Shown: positions 1 to 64,000 of the stretch, in pieces
Numbering within the stretch: the stretch's first letter is position 1
How the letters are laid out: the number at the start of each line of letters is the position of its first letter
Assembly: GCF_000013045.1 (NCBI RefSeq)
Contig: NC_007677.1
Coordinates: 1,612,001-1,676,000 of the forward strand
DNA: 64,000 nt
Source: Salinibacter ruber DSM 13855
GTDB taxonomy: Bacteria; Bacteroidota; Rhodothermia; Rhodothermales; Salinibacteraceae
Direction of reading: 5' to 3'
Made by a program: the position numbers and the translations under genes
Notes under the pieces: generated by a model
Told to the model about the DNA's origin: nothing
The model's input: the letters and a program-made list of their open reading frames with translations, nothing else
The model's database searches: none

Positions 1-135
1 AAGACGTACGGCGGAAACGGCTGGCGAACGACCCCCGATGGCCTCCGCGACCTCGACGACTATGGCGACATCCCGGATTTCAGTGACCAGGTTTTCAAGG
101 TCGCGCTGACGGATCCGAACTCCGGCTCGACGTAA
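1..135 (+). CDS. C-terminal 44 residues of an unidentified protein (5' end outside window)
   Basis: An open frame runs from the first base to a TAA at 133-135, giving 44 residues rich in Gly, Asp and Thr (NGWRTTPDGLRDLDDYGD and similar). The composition fits the secreted C-terminal part of a pilin- or pseudopilin-like protein, which would suit the pilus/secretion genes that follow. That is only an inference, because too little is visible for a family call. A strong terminator palindrome follows at 309-350, so this gene is probably the last of its own transcript rather than part of the operon that starts near 625. Confidence 0.5.
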   Translation, partial: KTYGGNGWRTTPDGLRDLDDYGDIPDFSDQVFKVALTDPNSGST

Positions 136-624
136 CGGCCCCGGGAGGAATTGCGTCTCGTGCCCGCTGTGTCCGTGCCGAGGAGCTACGAGGAGAAGCC
201 GGTCCGCCTGTGTGCCTTCTCCTCGGTCCCCGTGCGGCCCGCCCCCACCGTTGCTTTAAACCGACGGGGCCCGCTCGGGCATTCAGGGGGGCTCAACATT
301 CGAGAAAGAACGGAAGCCGCAGGGCGAGCGCTCGCCCTGCGGCTTCCGTTGTGTAATCTCTTCCTATGAAAGACTACCAATCTACGGCCGGCATCTGCCG
401 TCCACCGACGCCACTCTTCCCTGTCTGCGGAGGCTGTCTGTACATTCCCGGTGGTTTTCGGCCCGCTGATCCGGCAGCAACGAGGAGCCCCGCCCGTGTG
501 CGCCTCCTCCTCCCCCAAGCGGGAATTTCTGCGCGGGGGGCAAAACGGCTCGGCGTGCCTTTTGCGTTGTGTAATCGTAGAATTCCGCTGTCCCGAATCC
601 TTCAGAATCCGCCCGACTCGTCCC
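136..624. other. Intergenic region with terminator, upstream of the pilus/secretion operon
   Basis: This 489-base stretch holds a perfect 42-base palindrome at 309-350. I see no convincing gene: the short open frames have no family resemblance and lie on both strands, as expected in GC-rich DNA. The part from 351 to 624 should contain the promoter and leader of the ATPase gene, but no clear promoter boxes stand out. Confidence 0.5.
309..350 (+). terminator. Perfect 42-base palindrome, likely terminator of the upstream gene
   Basis: Two 21-base arms (309-329 and 330-350) are exact reverse complements with no spacer, and the centre is GAGC/GCTC. The arms begin AACGG and end CCGTT, so each strand has a short A/T edge but no long U-run. 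It lies about 175 bases after the stop of the partial gene. Read as a GC-rich terminator, possibly bidirectional. Confidence 0.65.
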
Positions 625-1926
625 GTGGCTCAAGACCCCCCGGAATTTATTTCGGCGTCCCTGGACGCTGGAGACGAGCAGAACGGTCGCTCGGAAACCG
701 ATCCCCGCCCCGCCCTGCCGGACGTCTGTGAGCAAATCATCACCTCCATCCCGGAGTCGCACCGGGGGCAACGGCGGCTCCGATACCTGGCGGAGCAGAC
801 GGCCAAGCTCTCGCCCAAACGCGAACGGGCCCTCCGAGACCACGTCAACCAGTTCGTCCGGCGGACGCTGGAACTGGACGCTAGTGACATGGACCTCGGG
901 GGCCGGGCCTGTGACGGCAACGTGTGGTACCGGGTCGACGGGGAGAAGCGACGCGAAGACGAGTTCGGGGCGTACGACCCGCTGGAAACCGACATTCTCG
1001 TTCTCAACCTCCTCAACGAGCAGCAGACCCAGCAGCTTCTGGAGGCGGGGGCGACGGACTTTTCGTACCGGCTGGAAGACGTCACGGGCGAGGACGGCCG
1101 GCCGCGCCGGTTCCGGGCCACGGCGTATTCGGACTACGACCACGCGGCCCTCAACATGCGCGCCATCACCGACGAGGTGTTTGCGCTGGAGGACCTGGGC
1201 TTCCACGAGAAGATTCAGCAGGGCATGATGTTTCGGCACGTCCGGGACGGGCTGACCCTGATTACGGGCGTCACGGGGTCGGGGAAAAGCACCACGCTCG
1301 ACGCCATCATCGACGCGAACAACGAGGACTTTCCGGGCCACGTCGTCGTGATTGCCCAGCCGGTGGAGTACATGCACAAGCCGAAGCAGTGCATCGTGCG
1401 CCACCGCGAGGTGGGCAAGGACGTGGCGACCTTCAAGACCGGCATCACGCAGGCCCTGCGTCAGGACCCCGACATTGTGGTGATCGGGGAGATGCGGGAC
1501 CCGGCGACGATCCAGGCGGCCCTCGAAATCACTGACTCGGGCCACAAGGTCTTCTCCACGCTCCACACCTCGTCGGCCATGGAGACCATCGACCGCATCG
1601 TGGCGGAGGTGCCCCCCGAGGAGCAGCAGCGCGTGCGGCACCGCCTCGCCGACGTGCTGCGGTGCGTCATCTCGCAGCAGCTGCTCCCCAAGATTGGCGG
1701 CGGCCGTCAGATGGCGAAAGAGGTGCTCTGGGTGGACTCCTCCGCCCGCGCGGCGATCAAGAATGACAACGTGGGCGAGGTCTACCAGATGATGTGGGAG
1801 GGCGGAAACCAGGGGCAAACCACCCTGGAGCAGGACCTGTACCGCCTCGTCCGGAAGAAAAAAATCAAGCCCGAGCACGCGATGGACTACGCGAACAACA
1901 AGAAGCGCCTCCGTCGCCTGTTTTAG
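625..1926 (+). CDS. Type IV pilus/type II secretion ATPase, PilT/GspE family
   Basis: Hexameric secretion ATPase that would power pilus or pseudopilus extension or retraction from the cytoplasmic face. With the GTG start at 625 it has 433 residues. The Walker A motif GVTGSGKST begins at residue 215, the Asp-box/Walker B stretch DPDIVVIGEMRD at residue 281, and a His-box (STLHTSSAMETIDRI) follows. The C-terminal half therefore matches the GspE/PilB/PilT core; the N-terminal ~200 residues are a diverged N2-type domain. There is no tetracysteine zinc motif of the PilB/GspE kind, which favours PilT. The frame is open upstream to 451, but that extension is Arg/Pro/Cys-rich and not acidic, so the internal GTG is preferred. 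First gene of a four-gene set (625-6781). Confidence 0.85.
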   Translation: MAQDPPEFISASLDAGDEQNGRSETDPRPALPDVCEQIITSIPESHRGQRRLRYLAEQTAKLSPKRERALRDHVNQFVRRTLELDASDMDLGGRACDGNVWYRVDGEKRREDEFGAYDPLETDILVLNLLNEQQTQQLLEAGATDFSYRLEDVTGEDGRPRRFRATAYSDYDHAALNMRAITDEVFALEDLGFHEKIQQGMMFRHVRDGLTLITGVTGSGKSTTLDAIIDANNEDFPGHVVVIAQPVEYMHKPKQCIVRHREVGKDVATFKTGITQALRQDPDIVVIGEMRDPATIQAALEITDSGHKVFSTLHTSSAMETIDRIVAEVPPEEQQRVRHRLADVLRCVISQQLLPKIGGGRQMAKEVLWVDSSARAAIKNDNVGEVYQMMWEGGNQGQTTLEQDLYRLVRKKKIKPEHAMDYANNKKRLRRLF

Positions 1927-1992
1927 AGCCGCAGGCCCTGCGCCCTCTCGAGAGATTTCTTCTTCCTCCGAACTGTTGATTTTTCTGAGCCG

Positions 1993-4200
1993 ATGAGCGC
2001 ACACGCCCTTGGCATCATGGTGTCGGCGGACGCCCTTCACGCCGTCCTCCTGGAACGCACGGACGAGGAGACGAGCGTCCAGTTCCGGTGGTCGTCGGGT
2101 TCGTCGGACGCACGCGGGGGGGACCTCCCCTTCGAGGAGCCCGGCGACATGACGCCCGACGTGGAGGAGGAGTCCGACGACGTTACCATTCAGTTCGGGG
2201 ACGACGGCGGCGGGGGAAGCGACGACATGTTCATGGGGTCGGAATTTGACGACATCGATGGGGGCAGCGAGGCCCTTGGCGGGGACGAGGGGGGCGAGGC
2301 GTGGAACTTTCAGGTGGAGCTCGACAACCTGCTCGACGAATGTGCCGAGCGGGGGTACGAAGACCCCGAGATCGCCTTTTGTAGCTCCACCTCTCAGATC
2401 GACGACGTGGAGCTCCGGCTCCCGCCGGACGAGACCGACGCGGAGGAGGCCGAGGAGACCGAGCACGGACTTCCCCTGCCGGCCTCCCGCTCCACGCTCC
2501 TGGACATGCTGGAGGAGCAGTACGAGGGGGAGGCAGACGGCGAGCGCGTGGGCTTCGTGCCGATGCATCGCACGGGCGACGGATACCAGCGCGTCCTGGC
2601 CCTCATCGCGCGGCCGGGCGGTCCGGTCCTGTCGACCCTCGATTCGATGCAGGACCAGACCCTGTCCCGCTCCCCGCAGACACGCCTGCTGGACGCCGAG
2701 GTGTCCCTCTACCTCGGGCTGGCCCGCTCGGTGCTCCAGCTGCCGCCCGGCACGCCCGAAAAGACCATCTTCGTGCGGTCCGGCACCGACGACACGCTCG
2801 TTCTCTTCATTGAGGGCAACACGCTGCGCCAGTCGGAGCACCTTCCCGAGCTGACGGCGGAGGACTCCGCCGAGACCATCTGCAGCCGCGTGCTTCTGCT
2901 GCAGGACGAGTACGGAATGGGGCAGGTGCAGCACCTCATGCTCGTCGCGGAGGAGGACGAAGAGGTGCTCGCCAGCGCGTTCAAGTCGTACTTCTCCACG
3001 GCGGAGCTGCACGTGCTCCGGTCGCATCTGCCCGGCGGGGACGACACCGACGCCGAGGCGTACGTTGGGGCCACCGGCGCGGCGCTTCGGCTGCTCGACG
3101 ACGCCGCGTTTGCGCCGCATTTTCAGCCGGTCAACCTGCTCGCAAAGGAGTACGTCCCGAGCCGCCTGCGGCTCCCGGTGGGGTGGCCCGTGCCTGCGAT
3201 GCTGACGCTCCTCGCCATCGCGACACTCGGGTTCGTGTGGCTCTACTTCGTGAATGCGAGCACCATCAGCGAGAAGCGCACCGCGCTTCGGGCCCTCGAG
3301 CAGAAGGTGAACCAGGTGGACCAGGAGGCGCTCCAGCGACGCATCGACAGCATGAAGGCCATGACGACCGAATACGCCGCGGCGAACAAAACGATTGGCG
3401 GGCTCCTGCAGGGGAGCAACAAGTGGAGCAGCGGGCTCGCCACCGTTACGGGGCAGATGAATGACCTCCGCGGCCTCACCATCAACCAGTGGAGCCCGCA
3501 GTCCGGAACGGAAGTGACGATCCTTGGGCGGTCCAACGACCGGTCGAAGGTGGTCGAACTGGCACAGCGACTGGACGGCCGCATCCTGGGGCTCACCTTT
3601 ACGGAAACGCGGGACGTGTCGCTGTACGACTTTGAGCTCACGGTCCCCCTGGATACGACCAAGCCGGAGGCCATCGAGTACTGGCGGGAGCAGCGGGGCG
3701 AGCAGCTGGCCGCCGGGACGGAGGCGGTGGACGTGGGGCCGGACGCCCCCGCGCCGGATTCATCGACGACCGGGCCGTCCACCACGGCCCGGGCGAGCCC
3801 CGGCACGGGGGCGCCTGCCGCCCCGCCGGAGGCGGAGTCGACCGGCGATGCGCAGGCCCGCCGCGACACACTCGACGCGTCGTCGGTCTGGACGGTCGTC
3901 GTGGCCTCGGTGCTGGAAAGTGCGGCGGCCGAGGAGACGGCGCGGCGGTTCCGCGAACGACTCGACGGAGGGGACCATCCGGTGCAGGTGCGACACAGCC
4001 CGGAAAACGGTCGGTACCGGGTCGGCATCGGGCGGTTCGTCTCGGTCCAAAATGCCCTCGCAATGCTGCAGGACATGAGCGGCACCCTCCCGGAGGGGGC
4101 GTGGCTGCTCAAAATGACGGGGGAGGACGCCGATCCCGCCTCCGCCGGGGCCGCCGCGTCGACCTCGTCCGACCAACCGGACGCGGAACGCTCCGTCTGA
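1993..4200 (+). CDS. PilM/PilN-like (GspL-like) pilus assembly protein with C-terminal SPOR-like domain
   Basis: Probable inner-membrane assembly platform protein of the pilus/secretion system. Of 735 residues, the first ~390 are cytoplasmic: a short beta-rich start (LGIMVSADALHAVLLER) resembles PilM/GspL actin-like folds, and residues ~37-115 are an extremely acidic Gly/Asp/Glu insertion. One membrane helix lies at ~397-418, followed by a coiled coil (~420-455) and a PilN-like periplasmic domain to ~560. A Pro/Ala/Thr-rich linker leads to residues ~629-715 (VWTVVVASVLES...YRVGIGRFVS...LPEGAWLLKM), which look like a SPOR peptidoglycan-binding fold. The SPOR assignment rests on pattern only. 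The gene starts 66 bases after the ATPase gene, and a PilO-like gene follows. A PilM-PilN fusion with a terminal SPOR-like domain is unusual. Confidence 0.7.
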   Translation: MSAHALGIMVSADALHAVLLERTDEETSVQFRWSSGSSDARGGDLPFEEPGDMTPDVEEESDDVTIQFGDDGGGGSDDMFMGSEFDDIDGGSEALGGDEGGEAWNFQVELDNLLDECAERGYEDPEIAFCSSTSQIDDVELRLPPDETDAEEAEETEHGLPLPASRSTLLDMLEEQYEGEADGERVGFVPMHRTGDGYQRVLALIARPGGPVLSTLDSMQDQTLSRSPQTRLLDAEVSLYLGLARSVLQLPPGTPEKTIFVRSGTDDTLVLFIEGNTLRQSEHLPELTAEDSAETICSRVLLLQDEYGMGQVQHLMLVAEEDEEVLASAFKSYFSTAELHVLRSHLPGGDDTDAEAYVGATGAALRLLDDAAFAPHFQPVNLLAKEYVPSRLRLPVGWPVPAMLTLLAIATLGFVWLYFVNASTISEKRTALRALEQKVNQVDQEALQRRIDSMKAMTTEYAAANKTIGGLLQGSNKWSSGLATVTGQMNDLRGLTINQWSPQSGTEVTILGRSNDRSKVVELAQRLDGRILGLTFTETRDVSLYDFELTVPLDTTKPEAIEYWREQRGEQLAAGTEAVDVGPDAPAPDSSTTGPSTTARASPGTGAPAAPPEAESTGDAQARRDTLDASSVWTVVVASVLESAAAEETARRFRERLDGGDHPVQVRHSPENGRYRVGIGRFVSVQNALAMLQDMSGTLPEGAWLLKMTGEDADPASAGAAASTSSDQPDAERSV

Positions 4201-4248
4201 CGGACCCCCCGACCGCACGCACTCTCTCTTTGCTCACGTGGACGACGC

Positions 4249-5241
4249 ATGTTCTGGCCCGACTCCAATCAGATTTTGCTCCTCACCTGCCTGGTCCTCG
4301 TGTGCGGGGCGGGCACGTACCTCACGTATTTCCACCAGCAGGACACGATTGCGTCGCTGGAGCAAAAGATTGAGGCGAAGAAGCAGGATCAGGAAGAAAT
4401 TCGGTCGCTCCGGGCGGATCGGGCCAACGCCGAATCGCGCCTCCGAACGGTTCGCCGCCGGTGGCGAACCCGGTACAAGGTGGTTCCCGCGACCATCTCG
4501 TCTCCGGACATCGTGTCCTACCTCACCGAGCTGACGGAGACGGGATTTCAGCGGTTCGACGTGGCGTCGGCCGGCTCGGAGGCAAGGGACGGCTACAGCG
4601 TGCACACCTTCCGCGCGGAGGGGGAGGCCTACTTCACCAATCTGTACGAGTTTGTGTGGACGATCGAGAACAACCGCCCGTTTTACCGCATCCAGGGCCT
4701 GAACCTGAACTACCTCGAAGAACGCGAGACCGACGAGGAGAGTGGACGCACGACGATGGACGTCCTCGTCTCGTTCGACATGGAAGTGGAAGCCATCTAC
4801 GGCGCCGCTACGGATCTGCCCGCCCCCACATCTCCCGACGAGGGAGAAGGGACCGAACGGCTGCCCGTGGCGAAAATGGAGGCCAGCCCGCCCCTCCCGT
4901 CCTCGGTCGTGCCCAACCCCGCGCCTGAAATCAATCCGTTCTACCCCCTCGTCTTCGAAAAGGTGCCGCCCAACCAGTACGATCGCCTGAACGTCGAGTC
5001 CGCACAGCTGCTCTCCATCGTGGACGGGAAGGCGGTTTTCCAGACCGATGAGGGGCTTCGACAGGTTGGGGAGGGCGACCGGGTGTACCTCGGGCGCATC
5101 GAAGAGGTAAGCCCGTCGGAGGGCCGGGTCGTCGCGCGGTTGAACCGAGGCGGGATCGTGGACCGCGTGGAGCGGACGCTGGGCACCGAGAGTCCCCTCC
5201 GGGTCCGCGGCACAGACGCTGCGCCTTCCACGAGCCCGTAG
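4249..5241 (+). CDS. PilO/PilP-like pilus assembly protein
   Basis: 330 residues, anchored by one N-terminal membrane helix (residues ~7-28) and followed by a coiled coil (~30-75), as in PilO/GspM. A ferredoxin-like PilO domain would occupy ~80-185. After a proline-rich linker (~190-240), residues ~255-320 (AQLLSIVDGKAVFQ, VGEGDRVYLGRIEEV, GRVVARLNRGGIV) read like a PilP/GspC homology domain, which in other systems docks the inner-membrane complex to the secretin. The protein may thus join PilO and PilP roles. It lies 48 bases after the PilN-like gene and 118 bases before the secretin, in the expected M-N-O-P-Q order. The family call rests on architecture and context; sequence identity is weak. 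Confidence 0.65.
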   Translation: MFWPDSNQILLLTCLVLVCGAGTYLTYFHQQDTIASLEQKIEAKKQDQEEIRSLRADRANAESRLRTVRRRWRTRYKVVPATISSPDIVSYLTELTETGFQRFDVASAGSEARDGYSVHTFRAEGEAYFTNLYEFVWTIENNRPFYRIQGLNLNYLEERETDEESGRTTMDVLVSFDMEVEAIYGAATDLPAPTSPDEGEGTERLPVAKMEASPPLPSSVVPNPAPEINPFYPLVFEKVPPNQYDRLNVESAQLLSIVDGKAVFQTDEGLRQVGEGDRVYLGRIEEVSPSEGRVVARLNRGGIVDRVERTLGTESPLRVRGTDAAPSTSP

Positions 5242-5359
5242 GAACGGTCCTTGCGCCCATTTCCAGTAGCATGTCGCCCCACCGTCCGATACGCCGCACA
5301 GTACGGCACGACCTGCACGTCTCCCGTTTGCTCTCTCGCACCGCCGACGTTTTGCCTTC

Positions 5360-6781
5360 ATGATTCGCTCTTCTCGCCTCCGGTACGTGCTGTTGGTCCT
5401 CGTCGTTGTGGTGTGGGGGGGAGGACTGGGCCTGCCGGCCGAGGCCCAGGAACGACCGGAGCGCCGCAACACCCGCACCGACATTTCCCCCGAGCTGCTG
5501 GTGTCCTTCGGCCAGGAGACCTCGCTGAGCCAGTTCATTGAGATCATCAACCCGATTTTTGAACGGGAGTTGGGCAAGCGGGTCGTCGATCCGGAGGACC
5601 GGGCGGCGTCGATTGGCGTTTCGATCTCGGGGATGTACTACTTCGATGCCTTCCAGCGGGCCCTGGAGGCCAACGGACTGACGTACCGGGAAACCGACGA
5701 CGTCTTCCTGGTGCAGGAGGCCGAGCCGGAGGAGAGGGTCGACCAGACGGAGGCCCCGGCCGAGTCTGGCGGGGAAGGGGGAGGGCCGCCCGCCACCGTA
5801 GACACCCGCGAGATCCGGATCAACGCCATTCTCTTCAACCTCAATCTCACGAAGGTCCGCAACCGCGGGCTTCGGTGGGACGAGATCCTCGGCTCCACGC
5901 AGGGCGGCGGACAGGGCGGCGGGCAAGGCGGCGGCGTCGGGGGCGGCACTGGAGGGGGTGGAACGGGCGGTGCCGGGGGAACGGGCGGCCAGAGACAGAA
6001 CTATGCCATTCAGACGGAGAACTTGTTCGAGAGCGTCGACAACATTCTCCAGGCCCCCGATCAGATCTCTCTTTCTCAGTTCCGCCGGTTCCTCAATCTC
6101 GTGGAGCAGGACAACGTGGGGCGCACCGTCGCAAACCCGCAGGTGACCGTCCAGAGCGGGGAGCAGGGCGAGATTCAGATCGGGCAGGACGTGCCGATCC
6201 AGACCACCGACTTTGCGGGGAACACCGTCACGGAGTTCTTCTCGACCGGCATCATTATCGACGTCACGCCCACGCTGCTCAGCCAGCCGGTGGCCGATAC
6301 CTCCGGGGCGCCCGTGCTGGACTTTATTCACCTGAACGTGGACGTCGAGGATTCAAACAGCCAGCCCTCCGGCTCCGGACCGATCATTAACCGCAATCAG
6401 GCCAGCACCCAAATCCTCCTCCTCGACAACGAAGCCACCGCCATTGGGGGGCTCATCTCCACCCAGAAAACCACGAGGCGCAGTGGGGTCCCCATCCTGA
6501 AGGACCTGCCGGGCTGGGTCTTCGGGCTTCGGTACATCTTCGGCTCAGAAACCACCAACGTGACGAAGCAGGAGCTTCTCATCGTGCTCCGGGCCGAGAT
6601 CGTGGATCCGCTTCGGGCCCGAGCGAAGCAAGAGGGCAATCAGGAGCTCATCGACCAGCGGCGTCGGAACGCACAGAAGGCCCTCCGTCGGCTCGGCGAA
6701 CGGTACGCCGAGGACGCGGAGTTTCCTGCTCCCGAAACGGAGGCGCAGAGCACAGAGAAGGGATCGAACCCGGAGCGCTAG
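5360..6781 (+). CDS. Secretin (GspD/PilQ family outer-membrane channel)
   Basis: Forms the outer-membrane ring through which a pilus or secreted substrate passes. 473 residues with a signal peptide (hydrophobic core VLLVLVVVVWGGGLGL, cleavage near residue 31, AEAQ). Residues ~35-120 form an N0/secretin-TonB-like domain. A second short N domain is followed by a conspicuous linker at ~180-215 made almost only of Gly, Gln and Thr (repeats of QGGG). The C-terminal secretin barrel includes VANPQVTVQSGEQGEI, IDVTPTLL and LPGWVFGLRYIFGSE. The family typically has several N domains, so this is a short secretin. It is the last gene of the set, with no pilotin gene visible nearby. Confidence 0.88.
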   Translation: MIRSSRLRYVLLVLVVVVWGGGLGLPAEAQERPERRNTRTDISPELLVSFGQETSLSQFIEIINPIFERELGKRVVDPEDRAASIGVSISGMYYFDAFQRALEANGLTYRETDDVFLVQEAEPEERVDQTEAPAESGGEGGGPPATVDTREIRINAILFNLNLTKVRNRGLRWDEILGSTQGGGQGGGQGGGVGGGTGGGGTGGAGGTGGQRQNYAIQTENLFESVDNILQAPDQISLSQFRRFLNLVEQDNVGRTVANPQVTVQSGEQGEIQIGQDVPIQTTDFAGNTVTEFFSTGIIIDVTPTLLSQPVADTSGAPVLDFIHLNVDVEDSNSQPSGSGPIINRNQASTQILLLDNEATAIGGLISTQKTTRRSGVPILKDLPGWVFGLRYIFGSETTNVTKQELLIVLRAEIVDPLRARAKQEGNQELIDQRRRNAQKALRRLGERYAEDAEFPAPETEAQSTEKGSNPER

Positions 6782-6900
6782 TCGGACGTCTCCGCCTGTT
6801 CGCGGGGCGCGCCGCCCCCGAGAGGCAAGTGGAACACCCCTTGGGGTGGTTGATACGGAGGGGCACGTCGTTGCGAAGCGTATGCCCTCCGATCCGCCGC

Positions 6901-7701
6901 ATGGTTCCCGTCTGGCTAACCGACACCGTCACGAGCGACCTGAACCGGGCCCTCCACTACACCCAGCTCTGGGGCCTGCACGGCATGGAGCTGCGGACCG
7001 TAGGGGGGCCCGACGACCGCATTCCGTTCGTCAACGAAAAGCAGATCCGTGAGCAACTGGAGGGCACCGATCTTCTGCTGTCGAGCGTGGTGCCGAGCAT
7101 GTTTGAGGGACCGGTGAGTGACCGGGCGGCCTGGATGAATGATCTCCTTCAGTTTGAGGACACCCTCGAGCTGTGCCGTCGGGTGGGGTGTCCGCGAGTC
7201 ACGATCAGCCCGTTCGCCGCGGAGCCGGGGGCGTCCCTGGAGCCGATGGCGGAGGCCCTGCAGCAGGCTGGGGAGAAGGCCGCCGAGTACGACTTTCTGG
7301 TCGCGGTGCGGAACGGCCCCGAGACCGCGTGTCCGACCGGGCAGGCCCTCGCTGAGCTGTTGTCCCGCGTGGACGCGCCGAATGTCCGGGCGGCGTGGAA
7401 CCCGGTCGGGGCGCTGCGGGCGGGGGAGGACCCGGCCACGGGGCTCACGGCCCTCGCGGGACTCGTCACGCTCGTCCGGTGCAGCGACGGGCGCGTGGAG
7501 GGCGGGCGGTGGGTGGACACGCCCCTGGGGGATGGGGCGGTGGGCTGGGCTGAGCAGCTGGAGCAGTTGTCCGCACAGGGCTTCCAGGGGCCGATCAGCC
7601 TGGAAATGTTTCTGGAGCCCCGTCCGAAGCACGGCCTGCGGTCGGCCACCACCCTCATTCGAATGATCCGGACGGTCCGGGCCGCGGCCCCTTCGGACTG
7701 A
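6901..7701 (+). CDS. Sugar phosphate isomerase/epimerase-like TIM-barrel protein
   Basis: 266 residues resembling the AP-endonuclease-2/xylose-isomerase-like TIM-barrel family. Visible features are the start VWLTDTVTSDLNRALHYTQLWGLHGMELR, a central stretch with CRRVGCPRVTISPF, and the end GPISLEMFLEPRPKHGLRSATTLI, which matches the last strand of such barrels (S/TxE). The metal-binding residues expected of active isomerases are only partly evident, so the substrate cannot be named. The ATG at 6901 is preferred over an in-frame upstream start at 6829 because the added residues are basic and lie outside the barrel. It stands alone between the secretin and gatC. Confidence 0.65.
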   Translation: MVPVWLTDTVTSDLNRALHYTQLWGLHGMELRTVGGPDDRIPFVNEKQIREQLEGTDLLLSSVVPSMFEGPVSDRAAWMNDLLQFEDTLELCRRVGCPRVTISPFAAEPGASLEPMAEALQQAGEKAAEYDFLVAVRNGPETACPTGQALAELLSRVDAPNVRAAWNPVGALRAGEDPATGLTALAGLVTLVRCSDGRVEGGRWVDTPLGDGAVGWAEQLEQLSAQGFQGPISLEMFLEPRPKHGLRSATTLIRMIRTVRAAAPSD

Positions 7702-7806
7702 GGGCAGCGGGCGGCCGGCGGGGAAACTCGTGTTGATCGCCTGCCGTTTCGGCCCTGTTGGTATATTGCCTTTCCGCCTCTCAATCGCCCAAGTCCCTGC
7801 GCCCAG

Positions 7807-8094
7807 ATGTCTGTGACCCGCGACGACGTTCGGCACGTTGCACAGCTTGCCCGGCTCGATTTTTCGGAGGAGGAAGAGGCCCGGATGGCGGAGGAGCTGA
7901 GCGAGATCCTCGGGTACGTGGAAAAACTCGATGAGCTCGACACCGCCGGGGTGCCGCCCATGTCCCACGTCCTGGACGTCACCAACGTCTTTCGGAGCGA
8001 CGAGATTGAGGAGCGGATTGATCGGGGGCAGGCCCTGGAGCCGGCCCCGGACGCCGACAACGAACACTTCCTCGTCCCACAGGTGGTCGAGTAG
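7807..8094 (+). CDS. gatC: Asp-tRNA(Asn)/Glu-tRNA(Gln) amidotransferase subunit C
   Basis: Small subunit of the GatCAB complex, which converts Glu-tRNA(Gln) and Asp-tRNA(Asn) to the amidated forms. It wraps around GatA and stabilises it. 95 residues, the usual length, with the family start SVTRDDVRHVAQLARLDFSEEE, the central ILGYVEKLDELDT and the C-terminal PDADNEHFLVPQVVE. gatA and gatB are not in the window, so here gatC is unlinked. A TATATT hexamer sits about 40 bases upstream of the ATG, but no matching -35 element is clear. Confidence 0.93.
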   Translation: MSVTRDDVRHVAQLARLDFSEEEEARMAEELSEILGYVEKLDELDTAGVPPMSHVLDVTNVFRSDEIEERIDRGQALEPAPDADNEHFLVPQVVE

Positions 8095-8152
8095 CTTCAG
8101 TCCGTGCGGTCCACCACAGGACGTTGTCAAGGAACTCTCGTACTGACATTTA

Positions 8153-8165
8153 CGTGTTGTAACAT
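8153..8165. promoter_or_regulatory. Candidate MarR operator upstream of the marR-like gene
   Basis: CGTGTTGTAACAT is nearly palindromic around TGTTGTAACA and sits 33 bases before the ATG of the MarR gene. A half-site GCAACAT (8193-8199) overlaps that ATG. The same core (ATGTTGCAAC) occurs twice before the next gene, at 8692-8716. Sharing between the two promoters suggests autoregulation; this is inferred from the pattern only. Confidence 0.45.
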
Positions 8166-8197
8166 AGAAACTGAAACTCGCAACTGGTTTCCGCAAC

Positions 8198-8677
8198 ATG
8201 GGACACATTTTGCGCGACCACATCAAACAGACCGAGCCGTTCGAAGACGCGGCCCAGGAGGCGATGTTGAATCTCTTCGTGGCTGCGGCCGAGGTGCGAC
8301 GGCGCGTGGAGCAGGTGTGTGAAAAGCACGATCTTCAGTTCAGCCACCACAACGTGCTCCGGATCCTTCGGGGCGTGCACCCGGAGGGCCATCCCCGGTG
8401 CGAAATCATCGAGCGGATGCTCGATCCGTCCCCGGACGTAACGCGTCTCATCGACAAATTGGTGGACCGCGGGCTCGTCCGACGAACCACCAGCGACGAA
8501 GACCGTCGAATGACCATTCACACGATCACCGCCGACGGACTGGACCTCCTGGAACGAATGGGCCCCGAAATCCGCGAGGTGCAGCGGTGGTTCGACGAGC
8601 GGGTTGCGGATCGGGATCTCCAGCACCTCTCGAGAATCTGCGAAGGGATCTACACCGGCTTTCAGGACGACGGCTAA
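8198..8677 (+). CDS. MarR-family transcriptional regulator
   Basis: 159 residues with the MarR winged-helix layout: an N-terminal dimerisation helix, helices around residues 30-75 (VCEKHDLQFSHHNVLRILRGVHP), a recognition region (DPSPDVTRLIDKLVDRGLVRR) and the wing (TTSDEDRRMTIHTITADGLDLLERM). These proteins bind as dimers to short palindromes, usually repressing their own gene and a neighbour until a ligand or oxidant releases them. The TTGCAA-centred palindromes before this gene and before the SnoaL-like gene at 8792 are the obvious candidates. The inducer is unknown. The ATG at 8198 has no clear Shine-Dalgarno sequence. Confidence 0.88.
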   Translation: MGHILRDHIKQTEPFEDAAQEAMLNLFVAAAEVRRRVEQVCEKHDLQFSHHNVLRILRGVHPEGHPRCEIIERMLDPSPDVTRLIDKLVDRGLVRRTTSDEDRRMTIHTITADGLDLLERMGPEIREVQRWFDERVADRDLQHLSRICEGIYTGFQDDG

Positions 8678-8691
8678 TCATCGCCCGAAAC

Positions 8692-8716
8692 ATGTTGCAA
8701 CGTACAATGTTGCAAC
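8692..8716. promoter_or_regulatory. Tandem MarR-type operator, two ATGTTGCAAC sites 15 bases apart
   Basis: ATGTTGCAAC occurs at 8692-8701 and again at 8707-8716. Each contains the perfect palindrome GTTGCAAC. They lie 15 bases apart start to start, and the second ends 75 bases before the SnoaL-like start codon. A relative of the same core lies before the marR-like gene. Best read as the regulator's operator at the promoter of the 8792 gene. Confidence 0.5.
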
Positions 8717-8791
8717 AGTGGACTGATCCGAAGTGGCCAGTCCGACTCCGCGAGCCATTCGATCGTACGTGCATTCAACCCCAACCGAACC

Positions 8792-9151
8792 ATGAGTGAC
8801 CTGAACGCCCTCGACCAAGAGCTGAACGAGATGATCCTCCAGGGCGAGATTCTGGAGGCCTTCGACAAGTTTTACGCCGACGACGTCGTGATGGAAGAAG
8901 GAGACGACCGGCGCGTGGGCAAGGAAGAGAACCGAGAATACGAGGAGCAGTTTGTCGGCTCCCTGGAGCAGTTCCACTCCGCGGAGATCAAGGCCCGTGC
9001 CATTGACGAGGAGAACAGCGTCACCTTTTCCGAGTGGCACAACGAAATGACCCTGGAAGGAGTGGGCCGCGTGGATCAGAAGCAGGTGGCGGTCCGCACC
9101 TGGAACGATGACGGCCAGATTACCAATGAGAAGTTCTACCAGATTGGGTAG
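8792..9151 (+). CDS. SnoaL-like/NTF2-fold protein
   Basis: 119 very acidic residues with the NTF2/SnoaL-type cone fold: an N-terminal helix, then LEAFDKFYADDVVMEEGDDRRVGKEENREYEEQFV and the beta strands VTFSEWHNEMTLEG, VAVRTWNDDGQITNEKFYQIG. Such proteins act as small hydrolases, isomerases or ligand binders; no catalytic residues can be assigned here. It follows the MarR regulator by 114 bases, with paired operator-like repeats between them, so it is likely the regulator's target and may take part in a stress or xenobiotic response. A strong terminator follows at 9172-9216. Confidence 0.7.
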   Translation: MSDLNALDQELNEMILQGEILEAFDKFYADDVVMEEGDDRRVGKEENREYEEQFVGSLEQFHSAEIKARAIDEENSVTFSEWHNEMTLEGVGRVDQKQVAVRTWNDDGQITNEKFYQIG

Positions 9152-9171
9152 TTGACGCGACGGGTCTGACG

Positions 9172-9216
9172 GAGGGGACCGGAGTGGGCCGACGGAGATG
9201 GTCGGCCCGTCCCCTC
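9172..9216 (+). terminator. Hairpin terminator of the SnoaL-like gene
   Basis: Two nested stems: GAGGGGAC (9172-9179) with GTCCCCTC (9209-9216), and GGGCCGAC (9186-9193) with GTCGGCCC (9201-9208). It begins 21 bases after the stop codon. No long T-run follows. Confidence 0.65.
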
Positions 9217-9786
9217 TGCCAGGCGCTTCCGAAGATGGTTGTGCGTCCGACTCATTTCCGGCCAGACAGCCCCACGAAGCCCTCCACACGCCGCCTTGCC
9301 GGAGTCTTTCTCGGCCCCATCGTCCGTGGGTCCGGGGCGGACAACGGCACCGGCCTTGACGGCACGTTCCGACGCGTGCCCGAATACAGAGGGGTGGCGA
9401 CGAGGCTTCGGAGGGGGCGTGCTCGTCCTGAGTCCCGCAACGCTTGCGTCCACACCGACTTCGGTCGGCAGATGCAGGCGATCAGGTTCCCTGAGAGCCT
9501 CTCGATCAGGAAGGAGCTCCTGGTGCGGATGATACACGGGCCCGGTCCGTACCGCCTGCGCCCGAAGACGACCCCATTTCCTAACGTGGACGGCGGGCCA
9601 GACGTACCGTTCTCGCCCTCTTGCTGGCGCTTTCGGACGGCACCCCTCGGTGTGTTCGGAAAATTAGAAACAAAAGCTGTCTGTCTGGGTGGGACCCAGT
9701 AGCAGGTTGTTTCCCCCACCAGGAGAAGCCCCAGGGCCGTCTGTGCCCCGGGGCTTTTTTATTGTCTTTGTTGTCGGACTGCGCAT
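9217..9786. other. Intergenic region with an orphan plus-strand terminator; possible small RNA
   Basis: 570 bases lie between the SnoaL-like terminator and the 3' end of the minus-strand galT-like gene. Open frames here do not resemble known proteins and lack the acidic composition of their neighbours. Near the right end the sequence becomes locally AT-richer (9659-9675). Then come a hairpin CTGGGT-GGG-ACCCAG and a textbook terminator (9726-9760) pointing right, although no plus-strand gene precedes it. Confidence 0.45.
9726..9760 (+). terminator. Rho-independent terminator without an obvious upstream gene
   Basis: AAGCCCC (9726-9732) pairs with GGGGCTT (9750-9756), an inner GGGC/GCCC extends the stem, and six T residues follow directly (9755-9760). 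Orientation is plus strand. The minus-strand galT-like gene ends at 9787 and approaches from the other side, but in that direction the stem is not followed by a T-run. Confidence 0.75.
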
Positions 9787-10827
9787 CTACGCCGGATTGT
9801 CGTCGGTGCCGCCGTCGGGACGTCGAAGCACGGCCGCGTCCCGTTCGGGGATGGAGGGGTTGATGCGCTGACCGGTGCCCACCTCGTAGCCGGCCTGCAC
9901 CGTGGTACGGGGCCGTATTCGAAGGCTCCAATGCAGGTGGGCCTGGCTGGTGTCGTAGTCCAGTGCCGTCCGGACGAAGAAATTGTAGTCGGGGTCATTC
10001 AGGCACTGGTGGAGGCGCTGCAAGACGGCCCGTAGGGCTTGGGCGAGGGCAGTACGGTCCTCGGCCGCGAGCCGCCCGAACTCCGGGTCGTGCGTACGGG
10101 GAAGAATCCACATCTCGTAGGGGACTTCGGCGGCAAACGGGACGAATACTACAAACGCCTCGTTCGTCCACACGAGCCGATCCTCCGTGTCGAGCTCGTT
10201 CTCAATCATGACGCAGTACGGACACGCACCCAGCTCCTCGTATCGGGCCCGGGCCGCTCGCTCCTCGCGTTCAATCTGGGGCGGGCGAAAATTCGGGGCA
10301 ATGAGTTGACTGTGGGGGTGTGGAATAGAGGCGCCGGCTCGCGCGCCATGGTTGCGAAAGAGGGCCGGAATGAGCTCCTCGTCGGCCGAACGGATTGCGT
10401 GGTAGCGCTGCAGATAGGTCTCAAGGACGGCGTCGACCTGGGCCACGGACATGTGGGCCAGGGGCTGGTGGTGGCGAGGGGTATCGATGATCACCTCCTG
10501 GCGCCCCCGACTGGCGCGGGTGCGGTACAATGTACCTGAGCGAGGAGCCCCATTCTGGTCCGGGGCCAGGGCGGCATACTTGTTGGGAACCACCCGTGTC
10601 GTCCATCCGGGAGGGGCCTCCTGCGGCTTTTCCCAGATCACCGAGGGCAGCATCGCCTCGTGTCCCGGGCAAAAAGGGCATCCCTCCACGGGGGGATCTT
10701 CCGAAGGGGGCGACGAGGCCGATTCCGCTTCCGTGTGTTTGGGGCGGTCGCTTCGAGAGGGCGCGAAGGCGACCCACCGGTTGGTGATGCGGTCCTGGCG
10801 TGTTTCTGGGGTGTACGAAGGGGCCAT
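9787..10827 (-). CDS. galT: Galactose-1-phosphate uridylyltransferase family protein
   Basis: 346 residues of the GalT branch of the HIT superfamily, which moves UMP between UDP-glucose and galactose-1-phosphate in the Leloir pathway. An N-terminal zinc pair (CPFCPGHE) is followed by NKYAALAP and by HGARAGASIPHPHSQLIAPN, which holds the HPHSQ active-site motif (the canonical form is HPHxQ with a nucleophilic His). A second zinc-type CPYC and the C-terminal HLHWSLRIRPR complete the two HIT repeats. Some relatives are ADP-glucose or other nucleotide phosphorylases, so substrate choice is open; no galK or galE is nearby. The ATG at 10827 is chosen over in-frame starts up to 10944 because the extra residues are Cys/Pro-rich and unrelated to the family. 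Confidence 0.8.
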   Translation of the reverse strand: MAPSYTPETRQDRITNRWVAFAPSRSDRPKHTEAESASSPPSEDPPVEGCPFCPGHEAMLPSVIWEKPQEAPPGWTTRVVPNKYAALAPDQNGAPRSGTLYRTRASRGRQEVIIDTPRHHQPLAHMSVAQVDAVLETYLQRYHAIRSADEELIPALFRNHGARAGASIPHPHSQLIAPNFRPPQIEREERAARARYEELGACPYCVMIENELDTEDRLVWTNEAFVVFVPFAAEVPYEMWILPRTHDPEFGRLAAEDRTALAQALRAVLQRLHQCLNDPDYNFFVRTALDYDTSQAHLHWSLRIRPRTTVQAGYEVGTGQRINPSIPERDAAVLRRPDGGTDDNPA

Positions 10828-11684
10828 AACGAAGCAGCTGAAAGACGAAAACAGTGGTTCTAGGACCGGGCAGGGGCAGATCGGGCAGACCGGACACACA
10901 AACGCCCCCACGGGTCCCTCTTTCCCACACCTTGATAGGAGCACTGCGACACCCCGGTCGGGTCCAGTCAGCCCTGCAGCCCGCGGGCGAGGGTCAAATT
11001 CACCATCGGCGTCTGCCGAAACAGCCCCCGCATCGGATTTCCATGAGCGGTCAGGCTGGAAAAGTCTGGGGGAAGGACGAGAAAGTGTATGTCACACACC
11101 GCCACACGCAAAAGATTGACGCCGGAAGCAACGCGGTCGGCTCCCAAATCTTGCCGTCGAATATGCTCGTGTCCAGTAACGCCCCCGGTGTGTGTTCGTT
11201 TGTGCGGATCGATTACAAGATTTTCCGGAATCGGTGGCCCCGTCTGGCCGCCTGTCTGTGCCGTGCCGACGGTCCTTGCGGGGCCCAGCAGATTCAGGAG
11301 GACCGCCGTGCCATGTGGCCGGCTCAAATCGTGCCGGGGAGGGGGCCGGCGGCTGACTGAGTGCCACATGGGGCTTGGGGGGCTGCGGGCTGGAGGGCGT
11401 CGTGGAGCGGCGGGATCAGGTTCTGCCTCGCCGGGAAACGCCTGCAGGGGGAGGAGATTCGGTCCTCAGCGGCTTCATTCCGCATCCCAAGGCGGAAAAC
11501 AGCGTCCGTTTGCGCAGTCGCATCCCACCTCCTATATTCCAACGGCGTTCCAAAAAAAGAGGATCGTCCCCCTGGCAATAATCGTGGGGGCTTGCGTGTG
11601 GAGGTCGGAGCTGCTCCCCTGTGGGCCTCCGGGGCGCGACTGCATATTTTCGCGTACTTACTGCCGTGTCACTGCGCTGACCCT
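10828..11684. other. Long divergent intergenic region between galT and the alanine symporter
   Basis: 857 bases without a gene I can support. Frames are open on both strands but have Arg/Pro/Cys-rich translations unlike the acidic neighbours. A promoter-like pair lies at 11509-11538. I looked for a glycine riboswitch, which can precede such symporters elsewhere, and saw no recognisable aptamer core. The length is unusual for this compact region. Confidence 0.4.
11509..11538 (+). promoter_or_regulatory. Possible promoter of the alanine symporter gene
   Basis: TTTGCG (11509-11514), an 18-base spacer and TATATT (11533-11538), about 145 bases before the ATG at 11685. It resembles both a sigma-70-like promoter and the Bacteroidota TTTG/TAnnTTTG type. 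It is one of few AT-rich hexamers in the region, but unproven. Confidence 0.3.
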
Positions 11685-13439
11685 ATGCTGCAAACGATCG
11701 TCGACACCCTCTACGATGTGGTTTGGACCTACGGCATCCCAATCGGGGGGGGGCAATACATTCCGTGGGTGGTGCTGCTCCTGCTGGGGGCGGGCATCTA
11801 CTTTACCCTTCGACTGGCCTTCGTTCAGATTCGCCAGTTTCCGCACGGCCTTGCCGTCACGTCGGGGCGGTACGACGATCCGGACGACCCCGGAGACGTG
11901 TCGCACTTCCAGGCCCTAACGACGGCGCTGTCGGCCACCCTCGGGATCGGCAACATCGCCGGGGCGGCCCTTGCCATCCACGTGGGCGGCCCGGGGGCCC
12001 TGTTGTGGATGTGGGTCACCGGCATCCTCGGCATGGCCACCAAATACAGCGAGGTGACCATCGCGCAGTTCTACCGAAACGTCGAGGAGCCGACCGAGGC
12101 GGAAAAGGGCACCTGGCAGCAGACCTGGAAGGGGACGGTGGCCGGAGGGCCTATGTACTACATCGAAAAGGGACTGGGCTCAAACTGGAAGCCCCTGGCG
12201 ATCTTCTTCGCCGTGATGCTGATGATCACGTCCTTCCTCACCGGAAACGCGGTGCAGTCGAACACGGTGGCCGACGTCATGAACGCGGAGTTCGGCGTGG
12301 CGGTATGGCTCTCGGGGCTTGTACTGGCCACCATCATCGCCCTCGTCATCCTCGGCGGCGTGACCGCGATTGGGCGCGTCACGGGCATCCTCGTGCCCGT
12401 CATGGCCGCGGCGTACGTGATCGGCGCGCTCCTCGTCCTTGCCTTCAACTACACGGAGATTCTCCCGACGCTCGGGAGCGTCTTCACGAACGCCTTCAAT
12501 CCGTCCGCGGGGGTGGCAGGGACGGGGGCTGGGGCCTTCTTACTGACGTTTACGTACGGGGTGCAACGCGGCCTCTTCTCCAACGAGGCCGGCATGGGCT
12601 CGGCCCCCATTGCCCACTCGGCCGCCAAGACCGACGAGCCCGCCTCGGAGGGCGTGGTGGCCCTCCTGGAGCCGTTCATCGACACGATCACGGTCGTCAC
12701 GCTGACCTGCCTGGCCATCCTCGTGAGTGGGGCCTGGGGGGCCGAGGTGCCCACGGAGTTCAACTTCGACTCCGGCAACGCGGACTACCGGGTGGAGAAC
12801 GAGGGCGGCATCTTTCCCAGCTCCGATACGCCGGAGGAGATCCGAATTGAGAACGGCGAGCAGCAGGTCCCCAATCCCGACGAGGACGCGCAGTTTGCCT
12901 GGCGGCAGGCCGTGGTAAGCTCCTTCTACACGTCCTGCGCCAACGACTGCGACGAGGCAGAAGACCTCCAAGAGCCCTTTACGGGCACGCTCTACCCGAC
13001 GAAAGAGGTCGCCGTGGCCGACGACGGGACCGAGTACCAGGTCCTGTACGGAGAGGGGGTGCGCAGCGGGGCCCCCCTTACCCGCCTTGCCTTCGAACGC
13101 GGCCTCTCTCCGCTCGGCGACTGGGGCGGGTACGTCGTCATCCTGAGCGTGCTGCTCTTCGCCATCTCGACCTCCATCTCGTGGAGCTACTACGGCGACC
13201 GCTGTGCCTACTACCTGTTCGGCGAGCGGGCCATCTTCCCGTACAAGGTCGTCTTCGTGCTCATGAACTTTACCGGTGCGGTGACCGCCCTTACGACCAT
13301 CTGGACCATCGGGGACATCGCCCTCGGGATCGTGATTGTGCCGAACCTGATTGGCGTGATCCTGCTGACGGACAAGGTGAAGGAGATCACCGACGACTAC
13401 GGGGCCCGAAAACCGTGGCTGGAGGAGTCGGAGACGTGA
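11685..13439 (+). CDS. Sodium:alanine/glycine symporter (AGCS family) with a large acidic insertion
   Basis: Secondary transporter taking up alanine or glycine with Na+. 584 residues against roughly 450-500 for the family. Signature stretches are VTSGRYDDPDDPGDVSHFQA, LTTALSATLGIGNIAGAALA, GMATKYSEVTIAQFYR, GGPMYYIEKGLG and GLFSNEAGMGSAPIAHSAA. Between two membrane segments, residues ~352-473 form a hydrophilic acidic block (EFNFDSGNADYRVENEGG and on) containing a Cys pair (SCANDC). This replaces the short loop usual in the family and accounts for the extra length. The ATG at 11685 directly precedes the first amphipathic segment MLQTIVDTLYDVVWTYG; the frame is open further upstream but basic and Cys-rich. 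A Na+-coupled carrier suits a saline habitat. Confidence 0.9.
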   Translation: MLQTIVDTLYDVVWTYGIPIGGGQYIPWVVLLLLGAGIYFTLRLAFVQIRQFPHGLAVTSGRYDDPDDPGDVSHFQALTTALSATLGIGNIAGAALAIHVGGPGALLWMWVTGILGMATKYSEVTIAQFYRNVEEPTEAEKGTWQQTWKGTVAGGPMYYIEKGLGSNWKPLAIFFAVMLMITSFLTGNAVQSNTVADVMNAEFGVAVWLSGLVLATIIALVILGGVTAIGRVTGILVPVMAAAYVIGALLVLAFNYTEILPTLGSVFTNAFNPSAGVAGTGAGAFLLTFTYGVQRGLFSNEAGMGSAPIAHSAAKTDEPASEGVVALLEPFIDTITVVTLTCLAILVSGAWGAEVPTEFNFDSGNADYRVENEGGIFPSSDTPEEIRIENGEQQVPNPDEDAQFAWRQAVVSSFYTSCANDCDEAEDLQEPFTGTLYPTKEVAVADDGTEYQVLYGEGVRSGAPLTRLAFERGLSPLGDWGGYVVILSVLLFAISTSISWSYYGDRCAYYLFGERAIFPYKVVFVLMNFTGAVTALTTIWTIGDIALGIVIVPNLIGVILLTDKVKEITDDYGARKPWLEESET

Positions 13440-13517
13440 TGGGCCCGGGGGCGGGGCGTCGCCTCGCCTCCTGTTGTCCCACGTCGGTCGTGCTGTGCCC
13501 ACCATTCTCAATTTCCC

Positions 13518-14150
13518 ATGGAGAACGTGACTGTTGTCGACCACCCGCTCTTGAAGCGTGACCTGACCCTCCTGCGCCGGGAGGAGACGCCGCACGGCCA
13601 GTTCCGGAAGACGGTGTCCGACGCGGCGGCGATTCTGGCCTACGAGGCGATGCGGGACATCGAGCTGGAGGAGACCTCCATCGAGACGCCCCTCGAACAG
13701 ACGACCGGCTACGAGATCGCCGAGGAGGTGATGGTCGTGCCCATCATGCGGGCCGGGCTCGGGATGGTGGATGGCTTCGTGCGGTACGTGCCGGAGGCCC
13801 GCGTGGGCCACCTCGGGATGCAGCGCGACGAGGAGACCTACCGGCCCGTCGACTACTACAGCAACATCCCCTCGACCATCGGGCACGCCCACGTGTTCGT
13901 GGTGGACCCGATGCTGGCCACAGGGGGCAGTGCGTCCTTTGCCATCGATCACTTGAAGGAGGAAGGGGGACAGGACTTTACGTTTGCGTGCCTGGTGGCG
14001 GCGCCCGAGGGGGTCCAGAAGCTCCGCGAGGAGCACCCCGACGTGCCCGTGGTGACGGCGGTATTGGACCGGGAGCTGGACGACAATGCCTTCATTCGGC
14101 CCGGCTTGGGCGACGCGGGGGACCGAATCTTTGGAACTCGTGAGTCATGA
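13518..14150 (+). CDS. upp: Uracil phosphoribosyltransferase
   Basis: Pyrimidine salvage enzyme making UMP from uracil and PRPP. 210 residues, normal length. The PRPP-binding loop VDPMLATGGSA and the uracil-binding C-terminal GDAGDRIFGT are both present, with MVVPIMRAGLGMVDGF and HLGMQRDEETYRPVDYY in order. The last residues (RES) and the stop are encoded within a TGAGTCA repeat that begins at 14141, so the C-terminus seems to have been trimmed or replaced by repeat DNA, without loss of the known motifs. Confidence 0.95.
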   Translation: MENVTVVDHPLLKRDLTLLRREETPHGQFRKTVSDAAAILAYEAMRDIELEETSIETPLEQTTGYEIAEEVMVVPIMRAGLGMVDGFVRYVPEARVGHLGMQRDEETYRPVDYYSNIPSTIGHAHVFVVDPMLATGGSASFAIDHLKEEGGQDFTFACLVAAPEGVQKLREEHPDVPVVTAVLDRELDDNAFIRPGLGDAGDRIFGTRES

Positions 14151-14204
14151 GTCATGAATTGTGAGTCACGAGTGAGTTGTGAATCACGAGGGATGAGTCA
14201 AGAG
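14141..14204. repeat. Degenerate TGAGTCA/TGAATCA repeat between convergent genes
   Basis: About six imperfect units of TGAGTCA, TGAATCA or GTGAGTCACGAG lie in 64 bases. The unit is close to palindromic (TGA-N-TCA), so it supplies a TGA stop on both strands. Both the upp stop (14148-14150) and the four-helix-bundle gene stop (14198-14200, minus strand) fall inside it. The base composition differs clearly from the GC-rich surroundings. Confidence 0.75.
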
Positions 14205-14560
14205 CTCCTGTTTTTGCCGATGGAGCGGACATAGCCATTTGGCATCTTTCGGATCTCGGTCAATTCGTCGGACAGTTCCTCGTAGCGCTCATCCGTGATG
14301 AGACCGCGCATTTTTGCTTTCTGCAACCACGTGATGGTTTCTTGCAGTGAGCCGCGAGCATCGTAGCAGAACTGACGATTTTCGCCGAAGTGGTACCGCC
14401 CGTGGCCTTCGCTGATGTTCGCCGCAATTGAGTCCGCCGCCTGGACGAGTTGCTCACCGATGGAGTACTTGGCAAAAGACGGCCACTCCTCCACCTCTGC
14501 CCAGATCTCCTCCGCAAGTTTCAATGAGCGCCTGTACACGGCTAGGTCGTCTACATCCAT
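14198..14560 (-). CDS. Four-helix-bundle protein (S23/23S rRNA intervening-sequence protein family)
   Basis: 120 residues, all helical, with the conserved core of this family: VYRRSLKLAEEIWAEVEEWP, then SIGEQLVQAADSIAANISEG, the GR...F.GENRQF block and ARGSLQETITWLQKA. Such proteins were first found encoded in intervening sequences of spirochaete 23S rRNA and resemble Avd, the accessory protein of diversity-generating retroelements. Most chromosomal copies are isolated and of unknown function. There is no rRNA or reverse transcriptase nearby. The gene is inserted against the local direction between upp and nhaC and ends inside a simple repeat, consistent with insertion as a small mobile unit. 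Confidence 0.85.
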   Translation of the reverse strand: MDVDDLAVYRRSLKLAEEIWAEVEEWPSFAKYSIGEQLVQAADSIAANISEGHGRYHFGENRQFCYDARGSLQETITWLQKAKMRGLITDERYEELSDELTEIRKMPNGYVRSIGKNRSS

Positions 14561-14686
14561 CGACTTGGCTCCCTTCTATGGGAGGCCCGTTCATCCAAAA
14601 ACACACAGCCACCTCGATGGTGTAACGCCCCGTTTCGTTTTCCATGCCCATCGGCACCCAACCCTTCAACTCATGGCTCTTCTCTC

Positions 14687-16639
14687 ATGACGCGTCCACT
14701 CGTGAAACCGCTTGGGATGCGCGCTCTCTTCATCGGGCTAGGACTGTTCGCCCTAACGATGTCGCCATCTCTTGGGCAGGAGCAGGGCCCCATCGAGGTC
14801 CCGGACCCGGTCCTGAGCGGCATCGAGTTTTCGGTCTCGGTGCCTGGGGACTCCTCGCTGGCCGCGCGAGGGGCCCCGACGCTGCGGGTGGCGGGCGCCT
14901 CGTTCTCGCTTTCGTACGACGCGACGGAGGGGGCGTGGACCGCGGACGATGTCTCGGTCGCGTCGAGCGGAAGTGCCAACGTCGAGGTCGTAGCCAACGA
15001 CGCAGTGTTGCGCTCGACCACCACGCGAACCATTCCGGGTTGGCTCTCCATCCTGCCGCCCCTCTTGGCCATCGGGATGGCGCTGCTGTACCGGCGTGTG
15101 GTGCCGGCGTTGTTCTTTGGAATATGGGTGGGCGCGGTGATTGCCATCGGCATCACGCCGTGGGGCGCGTTCAAGGGCCTGCTGGACAGCTTTCAGGTCT
15201 ATGTGCTGAACGCAATGTCCAGCTCCAGCCACGTGGCCATCATTCTGTTCTCCCTCATGATCGGGGGCATGGTGGGCATCATCTCCAAGAATGGGGGGAC
15301 CCTCGGCATCGTGGAGCGCCTGACGGGGTGGGCGAGCGACTCGAAGCGGGGACAGATGGTGACCGGGGTGCTGGGCGTGAGCATTTTCTTCGACGATTAC
15401 GCCAATACCCTCATCGTGGGCAACACCATGCGCCCGGTCACGGACCGGCTTCGCATTTCCCGTGAGAAGTTGGCCTACGTCGTGGACTCGACCGCAGCCC
15501 CCATCGCGACCCTCGCGTTCGTCACCACGTGGATTGGGTACCAGGTGGGCCTCCTGGGCACCGCCATCCAGAACATCGACGGATTTGCGCAGGGGGCCTA
15601 CTCGGTCTTCCTCAGCTCACTGCCCTACAACTTCTATCCGCTCCTCACGCTGTTTTTCGTCTTCCTCGTGGCCTATTCGGGACTCGACTTCGGGCCGATG
15701 TACCAGGCGGAGCGGCGGGCCCGCGAGACGGGGGAAGTGCTGGGCAAGGAAGCGAAGGTCGACGAGGCGGCCTCGGAGGGGGAGGAGCTGCAGCCCCCGG
15801 ACGGAACGCCGTTCCAGGCCGTCAACGCCGTCATTCCGATTCTGGTGCTGGTGGGAGGGGTGCTCGGCGGGCTGTACGCGACGGGCGTTCAGGCCGCTGG
15901 GGTTGACGCCCCCTTGCGAGACATTATCGGGGAGGCGAACTCGTACACCGCCCTGATGTGGGGATCGATCCTCGGGGTGTTGGTGGCGGCGGCGCTGTCC
16001 ATCGGGCAGGGCATCCTCGACCTGGAGCAGACCGTGGAGGCCTGGTACGAGGGCCTGAAGTCCATGCTGTTTGCGATGATCATCCTCGTGCTCGCGTGGG
16101 CCCTGTCCAACATCACAGAGGTTCTGCACACGGCCGACTTTCTCGTGTCGGTCCTCGGGGAGTGGCTTCCGCCTGGGGTCGTGCCGGCACTCATCTTTGT
16201 CCTTGCGGCCGCGACGGCCTTTGCGACCGGGTCGAGCTGGGGCACCATGGGCATCCTGATGCCGCTGGTGGTTCCACTGGTGTGGGCGGTTCTCGTCCAG
16301 AACGGGATGGACGACCCGTCGCACTATCACATTCTGTACTCGTCGGTGTCGTGCGTGCTGGCCGGATCGGTGTGGGGGGACCATTGTTCGCCCATTTCGG
16401 ATACGACGATTCTCTCGTCAATGGCCAGCGGCTGCGACCACGTGGAGCACGTGCGCACGCAGTTGCCGTACGCGCTCAGCGTGGGGACCGTGGCCATCGT
16501 GTTTGGCACACTGCCCGCCGGCTTCGGCATGCCGTGGTGGGTCGGGCTCTTGGTCGGGGCGGCGCTCCTGTACGGCCTGCTGAAGGTGGTCGGCACGCCC
16601 GTCGATACGGCCGAGGCCCCTGCGGAGGCCCCGGCGTAA
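14687..16639 (+). CDS. nhaC: NhaC-family Na+/H+ antiporter with N-terminal exported domain
   Basis: Exchanges Na+ for H+ across the inner membrane, helping keep sodium out of the cell. 650 residues, longer than the ~460-540 usual for NhaC. An N-terminal signal-like helix (ALFIGLGLFALTMSP, cleavage near SLGQ) is followed by a beta-rich acidic domain of ~90 residues, then the membrane domain with SKNGGTLGIVERLTGWASDSKRGQ (split here only by reading), FFDDYANTLIVGNTMRP and GSVWGDHCSPISDTTILSSMASGCDHVEHVRTQLPY typical of NhaC. A second ATG at 14717 would remove ten residues and also keeps the signal helix. The gene starts 126 bases after the four-helix-bundle gene on the opposite strand. Confidence 0.87.
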   Translation: MTRPLVKPLGMRALFIGLGLFALTMSPSLGQEQGPIEVPDPVLSGIEFSVSVPGDSSLAARGAPTLRVAGASFSLSYDATEGAWTADDVSVASSGSANVEVVANDAVLRSTTTRTIPGWLSILPPLLAIGMALLYRRVVPALFFGIWVGAVIAIGITPWGAFKGLLDSFQVYVLNAMSSSSHVAIILFSLMIGGMVGIISKNGGTLGIVERLTGWASDSKRGQMVTGVLGVSIFFDDYANTLIVGNTMRPVTDRLRISREKLAYVVDSTAAPIATLAFVTTWIGYQVGLLGTAIQNIDGFAQGAYSVFLSSLPYNFYPLLTLFFVFLVAYSGLDFGPMYQAERRARETGEVLGKEAKVDEAASEGEELQPPDGTPFQAVNAVIPILVLVGGVLGGLYATGVQAAGVDAPLRDIIGEANSYTALMWGSILGVLVAAALSIGQGILDLEQTVEAWYEGLKSMLFAMIILVLAWALSNITEVLHTADFLVSVLGEWLPPGVVPALIFVLAAATAFATGSSWGTMGILMPLVVPLVWAVLVQNGMDDPSHYHILYSSVSCVLAGSVWGDHCSPISDTTILSSMASGCDHVEHVRTQLPYALSVGTVAIVFGTLPAGFGMPWWVGLLVGAALLYGLLKVVGTPVDTAEAPAEAPA

Positions 16640-16716
16640 GCCAATGGCAGCCGCCGCGCAGGCGTGGCGCTCGTCTCTCTCCTTTTCTTTTTGTTCACCA
16701 ATCGACATCCCTCTCT

Positions 16717-17061
16717 ATGTTTCTCGACGCCGACGACCGTCCCTGGGGCCGCTGGGAAGAATACCTGAACGAGCCGGGGTATCGCGTGAAGCGCATCATC
16801 GTGCACCCCGGCCAGCGGCTCTCCCTGCAGAAGCACGAGCAGCGACAAGAGCACTGGGTCGTCGTCCGGGGAACGGGCGTCTTCACGCGCAACGAGGAGG
16901 AGATCGCGGTGTCTGAGGGGGACACCTGCTTTATCGACGAGGGCGACGTACACCGCATCGAGAATACCGGCGACGGGCCGCTCGTCTTTATCGAGACGCA
17001 GATGGGCCGCTGCGTGGAGGACGACATCATCCGGCTGGAGGACGACTACGGGCGGGAGTAG
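16717..17061 (+). CDS. Cupin, mannose-6-phosphate isomerase type II (ManC C-terminal) family
   Basis: 114 residues forming a single cupin: RPWGRWEEYL, VKRIIVHPGQRLSLQKHEQRQEHWVVVRGTG and EGDTCFIDEGDVHRIENTG contain the metal ligands His, His, Glu and a later His in the usual order. This matches the isomerase domain at the end of bifunctional ManC proteins, here as a stand-alone protein without the guanylyltransferase half. It probably interconverts mannose-6-phosphate and fructose-6-phosphate or a related sugar. The ATG at 16717 follows the NhaC stop by 77 bases. Confidence 0.8.
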   Translation: MFLDADDRPWGRWEEYLNEPGYRVKRIIVHPGQRLSLQKHEQRQEHWVVVRGTGVFTRNEEEIAVSEGDTCFIDEGDVHRIENTGDGPLVFIETQMGRCVEDDIIRLEDDYGRE

Positions 17062-17196
17062 GGCGGAACGAGCGGGGGAGGGCGGGCCGAGGAGTTTGTA
17101 GGATTTCTGCTTTGAAGAAGGGCATCGCCGGCACTTCCGGGTGTGTCGTTCCGTTGTACGCCACTGCACACAGTTTCTTGGCAATCCCCTTCGCCT

Positions 17197-17784
17197 ATGA
17201 TACTGCCGATATACGTCTACGGCCACGAGGCGCTCCGGAACGAGACCGATCCCGTGCAGGAGAATACGGAGGCGCTCCAGGAGCTCATCGACAACATGAT
17301 CGAGACGATGCACAACGCCGCCGGCATCGGGCTGGCGGCGCCCCAGGTCGGGCGCACCGAGCGTCTTTTCGTGGTGGACCTGACCCCGATGGCCGACGAG
17401 ATTGCGGAGGCGGGGGAGCCGCTCCCGCCCCAGCCGATGGTCTTCATCAATCCCGAGATCGTGGAGGAGAGCGAGGACACCGCGGAGATGGAGGAGGGCT
17501 GCCTGTCGATTCCGGAGGTGCGAGAAGCCGTGGCGCGCCCCGAACGGATTCGGATGCGCTACCGGGATCGCGAGTTTGAGGAGCAGGAACTGGAGGCCGG
17601 GGGCATGTTGTCTCGGGTTCTGCAACACGAGCGCGACCATCTCGACGGCGTCCTCTTCACCGACTACCTTAGCAGCTTCCGCAAGCGGCTGCTCCGTCGC
17701 CCCCTGCGTGAAATGGTAAATGGGGAGGTGGAGGCCGACTATCCGCTCGTGACGAAGGACGACGAAACCGTTCCGTCCCGGTAG
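17197..17784 (+). CDS. def: Peptide deformylase
   Basis: Removes the formyl group from the N-terminal methionine of new proteins. 195 residues with all three motifs: GIGLAAPQVG, EGCLSIP (the Cys metal ligand) and QHERDHLDG (HExxH-type pair of His ligands). The ATG at 17197 gives MILPIYVYGHEALR, the classical beginning; an upstream in-frame GTG would add 18 residues of no family value. fmt, the usual partner, is not adjacent. The C-terminus has a short acidic extension. Confidence 0.95.
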   Translation: MILPIYVYGHEALRNETDPVQENTEALQELIDNMIETMHNAAGIGLAAPQVGRTERLFVVDLTPMADEIAEAGEPLPPQPMVFINPEIVEESEDTAEMEEGCLSIPEVREAVARPERIRMRYRDREFEEQELEAGGMLSRVLQHERDHLDGVLFTDYLSSFRKRLLRRPLREMVNGEVEADYPLVTKDDETVPSR

Positions 17785-17845
17785 GACAAATTTCTCCCCA
17801 GGAAGCACGGGCCTCCGTTTGAGCCAGCCGCCGTGGACATCCCCC

Positions 17846-18511
17846 ATGACCGCCCGCCGGACGCTCTCCCGCTCGGACATTGAGGCCGTCTACGACCGGG
17901 TTGGGGCGTGGCAGGACACCCAGGCCTTCTACGAGGCGCCGGCCTTCGACGTGCTCGTGGCCCGTGGGGGGTTTGGGGACGCCCGGTCGGTGGTCGAGGT
18001 CGGATGTGGAACCGGAACGCTCGCCGAGCGCCTCCTGCAAAGCCATTGTCCGCCGCCGGCGCGCTACGTGGGATACGACCTCAGCGGAACGATGGTGCGG
18101 CTCGCCCGGGCCCGACTCGGGGCGTTCGGGGCCCGCGCGACCGTCCACGAGACCGACGGCGGCCTGACGTTCGACGCCCCGGATGGGACGCACGATCGCG
18201 TGGTGGCGACCTACCTGCTGGACCTTCTGTCGCGAGAGGACGCCCGGACCTTCCTCGGAGAAGCGCATCGCCTCCTGCGAGAGAACGGCCGGCTCTGCCT
18301 CGCGGGGCTTACCTGGGGGCGAGCGCTGGTGCCTCGGTGCGTGAGTGGGCTCTGGAACGCTCTGCACCGAATCCGCCCGGCGTGGGTCGGCGGGTGCCGG
18401 CCCCTTCGGCAACGGGCCCTTCTGGACGAGACGCGTTGGTCCGTCCGGGCTCACGCCTCGGTAACGGCGTGGGGTGTTCCGTCGGAGGTGCTGGTGGCGA
18501 CGCCCACCTAG
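17846..18511 (+). CDS. SAM-dependent class I methyltransferase
   Basis: 221 residues with a Rossmann SAM-binding fold: VVEVGCGTGTLAERLL (motif I), YVGYDLSGTMVRLARARL (motif II, acidic ligand for the ribose) and the motif IV region HDRVVATYLLDLLSREDARTFLGEAHRLLRENGRL is read in pieces in the family order. It resembles UbiE/COQ5-like small-molecule methyltransferases, but the substrate is unknown. The frame is open to a TTG at 17819; ATG 17846 is preferred. It lies 40 bases before the ABC ATPase gene. Confidence 0.75.
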   Translation: MTARRTLSRSDIEAVYDRVGAWQDTQAFYEAPAFDVLVARGGFGDARSVVEVGCGTGTLAERLLQSHCPPPARYVGYDLSGTMVRLARARLGAFGARATVHETDGGLTFDAPDGTHDRVVATYLLDLLSREDARTFLGEAHRLLRENGRLCLAGLTWGRALVPRCVSGLWNALHRIRPAWVGGCRPLRQRALLDETRWSVRAHASVTAWGVPSEVLVATPT

Positions 18512-18551
18512 ATGCGCACGCGGTCTCTTTGCACTGACGTCCGGCAACGGC

Positions 18552-19355
18552 GTGGCCCTGCTTTCGGTCGACCGACTTTCCGTTACGCTCGACGGACACA
18601 CGATTCTACGCGACGTGGGCTTCGAGGTCGCGGCCGGGCAGTGGGTCGGCATCCTCGGGCCCAACGGCGCGGGCAAAACAACCCTTCTGCGGGCAATTGG
18701 GGGGCACATCCCGTTCGAGGGCGAGGTCCGGCTCCGGGGGACGCCCATCGAAGCGATGAGTGCACAGGAGCAAGCACGGGCGCAGGCCTTCGTCCGTCAG
18801 GCGCGGTCCCTCACCTTCGACTTTGCGGTGGAGGAATTTGTGCTGCTCGGCCGGGCCCCGCAGCGAGGTTGGTTGCAGCCGTACCGGGAGTCGGACCGGG
18901 AGCGCGTTCGAGAGGCCCTTGCCCGAGTGGAACTGGAGGGCTTCGCGACCCGGTCGGTCCTGTCCCTGAGCGGAGGAGAGATGCAGCGCGTCTTTCTGGC
19001 GCAGGCCCTGGTGCAGGGGGCGGACCTGCTGCTTCTGGACGAGCCGACCGCCCACCTGGACGTCCACTATCAATTCTCCTTTATGGAGCAGATCCGGGCG
19101 CAGGCGGAGGCCGGCCGGACGGTGCTCGCCGTGGGGCACGACCTGGAGCTGGCGGCCCGCTACGCGGATCGGCTGCTCCTGATCGCAGACGGCGAGCTGC
19201 GGGCCCAGGGGCCCCCAGCGTCGGTCCTGACGCCGGAGCGCATCGCCTCGGTATTCGGCGTGCGGGTCGCCCTGGATCAGCACCCGGACGGCACGCTCCG
19301 GATCGACTACCTGGGGCCCGTCTCGTCCTCCGACGAGAACCGCGTCCCCGGATAG
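18552..19355 (+). CDS. ABC transporter ATP-binding protein, FecE/BtuD/HmuV type
   Basis: 267 residues with Walker A GPNGAGKTTLL, Q-loop region, signature LSLSGGEMQRVFLAQAL, Walker B LLLLDEPTAHLD and switch His VGHDLELAARYAD. The insert VEEFVLLGRAPQRGW places it with ATPases of iron-siderophore, haem and vitamin B12 importers. No permease or binding-protein gene is adjacent, so its partners must be elsewhere. The following gene encodes a cobalamin adenosyltransferase, which makes B12 import (BtuD role) the best guess. The start is uncertain: a GTG at 18552 gives a standard N-terminus, and the frame stays open upstream into the methyltransferase gene. Confidence 0.8.
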   Translation: MALLSVDRLSVTLDGHTILRDVGFEVAAGQWVGILGPNGAGKTTLLRAIGGHIPFEGEVRLRGTPIEAMSAQEQARAQAFVRQARSLTFDFAVEEFVLLGRAPQRGWLQPYRESDRERVREALARVELEGFATRSVLSLSGGEMQRVFLAQALVQGADLLLLDEPTAHLDVHYQFSFMEQIRAQAEAGRTVLAVGHDLELAARYADRLLLIADGELRAQGPPASVLTPERIASVFGVRVALDQHPDGTLRIDYLGPVSSSDENRVPG

Positions 19356-19453
19356 GGCCGGAACGAACTGCGCCCTCCGGAAACGCACCCGGAGGTCAGC
19401 CGTGCCACGCTGTGGTCAATTGTAGTCCCCTGTTTCCCGACGCATTTTCTTTG

Positions 19454-20050
19454 ATGAGCAAACGCATCTACACCCGGACCGGCGACGACGGAACCACGTC
19501 TCTCTTCGGGGGAGAACGTGTGGGCAAGGGAAACCCCCGCATCGACGCGTACGGCACGGTCGACGAGACCAACTCGATTGTCGGGCTCGCCCGGTCGCAC
19601 CTAGAGGGCGAGCCGGGCCAGGAGACCCTCGACCCGGTTCTGGGAGACGTGCAGGAGGAGCTGTTCGTGTTGGGGGCGGACCTGGCCACGCCGATGGACG
19701 CCAAGCCGGTCGTGGAACGCATCGAGGACGCCCACATCGAGGCGCTTGAGGAGCGGATCGACCGGTTCGAGGCGGACCTGCCCAGCCTGGAGCGCTTCAT
19801 CCTGCCGGGGGGCGCGCCGGCCGGGGCGTCGCTCCACTCCGCCCGGACCGTGTGCCGCCGCGCGGAGCGCCGCAGCGTAGAGGCCAAAACCTCGACGCCC
19901 ATCAACGAGCAGGTCATTGTCTACCTCAACCGGTTGTCCGACCTCCTCTTTGTGCTGGCCCGCTGGGCCAACCGGCAGGCCGGCGTCCGGGAGGACACGT
20001 GGAGCCCCGGAAGCGGTGGGGGCGACGGGGCGTCTGCCGATCCGTCGTAG
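19454..20050 (+). CDS. Cob(I)yrinic acid a,c-diamide adenosyltransferase, PduO type
   Basis: Transfers the adenosyl group from ATP to cob(I)alamin, giving coenzyme B12. 198 residues with the family start KRIYTRTGDDGTTSLFGGERVGK (ATP-binding), RIDAYGTVDETNS, and the C-terminal helices PGGAPAGASLHSARTVCRRAER and LNRLSDLLFVLARWANR. These are the PduO/MMAB hallmarks, distinct from CobA/BtuR. The ATG at 19454 begins MSKRIYTRTGD. It lies 98 bases after the ABC ATPase gene, and the pair suggests a B12 uptake-and-activation link. The tail is Gly/Ser/Asp-rich. Confidence 0.93.
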   Translation: MSKRIYTRTGDDGTTSLFGGERVGKGNPRIDAYGTVDETNSIVGLARSHLEGEPGQETLDPVLGDVQEELFVLGADLATPMDAKPVVERIEDAHIEALEERIDRFEADLPSLERFILPGGAPAGASLHSARTVCRRAERRSVEAKTSTPINEQVIVYLNRLSDLLFVLARWANRQAGVREDTWSPGSGGGDGASADPS

Positions 20051-20085
20051 TCTCTTAGCATCTCACTCACTTCTTGGCGGACTCC

Positions 20086-21396
20086 ATGTCCTTTTCACGC
20101 GGGCCCGTGCGACTGCTTGCCGTGCTTCTGATCGTTGCTGGAGGGGGAATTGCCTGCCAGACGGGCGCGACCGCGCCAACCGCGCCAACCGAATCGACGG
20201 CAGTGTTTGAGGTCTCGACGGACCGGTACGGCCTTCCGACGGGGCGCTATGAGGTTGAGGATGGACGCGTGGGGCGGGCGGAGACCTTCTCGGACGTGCT
20301 GGGCGAGCATGGGGTGGACTACCAGACAATCTTGCGCCTTGCGGACGCGGCCCGGCCCGAGTTCGAGGTCACGAATCTGCGGGCCGGGCGTCCGTATCGG
20401 GTCTACGTGAACCCCTGGCTCCAGCAGCCGCAGTACCTGGCGTACCAGATCGATGCGCGCCGGTACGTCGTCTTTGATCTGCAGCATCCGGACCGCACCC
20501 ACGTGGCCACCCGGCCGGTCACCCGTCAGTGGGCCACGGTCGCGGGCACGGTGGAGGGGTCGTTGTACGAGACCGTCGTGGACAATGGCGGGCACCCGCT
20601 CCTCGCCCTGCGGCTGTCGGAGGTGTTTGCCTGGCAGATTGACTTTTTTCGGCTGCGGGCCGGCGACTCGTTCCGCCTCGTGTACGAGGCCCGTGCGGTG
20701 GAGGGCGATGCGGTGCAGCCCGGAGACATCGTGGCGGCGCACGTCCGGCACCGCGGCGAGGACTACTACGCGTTCCGGTTTGAGTCGGGAGCGGGCGACG
20801 CCGAGTATTTCAACCGGGCGGGACAAAGCCTTCGGCGCCAGCTCCTGAAGGCGCCGCTGCAGTACTCCCGCATCAGCTCGGGCTACACCAACCGTCGGTA
20901 CCATCCGGTCCTGAAGGAGTACCGCCCCCACCGCGGGGTGGACTACGCCGCGCCGCGTGGCACCCCGGTGCGGTCGGTCGGGGAGGGGGTTGTGCAGCGG
21001 GCCGGGTACGAGGGGCCGAACGGAAACTACGTCAAGATCCGCCACAACGGCACCTACACCTCCGGCTACCTCCACCTCTCGCAAATCTCCGTGGCGTCCG
21101 GCGACCGCGTGCAGCAGGGCGAGACCATTGGCTACGTGGGCAGCACCGGTCGGTCCACGGGGCCCCACCTCGACTACCGCCTCTGGAAGCACGGCTCGCC
21201 CGTCAACCCGGTCACGCTGGAGCTCCCGCCCTCTCAGCCCGTTCCGCTGCAGCACCGCGACGCGTTTCGGGCAACCGTCTGGGCCCTCCTGCCGCGCCTC
21301 GACGGGGAATCGGTGTTTGCCCGCGCGTCGTCGGGGGCCGGACCGCGCTGGAATGATCGCACGGCCCCGGCGGGGCCCCATCTCGCGAACCGGTAG
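20086..21396 (+). CDS. M23-family metallopeptidase, predicted lipoprotein
   Basis: Cell-wall endopeptidase of the LytM/M23 type. 436 residues with a lipoprotein signal (LLAVLLIVAGGGIAC, lipid-bearing Cys near residue 24). An N-terminal LysM-/OapA-like region (TFSDVLGEHGVDYQTILRLADAA) is followed by the peptidase domain: SSGYTNRRYHPVLKEYRPHRGVDYAAPRGT (first His/Asp zinc ligands, HRGVD), GYLHLSQ and GPHLDYRLW (HxH-type motif with the catalytic His). All ligands appear present, so it should be active. Starts 35 bases after the adenosyltransferase. The ATG at 20086 is chosen over a TTG at 20074. Confidence 0.9.
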   Translation: MSFSRGPVRLLAVLLIVAGGGIACQTGATAPTAPTESTAVFEVSTDRYGLPTGRYEVEDGRVGRAETFSDVLGEHGVDYQTILRLADAARPEFEVTNLRAGRPYRVYVNPWLQQPQYLAYQIDARRYVVFDLQHPDRTHVATRPVTRQWATVAGTVEGSLYETVVDNGGHPLLALRLSEVFAWQIDFFRLRAGDSFRLVYEARAVEGDAVQPGDIVAAHVRHRGEDYYAFRFESGAGDAEYFNRAGQSLRRQLLKAPLQYSRISSGYTNRRYHPVLKEYRPHRGVDYAAPRGTPVRSVGEGVVQRAGYEGPNGNYVKIRHNGTYTSGYLHLSQISVASGDRVQQGETIGYVGSTGRSTGPHLDYRLWKHGSPVNPVTLELPPSQPVPLQHRDAFRATVWALLPRLDGESVFARASSGAGPRWNDRTAPAGPHLANR

Positions 21397-21421
21397 CTTC
21401 TCCAAACTGGGCGCTCGTGGA

Positions 21422-22390
21422 ATGTCCCTCTCCCTCCACAGTCGGCAGGTTGAGACGCGCGGGCCGCTCCTCCTCGTGCACGGCGGGGCCTGGGACATTC
21501 CGGATGCCGCCCTCGAGTCGCACCGCGAGGGGCTTCAATCTGTGCTCGAGGCCGGAACCGCCGCAGTTCAGGAGGAGGCGGAGGCCCTGGCGGGCGTCAC
21601 GACGGCGACGCGGGCCTTGGAGGCCCACGGCGCCTTTAATGCGGGCTACGGGGCGATGCTGAATCAAGACGGGGCGGCGGAGCTGGACGCCGGGGTCATG
21701 ACGGGGGCCACCCTGGACTACGGGGCCGTCATGGCCGCGCAGCGCCTGGAGCACCCGGTCGGGGTGGCCCGCCGGTTGTTAGAGACGGGGGAGGGGCGCG
21801 TGCGAATGCTGGTGGGGGAGGGGGCGGAGCGGTTTGCGGACGCCACGGGGACGGAGCTCGTCCCGAACGAGACGCTGGTCCACCCTCGCGAGCGACGACG
21901 CCACGAGCGGATTCGGGCGCAGGCCGAAGCGAATCACCCGAGCCGGTCGTTTCGCCCAGGAGGCGCCGATCCGCAGGGGCGCGATACGGTGGGGGCGGTG
22001 ATGCGGGACGCCACGGGTACGCTCGCGGCGGCGACCTCCACCGGGGGGACGCCTTTCAAGCCGCCGGGACGGGTGGGCGACTCGCCCCTGCCGGGGGCCG
22101 GCTTCTACGCGGACGCCCACGTGGCGGTCAGTACGACGGGCTGGGGTGAGGCCATCGCGGCCGTGGGACTGGCCCGGAGCGTGCGGGAGCGCGTCCGGGC
22201 GGGCGACTCCGCCGAAGCAGCCGCGCGGGCCTCCCTCTCCCGCATGCACGAGCAGGTGCGGGCGCCGGACGGTGGGGGGGCGACGGGCGGATGCATCGTG
22301 GTCACCCCCGAGGAGGCCGCAGTGGCCTTCACGACGCCCCGAATGGCCCGGGCGTGGACGGACGGGACCGACGCGCGTCAGCGTCTGTAA
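21422..22390 (+). CDS. Isoaspartyl peptidase/L-asparaginase, Ntn-hydrolase type
   Basis: 322 residues of the plant-type asparaginase family, which cleaves isoaspartyl dipeptides and asparagine. The precursor cuts itself before the catalytic threonine, seen here in GRDTVGAVMRDATG. Other features are LLLVHGGAWDIP at the start, FNAGYGAMLNQDGAAELDAGVM and the substrate loop GTPFKPPGRVGDSPLPGAGFYAD, GGATGGCIV. It starts 25 bases after the M23 gene, and its stop lies only 5 bases from that of the convergent TonB-receptor gene. Confidence 0.92.
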   Translation: MSLSLHSRQVETRGPLLLVHGGAWDIPDAALESHREGLQSVLEAGTAAVQEEAEALAGVTTATRALEAHGAFNAGYGAMLNQDGAAELDAGVMTGATLDYGAVMAAQRLEHPVGVARRLLETGEGRVRMLVGEGAERFADATGTELVPNETLVHPRERRRHERIRAQAEANHPSRSFRPGGADPQGRDTVGAVMRDATGTLAAATSTGGTPFKPPGRVGDSPLPGAGFYADAHVAVSTTGWGEAIAAVGLARSVRERVRAGDSAEAAARASLSRMHEQVRAPDGGGATGGCIVVTPEEAAVAFTTPRMARAWTDGTDARQRL

Positions 22391-22395
22391 CCGGA

Positions 22396-24438
22396 CTACC
22401 ACTCCACATTGAGGCCCGCAGAGAACGACCGCTCGGGGGCGGGTTCGTAGTAGCGCCCGCCAAACGCGTTCACGACGACTGAGCCGGCGTAGCGCTCGTT
22501 GAGCACGTTGTTGACGGTGACGAAGGGCTTCAGGGTAAGCCCAGCCATGTCGATGCCCCTGTGCCCGAGGTTGAGATTCACCAGGACGTATCGGGGCGCC
22601 TCGGCGGTGTTTGCGTTGTTGGTGTAGTAGCTCGGCACCCCCTGGCCCGAGATCCGCCCCCACCACCCGCCGTGAGAGAATTCGGTGTGGAGGTAGAGGC
22701 GGCGGCTGGGAATGCCGGGCACCCGATTTCCGACCAGGGAGTCGTCGTTTGATTCGTCGACGACGAACCGGCTTCCCGTATAGCGCGTCGCCACTTCGAG
22801 GGCGTCCGTGGCCTGCCACGTGAGGCTGGCTTCAATGCCGTCGTGGGTGTTGGCCGCAAGGTTGTCGTACACGTCGCGCCCGTCGGCGTCCTCGTAGGCA
22901 GAGATGAGGTCGTCGACCTCGAGGCGGTACAGGGCCACGTCGAACCGCAGCCGAGCCTCCGGAAAGGCGCCCCGGGCGCCGATCTCGAAGCCCCGAGTAA
23001 ACTGTGGCTCCACCTGCTGATTGAAGCCGCCGCCCCCGCCCGGGCGGTTGGAGAGTTCAGAGGCTGTGGGCGTCTCGAACGCCGTGCTGTACTGAGCGAA
23101 CACCTGGGCGGGACCGGCATCGAACGAGAGCCCAAAGCTCGGGCTGACCGACGAGAACGTGCGGGTGCCGGACTGATCTCCGTCCTTGGTCAACCCATCG
23201 TCGGCTTCGAAGCGCATTTGGTCGAGTCGGAGCCCCCCCGTGAGGGCGAGCCGATCCGTCGCGTTGAGGCGGGCGTAGCCGAACGCGGAACCGTTCAGTA
23301 CGGTCTCCAACTGGTCGAGGCCGACCTCGGGGCCGGGATTCCCGTCGGGCGTCGTAGACGTAAATTCGATGCGGTCGTCGGACTGAATCCCGGCGTCCAC
23401 GCCCAGGCCGCCCTGCAGACGCCCCTCAGTGCGACGCAGAGTGAACCGGGTGCCCCCGCTCCACCGTGTGTACCGCACGAAGGCAAAGTTGAGGGGGTTG
23501 TCGAGGGCCCGTCGTAGGCCGTAGGCGGTCCCGGAGAGGGTAGCACCGCCCAGATCGTGGTCGATGGAAGCCCCAAGCTGGACCTGCGAGCTTTGCTTGC
23601 CCGCGTTCACGTCTACGAATGCGGCGCGGGCCTGGGAAGGGTCATCGTTGAACTGCTCGCGTGTGAGGCTGCTTGGGTTTTCGGTGTCCTGCTGGTCGGC
23701 CGCCGCCACAATTCGGAGCCGCGTGTCGGGGCCCAATCCCCGTCGAGCCGTGCCGCCCGCTCGCACACGATAGCCCTGGCTGTGGGCCCGGTACCCCTCC
23801 TGGCGCTGGCCGGAGGCGTATCCGTGCACGGTCCAGGGGCCGACCGTGCCCCCGCCCTCCGCGAGGCCCTGCCACTGCCCGTAGCTGCCGCCCTGCACCC
23901 GTATCCGATTCGGGGGAGGCGCCGTGCCCGACGACGAGAGAAAGAGCACGCCCCCGCTTCCATTGCCCCAAAACACCGAGGCGGGGGAGCGAACCAGTTC
24001 CACCTGTCGGACCACGGCCGGGTCCACCACGTCGAGAAAGGCCTGCCCGTCGGGCAGGGTGAGCGGAATGCCGTCGTAGAGGACCTGGACCCCACGGACC
24101 CCAAAATTGGACCGGTAGCCCACGCCCCGCACGCTGATGCGCTCCCCGAGGGCAAAGTGGTGGCGATCATTTACCCACACGCCGGGCAGGGGACGGAGCA
24201 CATCGTCCAGAGACGTCGACGAGGTCAGGGATACCTCCGCCGGCGACCGGGACCGCACCGTGACGGCGAACGGTGCGGACGCCTCCGTTTCGGCGCCACG
24301 GACGGCCTCAACCGTCACTTCCGGCAGCTCGACGATCGTGGAGTCGGGGGATTGCCCAACCGCGAGGTCGGGGCCGACACCAGTCCACAAAATGGCCAGG
24401 AGGAGGAAGAGAGGGGGACGTCGTGTTACGAAAACCAT
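22396..24438 (-). CDS. TonB-dependent outer-membrane receptor
   Basis: 680 residues. A signal peptide (PLFLLLAILWTGVGPDLAVGQ) is followed by a plug domain: ELPEVTVEA, SLDDVLRPLPGVWVNDRHH, RISVRGVGYRSNFGVRGVQVLYDGIPLT is read in segments, and PAVVRQVELVRSPASVFWGNGSGGVLFL. The rest is a 22-strand barrel ending in the aromatic terminus FSAGLNVEW. The ligand cannot be told from sequence; iron complexes or B12 are plausible, and a B12-type ATPase lies 3 kb away on the other strand. I saw no cobalamin riboswitch upstream. The ATG at 24438 gives the signal peptide; upstream codons are not signal-like. It follows the SpoIID-like gene by 145 bases on the same strand. Confidence 0.88.
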   Translation of the reverse strand: MVFVTRRPPLFLLLAILWTGVGPDLAVGQSPDSTIVELPEVTVEAVRGAETEASAPFAVTVRSRSPAEVSLTSSTSLDDVLRPLPGVWVNDRHHFALGERISVRGVGYRSNFGVRGVQVLYDGIPLTLPDGQAFLDVVDPAVVRQVELVRSPASVFWGNGSGGVLFLSSSGTAPPPNRIRVQGGSYGQWQGLAEGGGTVGPWTVHGYASGQRQEGYRAHSQGYRVRAGGTARRGLGPDTRLRIVAAADQQDTENPSSLTREQFNDDPSQARAAFVDVNAGKQSSQVQLGASIDHDLGGATLSGTAYGLRRALDNPLNFAFVRYTRWSGGTRFTLRRTEGRLQGGLGVDAGIQSDDRIEFTSTTPDGNPGPEVGLDQLETVLNGSAFGYARLNATDRLALTGGLRLDQMRFEADDGLTKDGDQSGTRTFSSVSPSFGLSFDAGPAQVFAQYSTAFETPTASELSNRPGGGGGFNQQVEPQFTRGFEIGARGAFPEARLRFDVALYRLEVDDLISAYEDADGRDVYDNLAANTHDGIEASLTWQATDALEVATRYTGSRFVVDESNDDSLVGNRVPGIPSRRLYLHTEFSHGGWWGRISGQGVPSYYTNNANTAEAPRYVLVNLNLGHRGIDMAGLTLKPFVTVNNVLNERYAGSVVVNAFGGRYYEPAPERSFSAGLNVEW

Positions 24439-24583
24439 GCAACTGGAAACGGGAACGGCGGAAAGAGAGCGGGCGGAGGGCGGGTGCTCGCAGTAGCGGG
24501 TGGGGATCTCGATAGACGGGTCCTCAACTCGTGGTTCGGAGACCTCGTGTCGGGCCTCGTGCAGGCCAAATTGCGAGGGTCCC

Positions 24584-25900
24584 TTACCATCCAATCCGAG
24601 AGGCGGTGGAGTCGTCGGGCGGGCTGGGCGGGTCCTGGGCCACCGCGGGGAGGGGGGACGCCTCGTCCAGTTGCTGAATCTGGACGCCCGTGTAGTAGAA
24701 CGAGAGGATTTCGCGGTAGCCCTTGCCCTGCTCGGCCATGGCGTGGGCGCCCCATTGATTGAGGCCCACGCCGTGGCCGTGGCCCCGACCGGTCAGCACG
24801 TACGCCGAGCCGTCGCGGCGCGCGTCGAACCATGTGCTCTTCAGCGTGACCCCGTCGACCCGCTCGTTCACGACCGACCGGAAGGTGCTCGCCTCCATGT
24901 CCGTCTCCGTATCGTCCGAGAAGAGCACCTCGATGGTGGCCAGCCGGCCGCTTGGGGTGCGGTCGCCCAGCAGAAACCCCTCGACGGAGGCGCCGTGGTG
25001 CAGCGACAGCGCCTGCAGAAGGGCCCGGCGGTTGATGCGCGTCGTCCAGCGGTGCTTGGGCGAGGCCTGATCGTACGGGTCCTCTTTGCCCCGGAGGTAG
25101 GGGAGGGAGGGACTGTCTGTCCAGACGGCCTCGTTGCTGGCCGTGTGGCCGCCGCTCGACGAGAAGTAGACCGCCTGGATTGGGGCCCCGTCGTAGGTCA
25201 AAATCTGGCCCTGCGTCTCCCGGGCGGCCCGACGGGCGGCCGTGGTGATCACGTCTTTTCCCCGGTATACCTGAGAGGCCGTGCCGTCGACGTGGTCGTA
25301 GTCCCCATCGAAGTGCTTGGTGGAGAAGAGGGCGTAGGTCCGAGCCACGACCGCCATGGCACGGGTGCCCGCCCGGTCGTCGAGGCCGTACTCCGCGGCG
25401 ACGACGCTCGCAACGTAGTCCTGCAGGGGCACGCGGTTGACGAGCTGAAGGCCGGTGCTGGAGTCGGCGGGACGAAGGGTGAGCCGGCCCGTGTACGTGC
25501 GCGTCGACTCGGAGGGCAGGACGAGCGTCCAGCTGCCCCCCCCGGACGGCGCGAGGCGGAGCGACCGGGCGTACAGGTTGGCCGTCCCGCGCCGCGCGTA
25601 CACGTCCCCCTGGCGGCGCCCGAGCGTCACGGTCTCGTCGCGGGTCAGCCGGAGGATTGGGGAATCACTGCTGGGAAGCAGCACCGAGAGCGAACTGCGC
25701 CTCGGGGTCAGGCGAACAGACTCGACCTCCGTCCCGTGATGCAGGCGCACCTGTACCCAGTCTGTGCTGTCGGGCGAAGACTGGGCGGCGGCCGGAGACG
25801 AGGCCCCAACTGCAATCAGCCCCAGCATTGAGGCGGCAAGTGCCCAGAGCAGGCCCCGAGTGCCCGAGCGGAGGATCGGGTGAAATTTACACCAACGCAT
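24584..25900 (-). CDS. SpoIID/LytB-domain exported protein
   Basis: 438 residues: signal peptide (LLWALAASMLGLIAVGASSPAAAQ), an N-terminal beta region, then a SpoIID domain with NRVPLQDYVASVVAAEYG, AMAVVARTYALFS, VYRGKD, IQAVYFSSSGGHTASNEAVW and the C-terminal RGHGHGVGLNQWGAHAMAEQGKGYREILSFYYTG, read in parts. In sporulating Firmicutes SpoIID is a lytic transglycosylase that degrades denuded peptidoglycan. In non-sporulating Gram-negatives the family has a presumed role in cell-wall remodelling. The catalytic Glu candidate is in VAAEYG. Divergent from tatD. Confidence 0.9.
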   Translation of the reverse strand: MRWCKFHPILRSGTRGLLWALAASMLGLIAVGASSPAAAQSSPDSTDWVQVRLHHGTEVESVRLTPRRSSLSVLLPSSDSPILRLTRDETVTLGRRQGDVYARRGTANLYARSLRLAPSGGGSWTLVLPSESTRTYTGRLTLRPADSSTGLQLVNRVPLQDYVASVVAAEYGLDDRAGTRAMAVVARTYALFSTKHFDGDYDHVDGTASQVYRGKDVITTAARRAARETQGQILTYDGAPIQAVYFSSSGGHTASNEAVWTDSPSLPYLRGKEDPYDQASPKHRWTTRINRRALLQALSLHHGASVEGFLLGDRTPSGRLATIEVLFSDDTETDMEASTFRSVVNERVDGVTLKSTWFDARRDGSAYVLTGRGHGHGVGLNQWGAHAMAEQGKGYREILSFYYTGVQIQQLDEASPLPAVAQDPPSPPDDSTASRIGW

Positions 25901-26050
25901 TTACAGTGTGGGGCCTTCAGTTGATGTTCTAACGCACGGTGCCGAGTCGACGAATACCGGTCTTCCTACGGTGCAAAATGGGGGCTTCGTTCCCGGTCGT
26001 CATCGGCCCGTTTTGTCCACCTCTTTCGCTTTCGGTCGTCGCTTCAGCCT

Positions 26051-26839
26051 ATGATTATCGACACACACGCGCACCTGTACCTCGATCAGTTCGATGAAGA
26101 CCGAGACGCAGTTCTGCGTCGGGCCTGGGGCGCCGAGGTCGACGTCGTCGTGATGCCCGCCATCGACGTTCCCTCCATCCAGCAGGCGGTAGATCTGTGT
26201 GAGGAGTACGACGGGCTCTACGCCATGGCGGCCCTGCATCCCTCGGAGACCCAAGAAGCCACCGAGGAGGACTTTGAGGCGGTCGTGAACTGGTGTTCGC
26301 ACCCGAGTGTGGTGGCGGTGGGAGAGAGCGGCCTAGACTACTACTGGGACCGGTCGTTTGACGACCGCCAGAAGCGCTTTTTCCGCAAGCACATCCGCCT
26401 GGCCATCGAGGCCGACCTGCCCCTCGTGATTCACAACCGCGATGCCGCGGAGGACATACTCGCCATTCTTGAGGAGGAGTACGTGCGGGCCGAGGTTCCG
26501 GAGAAAATGCGCGGGATTCTTCACTGCTACGTCGATCCGCCCCGGATCGCCGAGCGGGCGTGGAATCTGGGCTTTTACGTCGGCGTGGGGGGCATCATGA
26601 CCTTCTCCAACAGCGACGTCGACCAGTACGTGAAGGAGGTCCCGCTCGAGCACATTGTCGTGGAGACCGACAGCCCGTACCTGGCCCCAGAGCCAAACCG
26701 GGGCGACCGCAACGAGCCGGCCTACGTCCGACACGTTGCGGAGCGGCTTGCCGAGATCAAGGATCTTCCGCTGGAGACGGTCGCCGAGGTTACGACCCAG
26801 AATGCCCGGGCGATTTACGAGCTGGACGATGCGGGGTAA
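26051..26839 (+). CDS. tatD: TatD-family metal-dependent deoxyribonuclease
   Basis: 262 residues, the standard length, with the amidohydrolase-like barrel: IIDTHAHLYLDQFD (HxH metal ligands), VGESGLDYYWDRS (Glu ligand), LPLVIHNRDA (His), GILHCYVD (His) and VVETDSPYLAPEPNRGDRNEPAYV (Asp), all in family order. TatD proteins are 3'-5' DNA exonucleases linked to DNA repair and quality control. It is a single gene, followed by an inverted repeat at 26856-26887. Confidence 0.95.
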   Translation: MIIDTHAHLYLDQFDEDRDAVLRRAWGAEVDVVVMPAIDVPSIQQAVDLCEEYDGLYAMAALHPSETQEATEEDFEAVVNWCSHPSVVAVGESGLDYYWDRSFDDRQKRFFRKHIRLAIEADLPLVIHNRDAAEDILAILEEEYVRAEVPEKMRGILHCYVDPPRIAERAWNLGFYVGVGGIMTFSNSDVDQYVKEVPLEHIVVETDSPYLAPEPNRGDRNEPAYVRHVAERLAEIKDLPLETVAEVTTQNARAIYELDDAG

Positions 26840-26855
26840 CGGCCAAAAAAGCGGG

Positions 26856-26887
26856 TCCGAAAAACTGCTCAGAAGCTGTTTTTCGGA
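26856..26887 (+). terminator. Inverted repeat after tatD, probable terminator
   Basis: TCCGAAAAAC (26856-26865) and GTTTTTCGGA (26878-26887) are exact reverse complements around a 12-base loop, 16 bases after the tatD stop. The T-run lies inside the right arm, so the structure is atypical for a classical terminator. Confidence 0.5.
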
Positions 26888-27147
26888 TAGACATTCAGCT
26901 GAGACACAGCGGGCGACGTGCACGAACGGCGCCCAAGCAGGCCCTGTAGCGGAGGCCGAGCAGAAGCGAGATCGTGCCCCTGATGAGCCACCGGGCGCGT
27001 GCCGAACCCGGTCTGCGCGGGGAACGCAGTGCCCGAGTCGTCCCTGGGCTGCACAAGATCCGCGAGGTCGCAGCGCTGGGAGCGCAGCGACCGAGTACCC
27101 ACCGGGGGCCATAGACGTGCCGCCAAACAGCTCCTCAAGGCATAAAA

Positions 27148-27183
27148 AAACGCCCCGACCGGGACGTGCCGGTCGGGGCGTTT
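27148..27183 (-). terminator. Rho-independent terminator of dnaK
   Basis: AAACGCCCCGACCG (27148-27161) pairs perfectly with CGGTCGGGGCGTTT (27170-27183) around an 8-base loop. On the minus strand the stem runs into seven T residues (positions 27150 down to 27144). It lies about 100 bases past the dnaK stop. Confidence 0.9.
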
Positions 27184-27280
27184 GGAGAGCCGCGGAGCGT
27201 TGGTCGCAAACGCTCACGGGGCGATGTAGAGGGGCGCGGCTGGGGAATCGATCCCCACTCCGCGTCCGAATGGTCAGTGC

Positions 27281-29284
27281 CTACTCGTCGTCGCCTTCAT
27301 CGACGACCTCATAGTCGGCGTCCTGGACGTCCTCCTCGTCGGAGTCCGCGGCGCCGTTGCCGGAGGCCGGTCCCCCTGTAGGGCCGCCCGCGGGGCCCTC
27401 GGCCCCGGCCGCTGCACCAGCGCCCGCCGCGCCGGCACCCGCACCAGCCGCCGCGCCCTGTTGGGCCTGCTGCTGTTGGGCCTCGCGAATCTCCTCGCCG
27501 GCGGCGGACCACGCCGCGTTGAGCTCCTCGAGGGCGTCCTCCAGCGCGGTGATGTCCTCGTCGGCGCTGGCCGTCTCGAGCTCCTCGTTCAGCGCGTCGA
27601 GGGCCTCCTGGAGGGTCGACCGCTTGTCCTCCGGAATCTTGTCGCCGTACTCCTCGAGGCCCTGCTCCACGGAGTAGGCCATGGAGTTCGCCTCGTTGAT
27701 CGTGTCGGCGCGCTCCTTGCGGCGCTCGTCCTCCTCGGCGTGCTGCTCGGCCTCCTCCTTCATCTTCTCGATCTCCTCGTCCGAGAGGCCGCTGTTCGCC
27801 TCCACGCGGATGGACTGCTCCTTGCCGGTGTCCTTGTCCTCGGCGGACACGTTCAGGATGCCGTCCGCATTGATGTCGAACGTGACCTCAATCTGCGGCG
27901 TCCCCCGCGGGGCCGGCGGGATGCCGTCCAGGTGGAAGCGGCCGAGCGTGCGGTTGTCCTTGGCCATCTCGCGATCGCCCTGCAGGACGTGCACCTCGAC
28001 GGAGGTCTGGTTGTCGGCGGCCGTGGAGAAGACCTCGCTCTCCTTCGTCGGGATCGTGGTGTTGGCTTCGATCAGGGTCGTCATCACGCCGCCGAGCGTC
28101 TCGATGCCGAGGTTGAGCGGCGTCACGTCCAGCAGCAGCACGTCGTCGACGTCGCCACTGAGCACGCCGCCCTGTACGGCCGCGCCGAGGGACACCACTT
28201 CGTCCGGGTTCACGGACTTGTTGGCCTGCTTGCCGAAGAAGTCCTCGACGGTCTCCTGCACAAGCGGCACGCGGGTGGATCCGCCAACCAGGATGACCTC
28301 GTCGACGTCGCTCTTGGAGTGCCCCGCATCGTCGAGGGCCTTCTCCATCTGTGGCACCGTCTTCTCGACCAGGTCTTCGATCAGGTTCTCGAAGGTGGCC
28401 CGGTTGAGGTCCATGTTCAGGTGCTGCGGCCCCTCGTCCGTGGCCGTAATAAACGGCAGGTTGATCGTCGTCGTCTTGGCGCTCGACAGCTCAATCTTGG
28501 CCTCCTCGGCGGCCTCCTTCAGCCGCTGCAGGGCCATCGGGTCGTCCCGGAGGTCGATGCCGGTGTCCTGCTCAAACTCGTCGGCAATGTGGTCGATGAG
28601 GCGCTTGTCGAAGTTGTCGCCCCCGAGGTGCGTGTCCCCGTACGTGGCGTTGACCTCGAAGACCCCATCGCCGAGCTCCAGGATGGAGACGTCGAAGGTG
28701 CCGCCGCCGAGGTCGTACACGGCGACCACCTGATCGCTCTCGTCGTCGAGGCCGTAGGCGAGGGACGCCGCGGTCGGCTCGTTGATGATGCGCTGCACGT
28801 TCAGGCCCGCAATCTCGCCGGCCTCCTGCGTGGCCTTCCGCTGCGCGTCGTTGAAGTACGCCGGCACGGTGATCACCGCGTCGGTGACCTCCTGGCCCAG
28901 GTAGTCCTCGGCCGTCTGCTTCAGCTTCTGCAGCACCACGGCCGAGATCTCCTGCGGGGTGTACTTCCGGTCCCCAATCTGGACGCGCGCCGTGTCGTTC
29001 TCGCCGCGGACGACCTCGTACGGGACCTCTTCAATTTCGTCCTCGACCTCGTCGTAGAAGCGGCCCATGAACCGCTTGATCGAGGACACGGTGTTCTCGG
29101 GATTCGTGATGGCCTGGCGCTTCGCCGGGGCGCCCACGAGGCGCTCGCCGTCGTCTTTGTAGGCCACGACGGACGGCGTGGTGCGCGATCCTTCCGCGTT
29201 TTCGATGACTTCGGGGTCGTCCCCTTCCATCACCGCCACGACCGAGTTCGTCGTGCCAAGGTCGATTCCAATGACTTTACCCAT
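27281..29284 (-). CDS. dnaK: Chaperone DnaK (Hsp70)
   Basis: ATP-dependent chaperone that folds and refolds proteins with DnaJ and GrpE. 667 residues: the ATPase domain starts [20 protein letters not shown], with [39 protein letters not shown] and [13 protein letters not shown]. The linker region is [19 protein letters not shown], and the substrate domain and helical lid follow. The C-terminal ~65 residues are a long Gln/Ala/Gly-rich spacer ending in a very acidic tail with the ...[14 protein letters not shown] pattern typical of the co-chaperone-binding tip. The ATG at 29284 is the canonical start. dnaJ and grpE are not adjacent. No CIRCE element was found; a possible promoter lies at 29369-29397. 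Confidence 0.97.
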
Positions 29285-29645
29285 GAGTACGTGTGCGTTG
29301 GTTCGGATCAGTTCGAAAGTCGAAGGCGTGTCGGGGTCGAGGGGCAGCCGCCTTTCGGCGTCCCCAACTCTACATCGCCATGAGGAATGGTTCTCAAGAA
29401 CAATGCCGCGCCGCACAGCCCCCGAAACAGTCCGTCAGAATGACAGGGTGGCAGGGCCGGGCCGGTCCATTTCCGCTGGCGGGGCGTCAGGTGTGGCACC
29501 GGGACGCCCGCACGCTGAAAAGTTTGCAGGACGGAGGCATGGTCCTTGGGATGCAACCGTGTCCCCTCCGTTTCCGTGCAAAATTTCACCAATATCGAAG
29601 GGGGCCTGAGATATTCCCGCGACTCGTGCTTATCGTGTGATTGTC
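29285..29645. other. Divergent intergenic region between dnaK and pgsA
   Basis: 361 bases that should carry promoters in both directions. A promoter-like pair for dnaK lies at 29369-29397, overlapped by the interrupted palindrome GTTCT-CA-AGAAC (29390-29401). Nothing convincing was seen for pgsA. No gene is supported here. Confidence 0.4.
29369..29397 (-). promoter_or_regulatory. Possible dnaK promoter with overlapping palindrome
   Basis: On the minus strand TTGAGA (29397-29392), a 17-base spacer and TGTAGA (29374-29369) form a plausible -35/-10 pair, 85 bases before the dnaK start. GTTCT-CA-AGAAC at 29390-29401 overlaps the -35 box and could be a regulator site. It does not match the CIRCE consensus. 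Confidence 0.35.
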
Positions 29646-30251
29646 ATGTACACGTCTGCTGCCCTCCGGTACATTCCCAATCTTCTGACGGTCGGTCGGA
29701 TTTTGGTGACCCCGTTGCTGCTCCTGCTCCTGTCGGTTCCGAGCAAGGCCGGCCAGATGAGTGCGGTCGTGCTCTTCGTGCTGGCGTCCTTGACGGACTA
29801 CTACGACGGGGTGTTGGCCCGTCGGTACGGCGTGCGGTCGCGGCTCGGGCAGTACCTTGACCCCCTGGCGGATAAGATTCTGATTCTCGGGACCTTCATC
29901 GCCCTCGCCCTTGAGGCCCCCGACCTCGTCCCGTGGTGGGCCGTCGTGGCCATCGCCCTTCGCGACGTTGTCGTGACGGTCCTGCGGTCGTGGGCCGAAG
30001 CGTCCGGGCAGACGCTGCACACCTACCGCGTGGCGAAGGGGAAGACGATGCTGCAGGCCGCATTCCTATTCGGCGTGCTCACGCTCCGGGCCGCGACGCA
30101 CTTTTCCCCGCCGCTTCGCGACGCCGCCCGGTGGCTGCTTTACGACAGCGGCCTGCCCGGGCTGGCCCTGACGGTCGTCGTCGGGTTTACGCTGGCCACG
30201 GGCGCGCTGTACGTGGTGGCGCCGGTGGAAGAGAAGGTGGAACTGGAGTAG
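29646..30251 (+). CDS. pgsA: CDP-diacylglycerol-glycerol-3-phosphate 3-phosphatidyltransferase
   Basis: Integral membrane enzyme committing CDP-diacylglycerol to phosphatidylglycerol and hence cardiolipin synthesis. 201 residues with several membrane helices and the CDP-alcohol phosphotransferase signature DYYDGVLAR...GQYLDPLADK (Asp residues binding two metal ions). The start IPNLLTVGRILVTPLLLLLL is typical of PgsA. The ATG at 29646 is preferred over a GTG three codons upstream. First of a run pgsA-pyrE-cinA-quinone oxidoreductase on the plus strand. Confidence 0.9.
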   Translation: MYTSAALRYIPNLLTVGRILVTPLLLLLLSVPSKAGQMSAVVLFVLASLTDYYDGVLARRYGVRSRLGQYLDPLADKILILGTFIALALEAPDLVPWWAVVAIALRDVVVTVLRSWAEASGQTLHTYRVAKGKTMLQAAFLFGVLTLRAATHFSPPLRDAARWLLYDSGLPGLALTVVVGFTLATGALYVVAPVEEKVELE

Positions 30252-30297
30252 CGTTCCCTCCCGCACTCGCGTCCTCGATTGACTGCTGTCGTCCGTG

Positions 30298-30972
30298 ATG
30301 TCCCAGGACCTCTTCGCCCCATCGTCGACCGACCGGGCCCGCGCCCTCGCGGATGCCCTGCTGAGCATTGATGCCGTCTCGCTCCGCCCGCACGACCCGT
30401 TCACGTGGTCCTCGGGCCTCGCGGCGCCCATCTACTGCGACAACCGGCAGACCCTTGCCCATCCGTCCGTTCGCGAACGCATTGCGGACGGGTTTGCGGA
30501 GGCTGTACGGGAGTACGACGGGACGTCGCTCACCGTGGCGGGCACGGCCACGGCCGGCATCCCCCACGCGGCCTGGCTGGCCGACCGGATCGAGGCGCCG
30601 ATGGCGTACGTCCGTGACTCGGCCAAAGGGCACGGCCAGGGGCGGCGCATCGAGGGGGCACGGCCGGGGGCAGGGGACGAGGTTGTCGTGGTGGAGGATC
30701 TCATCTCGACGGGCCGATCCGCGTTGAACGCGGCGGCGGCCGTTCGCGAGACTGGGGCCAATGTCTCGGCCGTACTGGCCATCTTTTCGTACGGGCTGGA
30801 CGCCGCCGCCACGGCCTTTCGGGAGGCCGGCGTGCCCTGCCATGTGCTGACGACGTTTCCCGTGCTGCTGGACGTGGCGCGCCGCCAGCACTCCCTCTCG
30901 GCAGACGCCGAGGCGCTCCTTAACGACTGGCAGGCCGACCCCGAGGCCTGGTCGCACGAACACGGCGGCTGA
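30298..30972 (+). CDS. pyrE: Orotate phosphoribosyltransferase
   Basis: Makes OMP from orotate and PRPP in pyrimidine synthesis. 224 residues, with the type I phosphoribosyltransferase fold: FTWSSGLAAPIYCDNR at the N-terminus, VAGTATAGIPHAAWLADR, the mobile-loop region YVRDSAKGHGQGRRIEGA and the PRPP motif EVVVVEDLISTGRSALNAA. All catalytic features are in place. The ATG at 30298 directly follows an in-frame GTG at 30295. It lies 46 bases after pgsA. Confidence 0.94.
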   Translation: MSQDLFAPSSTDRARALADALLSIDAVSLRPHDPFTWSSGLAAPIYCDNRQTLAHPSVRERIADGFAEAVREYDGTSLTVAGTATAGIPHAAWLADRIEAPMAYVRDSAKGHGQGRRIEGARPGAGDEVVVVEDLISTGRSALNAAAAVRETGANVSAVLAIFSYGLDAAATAFREAGVPCHVLTTFPVLLDVARRQHSLSADAEALLNDWQADPEAWSHEHGG

Positions 30973-31065
30973 GCCGGTGTGCGCCCACCCTCCGGCTGAT
31001 TCCCGAACCTGCCGGACTGGGGACGCCCCTTGTTTCCGCTCTCTTCTGGTTGCTTGTTCCCCTTG

Positions 31066-32304
31066 ATGAAGGCACAGCTCCTGACCATCGGCGACGAACT
31101 GTTGATTGGCCAGACCACCAATACGAATGCCGCCTGGCTCGGGGGCAGGCTCAGTCGCCTCGGCGTTCGCATGACCCGGACGGTGACCGTCGGGGACGCC
31201 CGCGAGGCGATCTTCCGGGAGCTGGACCGGGCGTACGAGGAGGCCCGCCTCGTCATTTGCACCGGGGGGCTCGGCCCCACCCACGACGACCTCACGCGGA
31301 CGGTCATCGCCGACTATTTTGGGGCCCCGCTCCAGACCGACCCGGACGTGCTGGAACGGGTTCGCCAGTACTACGACCGGCGAAACCGAGACGTGCCGCC
31401 GTCCGCCCCGGCCCTTGCCCAGCGGCCCGAGGGCTTTGAGACGCTCGACAATCCGGTCGGGGCCGCCGTGGGGCTGTGGCACGAGGCCCCGGACGGGCGG
31501 CTGATCGTGCTGCTGCCCGGCATCCCGGAAGAGATGACTGCCATCTTTGAGGCCTCGGTCCAGCCGCGGCTTGAAGAGCAGTCGGGCGTGGGCGAGGTGC
31601 GCCACCGGACCCTTGTGACGGCGGGGATCGGGGAGACGGCCCTGCAGGAGAAGCTGGGCGACCTGTCCGACGTGCTGGGGGACGACGTGTCCCTGGCGTA
31701 CCTGCCCTCCACGAGCGGGGTGCGCCTGCGCCTCTCGGCCGACGCCCGGCAGACCACGGCGGGGGCGCGCCTGGACACGGTGGAGGCGGCAATCCGGGAG
31801 CGGGCGGGAGACGACATCATTGGCACCGGCGATGTGACCCTGGAAGCGGTGCTGGGGGACGCGCTGCGAGCGCGCGATGCCACAATTGCCAGTGCGGAGA
31901 GCGCGACGGGCGGGCTCATTGGGCACCGGCTGACGGGGGTGTCCGGGTCGTCCGACTACTACCTGGGAAGCGTGGTCGCCTACGCCAATTCCGCAAAGAA
32001 AACCGTCTTGGGCGTGGACGAGGCGGCGATCCGCGAGCACGGCGCCGTGAGCGAGGCGGTCGCCGTCCAGATGGCCGAGGGGGTGCGGGAGGCGCTCGGT
32101 ACCACGGTGGGCGTGTCGACCACTGGCATCGCGGGGCCGACGGGCGGCACGCCCGACAAGCCGGTGGGCACCGTGTGGGTCGGGTACGCCGACGCGTCCG
32201 AACGGCACGCCCGGCGCCACCAGTTCGTAGAGGACCGTACGTTGAACAAGGAGCTCTTTGCGTCCGCCGCCCTCGAAGAGGCGCGCCGAACGCTGTCGGT
32301 GTAG
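31066..32304 (+). CDS. cinA: CinA-family nicotinamide mononucleotide deamidase/ADP-ribose pyrophosphatase
   Basis: 412 residues, the full two-domain form. The N-terminal MoCF-like domain begins MKAQLLTIGDELLIGQTTNTNAAWLGG (in parts) with ICTGGLGPTHDDLTRTVIAD and LLPGIPEEM. The C-terminal amidase domain has SAESATGGLIGHRLTGVSGSSDYY, SVVAYANSAKKTVLGV and TTGIAGPTGGTPDKPVGTVWVG. It recycles the NMN produced by DNA ligase back into NAD synthesis. In some species it is linked to competence with recA; here it sits after pyrE with recA not adjacent. The ATG at 31066 is the family start. Confidence 0.95.
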   Translation: MKAQLLTIGDELLIGQTTNTNAAWLGGRLSRLGVRMTRTVTVGDAREAIFRELDRAYEEARLVICTGGLGPTHDDLTRTVIADYFGAPLQTDPDVLERVRQYYDRRNRDVPPSAPALAQRPEGFETLDNPVGAAVGLWHEAPDGRLIVLLPGIPEEMTAIFEASVQPRLEEQSGVGEVRHRTLVTAGIGETALQEKLGDLSDVLGDDVSLAYLPSTSGVRLRLSADARQTTAGARLDTVEAAIRERAGDDIIGTGDVTLEAVLGDALRARDATIASAESATGGLIGHRLTGVSGSSDYYLGSVVAYANSAKKTVLGVDEAAIREHGAVSEAVAVQMAEGVREALGTTVGVSTTGIAGPTGGTPDKPVGTVWVGYADASERHARRHQFVEDRTLNKELFASAALEEARRTLSV

Positions 32305-32438
32305 GGCCGAACGGCCGGGCCGCCGAGCCCATCGGCCGCCGCGCCCCGTGGGTCACCACCGCCGGACCCGTCGGAGGGCGTGCCGCACTACGGGAAAGCA
32401 CTCACGTGTCATTTGCCAACCAACCCATTCGCGCATCC

Positions 32439-33422
32439 ATGCGAGCCGTTCGCGTTCCCGACCCCGGCGCCCCGTCCGCCATGACCATCGGCGAGGTGCC
32501 GACCCCGACGCCCGGGGCCGACGAGGTCCGTGTGCAGGTACACGCCACGGCCCTCAACCGCGCCGATACGTTCCAGCGCCGCGGTCACTACGCCCCGCCG
32601 GAAGGGGCCTCTTCCATCATGGGCCTTGAAATGGCTGGCGTCGTTCAGGAGACCGGACCCGACGTGACCGACTGGCACGAAGGAGACCGCGTCTTCAGCC
32701 TGCTGGCCGGGGGCGGATACGCCGAGCAGGTGGTCGTCCACAAGGACCTACTGATGGCCGTCCCGCCGGGTCTCTCCATGCGGGAGGCGGCGGCAATTCC
32801 GGAGGTGTTCCTGACGGCGTACCAGGCGCTGCACTGGCTCGGGGGGCTGCAGCGCGACCACGAGGTCCTCGTCCACGCCGGCGCCAGCGGCGTGGGGACC
32901 GCCGCCATCCAGCTCGCGCGGGAGGCCGGCGCGCGCCCCTACATTACGGCCTCGGCCCCGAAGCACGATCTCTGCCGCGATCTGGGGGCGGCGGCCACCA
33001 TCGACTACGAGTCGGAGGACTTCGCCGCCCGGGTCGACGATCTCACGGGCGGAGCGGGGGTGGACGTCGTGCTCGACTTTATCGGCGCGCCGTACTTTCA
33101 CCAGAACGTGGAGGCCCTGTCCGTGGACGGCCGCATCGTGCAACTCGCGACCCTCGGGGGGAGCACCGTCGAGGAGGTGAGCCTGCGCGCCCTGATGGCC
33201 AAACGCATTCAGCTCTTGACCTCGACGCTTCGCGACCGAAGCCTCGACTACAAGGTGCAGCTGACCCAAGAGTTTGCGGGGGACATCGTGCCCAAGTTCG
33301 TGGATGGGCAGCTTCGTCCCGTGATCGACTCGACCTACGACTGGACCGAGGTGGCCGACGCCCACCGGCGCATGGAAAATAACGCAAACGCCGGCAAGAT
33401 CGTCCTCCAAGTGGTCTCGTAG
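32439..33422 (+). CDS. NAD(P)H:quinone oxidoreductase, zinc-independent MDR (PIG3-like) family
   Basis: 327 residues of the medium-chain dehydrogenase superfamily without the catalytic zinc Cys set. Features are MRAVRVPDPG, VHATALNRADTFQRRGHYAPPEGAS (in parts), GLEMAGVVQETGPDV, GDRVFSLLAGGGYAEQVVV and the NADP-binding fold VLVHAGASGVGTAAIQLAREAGA. The TALNRAD and YPPP-like features fit the TP53I3/PIG3 quinone oxidoreductase group. It is likely a soluble reductase limiting quinone redox stress. Last of the pgsA-to-quinone-reductase run; a bidirectional-looking hairpin follows at 33436-33467. Confidence 0.88.
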   Translation: MRAVRVPDPGAPSAMTIGEVPTPTPGADEVRVQVHATALNRADTFQRRGHYAPPEGASSIMGLEMAGVVQETGPDVTDWHEGDRVFSLLAGGGYAEQVVVHKDLLMAVPPGLSMREAAAIPEVFLTAYQALHWLGGLQRDHEVLVHAGASGVGTAAIQLAREAGARPYITASAPKHDLCRDLGAAATIDYESEDFAARVDDLTGGAGVDVVLDFIGAPYFHQNVEALSVDGRIVQLATLGGSTVEEVSLRALMAKRIQLLTSTLRDRSLDYKVQLTQEFAGDIVPKFVDGQLRPVIDSTYDWTEVADAHRRMENNANAGKIVLQVVS

Positions 33423-33435
33423 ACCGACACACGAA

Positions 33436-33467
33436 CGCCCCGAGTCCTCGGCTGAGAACCCGGGGCG
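33436..33467. terminator. Hairpin between convergent genes
   Basis: CGCCCCG (33436-33442) and CGGGGCG (33461-33467) pair around an 18-base loop, between the quinone-reductase stop (33422) and the osmC stop (33499). There is no clear T-run on either side, so it is a weaker candidate serving both directions. Confidence 0.5.
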
Positions 33468-33498
33468 GAGGAAGAGCACCGACCGAGCGCGTTGACGT

Positions 33499-33924
33499 CT
33501 ACGTCAGGCTCGCGTCGAGCGTGATCTCCGTGCCGGCGAGGGCCTTCGAGACCGGGCAGCCCTCCTTGGCCGCCGCGGCGTGCTCGTCGAACGTGTCCGC
33601 GTCGAGGCCCGGCACGGACGCCTCCGTCGTCAGGTGGATCCCGGTGATGGTCGGATCCCCCTCGACCATCTGGAGCGTCACGTCCGCCGTGGTGTTGACC
33701 GATTCGGGGTCGTGCCCGGCCTCGGCCAGGACGTTGGACAGGGCCATCGAGTAGCAGCCTGCATGGGCGGCGGCAATCAGCTCTTCAGGATTGGAGCCGT
33801 CTCCGTCCTCGAAGCGGGAGCGAAACGAGTAGGCGCCCTCGTAGGCCCCGCTTTCAAGCTGCATGGTGCCGCTGCCGTCGGGCAGGTTGCCGGTCCACGT
33901 TGCGTCCGCAGAACGAGTAGGCAT
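33499..33924 (-). CDS. OsmC/Ohr-family peroxiredoxin
   Basis: 141 residues reducing organic hydroperoxides through two Cys residues. The two reactive Cys are visible in ELIAAAHAGCYSMALSNVL and AKEGCPVSKALAG; the N-terminal strand GSGTMQLESGAYEGAYSFRSRF fits OsmC. The ATG at 33924 (MPTRSADATWTG) is the family-like start; the frame remains open upstream to 34035 with unrelated residues. It reads as OsmC rather than Ohr, since the second Cys sits in an EGCPVSKAL context. Solitary gene next to mscS on the same strand. Confidence 0.9.
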   Translation of the reverse strand: MPTRSADATWTGNLPDGSGTMQLESGAYEGAYSFRSRFEDGDGSNPEELIAAAHAGCYSMALSNVLAEAGHDPESVNTTADVTLQMVEGDPTITGIHLTTEASVPGLDADTFDEHAAAAKEGCPVSKALAGTEITLDASLT

Positions 33925-34053
33925 AGATGGATGTGTGGGTTGGTGGTTGGGGATGTCAGAGGTCACACACTGCAAATGCGTGCCCCCCTGCACGTTCCTC
34001 CCCGGCCCCGCTTTTCGGAAAGAACACACCAGCACCGGCCCCGCCCATCGGGG

Positions 34054-34905
34054 CTACGCCGCCTCGTCGCTGCCGTCGAGCTCGTCGAGGTGCACGTCCA
34101 TCTGCGGGTAGGGGATGCCGATTTCGGCCTCGTCGAGCTTGTACTTGACCTGCCGGGTTAGCTCCTGCTTCAGGCGAAAGTAGTCGTCGGGCGTGGCCCA
34201 CACGCGCACCTGCCAGTTGATGGACGAGCCTCCCAGGGCTGTGAGCGCGGCCTGTTCGCCCTTCTCTGTGACCCGGTCGTCAACGTTCCGGGCGGCCTCG
34301 AGTAGGACCTCCCGGGTGGCGTCGATATCGGCGGGATAGTCAGTGCCCACGTCGCAGTCCACCCGGACGACATCGTGGGCAAAAATGTTGCGGATGGTGG
34401 ACCCGAAGATGTCGCCGTTGGGCACAATGATAAGCCGGTTGTCCCGGGTGGTCAGTCGCGTAAAGAAGAGGGAGATGTCGCGCACAAAGCCGGTTTCATC
34501 GGCAATCTCGACGTAGTCGTCCACCTTAAAGGGCCGGAAGATCAGCAGCATGATGCCGGCAGCAAAGTTGGCGAGGGTGCCCTGCAGGGCGAGGCCCACC
34601 GCGAAGCTGGCGGCGGCCAAGACGGCGACGAAGCTGGCCGTTTCGACGCCGACCGTTTCCAGACCGGCGAAGATCGCTAGCAGGAAGATGGCGTAGTACG
34701 CGAAGTTGCCGGCAAACTTCGTCAAGGTCGTATCGACCTTCGGCTTGTCGAGACCGCCCCGAATTACATCGCGAACCTTGGTCGCTACGTACCGCCCCAC
34801 GACGAGAATGAGGACAAAGGCCACGATGCTCAGCACGTAGGAGCCGAGCATCTGAATCGTCTCGGCGTTCAAATAGTCCTGAGACTGAGAAAGGAGGTCG
34901 TTCAT
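34054..34905 (-). CDS. mscS: MscS-family mechanosensitive channel
   Basis: Small-conductance channel that opens under membrane tension to release solutes after osmotic downshock, of clear use to a halophile. 283 residues, close to E. coli MscS. Three N-terminal membrane segments end in the pore helix AASFAVGLALQGTLANFAAGIMLL, with its Gly/Ala packing pattern, followed by FRPFKVDDYVEIADETGFV and the cytoplasmic vestibule (VPNGDIFGSTIRNI). The ATG at 34905 gives MNDLLSQSQDYL; an upstream open frame is the overlap region of the next gene. It starts 71 bases after the neighbouring stop at 34977. Confidence 0.92.
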   Translation of the reverse strand: MNDLLSQSQDYLNAETIQMLGSYVLSIVAFVLILVVGRYVATKVRDVIRGGLDKPKVDTTLTKFAGNFAYYAIFLLAIFAGLETVGVETASFVAVLAAASFAVGLALQGTLANFAAGIMLLIFRPFKVDDYVEIADETGFVRDISLFFTRLTTRDNRLIIVPNGDIFGSTIRNIFAHDVVRVDCDVGTDYPADIDATREVLLEAARNVDDRVTEKGEQAALTALGGSSINWQVRVWATPDDYFRLKQELTRQVKYKLDEAEIGIPYPQMDVHLDELDGSDEAA

Positions 34906-34976
34906 GGTGGCGTTGGGTCGCGACGGCGAGTACAAGTGAAAAGTGTCCTGAAGGTACTGGGAAACGGGGGGAAGTA

Positions 34977-36065
34977 TCAATTCGTCCCGCGTCGCATCCG
35001 CCAGACGGGCATCTGCTCCCCAAACCGGACCGACTGGAGGGAGGCGACGGACTGGCCCTGAATACGGGCGAGAAACCGGCGGAGGAGGGCGGCGTCGAGT
35101 TCGAACGGCGGCTCGGGCCGTGCAATGCCGACGACGGTTCCCTCCGGTCCCCGCTGCAGCCTGTAGGTGAAGAGGTACTCGCCGTCGTCGGTGAGGCCGA
35201 CGTCGTTGCGCCCAAACCGGAGATCGTGAATCTGAAGCGCGCCGTCGCCCCGGCGGACGACGAAGTAGCCCCGAGAGAACCGGCGCAGGTCCCGCACGAC
35301 GGGATTGCTCCACTGATCGGCCAGAAGGTCGTGCTGCTTGGGAACGTACTGGAAGTTGACGGCGCGATCCGGGTCCAGCAGCGAGTAGTCCCCGACGTAG
35401 TAGCCGTCCTCGGTCTCCGCGACGCCCTGCCAAAGGAGGTTGTTGAACGGGGTGGGGGACGTGAAGAGGCGTTCGTAGTGGGGCGCTGTGTCCGAGAGGG
35501 CCTCGTCGAAGACCTGCCTGACGTGTTCCTTGTTGACGACGGTGAAGACGAGGTACGCGGAGCTCAACGCGAGGCCCGTGTAGTTCGCCCAGCGCCGCGC
35601 CGACGCCGTGGCGTTCCATCGGAGGGACACGAGCAGCCCTACGGCCAACGGGACGGTGTACAGCGGGTCGATGATAAAGACGGCCCCGTGAACAACAGGG
35701 TAGTTGCTGAAGGGCCAGAAGACCTGCGTGCCGTACGTCGTGAGGCAGTCCAGCCCCACGTGTGTCCCGAGCGTGAGGGCCACCAGCGCCCCCCACTTCC
35801 CCACGGAGACCGGGATGTCCCGGTGAAAGCGCCGCAGTCCGTACGCCGCACAGGCACTGACCAGGGCGATAAACACCAGGGAGTGTGTTACGCTCCGGTG
35901 CATGGTGAGGGCCTGGAGTTCGGTCAGAAACGGGTTGGCGAGCACGTCGAGGTCAGGCAGAAGTCCAAAGGCCGCGCCCCACAGCGGCGCTTTGAGGCCG
36001 GCCTCGCGGCCCGCCGTGGCCTCGCCCACCGCGGCGCCCAGTGTAATCTGTGTCACGGAGTCCAT
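34977..36065 (-). CDS. Membrane-bound metal-dependent hydrolase (YdjM/DUF457 family)
   Basis: 362 residues. The N-terminal half has several membrane helices with conserved His/Asp: DSVTQITLGAAVGEA at the start, LLPDLDVLANPF, MHRSVTHSLVF and LTLGTHVGLDCLTTYGTQVFWPF is read in parts, which are the metal-site residues of this family. The C-terminal ~170 residues form a soluble domain with no recognised family. Biochemical function is unknown for most members; YdjM in E. coli is LexA-controlled. It precedes mscS by 71 bases on the same strand. Confidence 0.82.
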   Translation of the reverse strand: MDSVTQITLGAAVGEATAGREAGLKAPLWGAAFGLLPDLDVLANPFLTELQALTMHRSVTHSLVFIALVSACAAYGLRRFHRDIPVSVGKWGALVALTLGTHVGLDCLTTYGTQVFWPFSNYPVVHGAVFIIDPLYTVPLAVGLLVSLRWNATASARRWANYTGLALSSAYLVFTVVNKEHVRQVFDEALSDTAPHYERLFTSPTPFNNLLWQGVAETEDGYYVGDYSLLDPDRAVNFQYVPKQHDLLADQWSNPVVRDLRRFSRGYFVVRRGDGALQIHDLRFGRNDVGLTDDGEYLFTYRLQRGPEGTVVGIARPEPPFELDAALLRRFLARIQGQSVASLQSVRFGEQMPVWRMRRGTN

Positions 36066-36181
36066 GGAGCAGGGGGAATTCGGTGTGGAAGAGGAACGTG
36101 AAAGAGGGCCCTCTGTACGGCGCTTTCCCCCTGCTGAGCCGTGCCTTGCCGCCGTGTTTGCACACCCGTTACGAGGTCGCC

Positions 36182-36664
36182 ATGCCCGACCGCTATCGTT
36201 GTCGCGTCGAAGATGCCGTCGTCCGTCCCGAGAAGCGCGAGGCGCTGGAGGGCCTCGTGCGGAAGCTGTTTGAGCGGCGGCACCACGGCCTCATCGGCGG
36301 ACGGGAAAAAGACTGGCTGACCGTCGAACTCGTCCAGTCGCTGCGGGTGGAAAGCCAGGTGTATCAGGAGGAGCTGAGCACAAAGACCGACGGCCCCCTG
36401 CCGTTTGCCCTTGGCTACTTTCAGGTCCGCGGGGACCGGCTCACGCTGGTCAGCGACGAGGTCCCCGCCAATGTCTCCCCCGAAACATTCGTGCGGTTCG
36501 TAAGCGAGTTTGTGCAAGTGGGGGCGACCTTCTGGTTTGGGGACGAGGAGGGGGACCAGGCATGGACGATTCGGGGGGTCGGGGAGGTCGAGCGGGGGGC
36601 CGGCACGGCCGGCGCCGCCCCGCGTCAGGTGCCCGAAGACGAATCGGCAGGGGCCAACAATTGA
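36182..36664 (+). CDS. Uncharacterised protein, 160 residues
   Basis: Not recognised. From the ATG at 36182 it begins MPDRYRCRVEDAVVRPEKRE. It looks like a soluble mixed alpha/beta protein, with a basic helix (LEGLVRKLFERRHHGLIGGRE) and an acidic C-terminus. No signal peptide or membrane segment is present. Its last 40 bases overlap those of the convergent gene at 36625-37284. The frame is open to 36050, but the added part is basic and overlaps the divergent hydrolase gene. Confidence 0.6.
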   Translation: MPDRYRCRVEDAVVRPEKREALEGLVRKLFERRHHGLIGGREKDWLTVELVQSLRVESQVYQEELSTKTDGPLPFALGYFQVRGDRLTLVSDEVPANVSPETFVRFVSEFVQVGATFWFGDEEGDQAWTIRGVGEVERGAGTAGAAPRQVPEDESAGANN

Positions 36665-37284
36665 AGAAGGCGCGGCGCGGCGTCCTGCATCGACAGATTC
36701 TCAAGGTCGTTCCGGTCGTCCGGCAGGAGCGCAACGGTGCGGTACCGACCGCCCTGTTCGTTGCCCAGGTGCTCTCGCACCCGCACCCCCAGGCACGAGC
36801 CGTCGTGGGCGACCAGGCCGGTGGCCGTGTTGGGCCGGTTCGGAAACGGGGTGCCGTCCGGAAGGGCCTCCTCGACGGTATGCAGGGCCGCCTGTGCGGC
36901 GTCGGGGGACGGCGCCTCCAGCCGCGTGAACAGGTCCACGGCAAGCTCGCGGTGGAAGTCAACCTCAACGCGACTCATGGTGGGGTTCATGGGCGTCCAG
37001 TCGAGGTCGATCGTCCCGCATCCCCCCGTCAGCTCCTCGACGGCGTCGAGGAGGGTAGGAAAGCGCTCCTCGAAGGCGTCCTTCAGCTCCGCGTACCCGC
37101 GCATTTCGCCGCGCATGTCCGGCCGCCGACTCATGCCCTCGGCCGCCTTCGTGGAGGCCTGCCGGAGCCACTGCCGGATCTCCTCGGTCTGCATGAGCCG
37201 CTCGTTGGCGGCCTGCACCGAGGTCGAGAGGAGGGGAGAAAGCAGCGACGTCCAGTCCTCTTTGGAGCGGGAGGGGGGCATCAT
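36625..37284 (-). CDS. Uncharacterised protein, 219 residues
   Basis: Not recognised. A soluble acidic protein beginning MMPPSRSKEDWTSLLSPLLS, with an N-terminal helical part (RLMQTEEIRQWLRQASTKAAEG) and a mixed C-terminal part (GCGTIDLDWTPMNP, VDFHRELAVDLFTRLEA). It has the base and codon pattern of the neighbours, so it is probably real. The gene ends inside the last 40 bases of the convergent 36182-36664 gene, an antisense overlap that could be checked for transcript interference. Confidence 0.6.
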   Translation of the reverse strand: MMPPSRSKEDWTSLLSPLLSTSVQAANERLMQTEEIRQWLRQASTKAAEGMSRRPDMRGEMRGYAELKDAFEERFPTLLDAVEELTGGCGTIDLDWTPMNPTMSRVEVDFHRELAVDLFTRLEAPSPDAAQAALHTVEEALPDGTPFPNRPNTATGLVAHDGSCLGVRVREHLGNEQGGRYRTVALLPDDRNDLENLSMQDAAPRLLQLLAPADSSSGT

Positions 37285-37440
37285 CAGGAGGTGGAAATGG
37301 CACGATCAACGACGGGCAGGGCACGAACACGGAGGAACAAAAGAGGCCCTTCTATGTCCAAAATAGGCCTGCCTTTTTCCAAATGTCACCGGACGCATAT
37401 TGTGCCTGACCGACCCGCGACGTCGCGGCAGCCGAAGACG

Positions 37441-37818
37441 ATGCCGCTCGACGAGCTTTCCGAGCACCTCCAGCTCTCGAAGCAGACCCTGGTCCGCTGG
37501 ACCGATCGCCACCTGATCGACGCGGACCTCTACTGGTCCCTCTCCGACGCCAACGAGGAGATTCGGATGATCGACCTCACGGACGAGACCCTCGACTTCC
37601 TCGAGGACTTTGCTGCCGACTACCGAGAGGATGTCGTGAGCCGCACCGAGGCGCGGCGCATTCTCAAGCAGATTGACCGGAAGAAAATCAAAAAGCTGAT
37701 TCGGGCCGGGGACGTCGAAGACGTGGAGGTCGATGAAGAGACGCGAGTCGTCGTGGGCAGCCTCGAAGACTACCTGATGAGGCGGGAGCGTGTGGAGGAA
37801 GAAGAGGACGACGAATGA
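37441..37818 (+). CDS. Small DNA-binding-like protein with MerR-type helix-turn-helix start
   Basis: 125 residues. The first 40 (DELSEHLQLSKQTLVRWTDRHLID) form a helix-turn-helix like that of MerR or excisionase proteins; the middle (SRTEARRILKQIDRKKIKKLIRAGDV) is strongly basic and the tail (RVEEEEDDE) acidic. It may bind DNA or RNA, but the target is unknown. An alternative ATG at 37354 would add 29 residues; the start at 37441 is preferred because the helix-turn-helix follows at once. Next to the convergent ytxJ-tlpA pair. Confidence 0.6.
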   Translation: MPLDELSEHLQLSKQTLVRWTDRHLIDADLYWSLSDANEEIRMIDLTDETLDFLEDFAADYREDVVSRTEARRILKQIDRKKIKKLIRAGDVEDVEVDEETRVVVGSLEDYLMRRERVEEEEDDE

Positions 37819-37827
37819 CGCTGCCGC

Positions 37828-38400
37828 TTACGCCTCGCCGGAGAGCATCTTCTTGAGGGTCGGGCGCATCTCCTCGGTGGGGAAAATGCCGACGACCCGC
37901 TTCGTGACCTGTCCGTCCGGGGTCACCAGAACCGTGGTGGGAAGGCCGGGAATGGGGCCGAATTCCGCCTCGGCGGCGCCCGACTTGTCTATGACAATCG
38001 GGTAGTTGATCTCAAGCTTCTGCGCAAACGGCTTCACCACCTCGCGGCCCTTGCGGTCCAGTGCGACGCCGATGACCGTGAGGTTCTCAAAGTCTGTGTG
38101 CAGGCTCTTGAGGTCCGGAATTTCCTCCCGGCACGGTGCGCACCAGGTGGCCCAGAAATTGACGAGCAGCAGTTCGCCGTTCCGGGCCGCGAGGTCGATT
38201 GATGCCCCATCGAGCGTTTCCAGTGTGAGTGTGGGCACCGGCTCGGGCCCCACGTCCCGCACTTTTCCGGGAATGGGGCCGCGCGACGCGGATGCGGACG
38301 GCGCGGCCTGGTCGCTCGTCTCGGCCGTATCTTCTCCCCCACATGCGGTCAGCAAAACGAGCAGTCCGACGGTACAGGCGAGGGTCAAGAGGCGACGCAT
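37828..38400 (-). CDS. TlpA/ResA-like thioredoxin-fold lipoprotein
   Basis: 190 residues. A lipoprotein signal (LACTVGLLVLLTAC, lipid Cys near residue 20) and an Ala/Ser-rich linker precede a thioredoxin domain with the active site NFWATWCAPCREEIPDL and a cis-proline region GLPTTVLVTPDG. Such proteins reduce disulfides in the periplasm, for example during cytochrome c maturation. It starts 8 bases after the ytxJ-like gene on the same strand, so the two are very likely co-transcribed. Confidence 0.9.
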   Translation of the reverse strand: MRRLLTLACTVGLLVLLTACGGEDTAETSDQAAPSASASRGPIPGKVRDVGPEPVPTLTLETLDGASIDLAARNGELLLVNFWATWCAPCREEIPDLKSLHTDFENLTVIGVALDRKGREVVKPFAQKLEINYPIVIDKSGAAEAEFGPIPGLPTTVLVTPDGQVTKRVVGIFPTEEMRPTLKKMLSGEA

Positions 38401-38408
38401 AGGAAGCG

Positions 38409-38768
38409 TTAGTTGGTGGAAGAAGGCGCAGACTGGACGGCCTCGCGGACGGCATCGGCCGTAACGTCGAAGTGGGACGCGTCGAAGACCGGGGTCTCAT
38501 CGTCGAGGACGATGACCTGCGGCGTTTCGTGTCGGATGTCCAGGGCCTCCGCGATCTCGTCGGACAGGGCCCGACTCTCCTGCACGACGAGCCTGTAGAC
38601 GGGCAGGGCACTGTCCTCGGCCAGGGGCTGCAGTTGCGTCTCGGCCTTGGCGCTCACCGGACAGGCCGAGCTGTGCTTGAACACGAGCACCGGCTGGGTT
38701 TTGGACGCGGATCGGGCCTCGGCCCAATTGGCGTCGGTGGAGAGGGGACGGAAGGAAGAATCGGACAC
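38409..38768 (-). CDS. ytxJ: Bacillithiol-system monothiol redox protein, YtxJ (BrxC) family
   Basis: 119 residues with a thioredoxin-like fold and the active site FKHSSACPVSAKAE, i.e. a single reactive Cys before Pro, plus cis-proline DIRHETPQVIVLDD and the C-terminal helix. In Bacillus, YtxJ/BrxC removes bacillithiol from S-thiolated proteins. Its presence implies that this organism uses bacillithiol; the biosynthesis genes (bshA, bshB, bshC) are not in the window. It is the first gene of the ytxJ-tlpA pair. Confidence 0.85.
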   Translation of the reverse strand: MSDSSFRPLSTDANWAEARSASKTQPVLVFKHSSACPVSAKAETQLQPLAEDSALPVYRLVVQESRALSDEIAEALDIRHETPQVIVLDDETPVFDASHFDVTADAVREAVQSAPSSTN

Positions 38769-38942
38769 TGCACGTTATGCGTCAATGGTACAAACGGCTC
38801 GTCTCATCTGTACCACGACGCGGGGGCCGTGATACACGGGCGGGGGTGAACAATCGGTCAATACCGTTTGAGCGGGCCCGAGACGGGCGACTTGATCGGG
38901 GCGGGCCCTGCATTCTCCTGCTCATTCAATGCATGCACGCTT

Positions 38943-40766
38943 ATGGAAACGCCGGACACCGGGGCCGACGACGTGCGGTGGGCCCTCGACGACCTGTACG
39001 ACGACCCGGATGCCCTAGAAGAGGATCTTGCGTCACTGGAGGCCGACGCAACGGCCTTCGCCGAGCAGTACCGAGGACGGATTGGAGAGTTGGGCCCCGA
39101 AGCATTGTCTGAGGCCCTGGACACGCTGGGGGCCCTTCAGGACCGGCTCGGCCGGGCACACGCCTACGCGCACCTGTACTGGACCGCCGACACCAACGAC
39201 GCCGAGCGAGGGGCGCTCCGGCAGTCGGTGCAAGAGACGGTGGACCGCATCCAGCAACGTCTCGTCTTCTTCGACACCGAATGGGTGGCCCTCGACCCGG
39301 AGCGCGTGGAGGACCTCCTCGGCCACGAGGCCCTCGACGACTACCGCCACTACCTCGAGACCGAATATCAGCGCAAGGAGCACGTCCTGAGTGAAGCGGA
39401 GGAGAAGGTGCTCTCGGAAAAGAGCATTACCGGCAAGAACGCCTGGACGCGCTTCTTCGACGAGACCCTCGGCGCGGCGCGGTTCGAGCTCGACGGCGAG
39501 TCGCTTACCCAGGAACAGACTCTCTCGAAACTCTACGACCCCGACCGCACCGTTCGGCGGGAGGCGGCCCACGCCTTCACGGACGGACTGAAAGATCACC
39601 TCCGCACCCTCACGTACGTCTTCAACACGCTCCTGGCGGACAAGGCCTCCACCGATCGGCTCCGCGACTACGACCACTGGCTCGAACAGCGAAATCTCGC
39701 GAACGAGGTGGACGACGAGACGGTCGATACGCTCATCGAGGCCGTCACCGGTCGATACGACCTGGTAGCGCGGTTCTACCGCCTCAAAAAGCAACTCCTG
39801 GACGTCGACGAGCTCTACGACTACGACCGCTACGCGCCCATCCGCGAGGCGGACTCCACCTACGAGTGGGGCGATGCACGGGCCCTCGTCCTGGAGGCGT
39901 ACGGGGACTTCCACCCGACGATGGCACAGGTCGCCCGCCAGTTCTTCGAGGGCGACTGGATCGACGCCGCCCTCGTCCCGGGCAAGCGCAGCGGCGCCTT
40001 CAGCCACGGGACGGTGCCGAGCGCCCACCCCTACGTGCTCCTCAACTACACGGGCAAGCCCCGCGACGTGCAGACCCTCGCCCACGAGTTGGGCCACGGC
40101 GTGCACCAGTCCCTGGCCCGCGAGCAGTCCATTTTCCACCACGGCACCCCCCTCACGACCGCCGAGATGGCCTCCGTCTTCGGCGAGATGCTCGTCTTTC
40201 AGCGCCTGATGCGCAACGAGGAGGACCCGGCGAACCGACTCGCCCTCCTGGTTGCCAAGATCGACGACACGCTCGCGACGGTCTTTCGGCAGGTGGCCAT
40301 GAATCGGTTTGAGCACCGGATCCACACGGCCCGACGGAATCAGGGGGAGCTTCAGGCAGACCAGTTCGCGGAGCACTGGATGGAGACGCAGCGGGCCATG
40401 TTCGAGGGAAGCGTGACCCTTGGCGAGCACTACCAACACTGGTGGAGCTACGTCCCGCACTTCCTGCACACGCCGGGCTACGTGTACGCCTACGCGTTCG
40501 GCGAGCTGTTGGTGCTGGCCCTGTACGCCCGTTACGAGTCGTCCGACGGGGGCTTCGCCGATCGCTACCTGGATCTCCTCCGGGCGGGCGGGTCCGACTG
40601 GCCCCACGAGTTGGTGGGGCAAATGGGGGTGGACCTGGAGGACGAAGACTTCTGGACCGGCGGGCTCTCGCACATCGAGGCCCTCATCGAGGAGGCGGAG
40701 GCGCTGGCGGACCAGACGGCGCTCGGCTCGGCCCGCGGGAACGGACGGGCGCGACCATCCTCCTGA
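38943..40766 (+). CDS. pepF: Oligoendopeptidase F (M3B family)
   Basis: Cytoplasmic zinc peptidase cleaving short peptides. 607 residues, normal for PepF. The catalytic motif TLAHELGHGVHQSLA holds the HExxH, and a downstream Glu (TAEMASVFGEML) completes the zinc site. Upstream features such as LLADKASTDRLRDYDHWLEQRN (in parts) and the C-terminal VPHFLHTPGYVYAYAFGELLVLALY fit the family. The ATG at 38943 gives METPDTGADDVRWALDDLY, the conserved W.L.DLY start. It is followed 33 bases later by a methyltransferase gene. Confidence 0.95.
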   Translation: METPDTGADDVRWALDDLYDDPDALEEDLASLEADATAFAEQYRGRIGELGPEALSEALDTLGALQDRLGRAHAYAHLYWTADTNDAERGALRQSVQETVDRIQQRLVFFDTEWVALDPERVEDLLGHEALDDYRHYLETEYQRKEHVLSEAEEKVLSEKSITGKNAWTRFFDETLGAARFELDGESLTQEQTLSKLYDPDRTVRREAAHAFTDGLKDHLRTLTYVFNTLLADKASTDRLRDYDHWLEQRNLANEVDDETVDTLIEAVTGRYDLVARFYRLKKQLLDVDELYDYDRYAPIREADSTYEWGDARALVLEAYGDFHPTMAQVARQFFEGDWIDAALVPGKRSGAFSHGTVPSAHPYVLLNYTGKPRDVQTLAHELGHGVHQSLAREQSIFHHGTPLTTAEMASVFGEMLVFQRLMRNEEDPANRLALLVAKIDDTLATVFRQVAMNRFEHRIHTARRNQGELQADQFAEHWMETQRAMFEGSVTLGEHYQHWWSYVPHFLHTPGYVYAYAFGELLVLALYARYESSDGGFADRYLDLLRAGGSDWPHELVGQMGVDLEDEDFWTGGLSHIEALIEEAEALADQTALGSARGNGRARPSS

Positions 40767-40799
40767 GTCATTTCCCTCGTCACTGGTCTCCGTTTCCTT

Positions 40800-41438
40800 G
40801 TGTCCGATTCGCCACGCCCGAGCAGCCGACCCGATTTCTGGGACGTCCGCTACGAGCGGGACCGACATCTCTTCGGGGCGGAGCCGAATGCCTTCGTGAA
40901 GGCAGAGGCCCACCGCCTGCCCCCCGAGAGCGAGGTTGTAGAGGTGGGAGCGGGGGAGGGGCGCACGGCGGCCTGGCTGGCTCGGGAGCACGGGCATCGC
41001 GTGACCGCCGTCGATTTTTCGGAGACGGCCCTGAAAACGGCGCAGGAGCGGGCGGAGGCCGAGCACCTGCGGCTCGACACCGTTCGGGCCGACGTGCGCA
41101 CCTGGCGGCCCGATCGGCAGTGGGACGCGGCCGTCGTCACGTTCCTGCAGTTGCTTCCCGACGAGCGTCCCCGTTTGTACCGCTTGCTGAAAAACAGTGT
41201 CCGTTCCGGCGGCTGGCTGCTTGCCGAATGGTTGCGGCCGGCCCACCTGACGGGCCCCTACGACCGCATGGGGCCGAGCCGGGCGGACCGGATGGTACCG
41301 GTGGACGAGGTGCGTCGGGCCTTCGCGGACGAGCACCTCGCGTCCGTGGAGGCCGTAGACGTGCACCTCCAGGAAGGCCCTCACCTCACTGGGGACGCCG
41401 CCGTCGTTCGGGGCATTGTACAGGCCGGGGCGTCCTGA
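40800..41438 (+). CDS. SAM-dependent methyltransferase, TehB-like
   Basis: 212 residues starting with GTG. FWDVRYERDRHLFGAEPNAFV resembles the start of TehB/thiol methyltransferases, followed by motif I VVEVGAGEGRTAAWLA, motif II VTAVDFSETALKTAQERA and motif IV AAVVTFLQLLPDERPRL. Relatives include tellurite resistance proteins, but the substrate cannot be inferred. It is 33 bases after pepF and probably part of the same transcript. Confidence 0.75.
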   Translation: MSDSPRPSSRPDFWDVRYERDRHLFGAEPNAFVKAEAHRLPPESEVVEVGAGEGRTAAWLAREHGHRVTAVDFSETALKTAQERAEAEHLRLDTVRADVRTWRPDRQWDAAVVTFLQLLPDERPRLYRLLKNSVRSGGWLLAEWLRPAHLTGPYDRMGPSRADRMVPVDEVRRAFADEHLASVEAVDVHLQEGPHLTGDAAVVRGIVQAGAS

Positions 41439-41609
41439 AGGAAAAGCGGGCGTGGGGGACCGCCCCACGGCTGTCTTCCAAATGGCCGTGCCTAGTCGTC
41501 AAGGCTTCCCGTGTAGACATTGCCGGTGGCAGAAGATACATTTGCACTTACAAAACCGTGGGGCATACGTCCCCGGCATCCTTTCTCACCCAGACTCACT
41601 TCCCTCCCC

Positions 41610-42569
41610 ATGCTCGAAATTAATGACCTGCTGGTCGCCCGCGACTTCTCGTCGGTCTCCAATCGGGCCGTCCGGTACGCCCTGGACGTGGCCGCGCGGA
41701 CGGGCGCCACGCTTCATGTCCTGCACGCCGAGGTCCTCCACGAGGCCTCCAACCCGGACGCCGAGGGCGGCGGCCGCTCGCCAGGGCACGACATTCCCCG
41801 ATTTCGGGACGAAGTGCGGCAGGAAAGCACCGTTTCGGCGGACGCCCTCGACGCGGTGGCCATCAAGGAGGTCGAGCGACGTGACGTGTCGGCCGGCCCC
41901 GCAATCCTGAATTACGCGGCGGAGACGGGCGTGGATCTCATCGCCCTCGGGACCCATGGGCGCCGCGGCCCGAGTCGCATCCTACTGGGCAGCGTGGCCG
42001 AGGAGGTGGTGCGCCGGTCCGATCAACCGGTGTTGACGGTCCGTGGCGACGCCGAGGAGCAGACTGAGGTCCACCCCCGGATTGTCGATCGGATTCTGGT
42101 CCCCGTTGACTTTTCTGAGCCGTCCCGCGAGGCCCTCCGCACCGCGAAGGAATGGGCGGCCCTCTACGACGCGTCGATCGACGTTCTGCACGTCGTGGCC
42201 GAGCGCATTCAGCCGGCTTTCTATACCGGCGGGGTGCAGTCCATTTACGATATGGAGCCGGACATTGAGCAGAAGATGATGGACCGCCTGGAGGCCTTCG
42301 TCGCCGACACCGGCGGGCCGGAGCGGACAATCCGACCGCACGTCATGGTCGGGAACGCAGCGCCGGACATCGCGGAGTTCGTGGACGCTGAGTCGGTGGA
42401 CCTCGTGGCCATGTCGACCCACGGCCGCACGGGGCTGGATCGCTTTCTGCTCGGAAGTGTGGCCGAGAAGATCATCCGACATGTGCACTGCCCAGTTCTG
42501 ACAATGAAGCCCTTCGGCACGACCTTCGCCCCGTCGGAGGACACGGCCGAGTCGGATGCCGGTGCGTGA
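41610..42569 (+). CDS. Universal stress protein with two Usp domains
   Basis: 319 residues made of two UspA domains: the first is residues ~1-150 with LLVARDFSSVSNRAVRYALD and LIALGTHGRRGPSRILLGSVAEEVVRRSDQPVLTV; the second is ~165-310 with ILVPVDFSEPSREALRTA and LVAMSTHGRTGLDRFLLGSVAEKIIRHVHCPVLTM, given here in pieces. Both G-2x-G-9x-G(S/T) nucleotide-binding motifs are intact, so both domains should bind ATP. Usp proteins help cells survive starvation and stress. The ATG at 41610 is the domain start. It begins a run of three genes (usp, usp, ATP pyrophosphatase). Confidence 0.92.
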   Translation: MLEINDLLVARDFSSVSNRAVRYALDVAARTGATLHVLHAEVLHEASNPDAEGGGRSPGHDIPRFRDEVRQESTVSADALDAVAIKEVERRDVSAGPAILNYAAETGVDLIALGTHGRRGPSRILLGSVAEEVVRRSDQPVLTVRGDAEEQTEVHPRIVDRILVPVDFSEPSREALRTAKEWAALYDASIDVLHVVAERIQPAFYTGGVQSIYDMEPDIEQKMMDRLEAFVADTGGPERTIRPHVMVGNAAPDIAEFVDAESVDLVAMSTHGRTGLDRFLLGSVAEKIIRHVHCPVLTMKPFGTTFAPSEDTAESDAGA

Positions 42570-42612
42570 TTCGGCTTTGCGCTGCCCTCCTCACGGCCCC
42601 TGTCGGGTGCCC

Positions 42613-43521
42613 ATGTTGCACGTCGACCGCATTCTGTGTCCCACCGATGGGTCTGGGTGCGCGGGGCGGGCCCACCGCCACGCTCAGCACCTTGCCGCTC
42701 ATTTCGATGCCGCCCTCCATGTGATCTCCGTCGAGGAGGGCGACGTTGATCCTGACCAGGGGATTGGGGTCGAGCCTGCGAGCCCCCGAGCGGACCTGCA
42801 CGGACTAAAACCGGGGGCGGGGCCGGTGCCGGCCCCACGCGTTCGGGAGCGGGCCGTCGCCCACCCGACCGCGGCGGGCGGCATTCTCAATTACGTCGTC
42901 CAGTACGACATGGATCTGGTCGTGATGGGCACGCACGGCCACCGAGGCGTCCGGCGCTTGCTCCTGGGAAGCGTAGCGGAGGAGGTGGTTCGCAAGGCCC
43001 CGTGCCCCGTGGCGACGGTGGGGCGGGGGGCGACCGCCCCCGAAGGCCTGGAGGGCGGCACCCTGTTGGTTCCAGTCGACTTCTCGGAGCACCGATTTCG
43101 GGTCATGGCCCACGCCCGGGCGATTGCCCGCGTGTACGGCATGGCCCTCAGGCTTTTCCACGTCGTGGAGGTGACGGCCCTGCCCGATGCCTACGGGGTA
43201 TACGGCTCGCCGCCCGACCCGGGCGTCCTGTTGGACCGGGCCGAGACGGTGCTCGACGAGGAGGCCGAGTCGCTCCGGACGAAGGGCCTTGAGGTCACGC
43301 TCGACGTGCGCGGGGGGCATCCGGCCGCCGAAATTCTGGACGCGGCGCGGGAGGACGGGGCGGCCTTCATCACCCTCGGAACCCACGGTCGGACGGGGCT
43401 GGAGCATATGCTGACGGGCAGCGTGGCGGAAAAGGTGCTTCGGCAGGCCCCGTGTCCGGTCTGCGCCGTGAAGTCCTTCGGTCGGTCCCTGGTCGACGGC
43501 GACGACATCGCCGACGCGTAG
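42613..43521 (+). CDS. Universal stress protein with two Usp domains (paralogue of the previous gene)
   Basis: 302 residues, again two Usp domains. The first (ILCPTDGSGCAGRAHRHAQHLA; LVVMGTHGHRGVRRLLLGSVAEEVV) is more diverged at its start than the second (LLVPVDFSEHRFRVMAHARAIA; FITLGTHGRTGLEHMLTGSVAEKVLRQAPCPVCAV), quoted in pieces. Tandem duplication with the gene 43 bases upstream is likely. The ATP-binding glycine motifs are kept in both halves. Start ATG 42613, with a GTG two codons earlier. Confidence 0.9.
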   Translation: MLHVDRILCPTDGSGCAGRAHRHAQHLAAHFDAALHVISVEEGDVDPDQGIGVEPASPRADLHGLKPGAGPVPAPRVRERAVAHPTAAGGILNYVVQYDMDLVVMGTHGHRGVRRLLLGSVAEEVVRKAPCPVATVGRGATAPEGLEGGTLLVPVDFSEHRFRVMAHARAIARVYGMALRLFHVVEVTALPDAYGVYGSPPDPGVLLDRAETVLDEEAESLRTKGLEVTLDVRGGHPAAEILDAAREDGAAFITLGTHGRTGLEHMLTGSVAEKVLRQAPCPVCAVKSFGRSLVDGDDIADA

Positions 43522-43562
43522 CAGACTCCCAACGCAGTCCCCTTCCAACCGCCTTTCATTCC

Positions 43563-44255
43563 ATGGCGCTTCCCCGTTCGGAGGATGGCCTCGTGCTGAT
43601 GTGGAGTGGGGGCAAGGATGCAATGTTGGCCCTCGACGTGCTTCACAGCCAGTCGCCCCGGCGGGTGGGGGCGTTGCTCACAACGGTGACGGCGGACGAG
43701 GAGCGTGTCACGATGCACGGCACCCCACTGTCCCTCGTCGAACGGCAGGCCGACGCGCTCAATGTTCCGCTCCATGTCATGCGCGTGCCGCCCCAGCCCC
43801 CGAATGAGGTGTACGAGGCGCGTTTGGAGGCGGCCCTGACGCCCCTTCTGGAGAACGGGTTCTCGACCGTCGTCGCGGGGGACTTATTCCTCGACGATGT
43901 GCGCGCCTACCGCGAAGCGCTGATCGAGTCGGTGGGGGCCACGGCCCTGTTCCCGCTGTGGGGCCGTGACACGACGTGGCTGGCCCAGCGCTTCTCGACG
44001 CGGGGCTACCGGGCCGTCGTGACCGCCGTCGACACCACCCAGCTCGATTCCTCCTTCGTGGGGCGGACCTACGACGATTCGTTTTTGGAGGACCTGCCCG
44101 ATGCGGTCGATCCCTGTGGCGAGAAGGGGGCCTTCCACACGTTCGTGAGCGACGGCCCGCCGTTTGCTGCTTCCGTGCCCGTGGCCGAGACCGGTCGAGA
44201 CACCACGGGACGCATCCACACGGTCCGCCTTCGGGCGACCGGGGAGGAGGCGTAG
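43563..44255 (+). CDS. Dph6-like ATP pyrophosphatase (diphthine-ammonia ligase family)
   Basis: 230 residues of the PP-loop ATP pyrophosphatase family (DUF71). The ATP-binding motif LVLMWSGGKDAMLALD is followed by LLTTVTADEERVTMHGTP, AGDLFLDDVRAYREALIE and FPLWGRDTTWLAQRF, all typical. In archaea and eukaryotes Dph6 completes diphthamide on EF-2. Bacteria lack diphthamide, so members here must amidate another substrate, still unknown. It follows the second usp gene by 41 bases, and a terminator on the other strand lies just beyond. Confidence 0.85.
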   Translation: MALPRSEDGLVLMWSGGKDAMLALDVLHSQSPRRVGALLTTVTADEERVTMHGTPLSLVERQADALNVPLHVMRVPPQPPNEVYEARLEAALTPLLENGFSTVVAGDLFLDDVRAYREALIESVGATALFPLWGRDTTWLAQRFSTRGYRAVVTAVDTTQLDSSFVGRTYDDSFLEDLPDAVDPCGEKGAFHTFVSDGPPFAASVPVAETGRDTTGRIHTVRLRATGEEA

Positions 44256-44336
44256 GCGTAGCGTTTTCGCCCCGGGCCGGATTGGATCCGAGAATCGTGA
44301 CGTGAGGGCCTGCTTCAACTCCCTGCAAACACAAAA

Positions 44337-44369
44337 CCCCCTCCGTCCGGCACTGCCGAACGGAGGGGG
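44337..44369 (-). terminator. Rho-independent terminator of clpC
   Basis: CCCCCTCCGT (44337-44346) pairs exactly with ACGGAGGGGG (44360-44369). On the minus strand four T residues follow the stem (44336-44333). It lies 27 bases after the clpC stop and may also end the plus-strand Dph6-like transcript. Confidence 0.85.
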
Positions 44370-44395
44370 GAAAGGGTAGCTCTGCAGGAGAACAG

Positions 44396-47023
<2,628 letters not shown>

Positions 47024-47329
47024 ACCAGATGGGTTGAACGATCAAAAGCGCCGCGTCGGCGCCCTACACGAACAGGGATGCAACGAGGGGATACCGAAGC
47101 GCCTTTCCCTCGAAAGACAACCCCGTGCGTGAAGCACGTGGTGCAAGCAGTAACCAGGCATCTGCGCATTCTGTTCCCCTCCCCGATCCGCCTGCATATT
47201 GGGAGACGAACTAGTGCAGGAGCGTTACAAGATTGACGAAGCGGTCGGGCACGATGGTGTGACGCCCGACGGGCGTTAGGGGCCGAGCCCGGAGATCGTC
47301 AAGGGGGAGTGCGCGAAGGAGGGCGGGGG
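47024..47329. other. Intergenic region upstream of clpC
   Basis: 306 bases. A small hairpin GTGC-GTGAA-GCAC occurs near 47123-47135 and an inverted repeat GACGCCC-GA-CGGGCGTT near 47261-47276. I could not recognise a CtsR site or a clear promoter. No gene is supported. Confidence 0.35.
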
Positions 47330-47701
47330 CTAGGCCGCAAAGCTGGCGCCGCAGCCGCACGTCTCGGTCGCGTTGGGGTTCTCGAAGGTAAAGCCCCGCG
47401 CATCGAGCCCGTCGTGATAGTTGATGGTGGTCCCCATCAGGTAGAGCCCGTGTCGCTTGTCCATGTAGACGGTGATCCCGTCGAGATTAAACACCTTGTC
47501 CTTCTCGCGCTCCTTGTCGAACCCGAGCACGTAGCTCATTCCCGAACAGCCGCCGCCTTTCACGCCCACGCGGAGCCCATAGCCGTCCGGAATGTTCTTC
47601 TTGTTGATGATCTTTCGGATCTCGCGCGCCGCGTTCGGGCTGATCTGGATTGGGGTGTCCTGGGAAGAGGTATCCGACGTCGGGGAGGCGGTATCGGGCA
47701 T
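47330..47701 (-). CDS. A-type iron-sulfur carrier protein (IscA/ErpA/SufA family)
   Basis: 123 residues. The three Cys that carry the cluster are present in GLRVGVKGGGCSGMSYVLGFD and ATETCGCGASFAA. The region between has the usual beta-sheet pattern (VYMDKRHGLYLMGTTINYHDGL). These carriers hand Fe-S clusters to apo-enzymes. The start ATG 47701 adds a short Ser/Thr/Asp-rich lead absent from shorter relatives; the family fold begins at IQISPNAAREIR. No suf or isc gene is adjacent. Confidence 0.93.
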   Translation of the reverse strand: MPDTASPTSDTSSQDTPIQISPNAAREIRKIINKKNIPDGYGLRVGVKGGGCSGMSYVLGFDKEREKDKVFNLDGITVYMDKRHGLYLMGTTINYHDGLDARGFTFENPNATETCGCGASFAA

Positions 47702-47951
47702 AAAGGGAAGTACGGATGAGCCGTTCTGCGGACCTCTCAACTTGGAGTTTTGTCTACCGACGAGGGCATTTCCCTGTTCCGGTGCCTACGGCCTCGCAGG
47801 CAGGCATCCCTGGAGAACCCGTCCCTTCACCGCGAATGTGCCGGCCCCGAATTGCTGGATTCGAGAAATGTGTTTGGGGCCGATGGACCCTTGGGCCATG
47901 CAGACAGTCCGTTGACGTACTCCCGCTTCCCACAAGTTTCCCTGTGCCGCC

Positions 47952-48614
47952 GTGGCTTCTATCGAACCGCCCTCGTCCGTTCCGCCTTTTGTGATCGCTG
48001 CTGTCCTGGTTCCCTTGCTCGTTCTGGGGGGGCTCGACACAAAAGCCCTGGGGCAGTCCGGGGGGCCGTCCCACGATTCATTGGCCCAGGCCCAGTCGGT
48101 GCAGTTCGGAGATGCGAAGCGCGCGCACTTGTGGCGGGTTGGGGCGTGGGGGGGCGTCAACGCGCTGGGGGGACTGGCGCTGGTTTGGGCGTCGTCCCGC
48201 TCGGCCCAGTCGACCCGATGGCACTTCGGGGCCATGTCGGCGGGGTGGGGGCTCGTGAACGCCGGCATTGCCGCCGGCGGGCTTCTGGCGTCCGGGCCCC
48301 CGCCGGCGGAACCCGGCCCCTTGCTGGCGGCGGAGCGGCAGTTTCACGACGTGCTGCTCCTTAACCTCGGACTGAACGTTGCGTACTCGGCCGTCGGGGC
48401 CACCATGCTCGGGGCGAGCCACTACGGCGTCGACAACGTCGGCCGGTGGCGCGGCTTCGGCACATCCCTCATCCTGCAGGGGGCTGGGCTGCTCGTGCTC
48501 GACGGCATCGCGTTCTGGGCCTCGCGCGGCCGCCTCGCGTCGCTCCTCGATGCGGGCGTGCAGTTGTCGATGCGCCCCGCGCCGACGGGCCTGGCCCTCA
48601 CGCTTCAGTTCTGA
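47952..48614 (+). CDS. Small multi-pass membrane protein of unknown function
   Basis: 220 residues from a GTG start, with about five hydrophobic segments: VIAAVLVPLLVLGGL (possibly a signal sequence), GAWGGVNALGGLALVWAS, AMSAGWGLVNAGIAAGGLLA, LLLNLGLNVAYSAVGATMLG and LILQGAGLLVLDGIAFWAS. The pattern WxxxNxxxG repeats in the first segments. It resembles a Bacteroidota family of small membrane proteins of unknown role. Its last ten bases overlap those of the convergent S9 peptidase gene. Confidence 0.6.
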   Translation: MASIEPPSSVPPFVIAAVLVPLLVLGGLDTKALGQSGGPSHDSLAQAQSVQFGDAKRAHLWRVGAWGGVNALGGLALVWASSRSAQSTRWHFGAMSAGWGLVNAGIAAGGLLASGPPPAEPGPLLAAERQFHDVLLLNLGLNVAYSAVGATMLGASHYGVDNVGRWRGFGTSLILQGAGLLVLDGIAFWASRGRLASLLDAGVQLSMRPAPTGLALTLQF

Positions 48615-51028
48615 GGCCGCTCCGGCCCGACACTCTCCTGAATGAGTTCGAAAATGCGCCGGTACTCGTCCGTCCAGCTCGAGGGCTCTTCGAACCCGTG
48701 GCCCTCCACCGGATAGATCGCCAGCTCCCAGTTCTCCTTGCCGAGCTCGATGAGGCGCTGGGTGAGCCGGAAGATGTCCTGCGGCTGCACGTTCGTGTCG
48801 ACGAGGCCGTGGGGCATCAGGAGCGGGTCCTCCAGCCCCTCCGCGTGGTAGATGGGGGAGGAGCGGGCGTAGGCGAGCGAGTCGGTTTGCGGGGTGTTAA
48901 GGATGTTGGACGTGTAGACGTCGTTGTAGTGGGCCCAGTCGGTAACCGAACGGAGCGCGGCCCCGCCGCCGAAGTGCTCCGGTTCGGTGAAGAGGGCCAT
49001 CAGGGTCATGAAGCCGCCGTACGAGCCGCCGTAGATGAACCGACGCTCGGCGGGAATGCCGTAGGTGTCCCCCACCCACTTGGCGGCGTCGACGTAGTCC
49101 TGCAGGTCGCGCCCCCCCATGTGGCGGTAGACGGCCGTGCGCCAGTCGCGCCCGTAGCCCGCCGACCCGCGGTAGTCCACGTCGACCACCGTGTAGCCGA
49201 GGTCCGTGAGCATGTTGTGGAACATGTACTCGCGGAAGTACGGGGGAAAGTCTTTGAGGACGTTTTGCAGATAGCCGGCGCCGTGGACGAAGAAAACGGC
49301 CGCGCCGTTCGGATTGTCGGGCCGAAAGACGTGGGCGGGCACCTCCACCCCGTCCGAGGCCTCAAAGCGGGTGAGTTCCGGCATGCGCCAATCGTACGCG
49401 GCCCACTCGTCGGTGGGGGACTCGGTGATGCGGACCGGGTCCGCGTCCGCCGTGGCGTCTTTGAGATAGAGGTCGGCGGGCTGGTTGGTGGTGGAATAGA
49501 GCGTGGCGAGGCGAGTCCCGTCGGGACTCAGGACCGCGTCGTGGGTGCCCGTCATCTGGGTGAGGCGGGTGATGTCGCCGCCGTCGGCGGGCATTCGCTC
49601 CACATGTTGCTGGTGCGGCGAGTGCCGGTTGGTGGTCAGCGTCCACGTCGAGCCGTCCTGCGACAGCCGCGCGTCGAGCACCTCAAAGTCCCCGCTCGTG
49701 AGTTGGGTGGTCTCGCCGGTTTCGACATCGACGGTGTAGAGGTGGCTGTAGCCGGTGGCCTCGCTCTGAAAGTAAAAGTGCTCCCCGTCGGGCATCCACC
49801 CCACGTTCCCGGGCCCGCCGTATGCGCTGATGCCGGGCCCCCCAATCCAGGCCGTGTCGTGCTGCCGATCGAGCACCGTCAGGTCGCCTGTTTCGGGGTC
49901 GAGACGGGCGATCCACCGGTCCTTGTTGTTGTCCGCCCGTACCACGAGAACCCCGTGGTCTCCGTCCGCGCTCCAGTAGGGCCCGTAGCTGTAGAGGGCC
50001 CGCTTCGCCTCGCTGGAATCAAGCTCTGCGCCCTGCTCCTGCCGGTAGGCCGGCACGTCGTAGGCACCGGGGAGCTGGTGCAGATTGACCGCAATCGTCG
50101 TGTCCCGTTTCAGGTCCTGCACGTGCAGCGCAAAGTCGCCGGGCGGGATGCCAACCTTGGGCCGGGCGCGCCGTACGTCGGCCTGGCCCGATTCCGTGAC
50201 GTAATCAATGACCTGCGTGGGGTCGGCGGCGTCCGGTTGGGACTGCTGCGCGATGGTCACGAACCGCTCGGTCGGATCCATGCGAAGGGCACTCACCTCG
50301 GCGTCTCCGGTGTAGAAGGGGGGCGGCGGGTCGTCGGCCTCGCGGTCTCGCTCTCGCGCTTCGTCGGCCTGCTCTTCCTCCTCGTTTCGCTCGCGGAGGG
50401 TCTCGAAGAGCTCCAGTTGCTGTTCTTCGAGGAACCGCTCGCGGGGGGACGGCGCGCCTTCTTGCGGTTCGCGCCCGGACTGCACGTTGGTCAATTGCCG
50501 AATCTGGCCGGTGCTGAGGTGGACAGAAAACAGGTTGTCGTCTCGCTCGAACAGGACCCGGTCCTCCTCCAGGCCGAACCGCGGATTGCCTTCGCGGGCC
50601 GGGGTGTCGGTGAGCCGCGTCTGGGTGTCCGTCTCGCGGTTGTAGAGGTACAGGTCGCCGTCGGCGGCGTAGACCTTCCGGGAAAAGTCGTCGGTGTAGA
50701 CGTGCTCGCCATGGTGCCAGCCGTCGAACGTGGGGGGGTTGGACCGTCGCTCCGCCGGGGACACTTTTTGGGGGGCGCCGCCGCTGCGCGACACTTTGTA
50801 GAGCGAATCACTGGGAAAATCCCCGCCTGGGTTCCAGTTGAAATAGAGGGCCTGTCCACTTTCGTGCCAGCGTGCATTGGTCGGCCAGTCGCCGATCCAC
50901 GTCTCGGGTGCCTGCATGATTTGCTCAACCGTGAGCGACGAGGTGCGCTCGGCGGGCTGTCCCTGCGCTGGGCGCAGGGGGAGAAGAAGAACGGAGAGAG
51001 CGAGGAGAAGAGAGGAAAAGCGAGTCAT
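48605..51028 (-). CDS. Prolyl-oligopeptidase-type S9 serine peptidase, exported
   Basis: 807 residues. A signal peptide (SLLLALSVLLLPLRPAQGQ) precedes a beta-propeller of ~500 residues with WD-like repeats, then an alpha/beta-hydrolase domain. The catalytic Ser is in YGGSYGGFMTL (GxSxG), and the catalytic His probably in PVEGHGFEEP. The Asp is likely in PHGLVDTNVQP. This is the layout of dipeptidyl-peptidase IV/acyl-aminoacyl peptidases, which trim peptides in the periplasm. A region near residues 195-230 is unusually charged (EEEEQADEARERDREADD). A decayed copy of its first ~55 codons lies at about 53413-53520. Start ATG 51028. Confidence 0.93.
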   Translation of the reverse strand: MTRFSSLLLALSVLLLPLRPAQGQPAERTSSLTVEQIMQAPETWIGDWPTNARWHESGQALYFNWNPGGDFPSDSLYKVSRSGGAPQKVSPAERRSNPPTFDGWHHGEHVYTDDFSRKVYAADGDLYLYNRETDTQTRLTDTPAREGNPRFGLEEDRVLFERDDNLFSVHLSTGQIRQLTNVQSGREPQEGAPSPRERFLEEQQLELFETLRERNEEEEQADEARERDREADDPPPPFYTGDAEVSALRMDPTERFVTIAQQSQPDAADPTQVIDYVTESGQADVRRARPKVGIPPGDFALHVQDLKRDTTIAVNLHQLPGAYDVPAYRQEQGAELDSSEAKRALYSYGPYWSADGDHGVLVVRADNNKDRWIARLDPETGDLTVLDRQHDTAWIGGPGISAYGGPGNVGWMPDGEHFYFQSEATGYSHLYTVDVETGETTQLTSGDFEVLDARLSQDGSTWTLTTNRHSPHQQHVERMPADGGDITRLTQMTGTHDAVLSPDGTRLATLYSTTNQPADLYLKDATADADPVRITESPTDEWAAYDWRMPELTRFEASDGVEVPAHVFRPDNPNGAAVFFVHGAGYLQNVLKDFPPYFREYMFHNMLTDLGYTVVDVDYRGSAGYGRDWRTAVYRHMGGRDLQDYVDAAKWVGDTYGIPAERRFIYGGSYGGFMTLMALFTEPEHFGGGAALRSVTDWAHYNDVYTSNILNTPQTDSLAYARSSPIYHAEGLEDPLLMPHGLVDTNVQPQDIFRLTQRLIELGKENWELAIYPVEGHGFEEPSSWTDEYRRIFELIQESVGPERPQN

Positions 51029-51458
51029 AATCGAAGTACGCTTGGAATCGAGGATGTCACCCCGTAGCATAACGGCTGTCGGACCCAATGTCGATGGGGG
51101 TGCCCCGTGTAATGCTGTTATTGCATAGCCGACTTTTTGGACAACTGGTCGCCCGCAAGGGCTTCGTGTAGGCAAGCGTGTACACTCCCGTCCGGGTCAC
51201 TCGCAGTCGACACACTGTCATCCTCTCGCTGGGTCCCGGCGGACCCATTGTTGCTTCGATGCGGGTCCGTATCGAAGTACGGCCCGGGCAACCGCATTGG
51301 GAGATCGGTTCTCGCCCACACGACGGTGAGGCCTCTCCGACGCGGTACACACTCTCGCGGGCACGACTCCCTCTGTGTACACCGTTCCGGAAAAGTGTGG
51401 ACGTCGCCGTCCCCGACAGGGACACACGGAGAACGCTCGTGGCGGGGGCACGTCCCCA
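51029..51458. other. Intergenic region upstream of the S9 peptidase
   Basis: 430 bases between the S9 start and the stop of the upstream arylsulfotransferase-like gene, both minus strand. A short inverted repeat AATGC...GCATA lies at about 51111-51128. Open frames are present on both strands but are not acidic and have no family resemblance. No gene is supported. Confidence 0.4.
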
Positions 51459-52811
51459 CTATGGCACAGCGGACGTATTCCCCGACGAACACGCCCACGC
51501 GTCAACCTGCTGCCGTGTGAGATTGAGTCGGGTGGCCTTTGTAACCACGGGCACCTGGCGTGCGTCGTAGGGCGGATGAACCCATTCCCAAACCGTTTGG
51601 CCTGTGGAATCGACCTCCACAACCCGCCCCGCCTGCGCCTCAGTCAGCAGCATGTTGCCATTCGGCATGCGTTGAAATTTGCCCCGAACATCCGTGTAGA
51701 AAGGGTCCGAGGCGGACGTGGGGAATCGGATCTCCATCGAGTCGGTGTGGGGCTGCATGGCCACGATTCGGCTCCCCCCGAGCATCGTCCCCCGTTCGGT
51801 AAAGTCTTCGTTGTTGTCGAAGACGCCAATCCAGCCGTCTCCGACGAAATCGGGATCGTGCTGTTGGATGAAGGGCGCTGAGGCATGCCACTTGGTCTCC
51901 TTCGTGTCGGGGTCGAGGACAAAGACGAGGTGCGGTTCCCGAAGCGAAACCAAGAGGTCGCCGGCGTCGAAGAGGGGGTATTCGTCAGCCATCCTGGGGG
52001 AGAGCGGCTCCACGTCGTTGAGGTGCAGCAGGTCTTTTGTCCCGGGGCCGTCCGTGCCGGCCTCCGGCTGGTTGACCTTGACTGCGTACCGCTCTAGGTC
52101 GTTCGCGTAGAGAACGTCGAGCACATTAATGTTTTGCAGCAGGTCTCCGTTTTCGCCCACATGCAGTAACCTCTCGATCCACACCGACTCGTCGAGTCCG
52201 GAATATCCGTTGGGGTGGGCCGTGCTCGTCTGACGGGGCCGCCGGCTCGTTCCTGGAATCCAAAACGTACCGTCGTGTGCCTGCGCAATCGAGTGGTGGT
52301 TTCCCTCCGCCAAGCGCCACTGGATCTGCCCGCACGCGTCCAGCCGCACGGTACCGACACGGGAGAGATTGACGAGGAGATCTCCGTCTGGGGTGACATG
52401 GGACCCGTGCAGGGCCCGAACCTCGGGGTATGTCCAACGCAGGTCGAGTGAGTCGGGAAAGAGTGACCCCTTATCGACGGACCACTGGTGAACCACCTGC
52501 CCCGTGCGGTCAATGAGCCTCACGCCGGCCGACCACGTGTCCTTCGTCTGCCACGTAGACGTGATGGCCGTGAGTCCGGGCTGAATGCGGCTCGAATCTA
52601 CAGTTCGGGCGCCAGAACGATCGTACACGCGATCAGCGAGGGGAGTGGGCCGTTCCGACCAGTACGTTCTCAGGGTCGTGGCCTGGTTTGAGGCCTGTTC
52701 CAACACCTCGTTGGGAGCCCACCGGTGCCACCGAGTGGAAAATCCGAGAAGAAATGCGATGAGGGCGACGGAAATGACGAAGGAGAGCTTCGCAAAATGA
52801 GAGGATCGCAT
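51459..52811 (-). CDS. Arylsulfotransferase (ASST)-like protein, membrane anchored
   Basis: 450 residues. A membrane helix near the start (FVISVALIAFLLGFSTRW) anchors a beta-propeller domain with repeated strands such as LIDRTGQVVHQWSVDKG, LRWTYPEVRALHGSHVTPDGDLLVN (in parts), SIAQAHDGTFWIPG and LHLNDVEPLSPRMADEYPLFDAGDLLVS, also in parts. The HSxxxxxDG and NDVEPL patterns match the family, whose enzymes transfer sulfate between phenols. The catalytic His is not certain, so binding-only roles remain possible. Starts ATG 52811; a hairpin GGCGTGGC/GCCACGCC at 52845-52867 lies just before it. Confidence 0.75.
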   Translation of the reverse strand: MRSSHFAKLSFVISVALIAFLLGFSTRWHRWAPNEVLEQASNQATTLRTYWSERPTPLADRVYDRSGARTVDSSRIQPGLTAITSTWQTKDTWSAGVRLIDRTGQVVHQWSVDKGSLFPDSLDLRWTYPEVRALHGSHVTPDGDLLVNLSRVGTVRLDACGQIQWRLAEGNHHSIAQAHDGTFWIPGTSRRPRQTSTAHPNGYSGLDESVWIERLLHVGENGDLLQNINVLDVLYANDLERYAVKVNQPEAGTDGPGTKDLLHLNDVEPLSPRMADEYPLFDAGDLLVSLREPHLVFVLDPDTKETKWHASAPFIQQHDPDFVGDGWIGVFDNNEDFTERGTMLGGSRIVAMQPHTDSMEIRFPTSASDPFYTDVRGKFQRMPNGNMLLTEAQAGRVVEVDSTGQTVWEWVHPPYDARQVPVVTKATRLNLTRQQVDAWACSSGNTSAVP

Positions 52812-53803
52812 CTCGGGCCGAAAACAGTTCTACGAACGGAGGGGGGCGTGGCAGAAGGGGCCACGCCGGACACCGAAAAGGGGAGGAGGGGGCTTTTCGA
52901 GCCGCTCCTCCAGCTTGGTCACTTCTGGAGAGGATGCCGGGGCGGGCAGACGGAACCAGAGAATGTACAGGGGGTAGGCGGTTTGTCTACGGGCAAAAGG
53001 CAGTAGCGGAGCGTCTAACGGCTCAGGTTATGCGGGGGCAAATCCGGGAGCTTCGATCCGCAGGCGGGAAGGGAAGCGCGTCGCCTTCCGCATGATGTCG
53101 TCGGTATGATACAGTGTGTACCGGTATGCCGCAATTCTGTACCGAACCCATGGGTCGCACGTCCGTCGGGCCGGCCGGCAGGCCCAACCGATCGTAGACG
53201 GTACCAATCGTAGAGGATGGCTGGTCGGAGGCGCTACCCACCCCCCGCCGTGTCCGCGAAGTTGAGGCTTCCGTGTCGTCGTCGACCGGGGTGCCAAATG
53301 GCGTGCGGTTCGTACGGGCTGCCCTGCTGTCGAGCCCGTCAGTGTGCCCAAGCCCCACCCAGAGAGAAAAGCTCCACACACGGACCGGAGGACAGCACAG
53401 AAAGTGCTGTCTGTGCCACTGCGCGTCGGTCGGGCGGTCGCCGATCCATGTCTGAGGCACCGGCCCGATGCGTTCGGCCGCAAGCGATGCGGTGCGCTCG
53501 GCGGACGGGCCCTCCACGGCCGGTGGACCCGGGAAAGAGGACGAGCAAAGGTGGAATGCAGGGCATGCGTTCACAAAGAAGTGGGCCGGCATGTCGGGTT
53601 CCCAAATCGGCGGGTCGGAATCCATTGTCAATCCTGCCGGCACGCACAATCTCCACACAAACCGAGTTGAAAAGTGCACGACTCATCCAAATCATGATGG
53701 GGGTATTCGTCCAGGAAGTGTGGACGGACTGATCCCCACCCTGGACATTCACGGGCGTCCAGTGTTTGAACGATCAGTCGCTTCCGGAACCGACCGAAGG
53801 TAC
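52812..53803. other. 992-base region without an intact gene, holding an S9-peptidase remnant
   Basis: This stretch between the ASST-like gene and the YopX-like gene contains a hairpin at 52845-52867 and a degraded peptidase fragment (53413-53520). The rest of the minus frame after the fragment (to 53030) stays open but resembles nothing. Codon use is less GC-biased than in the neighbours, with more mixed third positions. It looks like a place where genes have been lost and gained. Confidence 0.5.
53413..53520 (-). pseudogene. Remnant of an S9-peptidase gene start (duplicate of the 48605-51028 gene)
   Basis: The minus-strand translation here contains AERTASLAAERIGPVPQTWIGDRPTDAQWH in pieces. 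This matches residues 26-55 of the intact S9 peptidase 2.4 kb away, with 19 of 30 positions identical when aligned by eye, including ERT-SL and TWIGD-PT-A-WH. After the final WH the similarity stops, and no propeller or catalytic domain follows. The signal peptide before it is not preserved either. This is a truncated, decayed relative. Confidence 0.7.
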
Positions 53804-54361
53804 ATGCCAGCTCCAGAATTTCGTGTGTGGGACGGAGATGAAATGATTTATGTCAACGACAGCGCCGTCTGGTCGCTCAAGATCGAGGACTCTTCGGATT
53901 GGACCCTTCACCGCAAGACCCGGCTCCACTGCCGGGAGTCTCCGGACACGAGCCTCATGCAACACATTGGACTGGCCGATGCCGAGGGGAAGCAGATCTT
54001 CGACGGCGACATCCTGCAGGATGGGGACGGGGCGGTCGCGATGGTCCGCTGGGCGTCGGACGCGGGGGGATACGTCCTTCTACGAGAAAACGGCAATCCC
54101 GTCGGGCTCTCCGAGGCCAACATTCAGAACGGGCCCTGGCGCGTTGCGGGCAATCTCCACGAAACCCCGAACAGGATCGACCCGGACCTGAGCCGACTTC
54201 TGAACCGCCTCCGAGAGTATACCGGCGAGGTGGAGTGTCCGATGTGTGGCGGGACCGAGTTTGAGGCGGGCGGCACCCCGGAAGACCGTCAGGGCCCTAT
54301 CGCGGTTCACTGCGTGCGCTGTCACCACGTTATGTTGTTTCACGACGATGTCCTCCGGTAG
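53804..54361 (+). CDS. YopX-family phage-type protein with C-terminal zinc ribbon
   Basis: 185 residues. Residues ~5-125 match the YopX fold known from phage SPbeta and many prophages: FRVWDGDEMIYVND at the start, MQHIGLADAEGKQIFDGDIL (the G.D..G..IF.GDI core) and WRVAGNLHETPNR near the end. Residues ~140-185 add a putative zinc ribbon with CPMC and CVRC pairs about 30 residues apart, not part of the usual ~130-residue YopX. Function is unknown for the family. No other phage gene is adjacent, so it is a lone gene of likely phage origin next to a pseudogene. The ATG at 53804 gives the YopX start; upstream codons to 53468 run antisense to the remnant. Confidence 0.8.
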   Translation: MPAPEFRVWDGDEMIYVNDSAVWSLKIEDSSDWTLHRKTRLHCRESPDTSLMQHIGLADAEGKQIFDGDILQDGDGAVAMVRWASDAGGYVLLRENGNPVGLSEANIQNGPWRVAGNLHETPNRIDPDLSRLLNRLREYTGEVECPMCGGTEFEAGGTPEDRQGPIAVHCVRCHHVMLFHDDVLR

Positions 54362-54435
54362 GGCCCGCCCGCGGCGGGCGCGCTGGGAGGAGCAACGTCC
54401 AACCCCCGACGTGCTTCGGGTCCGGACGACGGGGG

Positions 54436-54909
54436 TCAGTAGGCAACCCGGTCCTCGTAGTCGAGCCAGGCCTCGAAGGGGCGATTGGCCTCCTCGGAGA
54501 GAGCCTGGTCCATCGGGATCTGTCGCTCGGTGGGCGGCTTTGCCATTTCCTCGTAGATGTGGTGGTCGTCGAAGCCGGCCTCCGCGGCGTCTTCCTGCGT
54601 GGCGGCGTAGTAGACCCGGTCGAGCCGTGCCCAGTACGCGGCGCCCAGGCACATGGGACAGGGCTCACAGGTGGCGTACAGCGTACAGCCCGCCAGTTCA
54701 AAGTCATCCAGCGCGTCGCAGGCCCGCCGGATGGCGGTGACCTCGGCGTGGGCCGTCGGGTCGTTGAGGGTCGTGACCACATTTGTGCCCCGCCCGACGA
54801 TCTCACCGTCCCGGACGACGAGGGCCGCGAACGGACCGCCCTGTCCGGTGGTCACGTTTTGGACCGCCATCTCGATGGCCTCACGCAGAAATGAAGAGGG
54901 AGAAGGCAT
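54436..54909 (-). CDS. Guanine/cytidine deaminase-family protein (GuaD/TadA-like)
   Basis: 157 residues of the CDA/tRNA-adenosine deaminase fold. Zinc-site motifs: PTAHAEVTAIRRAC (HAE, catalytic Glu) and CEPCPMCLGAAYWARLDRVYY (PCxxC). The length and the C-terminal segment (FDDHHIYEEMAKPPTERQIPM) fit the guanine deaminase group of nucleoside deaminases better than TadA, whose C-terminal helices differ. It would turn guanine to xanthine in purine salvage. The ATG at 54909 is the family start (MPSPSSFLREAIEMAV); it is divergent from the aminotransferase gene, with 224 bases between. Confidence 0.85.
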   Translation of the reverse strand: MPSPSSFLREAIEMAVQNVTTGQGGPFAALVVRDGEIVGRGTNVVTTLNDPTAHAEVTAIRRACDALDDFELAGCTLYATCEPCPMCLGAAYWARLDRVYYAATQEDAAEAGFDDHHIYEEMAKPPTERQIPMDQALSEEANRPFEAWLDYEDRVAY

Positions 54910-55133
54910 TGGGGGATCGGACTCGATGGAGAGAAATTGAAAACGAGAACCAGGAAGGGAAACCGGGGCGCCTGCCCAAATTGCCTCCATCATTCGGCTG
55001 TCGCGTCGCTTGGTTCCGGGGCGGCGTGGGGCGCGGGGGCGTTCGTGCGCCTGCCCAAGCCGTCGCTTGCATGCCGCGCCGGGAAGCACTTTCTTGACGG
55101 GTCCATCGACACACTCAAATCGGCGTTCCTGCC

Positions 55134-56327
55134 ATGGACCGTGCCGCATCGCCGTCGCTTGCCGCCCGTGCCGACGACCTGCAGCAGAGTGACATTCGTT
55201 CCGTGACCCGTCGTGTGGAGGAGGTAGACGGCATCAACCTGGGCCAGGGCGTCTGCGACCTGCCGACGCCGGAACCAATCAAGGCCCGGGCGCACCAGGC
55301 CATCCGGGACGACGCGTCGATTTATTCCCACTACGCCGGCATCGAGCCCCTCCGGCGTGCCATTCTCGAAAAGGAGCAGGCCCACAACGAGGTCCCCGCC
55401 ACCTCACCGGAGGACGTGGTGGTGGGCGTGGGGTCGACCGGCGTGTTCGTGTCGGCGGCGTTCACGCTCCTGGAGGACGGCGACGAGGTGGTGCTCTTCG
55501 AACCGTTTTACGGGTACCACCGCAACATCTTGGAGCTCACCGGGGCGACGATCCGCTACGTTCCGCTCGGCGGCCCCGACGCAACCTTCGACCGGTCGGC
55601 GATGGAGGCGGTCCTCACCGACGACACCAAGGCTGTGGTGGTGAACACGCCGGCCAACCCTAGCGGCAAGGTGTGGACCCGCGAGGAGCTCTCCACCCTC
55701 GCCGGCCTGCTCCACGCCCACGACCTCGTGGCGATTACGGACGAGATCTACGAGTACATGCTCTACGACGGGGCGGAGCACGTCTCGCTCGCCAGCCTGC
55801 CGGGCGCCTACGAACGCACGATTACCCTCTCGGGCTTCTCCAAGGCGTACAACGTGACGGGGTGGCGCCTGGGCTACGGCGTGGCCCCCGCGCCCATCGC
55901 CGAAAAGATCGGCCTGATGAACGACCTGCTCTACATCTGCGCCCCGCGTCCCCTCCAGCACGCGGCCCTCGCCGCCTTCGAGGACCTGGACGACGACTAT
56001 GTCGCGCAGCTTCAGGCGGACTACGCGGAGCGCCGCGAGCTCCTGTGTGAGACGCTGGAGGCCATCGGGTTCGACGTGCCGTGGCCGGACGGGGCCTACT
56101 ACGTCCTCGCCCACTTTGGGGATCTCGCCGGCACGCAGGCGGGCTTTGCCGATGACGCGGCCGCCTGCGATACGCTCATCGAGGACGCCCACATCGGGAG
56201 CGTCACCGGGCGCTCGTTCTACCACGATCCCGCGGACGGGCAGCATGAGCTTCGCCTCTGCTTCGCGAAAGAACTGCCCGTCCTCCGGCGGGCCTGCGAG
56301 CAGCTTCGTGCCGCGTTCGGAGGGTAA
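55134..56327 (+). CDS. Class I/II PLP-dependent aminotransferase
   Basis: 397 residues, fold type I. The PLP lysine is in SGFSKAYNVTGWRLGY, with GINLGQGVCDLPTP near the start, YSHYAGIEPLRRAI, NTPANPSGKVWTREEL and ITDEIYEYMLYDG in order. It is closest to aspartate-, kynurenine- or methionine-type aminotransferases (the LGQGVCDLPTP start is typical of the KAT/glutamine-transaminase-K group). The exact substrate is open. Its stop lies 35 bases from that of the convergent nucleotidyltransferase gene. Confidence 0.9.
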   Translation: MDRAASPSLAARADDLQQSDIRSVTRRVEEVDGINLGQGVCDLPTPEPIKARAHQAIRDDASIYSHYAGIEPLRRAILEKEQAHNEVPATSPEDVVVGVGSTGVFVSAAFTLLEDGDEVVLFEPFYGYHRNILELTGATIRYVPLGGPDATFDRSAMEAVLTDDTKAVVVNTPANPSGKVWTREELSTLAGLLHAHDLVAITDEIYEYMLYDGAEHVSLASLPGAYERTITLSGFSKAYNVTGWRLGYGVAPAPIAEKIGLMNDLLYICAPRPLQHAALAAFEDLDDDYVAQLQADYAERRELLCETLEAIGFDVPWPDGAYYVLAHFGDLAGTQAGFADDAAACDTLIEDAHIGSVTGRSFYHDPADGQHELRLCFAKELPVLRRACEQLRAAFGG

Positions 56328-56362
56328 TGCGCGCTACGGACAGCCGCCAGAAGCCTTGGGCG

Positions 56363-57178
56363 TCAGGACGCCGGCTCGGGGAGGGACGCCCGCACGGGGG
56401 CGGGGCCGAGCACGTGCCGCGGCCCTTTGCGTAGGAGCTTGCGGGCGTGCTCCAGGTCGTCGGGGGTGTTGCAGTGGAGGCGCAGATGGCCGGTCTGCGG
56501 GAGGCGGTGGGCCTGCACGGAGTGCGTCCGGGCCAGCCGGTCGAGGAACGCGCCCAGCGTGTCGGGCGGGCCCCCGTCGTCGAGGTAGGGGACGATGGCG
56601 CCCAGTCCCTCGGCACTCAGCAGCAGCCAGGAGGGACAGATGCGGGTGGAGGCGGTGCCGGTCGGGTCGTCGTGCACCGCGGTCACCGTGGGGCCGTCGA
56701 GCTGGAGGACACTACTCTGGGCGCGGCGCTCGGGGTCCGGCTCGTGGAGGGCGAGGACGCGATTCGTGGTGCCGTCGTAGGCGTTCAGAAGCGGCGCGAG
56801 GGGGAACCGGTACAGGCTGTCGCCGCCGCTTACCAGCGCCCCGTCGGCCGGGAGGCCCACCGCGTCGAGCAAGAACCGCAGGTCCCCGACGCACCCGAGC
56901 TGGTCGTCGGGGGCCTCCACGCCATCGTCGTGGAGGTGCAATCCAATCCCTTGGGTCTCCAGGTCCGCCCGGTGGCCGGCCGCCCACTCCCGAAAAGCGG
57001 GGGCATCTTCATGGTTGACGGCAACGTGGATCTCGGTAAGGGCCGACCAGGCGGTGAGCTCGTCCAGAAGGTGGTCGAGGAGGGGGCGGCCCGCCACCGT
57101 GACCAGTGACTTCGGGGTCTCGGCGGTCACGGGGCGCATCCGGGTGCCGAAGCCCGCGCACAGAAGAAAGGCATGCAT
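56363..57178 (-). CDS. Sugar-phosphate nucleotidyltransferase (MurU/RmlA-like)
   Basis: 271 residues of the NTP-transferase fold: MHAFLLCAGFGTRMRPVTAETPKSLVTVAGRPLLDHLL is the signature start (given in parts), with LVSGGDSLYRFP holding the metal-binding Asp. It makes an NDP-sugar; relatives include MurU and mannose-1-phosphate guanylyltransferases. An in-frame GTG at 57244 overlaps the cysQ stop by the four bases GTGA, which suggests translational coupling. That start would add 22 residues made largely of a Ser/Pro/Asp repeat (DSPSASP twice). The ATG at 57178 fits the fold; either start may be used. Confidence 0.85.
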   Translation of the reverse strand: MHAFLLCAGFGTRMRPVTAETPKSLVTVAGRPLLDHLLDELTAWSALTEIHVAVNHEDAPAFREWAAGHRADLETQGIGLHLHDDGVEAPDDQLGCVGDLRFLLDAVGLPADGALVSGGDSLYRFPLAPLLNAYDGTTNRVLALHEPDPERRAQSSVLQLDGPTVTAVHDDPTGTASTRICPSWLLLSAEGLGAIVPYLDDGGPPDTLGAFLDRLARTHSVQAHRLPQTGHLRLHCNTPDDLEHARKLLRKGPRHVLGPAPVRASLPEPAS

Positions 57179-57182
57179 TGGC

Positions 57183-57223
57183 GAAGCGGATGGTGAGTCC
57201 GGAGAAGCGGATGGTGAGTCCGG
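57183..57223. repeat. 21-base tandem repeat, two copies, before the nucleotidyltransferase ATG
   Basis: GAAGCGGATGGTGAGTCCGG occurs at 57183-57202 and 57204-57223, 21 bases apart. In the minus frame of the nucleotidyltransferase it encodes the seven-residue unit DSPSASP twice, so copy-number change would not shift the frame. Confidence 0.7.
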
Positions 57224-57240
57224 GGGAGAAGGGGATTGGC

Positions 57241-58242
57241 TCACGCCTGGGCGGCAGCCAGGGCCTCGATGACCTCATCGTGGACGGGCCCGTTGGTAGC
57301 GACGACGCCCGTGTTGGCCTCCAGCAGGCGGCCGTGGGTGAAGTCGAGGGGGGTGCCGTGCATGTCCGTCACGGTGCCCCCGGCGGCCTCCACCGCGAGC
57401 GCCCCGGCCGCGTGGTCCCAGATGCGCTCGGTGTAGTCGGGGCTGTCCGGCCGCGGGAGGCGCAGGTAGATGTCCGCCTCGCCCCGCGCGACGATGGCGT
57501 ACTTCGCCTGGCTGTCGATCCGGATGGAGTCGGCCGTGATGCCGAGGCGTTCCCCCGCCTGCGCGGCGAGATCGTGGGAGCTGTGCGAGGAAACGAACGA
57601 CTCGCAGAATCGGCTCTCCGACGGGTCGGTCGTGCCGCTGGTCTGGATCGGGGTGGGCACCGCGTCGGTGTCCGGCGTGAGCGGCTGTTGTACGGTCCCC
57701 TCGCCCCGAACGGCCAGGAACGCCTGGCCCCGCGAGGCGGGCGGATCGGCGTCGATGGCACTGGGAAGGTGCGGGCAGCACAGGGCCGCCACCTGGGGGC
57801 GGCCGTCCACGATCAGGGCGAGCGCGATCGCGTACTGGTCGCCCCGCACGAAGCCCTTGGTTCCGTCAATCGGATCGAGCGTCCAGAAGCGCTCGCTGTA
57901 GCCCGCGTCGGTGCCGTGGTCAATCCAGTCGAACACCAGGCCCGGATTGACGTCCGGGTGGTGGGCGCGCACCTCTTCCAGGAGGTGGGCCCGTACGTCG
58001 GCGTTCGCGTCGGCCCGCAGGGCCGAGCTGTCTTCCTCGCCGATGACGGGATCGTCCGGAAAGGCGTCCCGGAGCGCCTTGCAAATGACGGCCTGGCTGC
58101 CGAAGTCGGCCACGGTGACGGGCGTGCGGTCGTCCTTTTCCATCACGTCCCCGTCGAGGTCAGCCCGGACGGACTGGCACAATTCGGCGGCGGTCTGAAC
58201 GGCACGGAAGGCGACGGTGCGTTCGCGGTCGTAGGCGGGCAT
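57241..58242 (-). CDS. cysQ: 3'(2'),5'-bisphosphate nucleotidase, CysQ/inositol-monophosphatase family
   Basis: 333 residues of the Li+-sensitive phosphatase fold. Metal-site motifs are PVIGEEDSSAL, WTLDPIDGTKGFVRGDQYAIALAL (the DPIDGTKGF signature, in parts) and the late ERIWDHAAGALAVEAAGG (WDxAAG). It probably dephosphorylates PAP, a by-product of sulfate assimilation that is inhibitory and salt-sensitive to clear (the yeast homologue Hal2 is a salt-tolerance target). The ATG at 58242 is preferred over a start two codons upstream. The stop TGA overlaps a possible GTG start of the next gene. Confidence 0.93.
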   Translation of the reverse strand: MPAYDRERTVAFRAVQTAAELCQSVRADLDGDVMEKDDRTPVTVADFGSQAVICKALRDAFPDDPVIGEEDSSALRADANADVRAHLLEEVRAHHPDVNPGLVFDWIDHGTDAGYSERFWTLDPIDGTKGFVRGDQYAIALALIVDGRPQVAALCCPHLPSAIDADPPASRGQAFLAVRGEGTVQQPLTPDTDAVPTPIQTSGTTDPSESRFCESFVSSHSSHDLAAQAGERLGITADSIRIDSQAKYAIVARGEADIYLRLPRPDSPDYTERIWDHAAGALAVEAAGGTVTDMHGTPLDFTHGRLLEANTGVVATNGPVHDEVIEALAAAQA

Positions 58243-58281
58243 ACGCAAAGAAAAGAAGTGTGGAGGAGCGAGGGGTGAGCC

Positions 58282-58755
58282 CTACGGGCCGTCCGCCCTG
58301 CTCAGGAGAACGTCGTAGGGGGGAAGGTCGTCGAGAAAGGTATAGCTCTGGTCGCTGAAATCAATGGCACAGGCGTAGTGCGTCTGGCCGTTTGTCACCA
58401 CGAGGTACGGGGCCTGCAGGACGATGTTGTAGCGGGCCCCCTGGTCGAAGGCGTCCTGGGCGATCGAGACGCGCGGGGCCTTGCATTCAACGAGAAGAAG
58501 CGGATCGCCCTGTCGGTCGTGCACAATGACGTCGGCGCGGCGCGGCTGGCCTTGGACCCGGAATGCGGCCTCAATGGCAACCAGGCCTGCCGGCACGTCG
58601 AGCTCCTGGATCAAATACTGTACGAAATGCTGGCGAACCCACTCCTCGGGCGTCAGGCGGACGTACCGGTCCCGGAGCGGGTCGTAGATGGCCCGAGCGT
58701 CCCCACGGGCCTGCGTCCGAAACTCGTACGTGGGCAGATTCAGTGCGTCCACCAC
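58282..58755 (-). CDS. HsdR_N-type PD-(D/E)XK nuclease-fold protein, stand-alone
   Basis: 157 residues from a GTG start. It resembles the type I restriction R-subunit N-terminal domain: RLTPEEWVRQHFVQYLI, RADVIVHDRQGDPLLLVECKAP (the D...ExK catalytic triad) and YLVVTNGQTHYAC. In Bacteroidota this stand-alone form is common, with no HsdM/HsdS partner; it may act on DNA or may be a non-restriction nuclease. No methylase or specificity gene is nearby, so this is not a working restriction system. Set between AttH-like and cysQ on the same strand (45 and 39 bases apart). Confidence 0.8.
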   Translation of the reverse strand: MVDALNLPTYEFRTQARGDARAIYDPLRDRYVRLTPEEWVRQHFVQYLIQELDVPAGLVAIEAAFRVQGQPRRADVIVHDRQGDPLLLVECKAPRVSIAQDAFDQGARYNIVLQAPYLVVTNGQTHYACAIDFSDQSYTFLDDLPPYDVLLSRADGP

Positions 58756-58800
58756 CCGTGTTGATCGGTGCGAGAGAACGACTGGACGGGTCCGTATCGG

Positions 58801-59970
58801 CTACGAGACGGGAGACCCGGGGCTGTCGCCGTATCCCGTCATCTCCACGTACCCGCGGCCGGTCGCGGATCCCTTCACCCGAACGAATCCCTCCCAGTAG
58901 CGGACGGACACGTCGAGTTCCTGGTCCGGAAACAGGGGCGTGATCCGCAGGTCGATGTCTTCGTCGGGCACGCGCAGGGTCCAGTCCACTGGGTAGGTGT
59001 GCGTGCCGTCCGGGCTCGTCCAGGTCTCGAGAACCTCCACGGAGACGTCCGAGCGGTCTAGCGTCTGGGTTGCGCCGTCTGGGCCCACGATGACGCCTTC
59101 GCTAAAGCGGCTCGGGGTGCCGTCCGTCCGGCGGAGCTGGTAGTACATGAGGTCGCGCCCGTCGTCGAGCTGGAGCGAGAACCAGTCCCAGCCCTCCTGG
59201 TCGGGGCCGAGGGCGGAGGTGCTCCACTCCCGGTCCATCCAGCTGTTGCCGGTCACCGACAGCGTGTCGCCCGACAGGACGAGCGTCCCCTCGGTGGCTA
59301 GGCGCGTGTACGAGTAGTAATACGACGCATTGCCGCCCCCTGGCCCCTTCTGGCTCAGGCCCCGGTCGCCCTGCAGCACGCGCGGCTTGGTGGGGCGGAG
59401 GGCGAGGTCAATGCCGATGCCTTCCTGCTGGGCCCGCAGGCGGAGCGGGAACGCCGACGAGTCGGGCCCGGTCATCGACCAGTCGTCGAGCCACACCCGA
59501 AACGGGGACGATTGCGCCCCCGCGAGCCCGGCGCCGCCCCGCTGAAAGCGTTCAAAGGCGTGAAATTCCTCGGTCGCCCCGTCGGTGACGGCGAAGTGCG
59601 CCAGGTAGAGCTGGTTCGTGCGCCAGCCGGCCGGCGGCGAGTCGGGCGCCTCGTCCGGCGGGGTCAGGCCGGTCCGGAAGATCGTCAGCTCGTAGCCGTA
59701 GGGGGTCGCGTCCGGGCCGCTCAGCGTGCCGGTCACGTACCACCACTCCGTCTTGTAGCCCGGGTGCGGGCCGTAGTCCTCCGGAAACGTGAACGCCCGG
59801 GGCGCCGTGGCCCGCCGGTAGCCGGTGGTGTCGCCGGCCATCGCCTCCGAGACGGAGACCGACGTCTGCAGCTCGGCCTCGCCGGACGAGGCCGTGAGCC
59901 AGTAGGCCCCAAGGCCGAGACCGGCCACGGCGGCGGCGAGGACTGCAAGAATCGAGACCGAACGAGTCAT
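58801..59970 (-). CDS. AttH/CrtC-like lipocalin-fold exported protein
   Basis: 389 residues with a signal anchor (SILAVLAAAVAGLGLGAYWL) followed by the two-domain lipocalin-like fold of the AttH/hydroxyneurosporene-dehydratase family: FPEDYGPHPGYKTEWWYVTGTL (in parts), YGYELTIFRTGL, LYLAHFAVTD, GNASYYYSYTRLATEGTL and GNSWMDREWSTSALGPDQEGWDWFSLQLDDGRDLMYY, also in parts. The EWWY and WMDREW motifs are diagnostic. In many genomes this gene sits with an FtsX-type ABC permease, as here (61398-63941), suggesting a partner in lipid or cell-envelope export. Confidence 0.88.
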   Translation of the reverse strand: MTRSVSILAVLAAAVAGLGLGAYWLTASSGEAELQTSVSVSEAMAGDTTGYRRATAPRAFTFPEDYGPHPGYKTEWWYVTGTLSGPDATPYGYELTIFRTGLTPPDEAPDSPPAGWRTNQLYLAHFAVTDGATEEFHAFERFQRGGAGLAGAQSSPFRVWLDDWSMTGPDSSAFPLRLRAQQEGIGIDLALRPTKPRVLQGDRGLSQKGPGGGNASYYYSYTRLATEGTLVLSGDTLSVTGNSWMDREWSTSALGPDQEGWDWFSLQLDDGRDLMYYQLRRTDGTPSRFSEGVIVGPDGATQTLDRSDVSVEVLETWTSPDGTHTYPVDWTLRVPDEDIDLRITPLFPDQELDVSVRYWEGFVRVKGSATGRGYVEMTGYGDSPGSPVS

Positions 59971-60069
59971 GTCGGGCAGGAAGGGTCTGGTGTATCGGTG
60001 TACCTCAACGGTCCGCCCCGGCCCCCGTTCGCCGCTCGGCGAGACCGCGGGGGCTCTCGGCGCGGCCCG

Positions 60070-61287
60070 CTACGTGGTCGTTACGGGGGGCAGCAACAGC
60101 CGCAGGGCCAACGGGACCGTCCCCATCGTCAGGATCACCACGGCCACGACGACCGCGAAGGCGTCCGGGGAGACGACCCCCAGGTCGAGCCCGCGCTGCA
60201 TGACCAGGAGGGTGATTTCGGAGCGCGGAACGAGGGCCACGGCAAAGGTCAACGCACTGCTGGGCCGCAGTCGGTTCATTACGGGCATGAACGAGCCCAG
60301 CCCCTTTCCCACCACCGCAGCCGCAAACAACAACAGAACTGCTCCTAGATTTCCGAACAGAAGAGACAGGTCGAGCGCAAACCCAACGTGGAGGAAGAAA
60401 AACGGAATGAACAGGTCGGAAAGCGAGTCGAACGAGGCGTCAATCTTGACGGAGAGTGGATCTCGGCTAAAGATGAGCCCGGCGAAAAAGGCCCCGATGG
60501 CGGCCGAGAATCCGAGCAGCGCCGCAAGGCCCGCCCCCACGAGCCCGATGCCGAGGACGCTGATCATCAGGTCGGGCCGGGGCTGAATATCGTGAAGCCA
60601 GTGCGTGAGCGGATGCTCCAGGTACTGCGCAAACAGGAGGCCGCCAAGCGCGAGCAGGGCCATTTTTCCGAGGACAAGCCCAAGCGTCAGGGCCATCGGG
60701 CCGACAAGGTCGGCCGAAAGGCCGGCTTGGAGCTGTGGCACCAGCGCCGTGAGGAGGGCGAGAAGCACAACGCCCGAGAGGTCGTCGAGCTCCGCCACGT
60801 CGAGCATAAGTGCCCCTTTGGCGGAGCCGAGCCGGTCCGTATGCCGCCAGATGCGCACCGACACCCCGATTCCCGTCGCGGTGAGGGCGACGGCGGCAAA
60901 CAGGCTGGGAAGGAGCGCCCAGTCGAGCAGGAACAGCGCCACGCCAAGCACCGCCCCGAGGCTCAGTGTGATGTTTGCGATCCAGATCCGCGTCGCGCCC
61001 GAGAGCCGGCGGAGCAGGTTCTTCGGGGTGCATTCCAACCCGATGCGAAAAAGGAGCGCAACGATCCCGAGTTGGGCCAGGAAGGAGAGCACCTGAGGCC
61101 CGTCGACGAACCGAAGGAGGCCCGTTCCCTCGACCAGGCGAAGGGCCATTCCGATAAAGAGGTACCCGAGGAGGTCGGGAAGATTGAGGCGCTCGAGTGC
61201 GGCCTTTGTCAGACGTGAAAGAACGATCAGGATGCCGACCAGAAGGGCCCCACGGGCCGCAAGGTCTTCCATTTCGAATGCTGTCAT
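60070..61287 (-). CDS. CPA2-family Na+(K+)/H+ antiporter
   Basis: 405 residues and about 12 membrane helices. Features of the CPA2/KefB-like exchanger domain are NLPDLLGYLFIGMALR, FLAQLGIVALLFRIGLECTPKNLLR (in parts), ALTATGIGVSVRIW, LDVAELDDLSGVVLLAL (the paired acidic residues of the ion site: ELDD) and IGAFFAGLIFSRDP. It has no cytosolic TrkA-N or TrkA-C domain, so it is a short form. The likely ion is Na+ or K+. It is placed between the ABC permease and the AttH-like gene, 110 and 99 bases away. The ATG at 61287 follows a TTG one codon upstream. Confidence 0.88.
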   Translation of the reverse strand: MTAFEMEDLAARGALLVGILIVLSRLTKAALERLNLPDLLGYLFIGMALRLVEGTGLLRFVDGPQVLSFLAQLGIVALLFRIGLECTPKNLLRRLSGATRIWIANITLSLGAVLGVALFLLDWALLPSLFAAVALTATGIGVSVRIWRHTDRLGSAKGALMLDVAELDDLSGVVLLALLTALVPQLQAGLSADLVGPMALTLGLVLGKMALLALGGLLFAQYLEHPLTHWLHDIQPRPDLMISVLGIGLVGAGLAALLGFSAAIGAFFAGLIFSRDPLSVKIDASFDSLSDLFIPFFFLHVGFALDLSLLFGNLGAVLLLFAAAVVGKGLGSFMPVMNRLRPSSALTFAVALVPRSEITLLVMQRGLDLGVVSPDAFAVVVAVVILTMGTVPLALRLLLPPVTTT

Positions 61288-61397
61288 CAATGATCACGCC
61301 GTGGACCGCATACCAACGGTTCGCCGGCCCGAGTCGTTGGGTCGGTAGGCCTACAGGGCTGGGGGAGGACGAAGGCGATGCGGTGCGCCGTTCGTCT

Positions 61398-63941
61398 TCA
61401 ATCCCCCTGTAGGGCCACCGCCGGGTTCGACCGCGCCATGCGCCACGTCGGGTAGAGGCCCGCCAGGAACGCGGCCACGACCGCCAGCACGAGCGATTGG
61501 ACCAGGACGTCGGTCGGCACCGTGAGCTGGAGCGTCCACCCGAAGGAGCGCTTGTTGATGACGAAGACCAGCACGTAGGCCAGCACGTAGCCGAGCGGCA
61601 GCGACAGGAGGCCGGCGATGGCGCCCATCAGGCTCGACTGGAGCGTCAGGTAGCCGCCCACCTGGGGGGGCGTCATCCCGGTGGCCCGCAGCACGCCCAT
61701 CTCCCGTCGCCGCTCCAGGGCCAGGGCCATGAGGGCCGTGAGCACCCCGATGAACGCCACGGCAATGGCGAGCAGGCGCAGCACCGTCGTAATGGTAAAC
61801 GTGCGGTCGAAGACGCGCATCGACGTCTCGCGCAGGGCCCGGTTCGACCGGATGAGCACGTCCTGGAGCCCCGCTACGGAGGCGCGCATGTCCGAAATTA
61901 GCGCGTCGACGGAGGTCGTGTCGGCGGCCGCAAACGCCAGGCCGGACACGCCGCGGTCCTCGTAAAACTGCTCGTAGGTCGACCGGCTCATGAGGGCCAC
62001 CCCGAGGTCGGAGCCGTAGTCGTAGTAGACCCCTTCGACGGCGAATGGCTGCTGGCCTCGATCCGTCTGGAGGCGCAGCGTGTCGCCCACGCCCACGTCA
62101 TAGCGGTAGCTGTAGGGCTCGGAGACGAGCACGGAGGGCCCCGACCGGACCGCCTCCCACGCCGTCTCGGGAGTGCCGGCCTTGAGCTGGTAGATGTCGG
62201 CGGTCTCGGGGCCGGGCTCCACGGCCACGAGGTCCGTGCGCCCCACGCTGGCCCGTACGGTGACGCGGCGGACCGAGTAGGCCCCCTCGACGCCCTCAAC
62301 GTTTCGCAGGCGACGCGCGACGGTGGAGTCGATCGTGGCGGTGGAGCGGCGGAAGACGAGGCTCGGCGGCTGCACGTAGACGTCGGCCTGCAGCGACTGC
62401 TCCAGCCAGCTGGTGACGGTGCCGCGGAAGCTGTCGATCATCACGCCCACGCCCACGGTCGACGCGATGGCGATCGTAAGGGCGGCGATCGCGACGCCGG
62501 TGCGACTCAGGTTTGTGACGACGCCGCGGGCCGCCATGCGCCCGATGACGCCGGCCGCCCGCCCGAGCAGGGGGCGCACCCCGTTCGACAGCCCCACTAC
62601 GGCCCACGGAATCATGAAGGCCGCCCCGACGAGGAGACAAAACAGCGCCCCGTACCCGGCCCAGATGCTCTGTTCGGTGACGAGGAGCAGGAGGCTGCCG
62701 GCCGCGGCGACGAGGAGGCCGAACCCGGCCCACCAGGGCGCCCGTCGGCGCAGGGTGCTCTCTCGGGTCGACCGGCGCAGCACGGTGCTCACCGAGGCGG
62801 CGGTGGCCTCCTGGGCCGGGGGCAGGGCCGCGACCAGCGTGGTGCCGACCCCCAGGAGTGCCCCCTTCGTCAGCGTCCACGCTGAGACCGACAGCTCGCT
62901 CACCTCCACCACGAAATAGAGGTCGTTGATCGTCTGCGCCAGGAGCTGCACCAGGCCGGACGCCAGCACGATGCCGAGCAGAAGCCCAATCCCGCTGCCC
63001 ACCACGCCCAGCACGGCGGCCTCCCCCAGCACGAGCCGAAAGACCTCCCCGCGCGTCACCCCCAAGGCCCGCAGCCGCCCAATCAGGGCGCGGCGCTGGA
63101 CGACCGAAAAGGTCATCGTGTTGTAGATGAGAAACGCGCCCACGATGAGGGCCAGCAGGCTTAGCGCCGTCAGGTTGAGGTCGAACGCCTTGGTCATCTG
63201 GGCCACGGTCTCCGTCCGGGTGTCCGAGCGCCGCAGCTGGGCCCCGTCCGGGAGGGATTCGCGCACCCGACGGAGGTAGGCCTGCTGGGCCGACCCCGCC
63301 GAGGGGGGAAGCAGGTCGATCCGGCTCAACCGGCCGGACTGGTCGAAAAGTCGCTGGGCCGTCGATACGTCCACGACCAGCAAGTTGGCCACTGCCCGGC
63401 GGGTTCGTTCGTTCTGCGGCGAGATCAGCCCGCTGAGCACCACCGGGTGGGTCGTGCCCTCAATCCCTACGCGCAGGGTGTCGCCGGACGAGAGCCCAAT
63501 CGCCTCGGCCGTGGGGGCACTCATGAGGGCCACGTCGTCCGTCATGAAGGTCCCCAGGTCCAGGTCGCTGCCGGGCCCGGTGCCCAGGTAGGGCCGGAAG
63601 GGCGCGTCGGCGAGGGGGTCGATCCCGACAATCTGAAACGTGCGGTCCCCTCGTTCGAGGGAGCCGTAGCCCTCCACGATGGGGGCGGACGGACGAATGC
63701 CGGCCGCCCGGAGGCGCCGGTACACGTCGTCGTCGAGCGTCCCGCCGGCCCCCACGACCTGGTGCGTCGCGGCGCCGGTGACGGTCTCGGCGGACAGCTC
63801 AAACGCCCGGCTCGCGCTTGTATTGGCGAGGTCGATGGCCACCACCACGGCCACCCCAATCGCCACCCCCAGCACCGACAGGCCCATAAGCCACGGGTGG
63901 CGGGTGAGGTAGCGCCGGCTGGAGCGGTGCAGAAGTGTCAT
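61398..63941 (-). CDS. ABC transporter permease of the FtsX/MacB superfamily
   Basis: 847 residues with two FtsX-type membrane modules, about ten helices, and large exported domains between them. A first helix (WLMGLSVLGVAIGVAVVVAIDLA) and a large periplasmic domain are followed by a triple-helix block around residues 255-370 (GAFLIYNTMTFSVVQRRALIGRLRALGVTRGEV, in parts). A second half begins near 480 and ends with LERRREMGVLRATGMTPPQVGGY and LAGLYPTWRMARSNPAVALQGD. These are the hallmarks of lipoprotein/lipid-releasing exporters. The matching ATPase gene is not in view and is expected just outside the right edge. Upstream of an AttH-like gene, its usual partner. Confidence 0.9.
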   Translation of the reverse strand: MTLLHRSSRRYLTRHPWLMGLSVLGVAIGVAVVVAIDLANTSASRAFELSAETVTGAATHQVVGAGGTLDDDVYRRLRAAGIRPSAPIVEGYGSLERGDRTFQIVGIDPLADAPFRPYLGTGPGSDLDLGTFMTDDVALMSAPTAEAIGLSSGDTLRVGIEGTTHPVVLSGLISPQNERTRRAVANLLVVDVSTAQRLFDQSGRLSRIDLLPPSAGSAQQAYLRRVRESLPDGAQLRRSDTRTETVAQMTKAFDLNLTALSLLALIVGAFLIYNTMTFSVVQRRALIGRLRALGVTRGEVFRLVLGEAAVLGVVGSGIGLLLGIVLASGLVQLLAQTINDLYFVVEVSELSVSAWTLTKGALLGVGTTLVAALPPAQEATAASVSTVLRRSTRESTLRRRAPWWAGFGLLVAAAGSLLLLVTEQSIWAGYGALFCLLVGAAFMIPWAVVGLSNGVRPLLGRAAGVIGRMAARGVVTNLSRTGVAIAALTIAIASTVGVGVMIDSFRGTVTSWLEQSLQADVYVQPPSLVFRRSTATIDSTVARRLRNVEGVEGAYSVRRVTVRASVGRTDLVAVEPGPETADIYQLKAGTPETAWEAVRSGPSVLVSEPYSYRYDVGVGDTLRLQTDRGQQPFAVEGVYYDYGSDLGVALMSRSTYEQFYEDRGVSGLAFAAADTTSVDALISDMRASVAGLQDVLIRSNRALRETSMRVFDRTFTITTVLRLLAIAVAFIGVLTALMALALERRREMGVLRATGMTPPQVGGYLTLQSSLMGAIAGLLSLPLGYVLAYVLVFVINKRSFGWTLQLTVPTDVLVQSLVLAVVAAFLAGLYPTWRMARSNPAVALQGD

Positions 63942-64000
63942 CGAGGAGCGAGAGGGACGGGTGAGAGAGACAGGAACGAGCGCGGCGCCCTGGGCGGCGC

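Follow-up and report, generated by a model that had tools for sequence, protein, structure and literature searches.

A YopX-family gene of the halophilic bacterium Salinibacter ruber DSM 13855 encodes a protein in which a YopX domain is joined to a C-terminal tail with four cysteines that likely forms a zinc ribbon, and this gene is under purifying selection. We modestly favor the reading that a phage YopX was captured once, is joined to a likely zinc ribbon and has been maintained by the host. The structural and evolutionary part of this explanation is well supported. The gene lies in a window of 64,000 nucleotides, which is the whole stretch of DNA analyzed here, and coordinates without a genome label refer to that window.

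Gene limits and the YopX domain

The features at the gene itself are the following:
53665 to 53705, plus strand: conserved upstream block of the YopX gene, about 40 bp, 95% identical to the genus genome G002
53667 to 53695, plus strand: promoter-like TTGAAA-17-AATCAT, inside the conserved block
53804 to 54361, plus strand: gene of the YopX-zinc-ribbon protein, 185 aa, ATG start, based on Pfam, orthologues and dN/dS
53816 to 54178, plus strand: YopX domain, residues 5-125, based on PF09643 (107.6 bits) and Foldseek matches to solved structures
54179 to 54358, plus strand: helix and four-Cys likely zinc ribbon, residues 126-185 (C145, C148, C170, C173), based on the AlphaFold2 model and a profile match to a 77-aa family

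The earlier note had placed the gene at 53413-54361; the YopX gene does lie inside this span, and its true coding sequence is 53804-54361. The start was set at 53804 on three grounds: the frame of the 97% identical orthologue (genome G005) contains only 195 codons, being already shut 10 codons before the ATG; three species share this ATG and its surroundings; and similarity to YopX sets in at residue 5. The whole open reading frame at 53468-54361 was rejected as the gene, since its upstream part is closed in G005, overlaps the scar of an S9 peptidase gene (see below) and is without YopX homology. The stretch 53413-53803 holds no coding part for the YopX-zinc-ribbon protein. Most of the surrounding upstream DNA is about 50-75% identical to G002, in contrast to the 95% of the block at 53665-53705, and this 40-bp block was found in three genus genomes, only at the YopX locus.

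Membership of the YopX family, as first proposed, was confirmed by PF09643, which matches residues 5-125 with 107.6 bits (E 5.8e-31, profile positions 1-127 of 128) against a gathering cut-off of 22.4 bits. This is the single YopX in the whole 3.59 Mb, two-contig genome. An AlphaFold2 model calculated from an alignment of 72 YopX proteins has a confident core at approximately residues 51-120. A Foldseek search of this model against the PDB returned five matches at E <= 0.001, namely 2p84, 2i2l (YopX), 2ox7 (two chains) and 2qyz, all at E <= 2.3e-4, and these solved YopX-family structures are its sole significant PDB fold matches. Against BFVD, 23 matches at E <= 0.001 were obtained, mostly named YopX.

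No established function of YopX was found in the literature searched. One paper credits the phage protein with regulating the life cycle of temperate phages (PMC9377139), and another calls it, by name, a potential Yersinia virulence factor (PMC10530707); in both papers phage yopX is taken for Yersinia outer protein X, a name mix-up with the yopX of SPbeta. In viral and prophage loci, the neighbors of YopX include SSB, MazG, RecU, ERF, dUTPase and DNA methyltransferases, from which we infer that YopX may be an early-region accessory protein of nucleic-acid metabolism. PADLOC gave no defense-family match for the Salinibacter YopX protein.

Orthologues, selection and the surrounding locus

Among the 13 genus genomes compared, intact orthologues were identified in two others, with 97% (G005) and 84% (G002) identity. 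The copy in G001 is broken, retaining residues 2-64 with two stops, plus residues 156-184, and the nine further genomes have no orthologue. No orthologue outside the genus turned up in the searched collections, and all four copies, including the broken one, occupy the same locus.

The gene is under purifying selection. In the two more diverged comparisons, dN/dS lies at 0.18-0.22 over the full protein and at 0.14-0.19 over the tail; dS among the three intact species reaches 0.40, and these estimates derive from three intact sequences with few changes and one genome per species. The excess of synonymous changes between the present genome (G000) and G002 has p = 5.5e-9 (p = 5.7e-5 for the tail alone) and holds under a more lenient neutral expectation, and for the G000/G005 pair alone it is non-significant in the YopX half; each p value comes from a simple binomial test on one sequence pair and is indicative. 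The dN/dS of about 0.2 and the conserved 40-bp block argue that the gene is being maintained and is not prophage debris in decay, in agreement with the earlier suggestion that this YopX is kept by the host. Its decay in G001 indicates that the gene is dispensable.

Three further features, all upstream of the YopX gene, record the history of the site:
48605 to 51175, minus strand: S9 peptidase open reading frame, source family of the scar (Pfam Peptidase_S9, 3e-45)
51459 to 52811, minus strand: arylsulfotransferase-like gene (ASST), based on Pfam PF14269 (3.5e-34) and synteny
53413 to 53514, minus strand: remnant (scar) of an S9 peptidase N-terminus, outside the YopX gene

The remnant of a peptidase start had been read from the sequence before this analysis, and it was recovered as 34 aa with 59% identity to the S9 peptidase (E 3e-12). 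A matching scar is present at the G005 locus and, in a shorter form, at the G002 locus. The S9 peptidase probably starts some 50 codons into the open reading frame as listed, and most genus relatives match from residue ~34-51 onward. A conserved core of nucleotidyltransferase, aminotransferase and deaminase genes stands beside all four YopX copies. An S9 peptidase is encoded somewhere in 10 of the 13 genus genomes; S9 and YopX adjoin the deaminase core only in the four-genome clade, and ASST does so in three of these four. In the three genomes with an intact YopX, ASST lies between S9 and YopX and the S9-start scar marks the old junction, whereas in G001 the S9 start directly adjoins the YopX remnant with no ASST between them. 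Six further genus genomes have the deaminase with neither ASST nor YopX beside it, and also with no S9 there, except for a stretch in G006 with a weak identity of 29%.

The clade-limited order of S9, ASST and YopX, together with the scar and the broken G001 copy, therefore points to a rearranged site. The data fit one gain of YopX before the four genomes diverged and one loss, so that, of the repeated gain and loss that had been suggested, the rearranging site stands with a single event of each kind and the repeated gains do not. The GC content is ~0.58-0.65 across ~50.8-54.0 kb, against 0.65-0.73 in the flanks. The isolation of the gene from phage genes was also borne out: the neighbors that were tested are ordinary chromosomal genes (S9 peptidase, arylsulfotransferase-like, deaminase), and no tRNA lies within 40-64 kb of the window. 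A prophage remnant with more phage genes was considered and rejected, none being found nearby.

The C-terminal tail and its relatives

About 50 extra residues with CPMC and CVRC had been described; the cysteines are indeed paired as CPMC...CVRC, in an extension of 60 residues. In the AlphaFold2 model, a helix (residues 127-140) is followed by three strands (153-156, 166-170 and 176-179) laid out like a zinc ribbon, with pLDDT values of ~70-80, and the proposed zinc ribbon is thus likely, at moderate confidence. C145, C148, C170 and C173 are invariant in all three intact orthologues, so that the expected conservation of the four cysteines in relatives holds within the genus; it does not extend to YopX proteins elsewhere. 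When the ribbon was modeled alone, the pLDDT was 66.5 and the fold search gave no significant match. Zinc ribbons from translation and transcription factors head the list, none of them better than E 0.06, and this search was set aside as an uninformative guide to identity.

The best relative of the tail is a separate 77-aa zinc-ribbon protein, which is present in 10 of the 13 genus genomes and is encoded in this genome at G000:C1:2163291-2163521. Its gene has conserved chromosomal neighbors at the loci examined, among them one that we take to be a photolyase/cryptochrome-like gene. A relative within the 77-aa family passes just the generic MJ0042 CXXC model and no other named family. The tail and the 77-aa protein have in common a helix and then CPxC...(I/V)xVxCxxC(G/H)(H/Y)V(L/M)xF; the 77-aa protein is stand-alone with a longer loop between the Cys pairs, whereas the YopX tail has H for G after the second pair. 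Alignment of the tail with the 77-aa family by hhalign gave 96.4% (E 1e-9, a single comparison), and pairwise BLASTP gave E 0.001. The top six among 30 zinc-ribbon open reading frames scored against the tail (five distinct genes) belong to the 77-aa family, and none of 2000 Cys-preserving shuffles reached the score of the best tail/77-aa pair. Ordinary zinc ribbons score up to 27, compared with 29-43 for the top members of the 77-aa family, and some members fall below ordinary ribbons. Because zinc ribbons are alike and ordinary ones score close to the 77-aa family, shared descent of the tail and this family is probable on sequence grounds and stops short of proof.

These relatives bear on the possibility that the protein is a host regulator, acting on host transcription or RNA metabolism, for example on its neighbors or together with the 77-aa protein, with no anti-phage role. 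Such a role would suit the origin of the nearest tail relatives from a chromosomal gene with conserved neighbors and the translation and transcription factor ribbons among the best fold matches, but these matches are non-significant, and the narrow species range and the loss in G001 speak against a core cellular role, which leaves a host regulator unlikely.

No curated family claims the tail, as the ECs_2282 CxxC, Lar (restriction alleviation) and general zinc-ribbon models all remain under their cut-offs. The tail scores 29.2 bits (E 6.2e-7) against NF047912 ECs_2282_CxxC, where the cut-off is 37, 17.7 bits (E 0.0032) against TIGR03655 Lar, where it is 39.6, and 13.4 bits (E 0.09) against PF14354 Lar, where it is 28.6; phrog_599, a Lar-like family, is matched at E 0.17. 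Membership of Lar or ECs_2282 was rejected on these scores. Both are small CPxCG...CxxC zinc ribbons, and their sub-threshold similarity to the tail is what would favor an anti-restriction or anti-defense cargo, in which a leftover phage accessory (moron) gene with a Lar-like or ECs_2282-like tail would shield mobile DNA from restriction, to the benefit of the incoming DNA. However, what is shared is mostly the spacing of CPxCG...CxxC, and the Lar and ECs_2282 models are also weakly matched by an ordinary zinc ribbon from a chromosome of the genus. With no mobile element around the gene and vertical retention in three species, we regard this cargo role as distinctly improbable.

The module had been described as unlike ordinary YopX proteins, and a survey of 221 YopX-like open reading frames, drawn from 195 loci (viral, phage, phylum and GTDB), agrees with this: among the matches listed, 0 of 221 have the Salinibacter-type tail. 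The survey loci were picked for their resemblance to an alignment with the Salinibacter protein at its head, so that rarer fusions elsewhere may be missed. A single one of the 221, again among the matches listed, has a different C-terminal Cys module (L084:2366-2872 on the viral contig IMGVR_UViG_3300005613_000128), in which YopX carries an independent CKHW...CEYC tail. A tree built from 217 sequences places the Salinibacter proteins among viral and prophage YopX, on an isolated branch of their own that has support. Within the class, YopX is a rare gene, present in 6 of 245 genomes. A close phage source was sought and rejected: viral contigs (queried both with the protein itself and with alignments of the family), phage and plasmid records and 394 phylum genomes yielded nothing but distant matches beyond the genus, no phage or plasmid match covers 80% of the Salinibacter protein, and tail-only searches of viral contigs and phage records returned nothing significant. 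One match at G109:C10 (locus L010, E 8.8e-4) is probably spurious, since the opposite strand reads as a long Cys-containing protein, which presumably resembles excinuclease. Judged by these comparisons, the Salinibacter protein appears to stand outside any described YopX-ribbon group, none having been found.

Origin, possible role and comparison with known YopX proteins

In the explanation that we modestly favor, a YopX-family early-region accessory gene of a phage would have been inserted into the chromosome in a single event, next to the deaminase, in the ancestor of the four-genome clade. The protein kept today joins YopX to a helix and a likely four-Cys ribbon, probably of the same kind as the genus zinc-ribbon protein, and the fusion may have taken place in the host or in the phage. 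The ribbon would bind zinc and anchor the protein to DNA, to RNA or to an enzyme complex acting on nucleic acids, and the YopX beta-barrel would make the functional contact. The host may benefit from a protein that interferes with phage or mobile DNA as it enters, or modulates it; this phage-interference role, taken by itself, is plausible, if rather unlikely. That the bacterium lastingly recruited YopX through gaining a copy of its own zinc-ribbon domain, giving a cellular and selected YopX, is a tentative and somewhat doubtful proposal. Inert prophage debris, an old and functionless YopX fragment open by chance, would suit the rearranged lower-GC stretch beside a true gene remnant and the break in G001, but this already disfavored reading is very improbable against copies that are intact in three species at a dS reaching 0.40, a dN/dS of about 0.2 and conservation of both the cysteines and the upstream block.

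The YopX family is widespread among phages and prophages and has solved structures, and a selected non-phage version with a ribbon offers a tractable case in which to establish what is bound and who benefits. If host recruitment is true, it may provide a handle on the role of the whole phage family, for example in interference with phage early DNA metabolism.

The reference members of the family (PF09643, PHROG 98) are SPbeta YopX of B. subtilis (2i2l), ORF041 of phage 37 (2p84), EF1440 (2ox7) and CTC02137 (2qyz). The Salinibacter protein has in common with this family the full-length domain, the fold and the residues R7, Q53, G56, D59, G68-D69, G116-N117 and E120. It is found outside any recognisable phage, unlike the phage or prophage setting typical of YopX, a context that lies outside the sequence definition of the family. 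YopX family proteins typically end ~3-14 residues past the GNxYE motif, whereas the Salinibacter protein continues for 65 more residues with the likely zinc ribbon.
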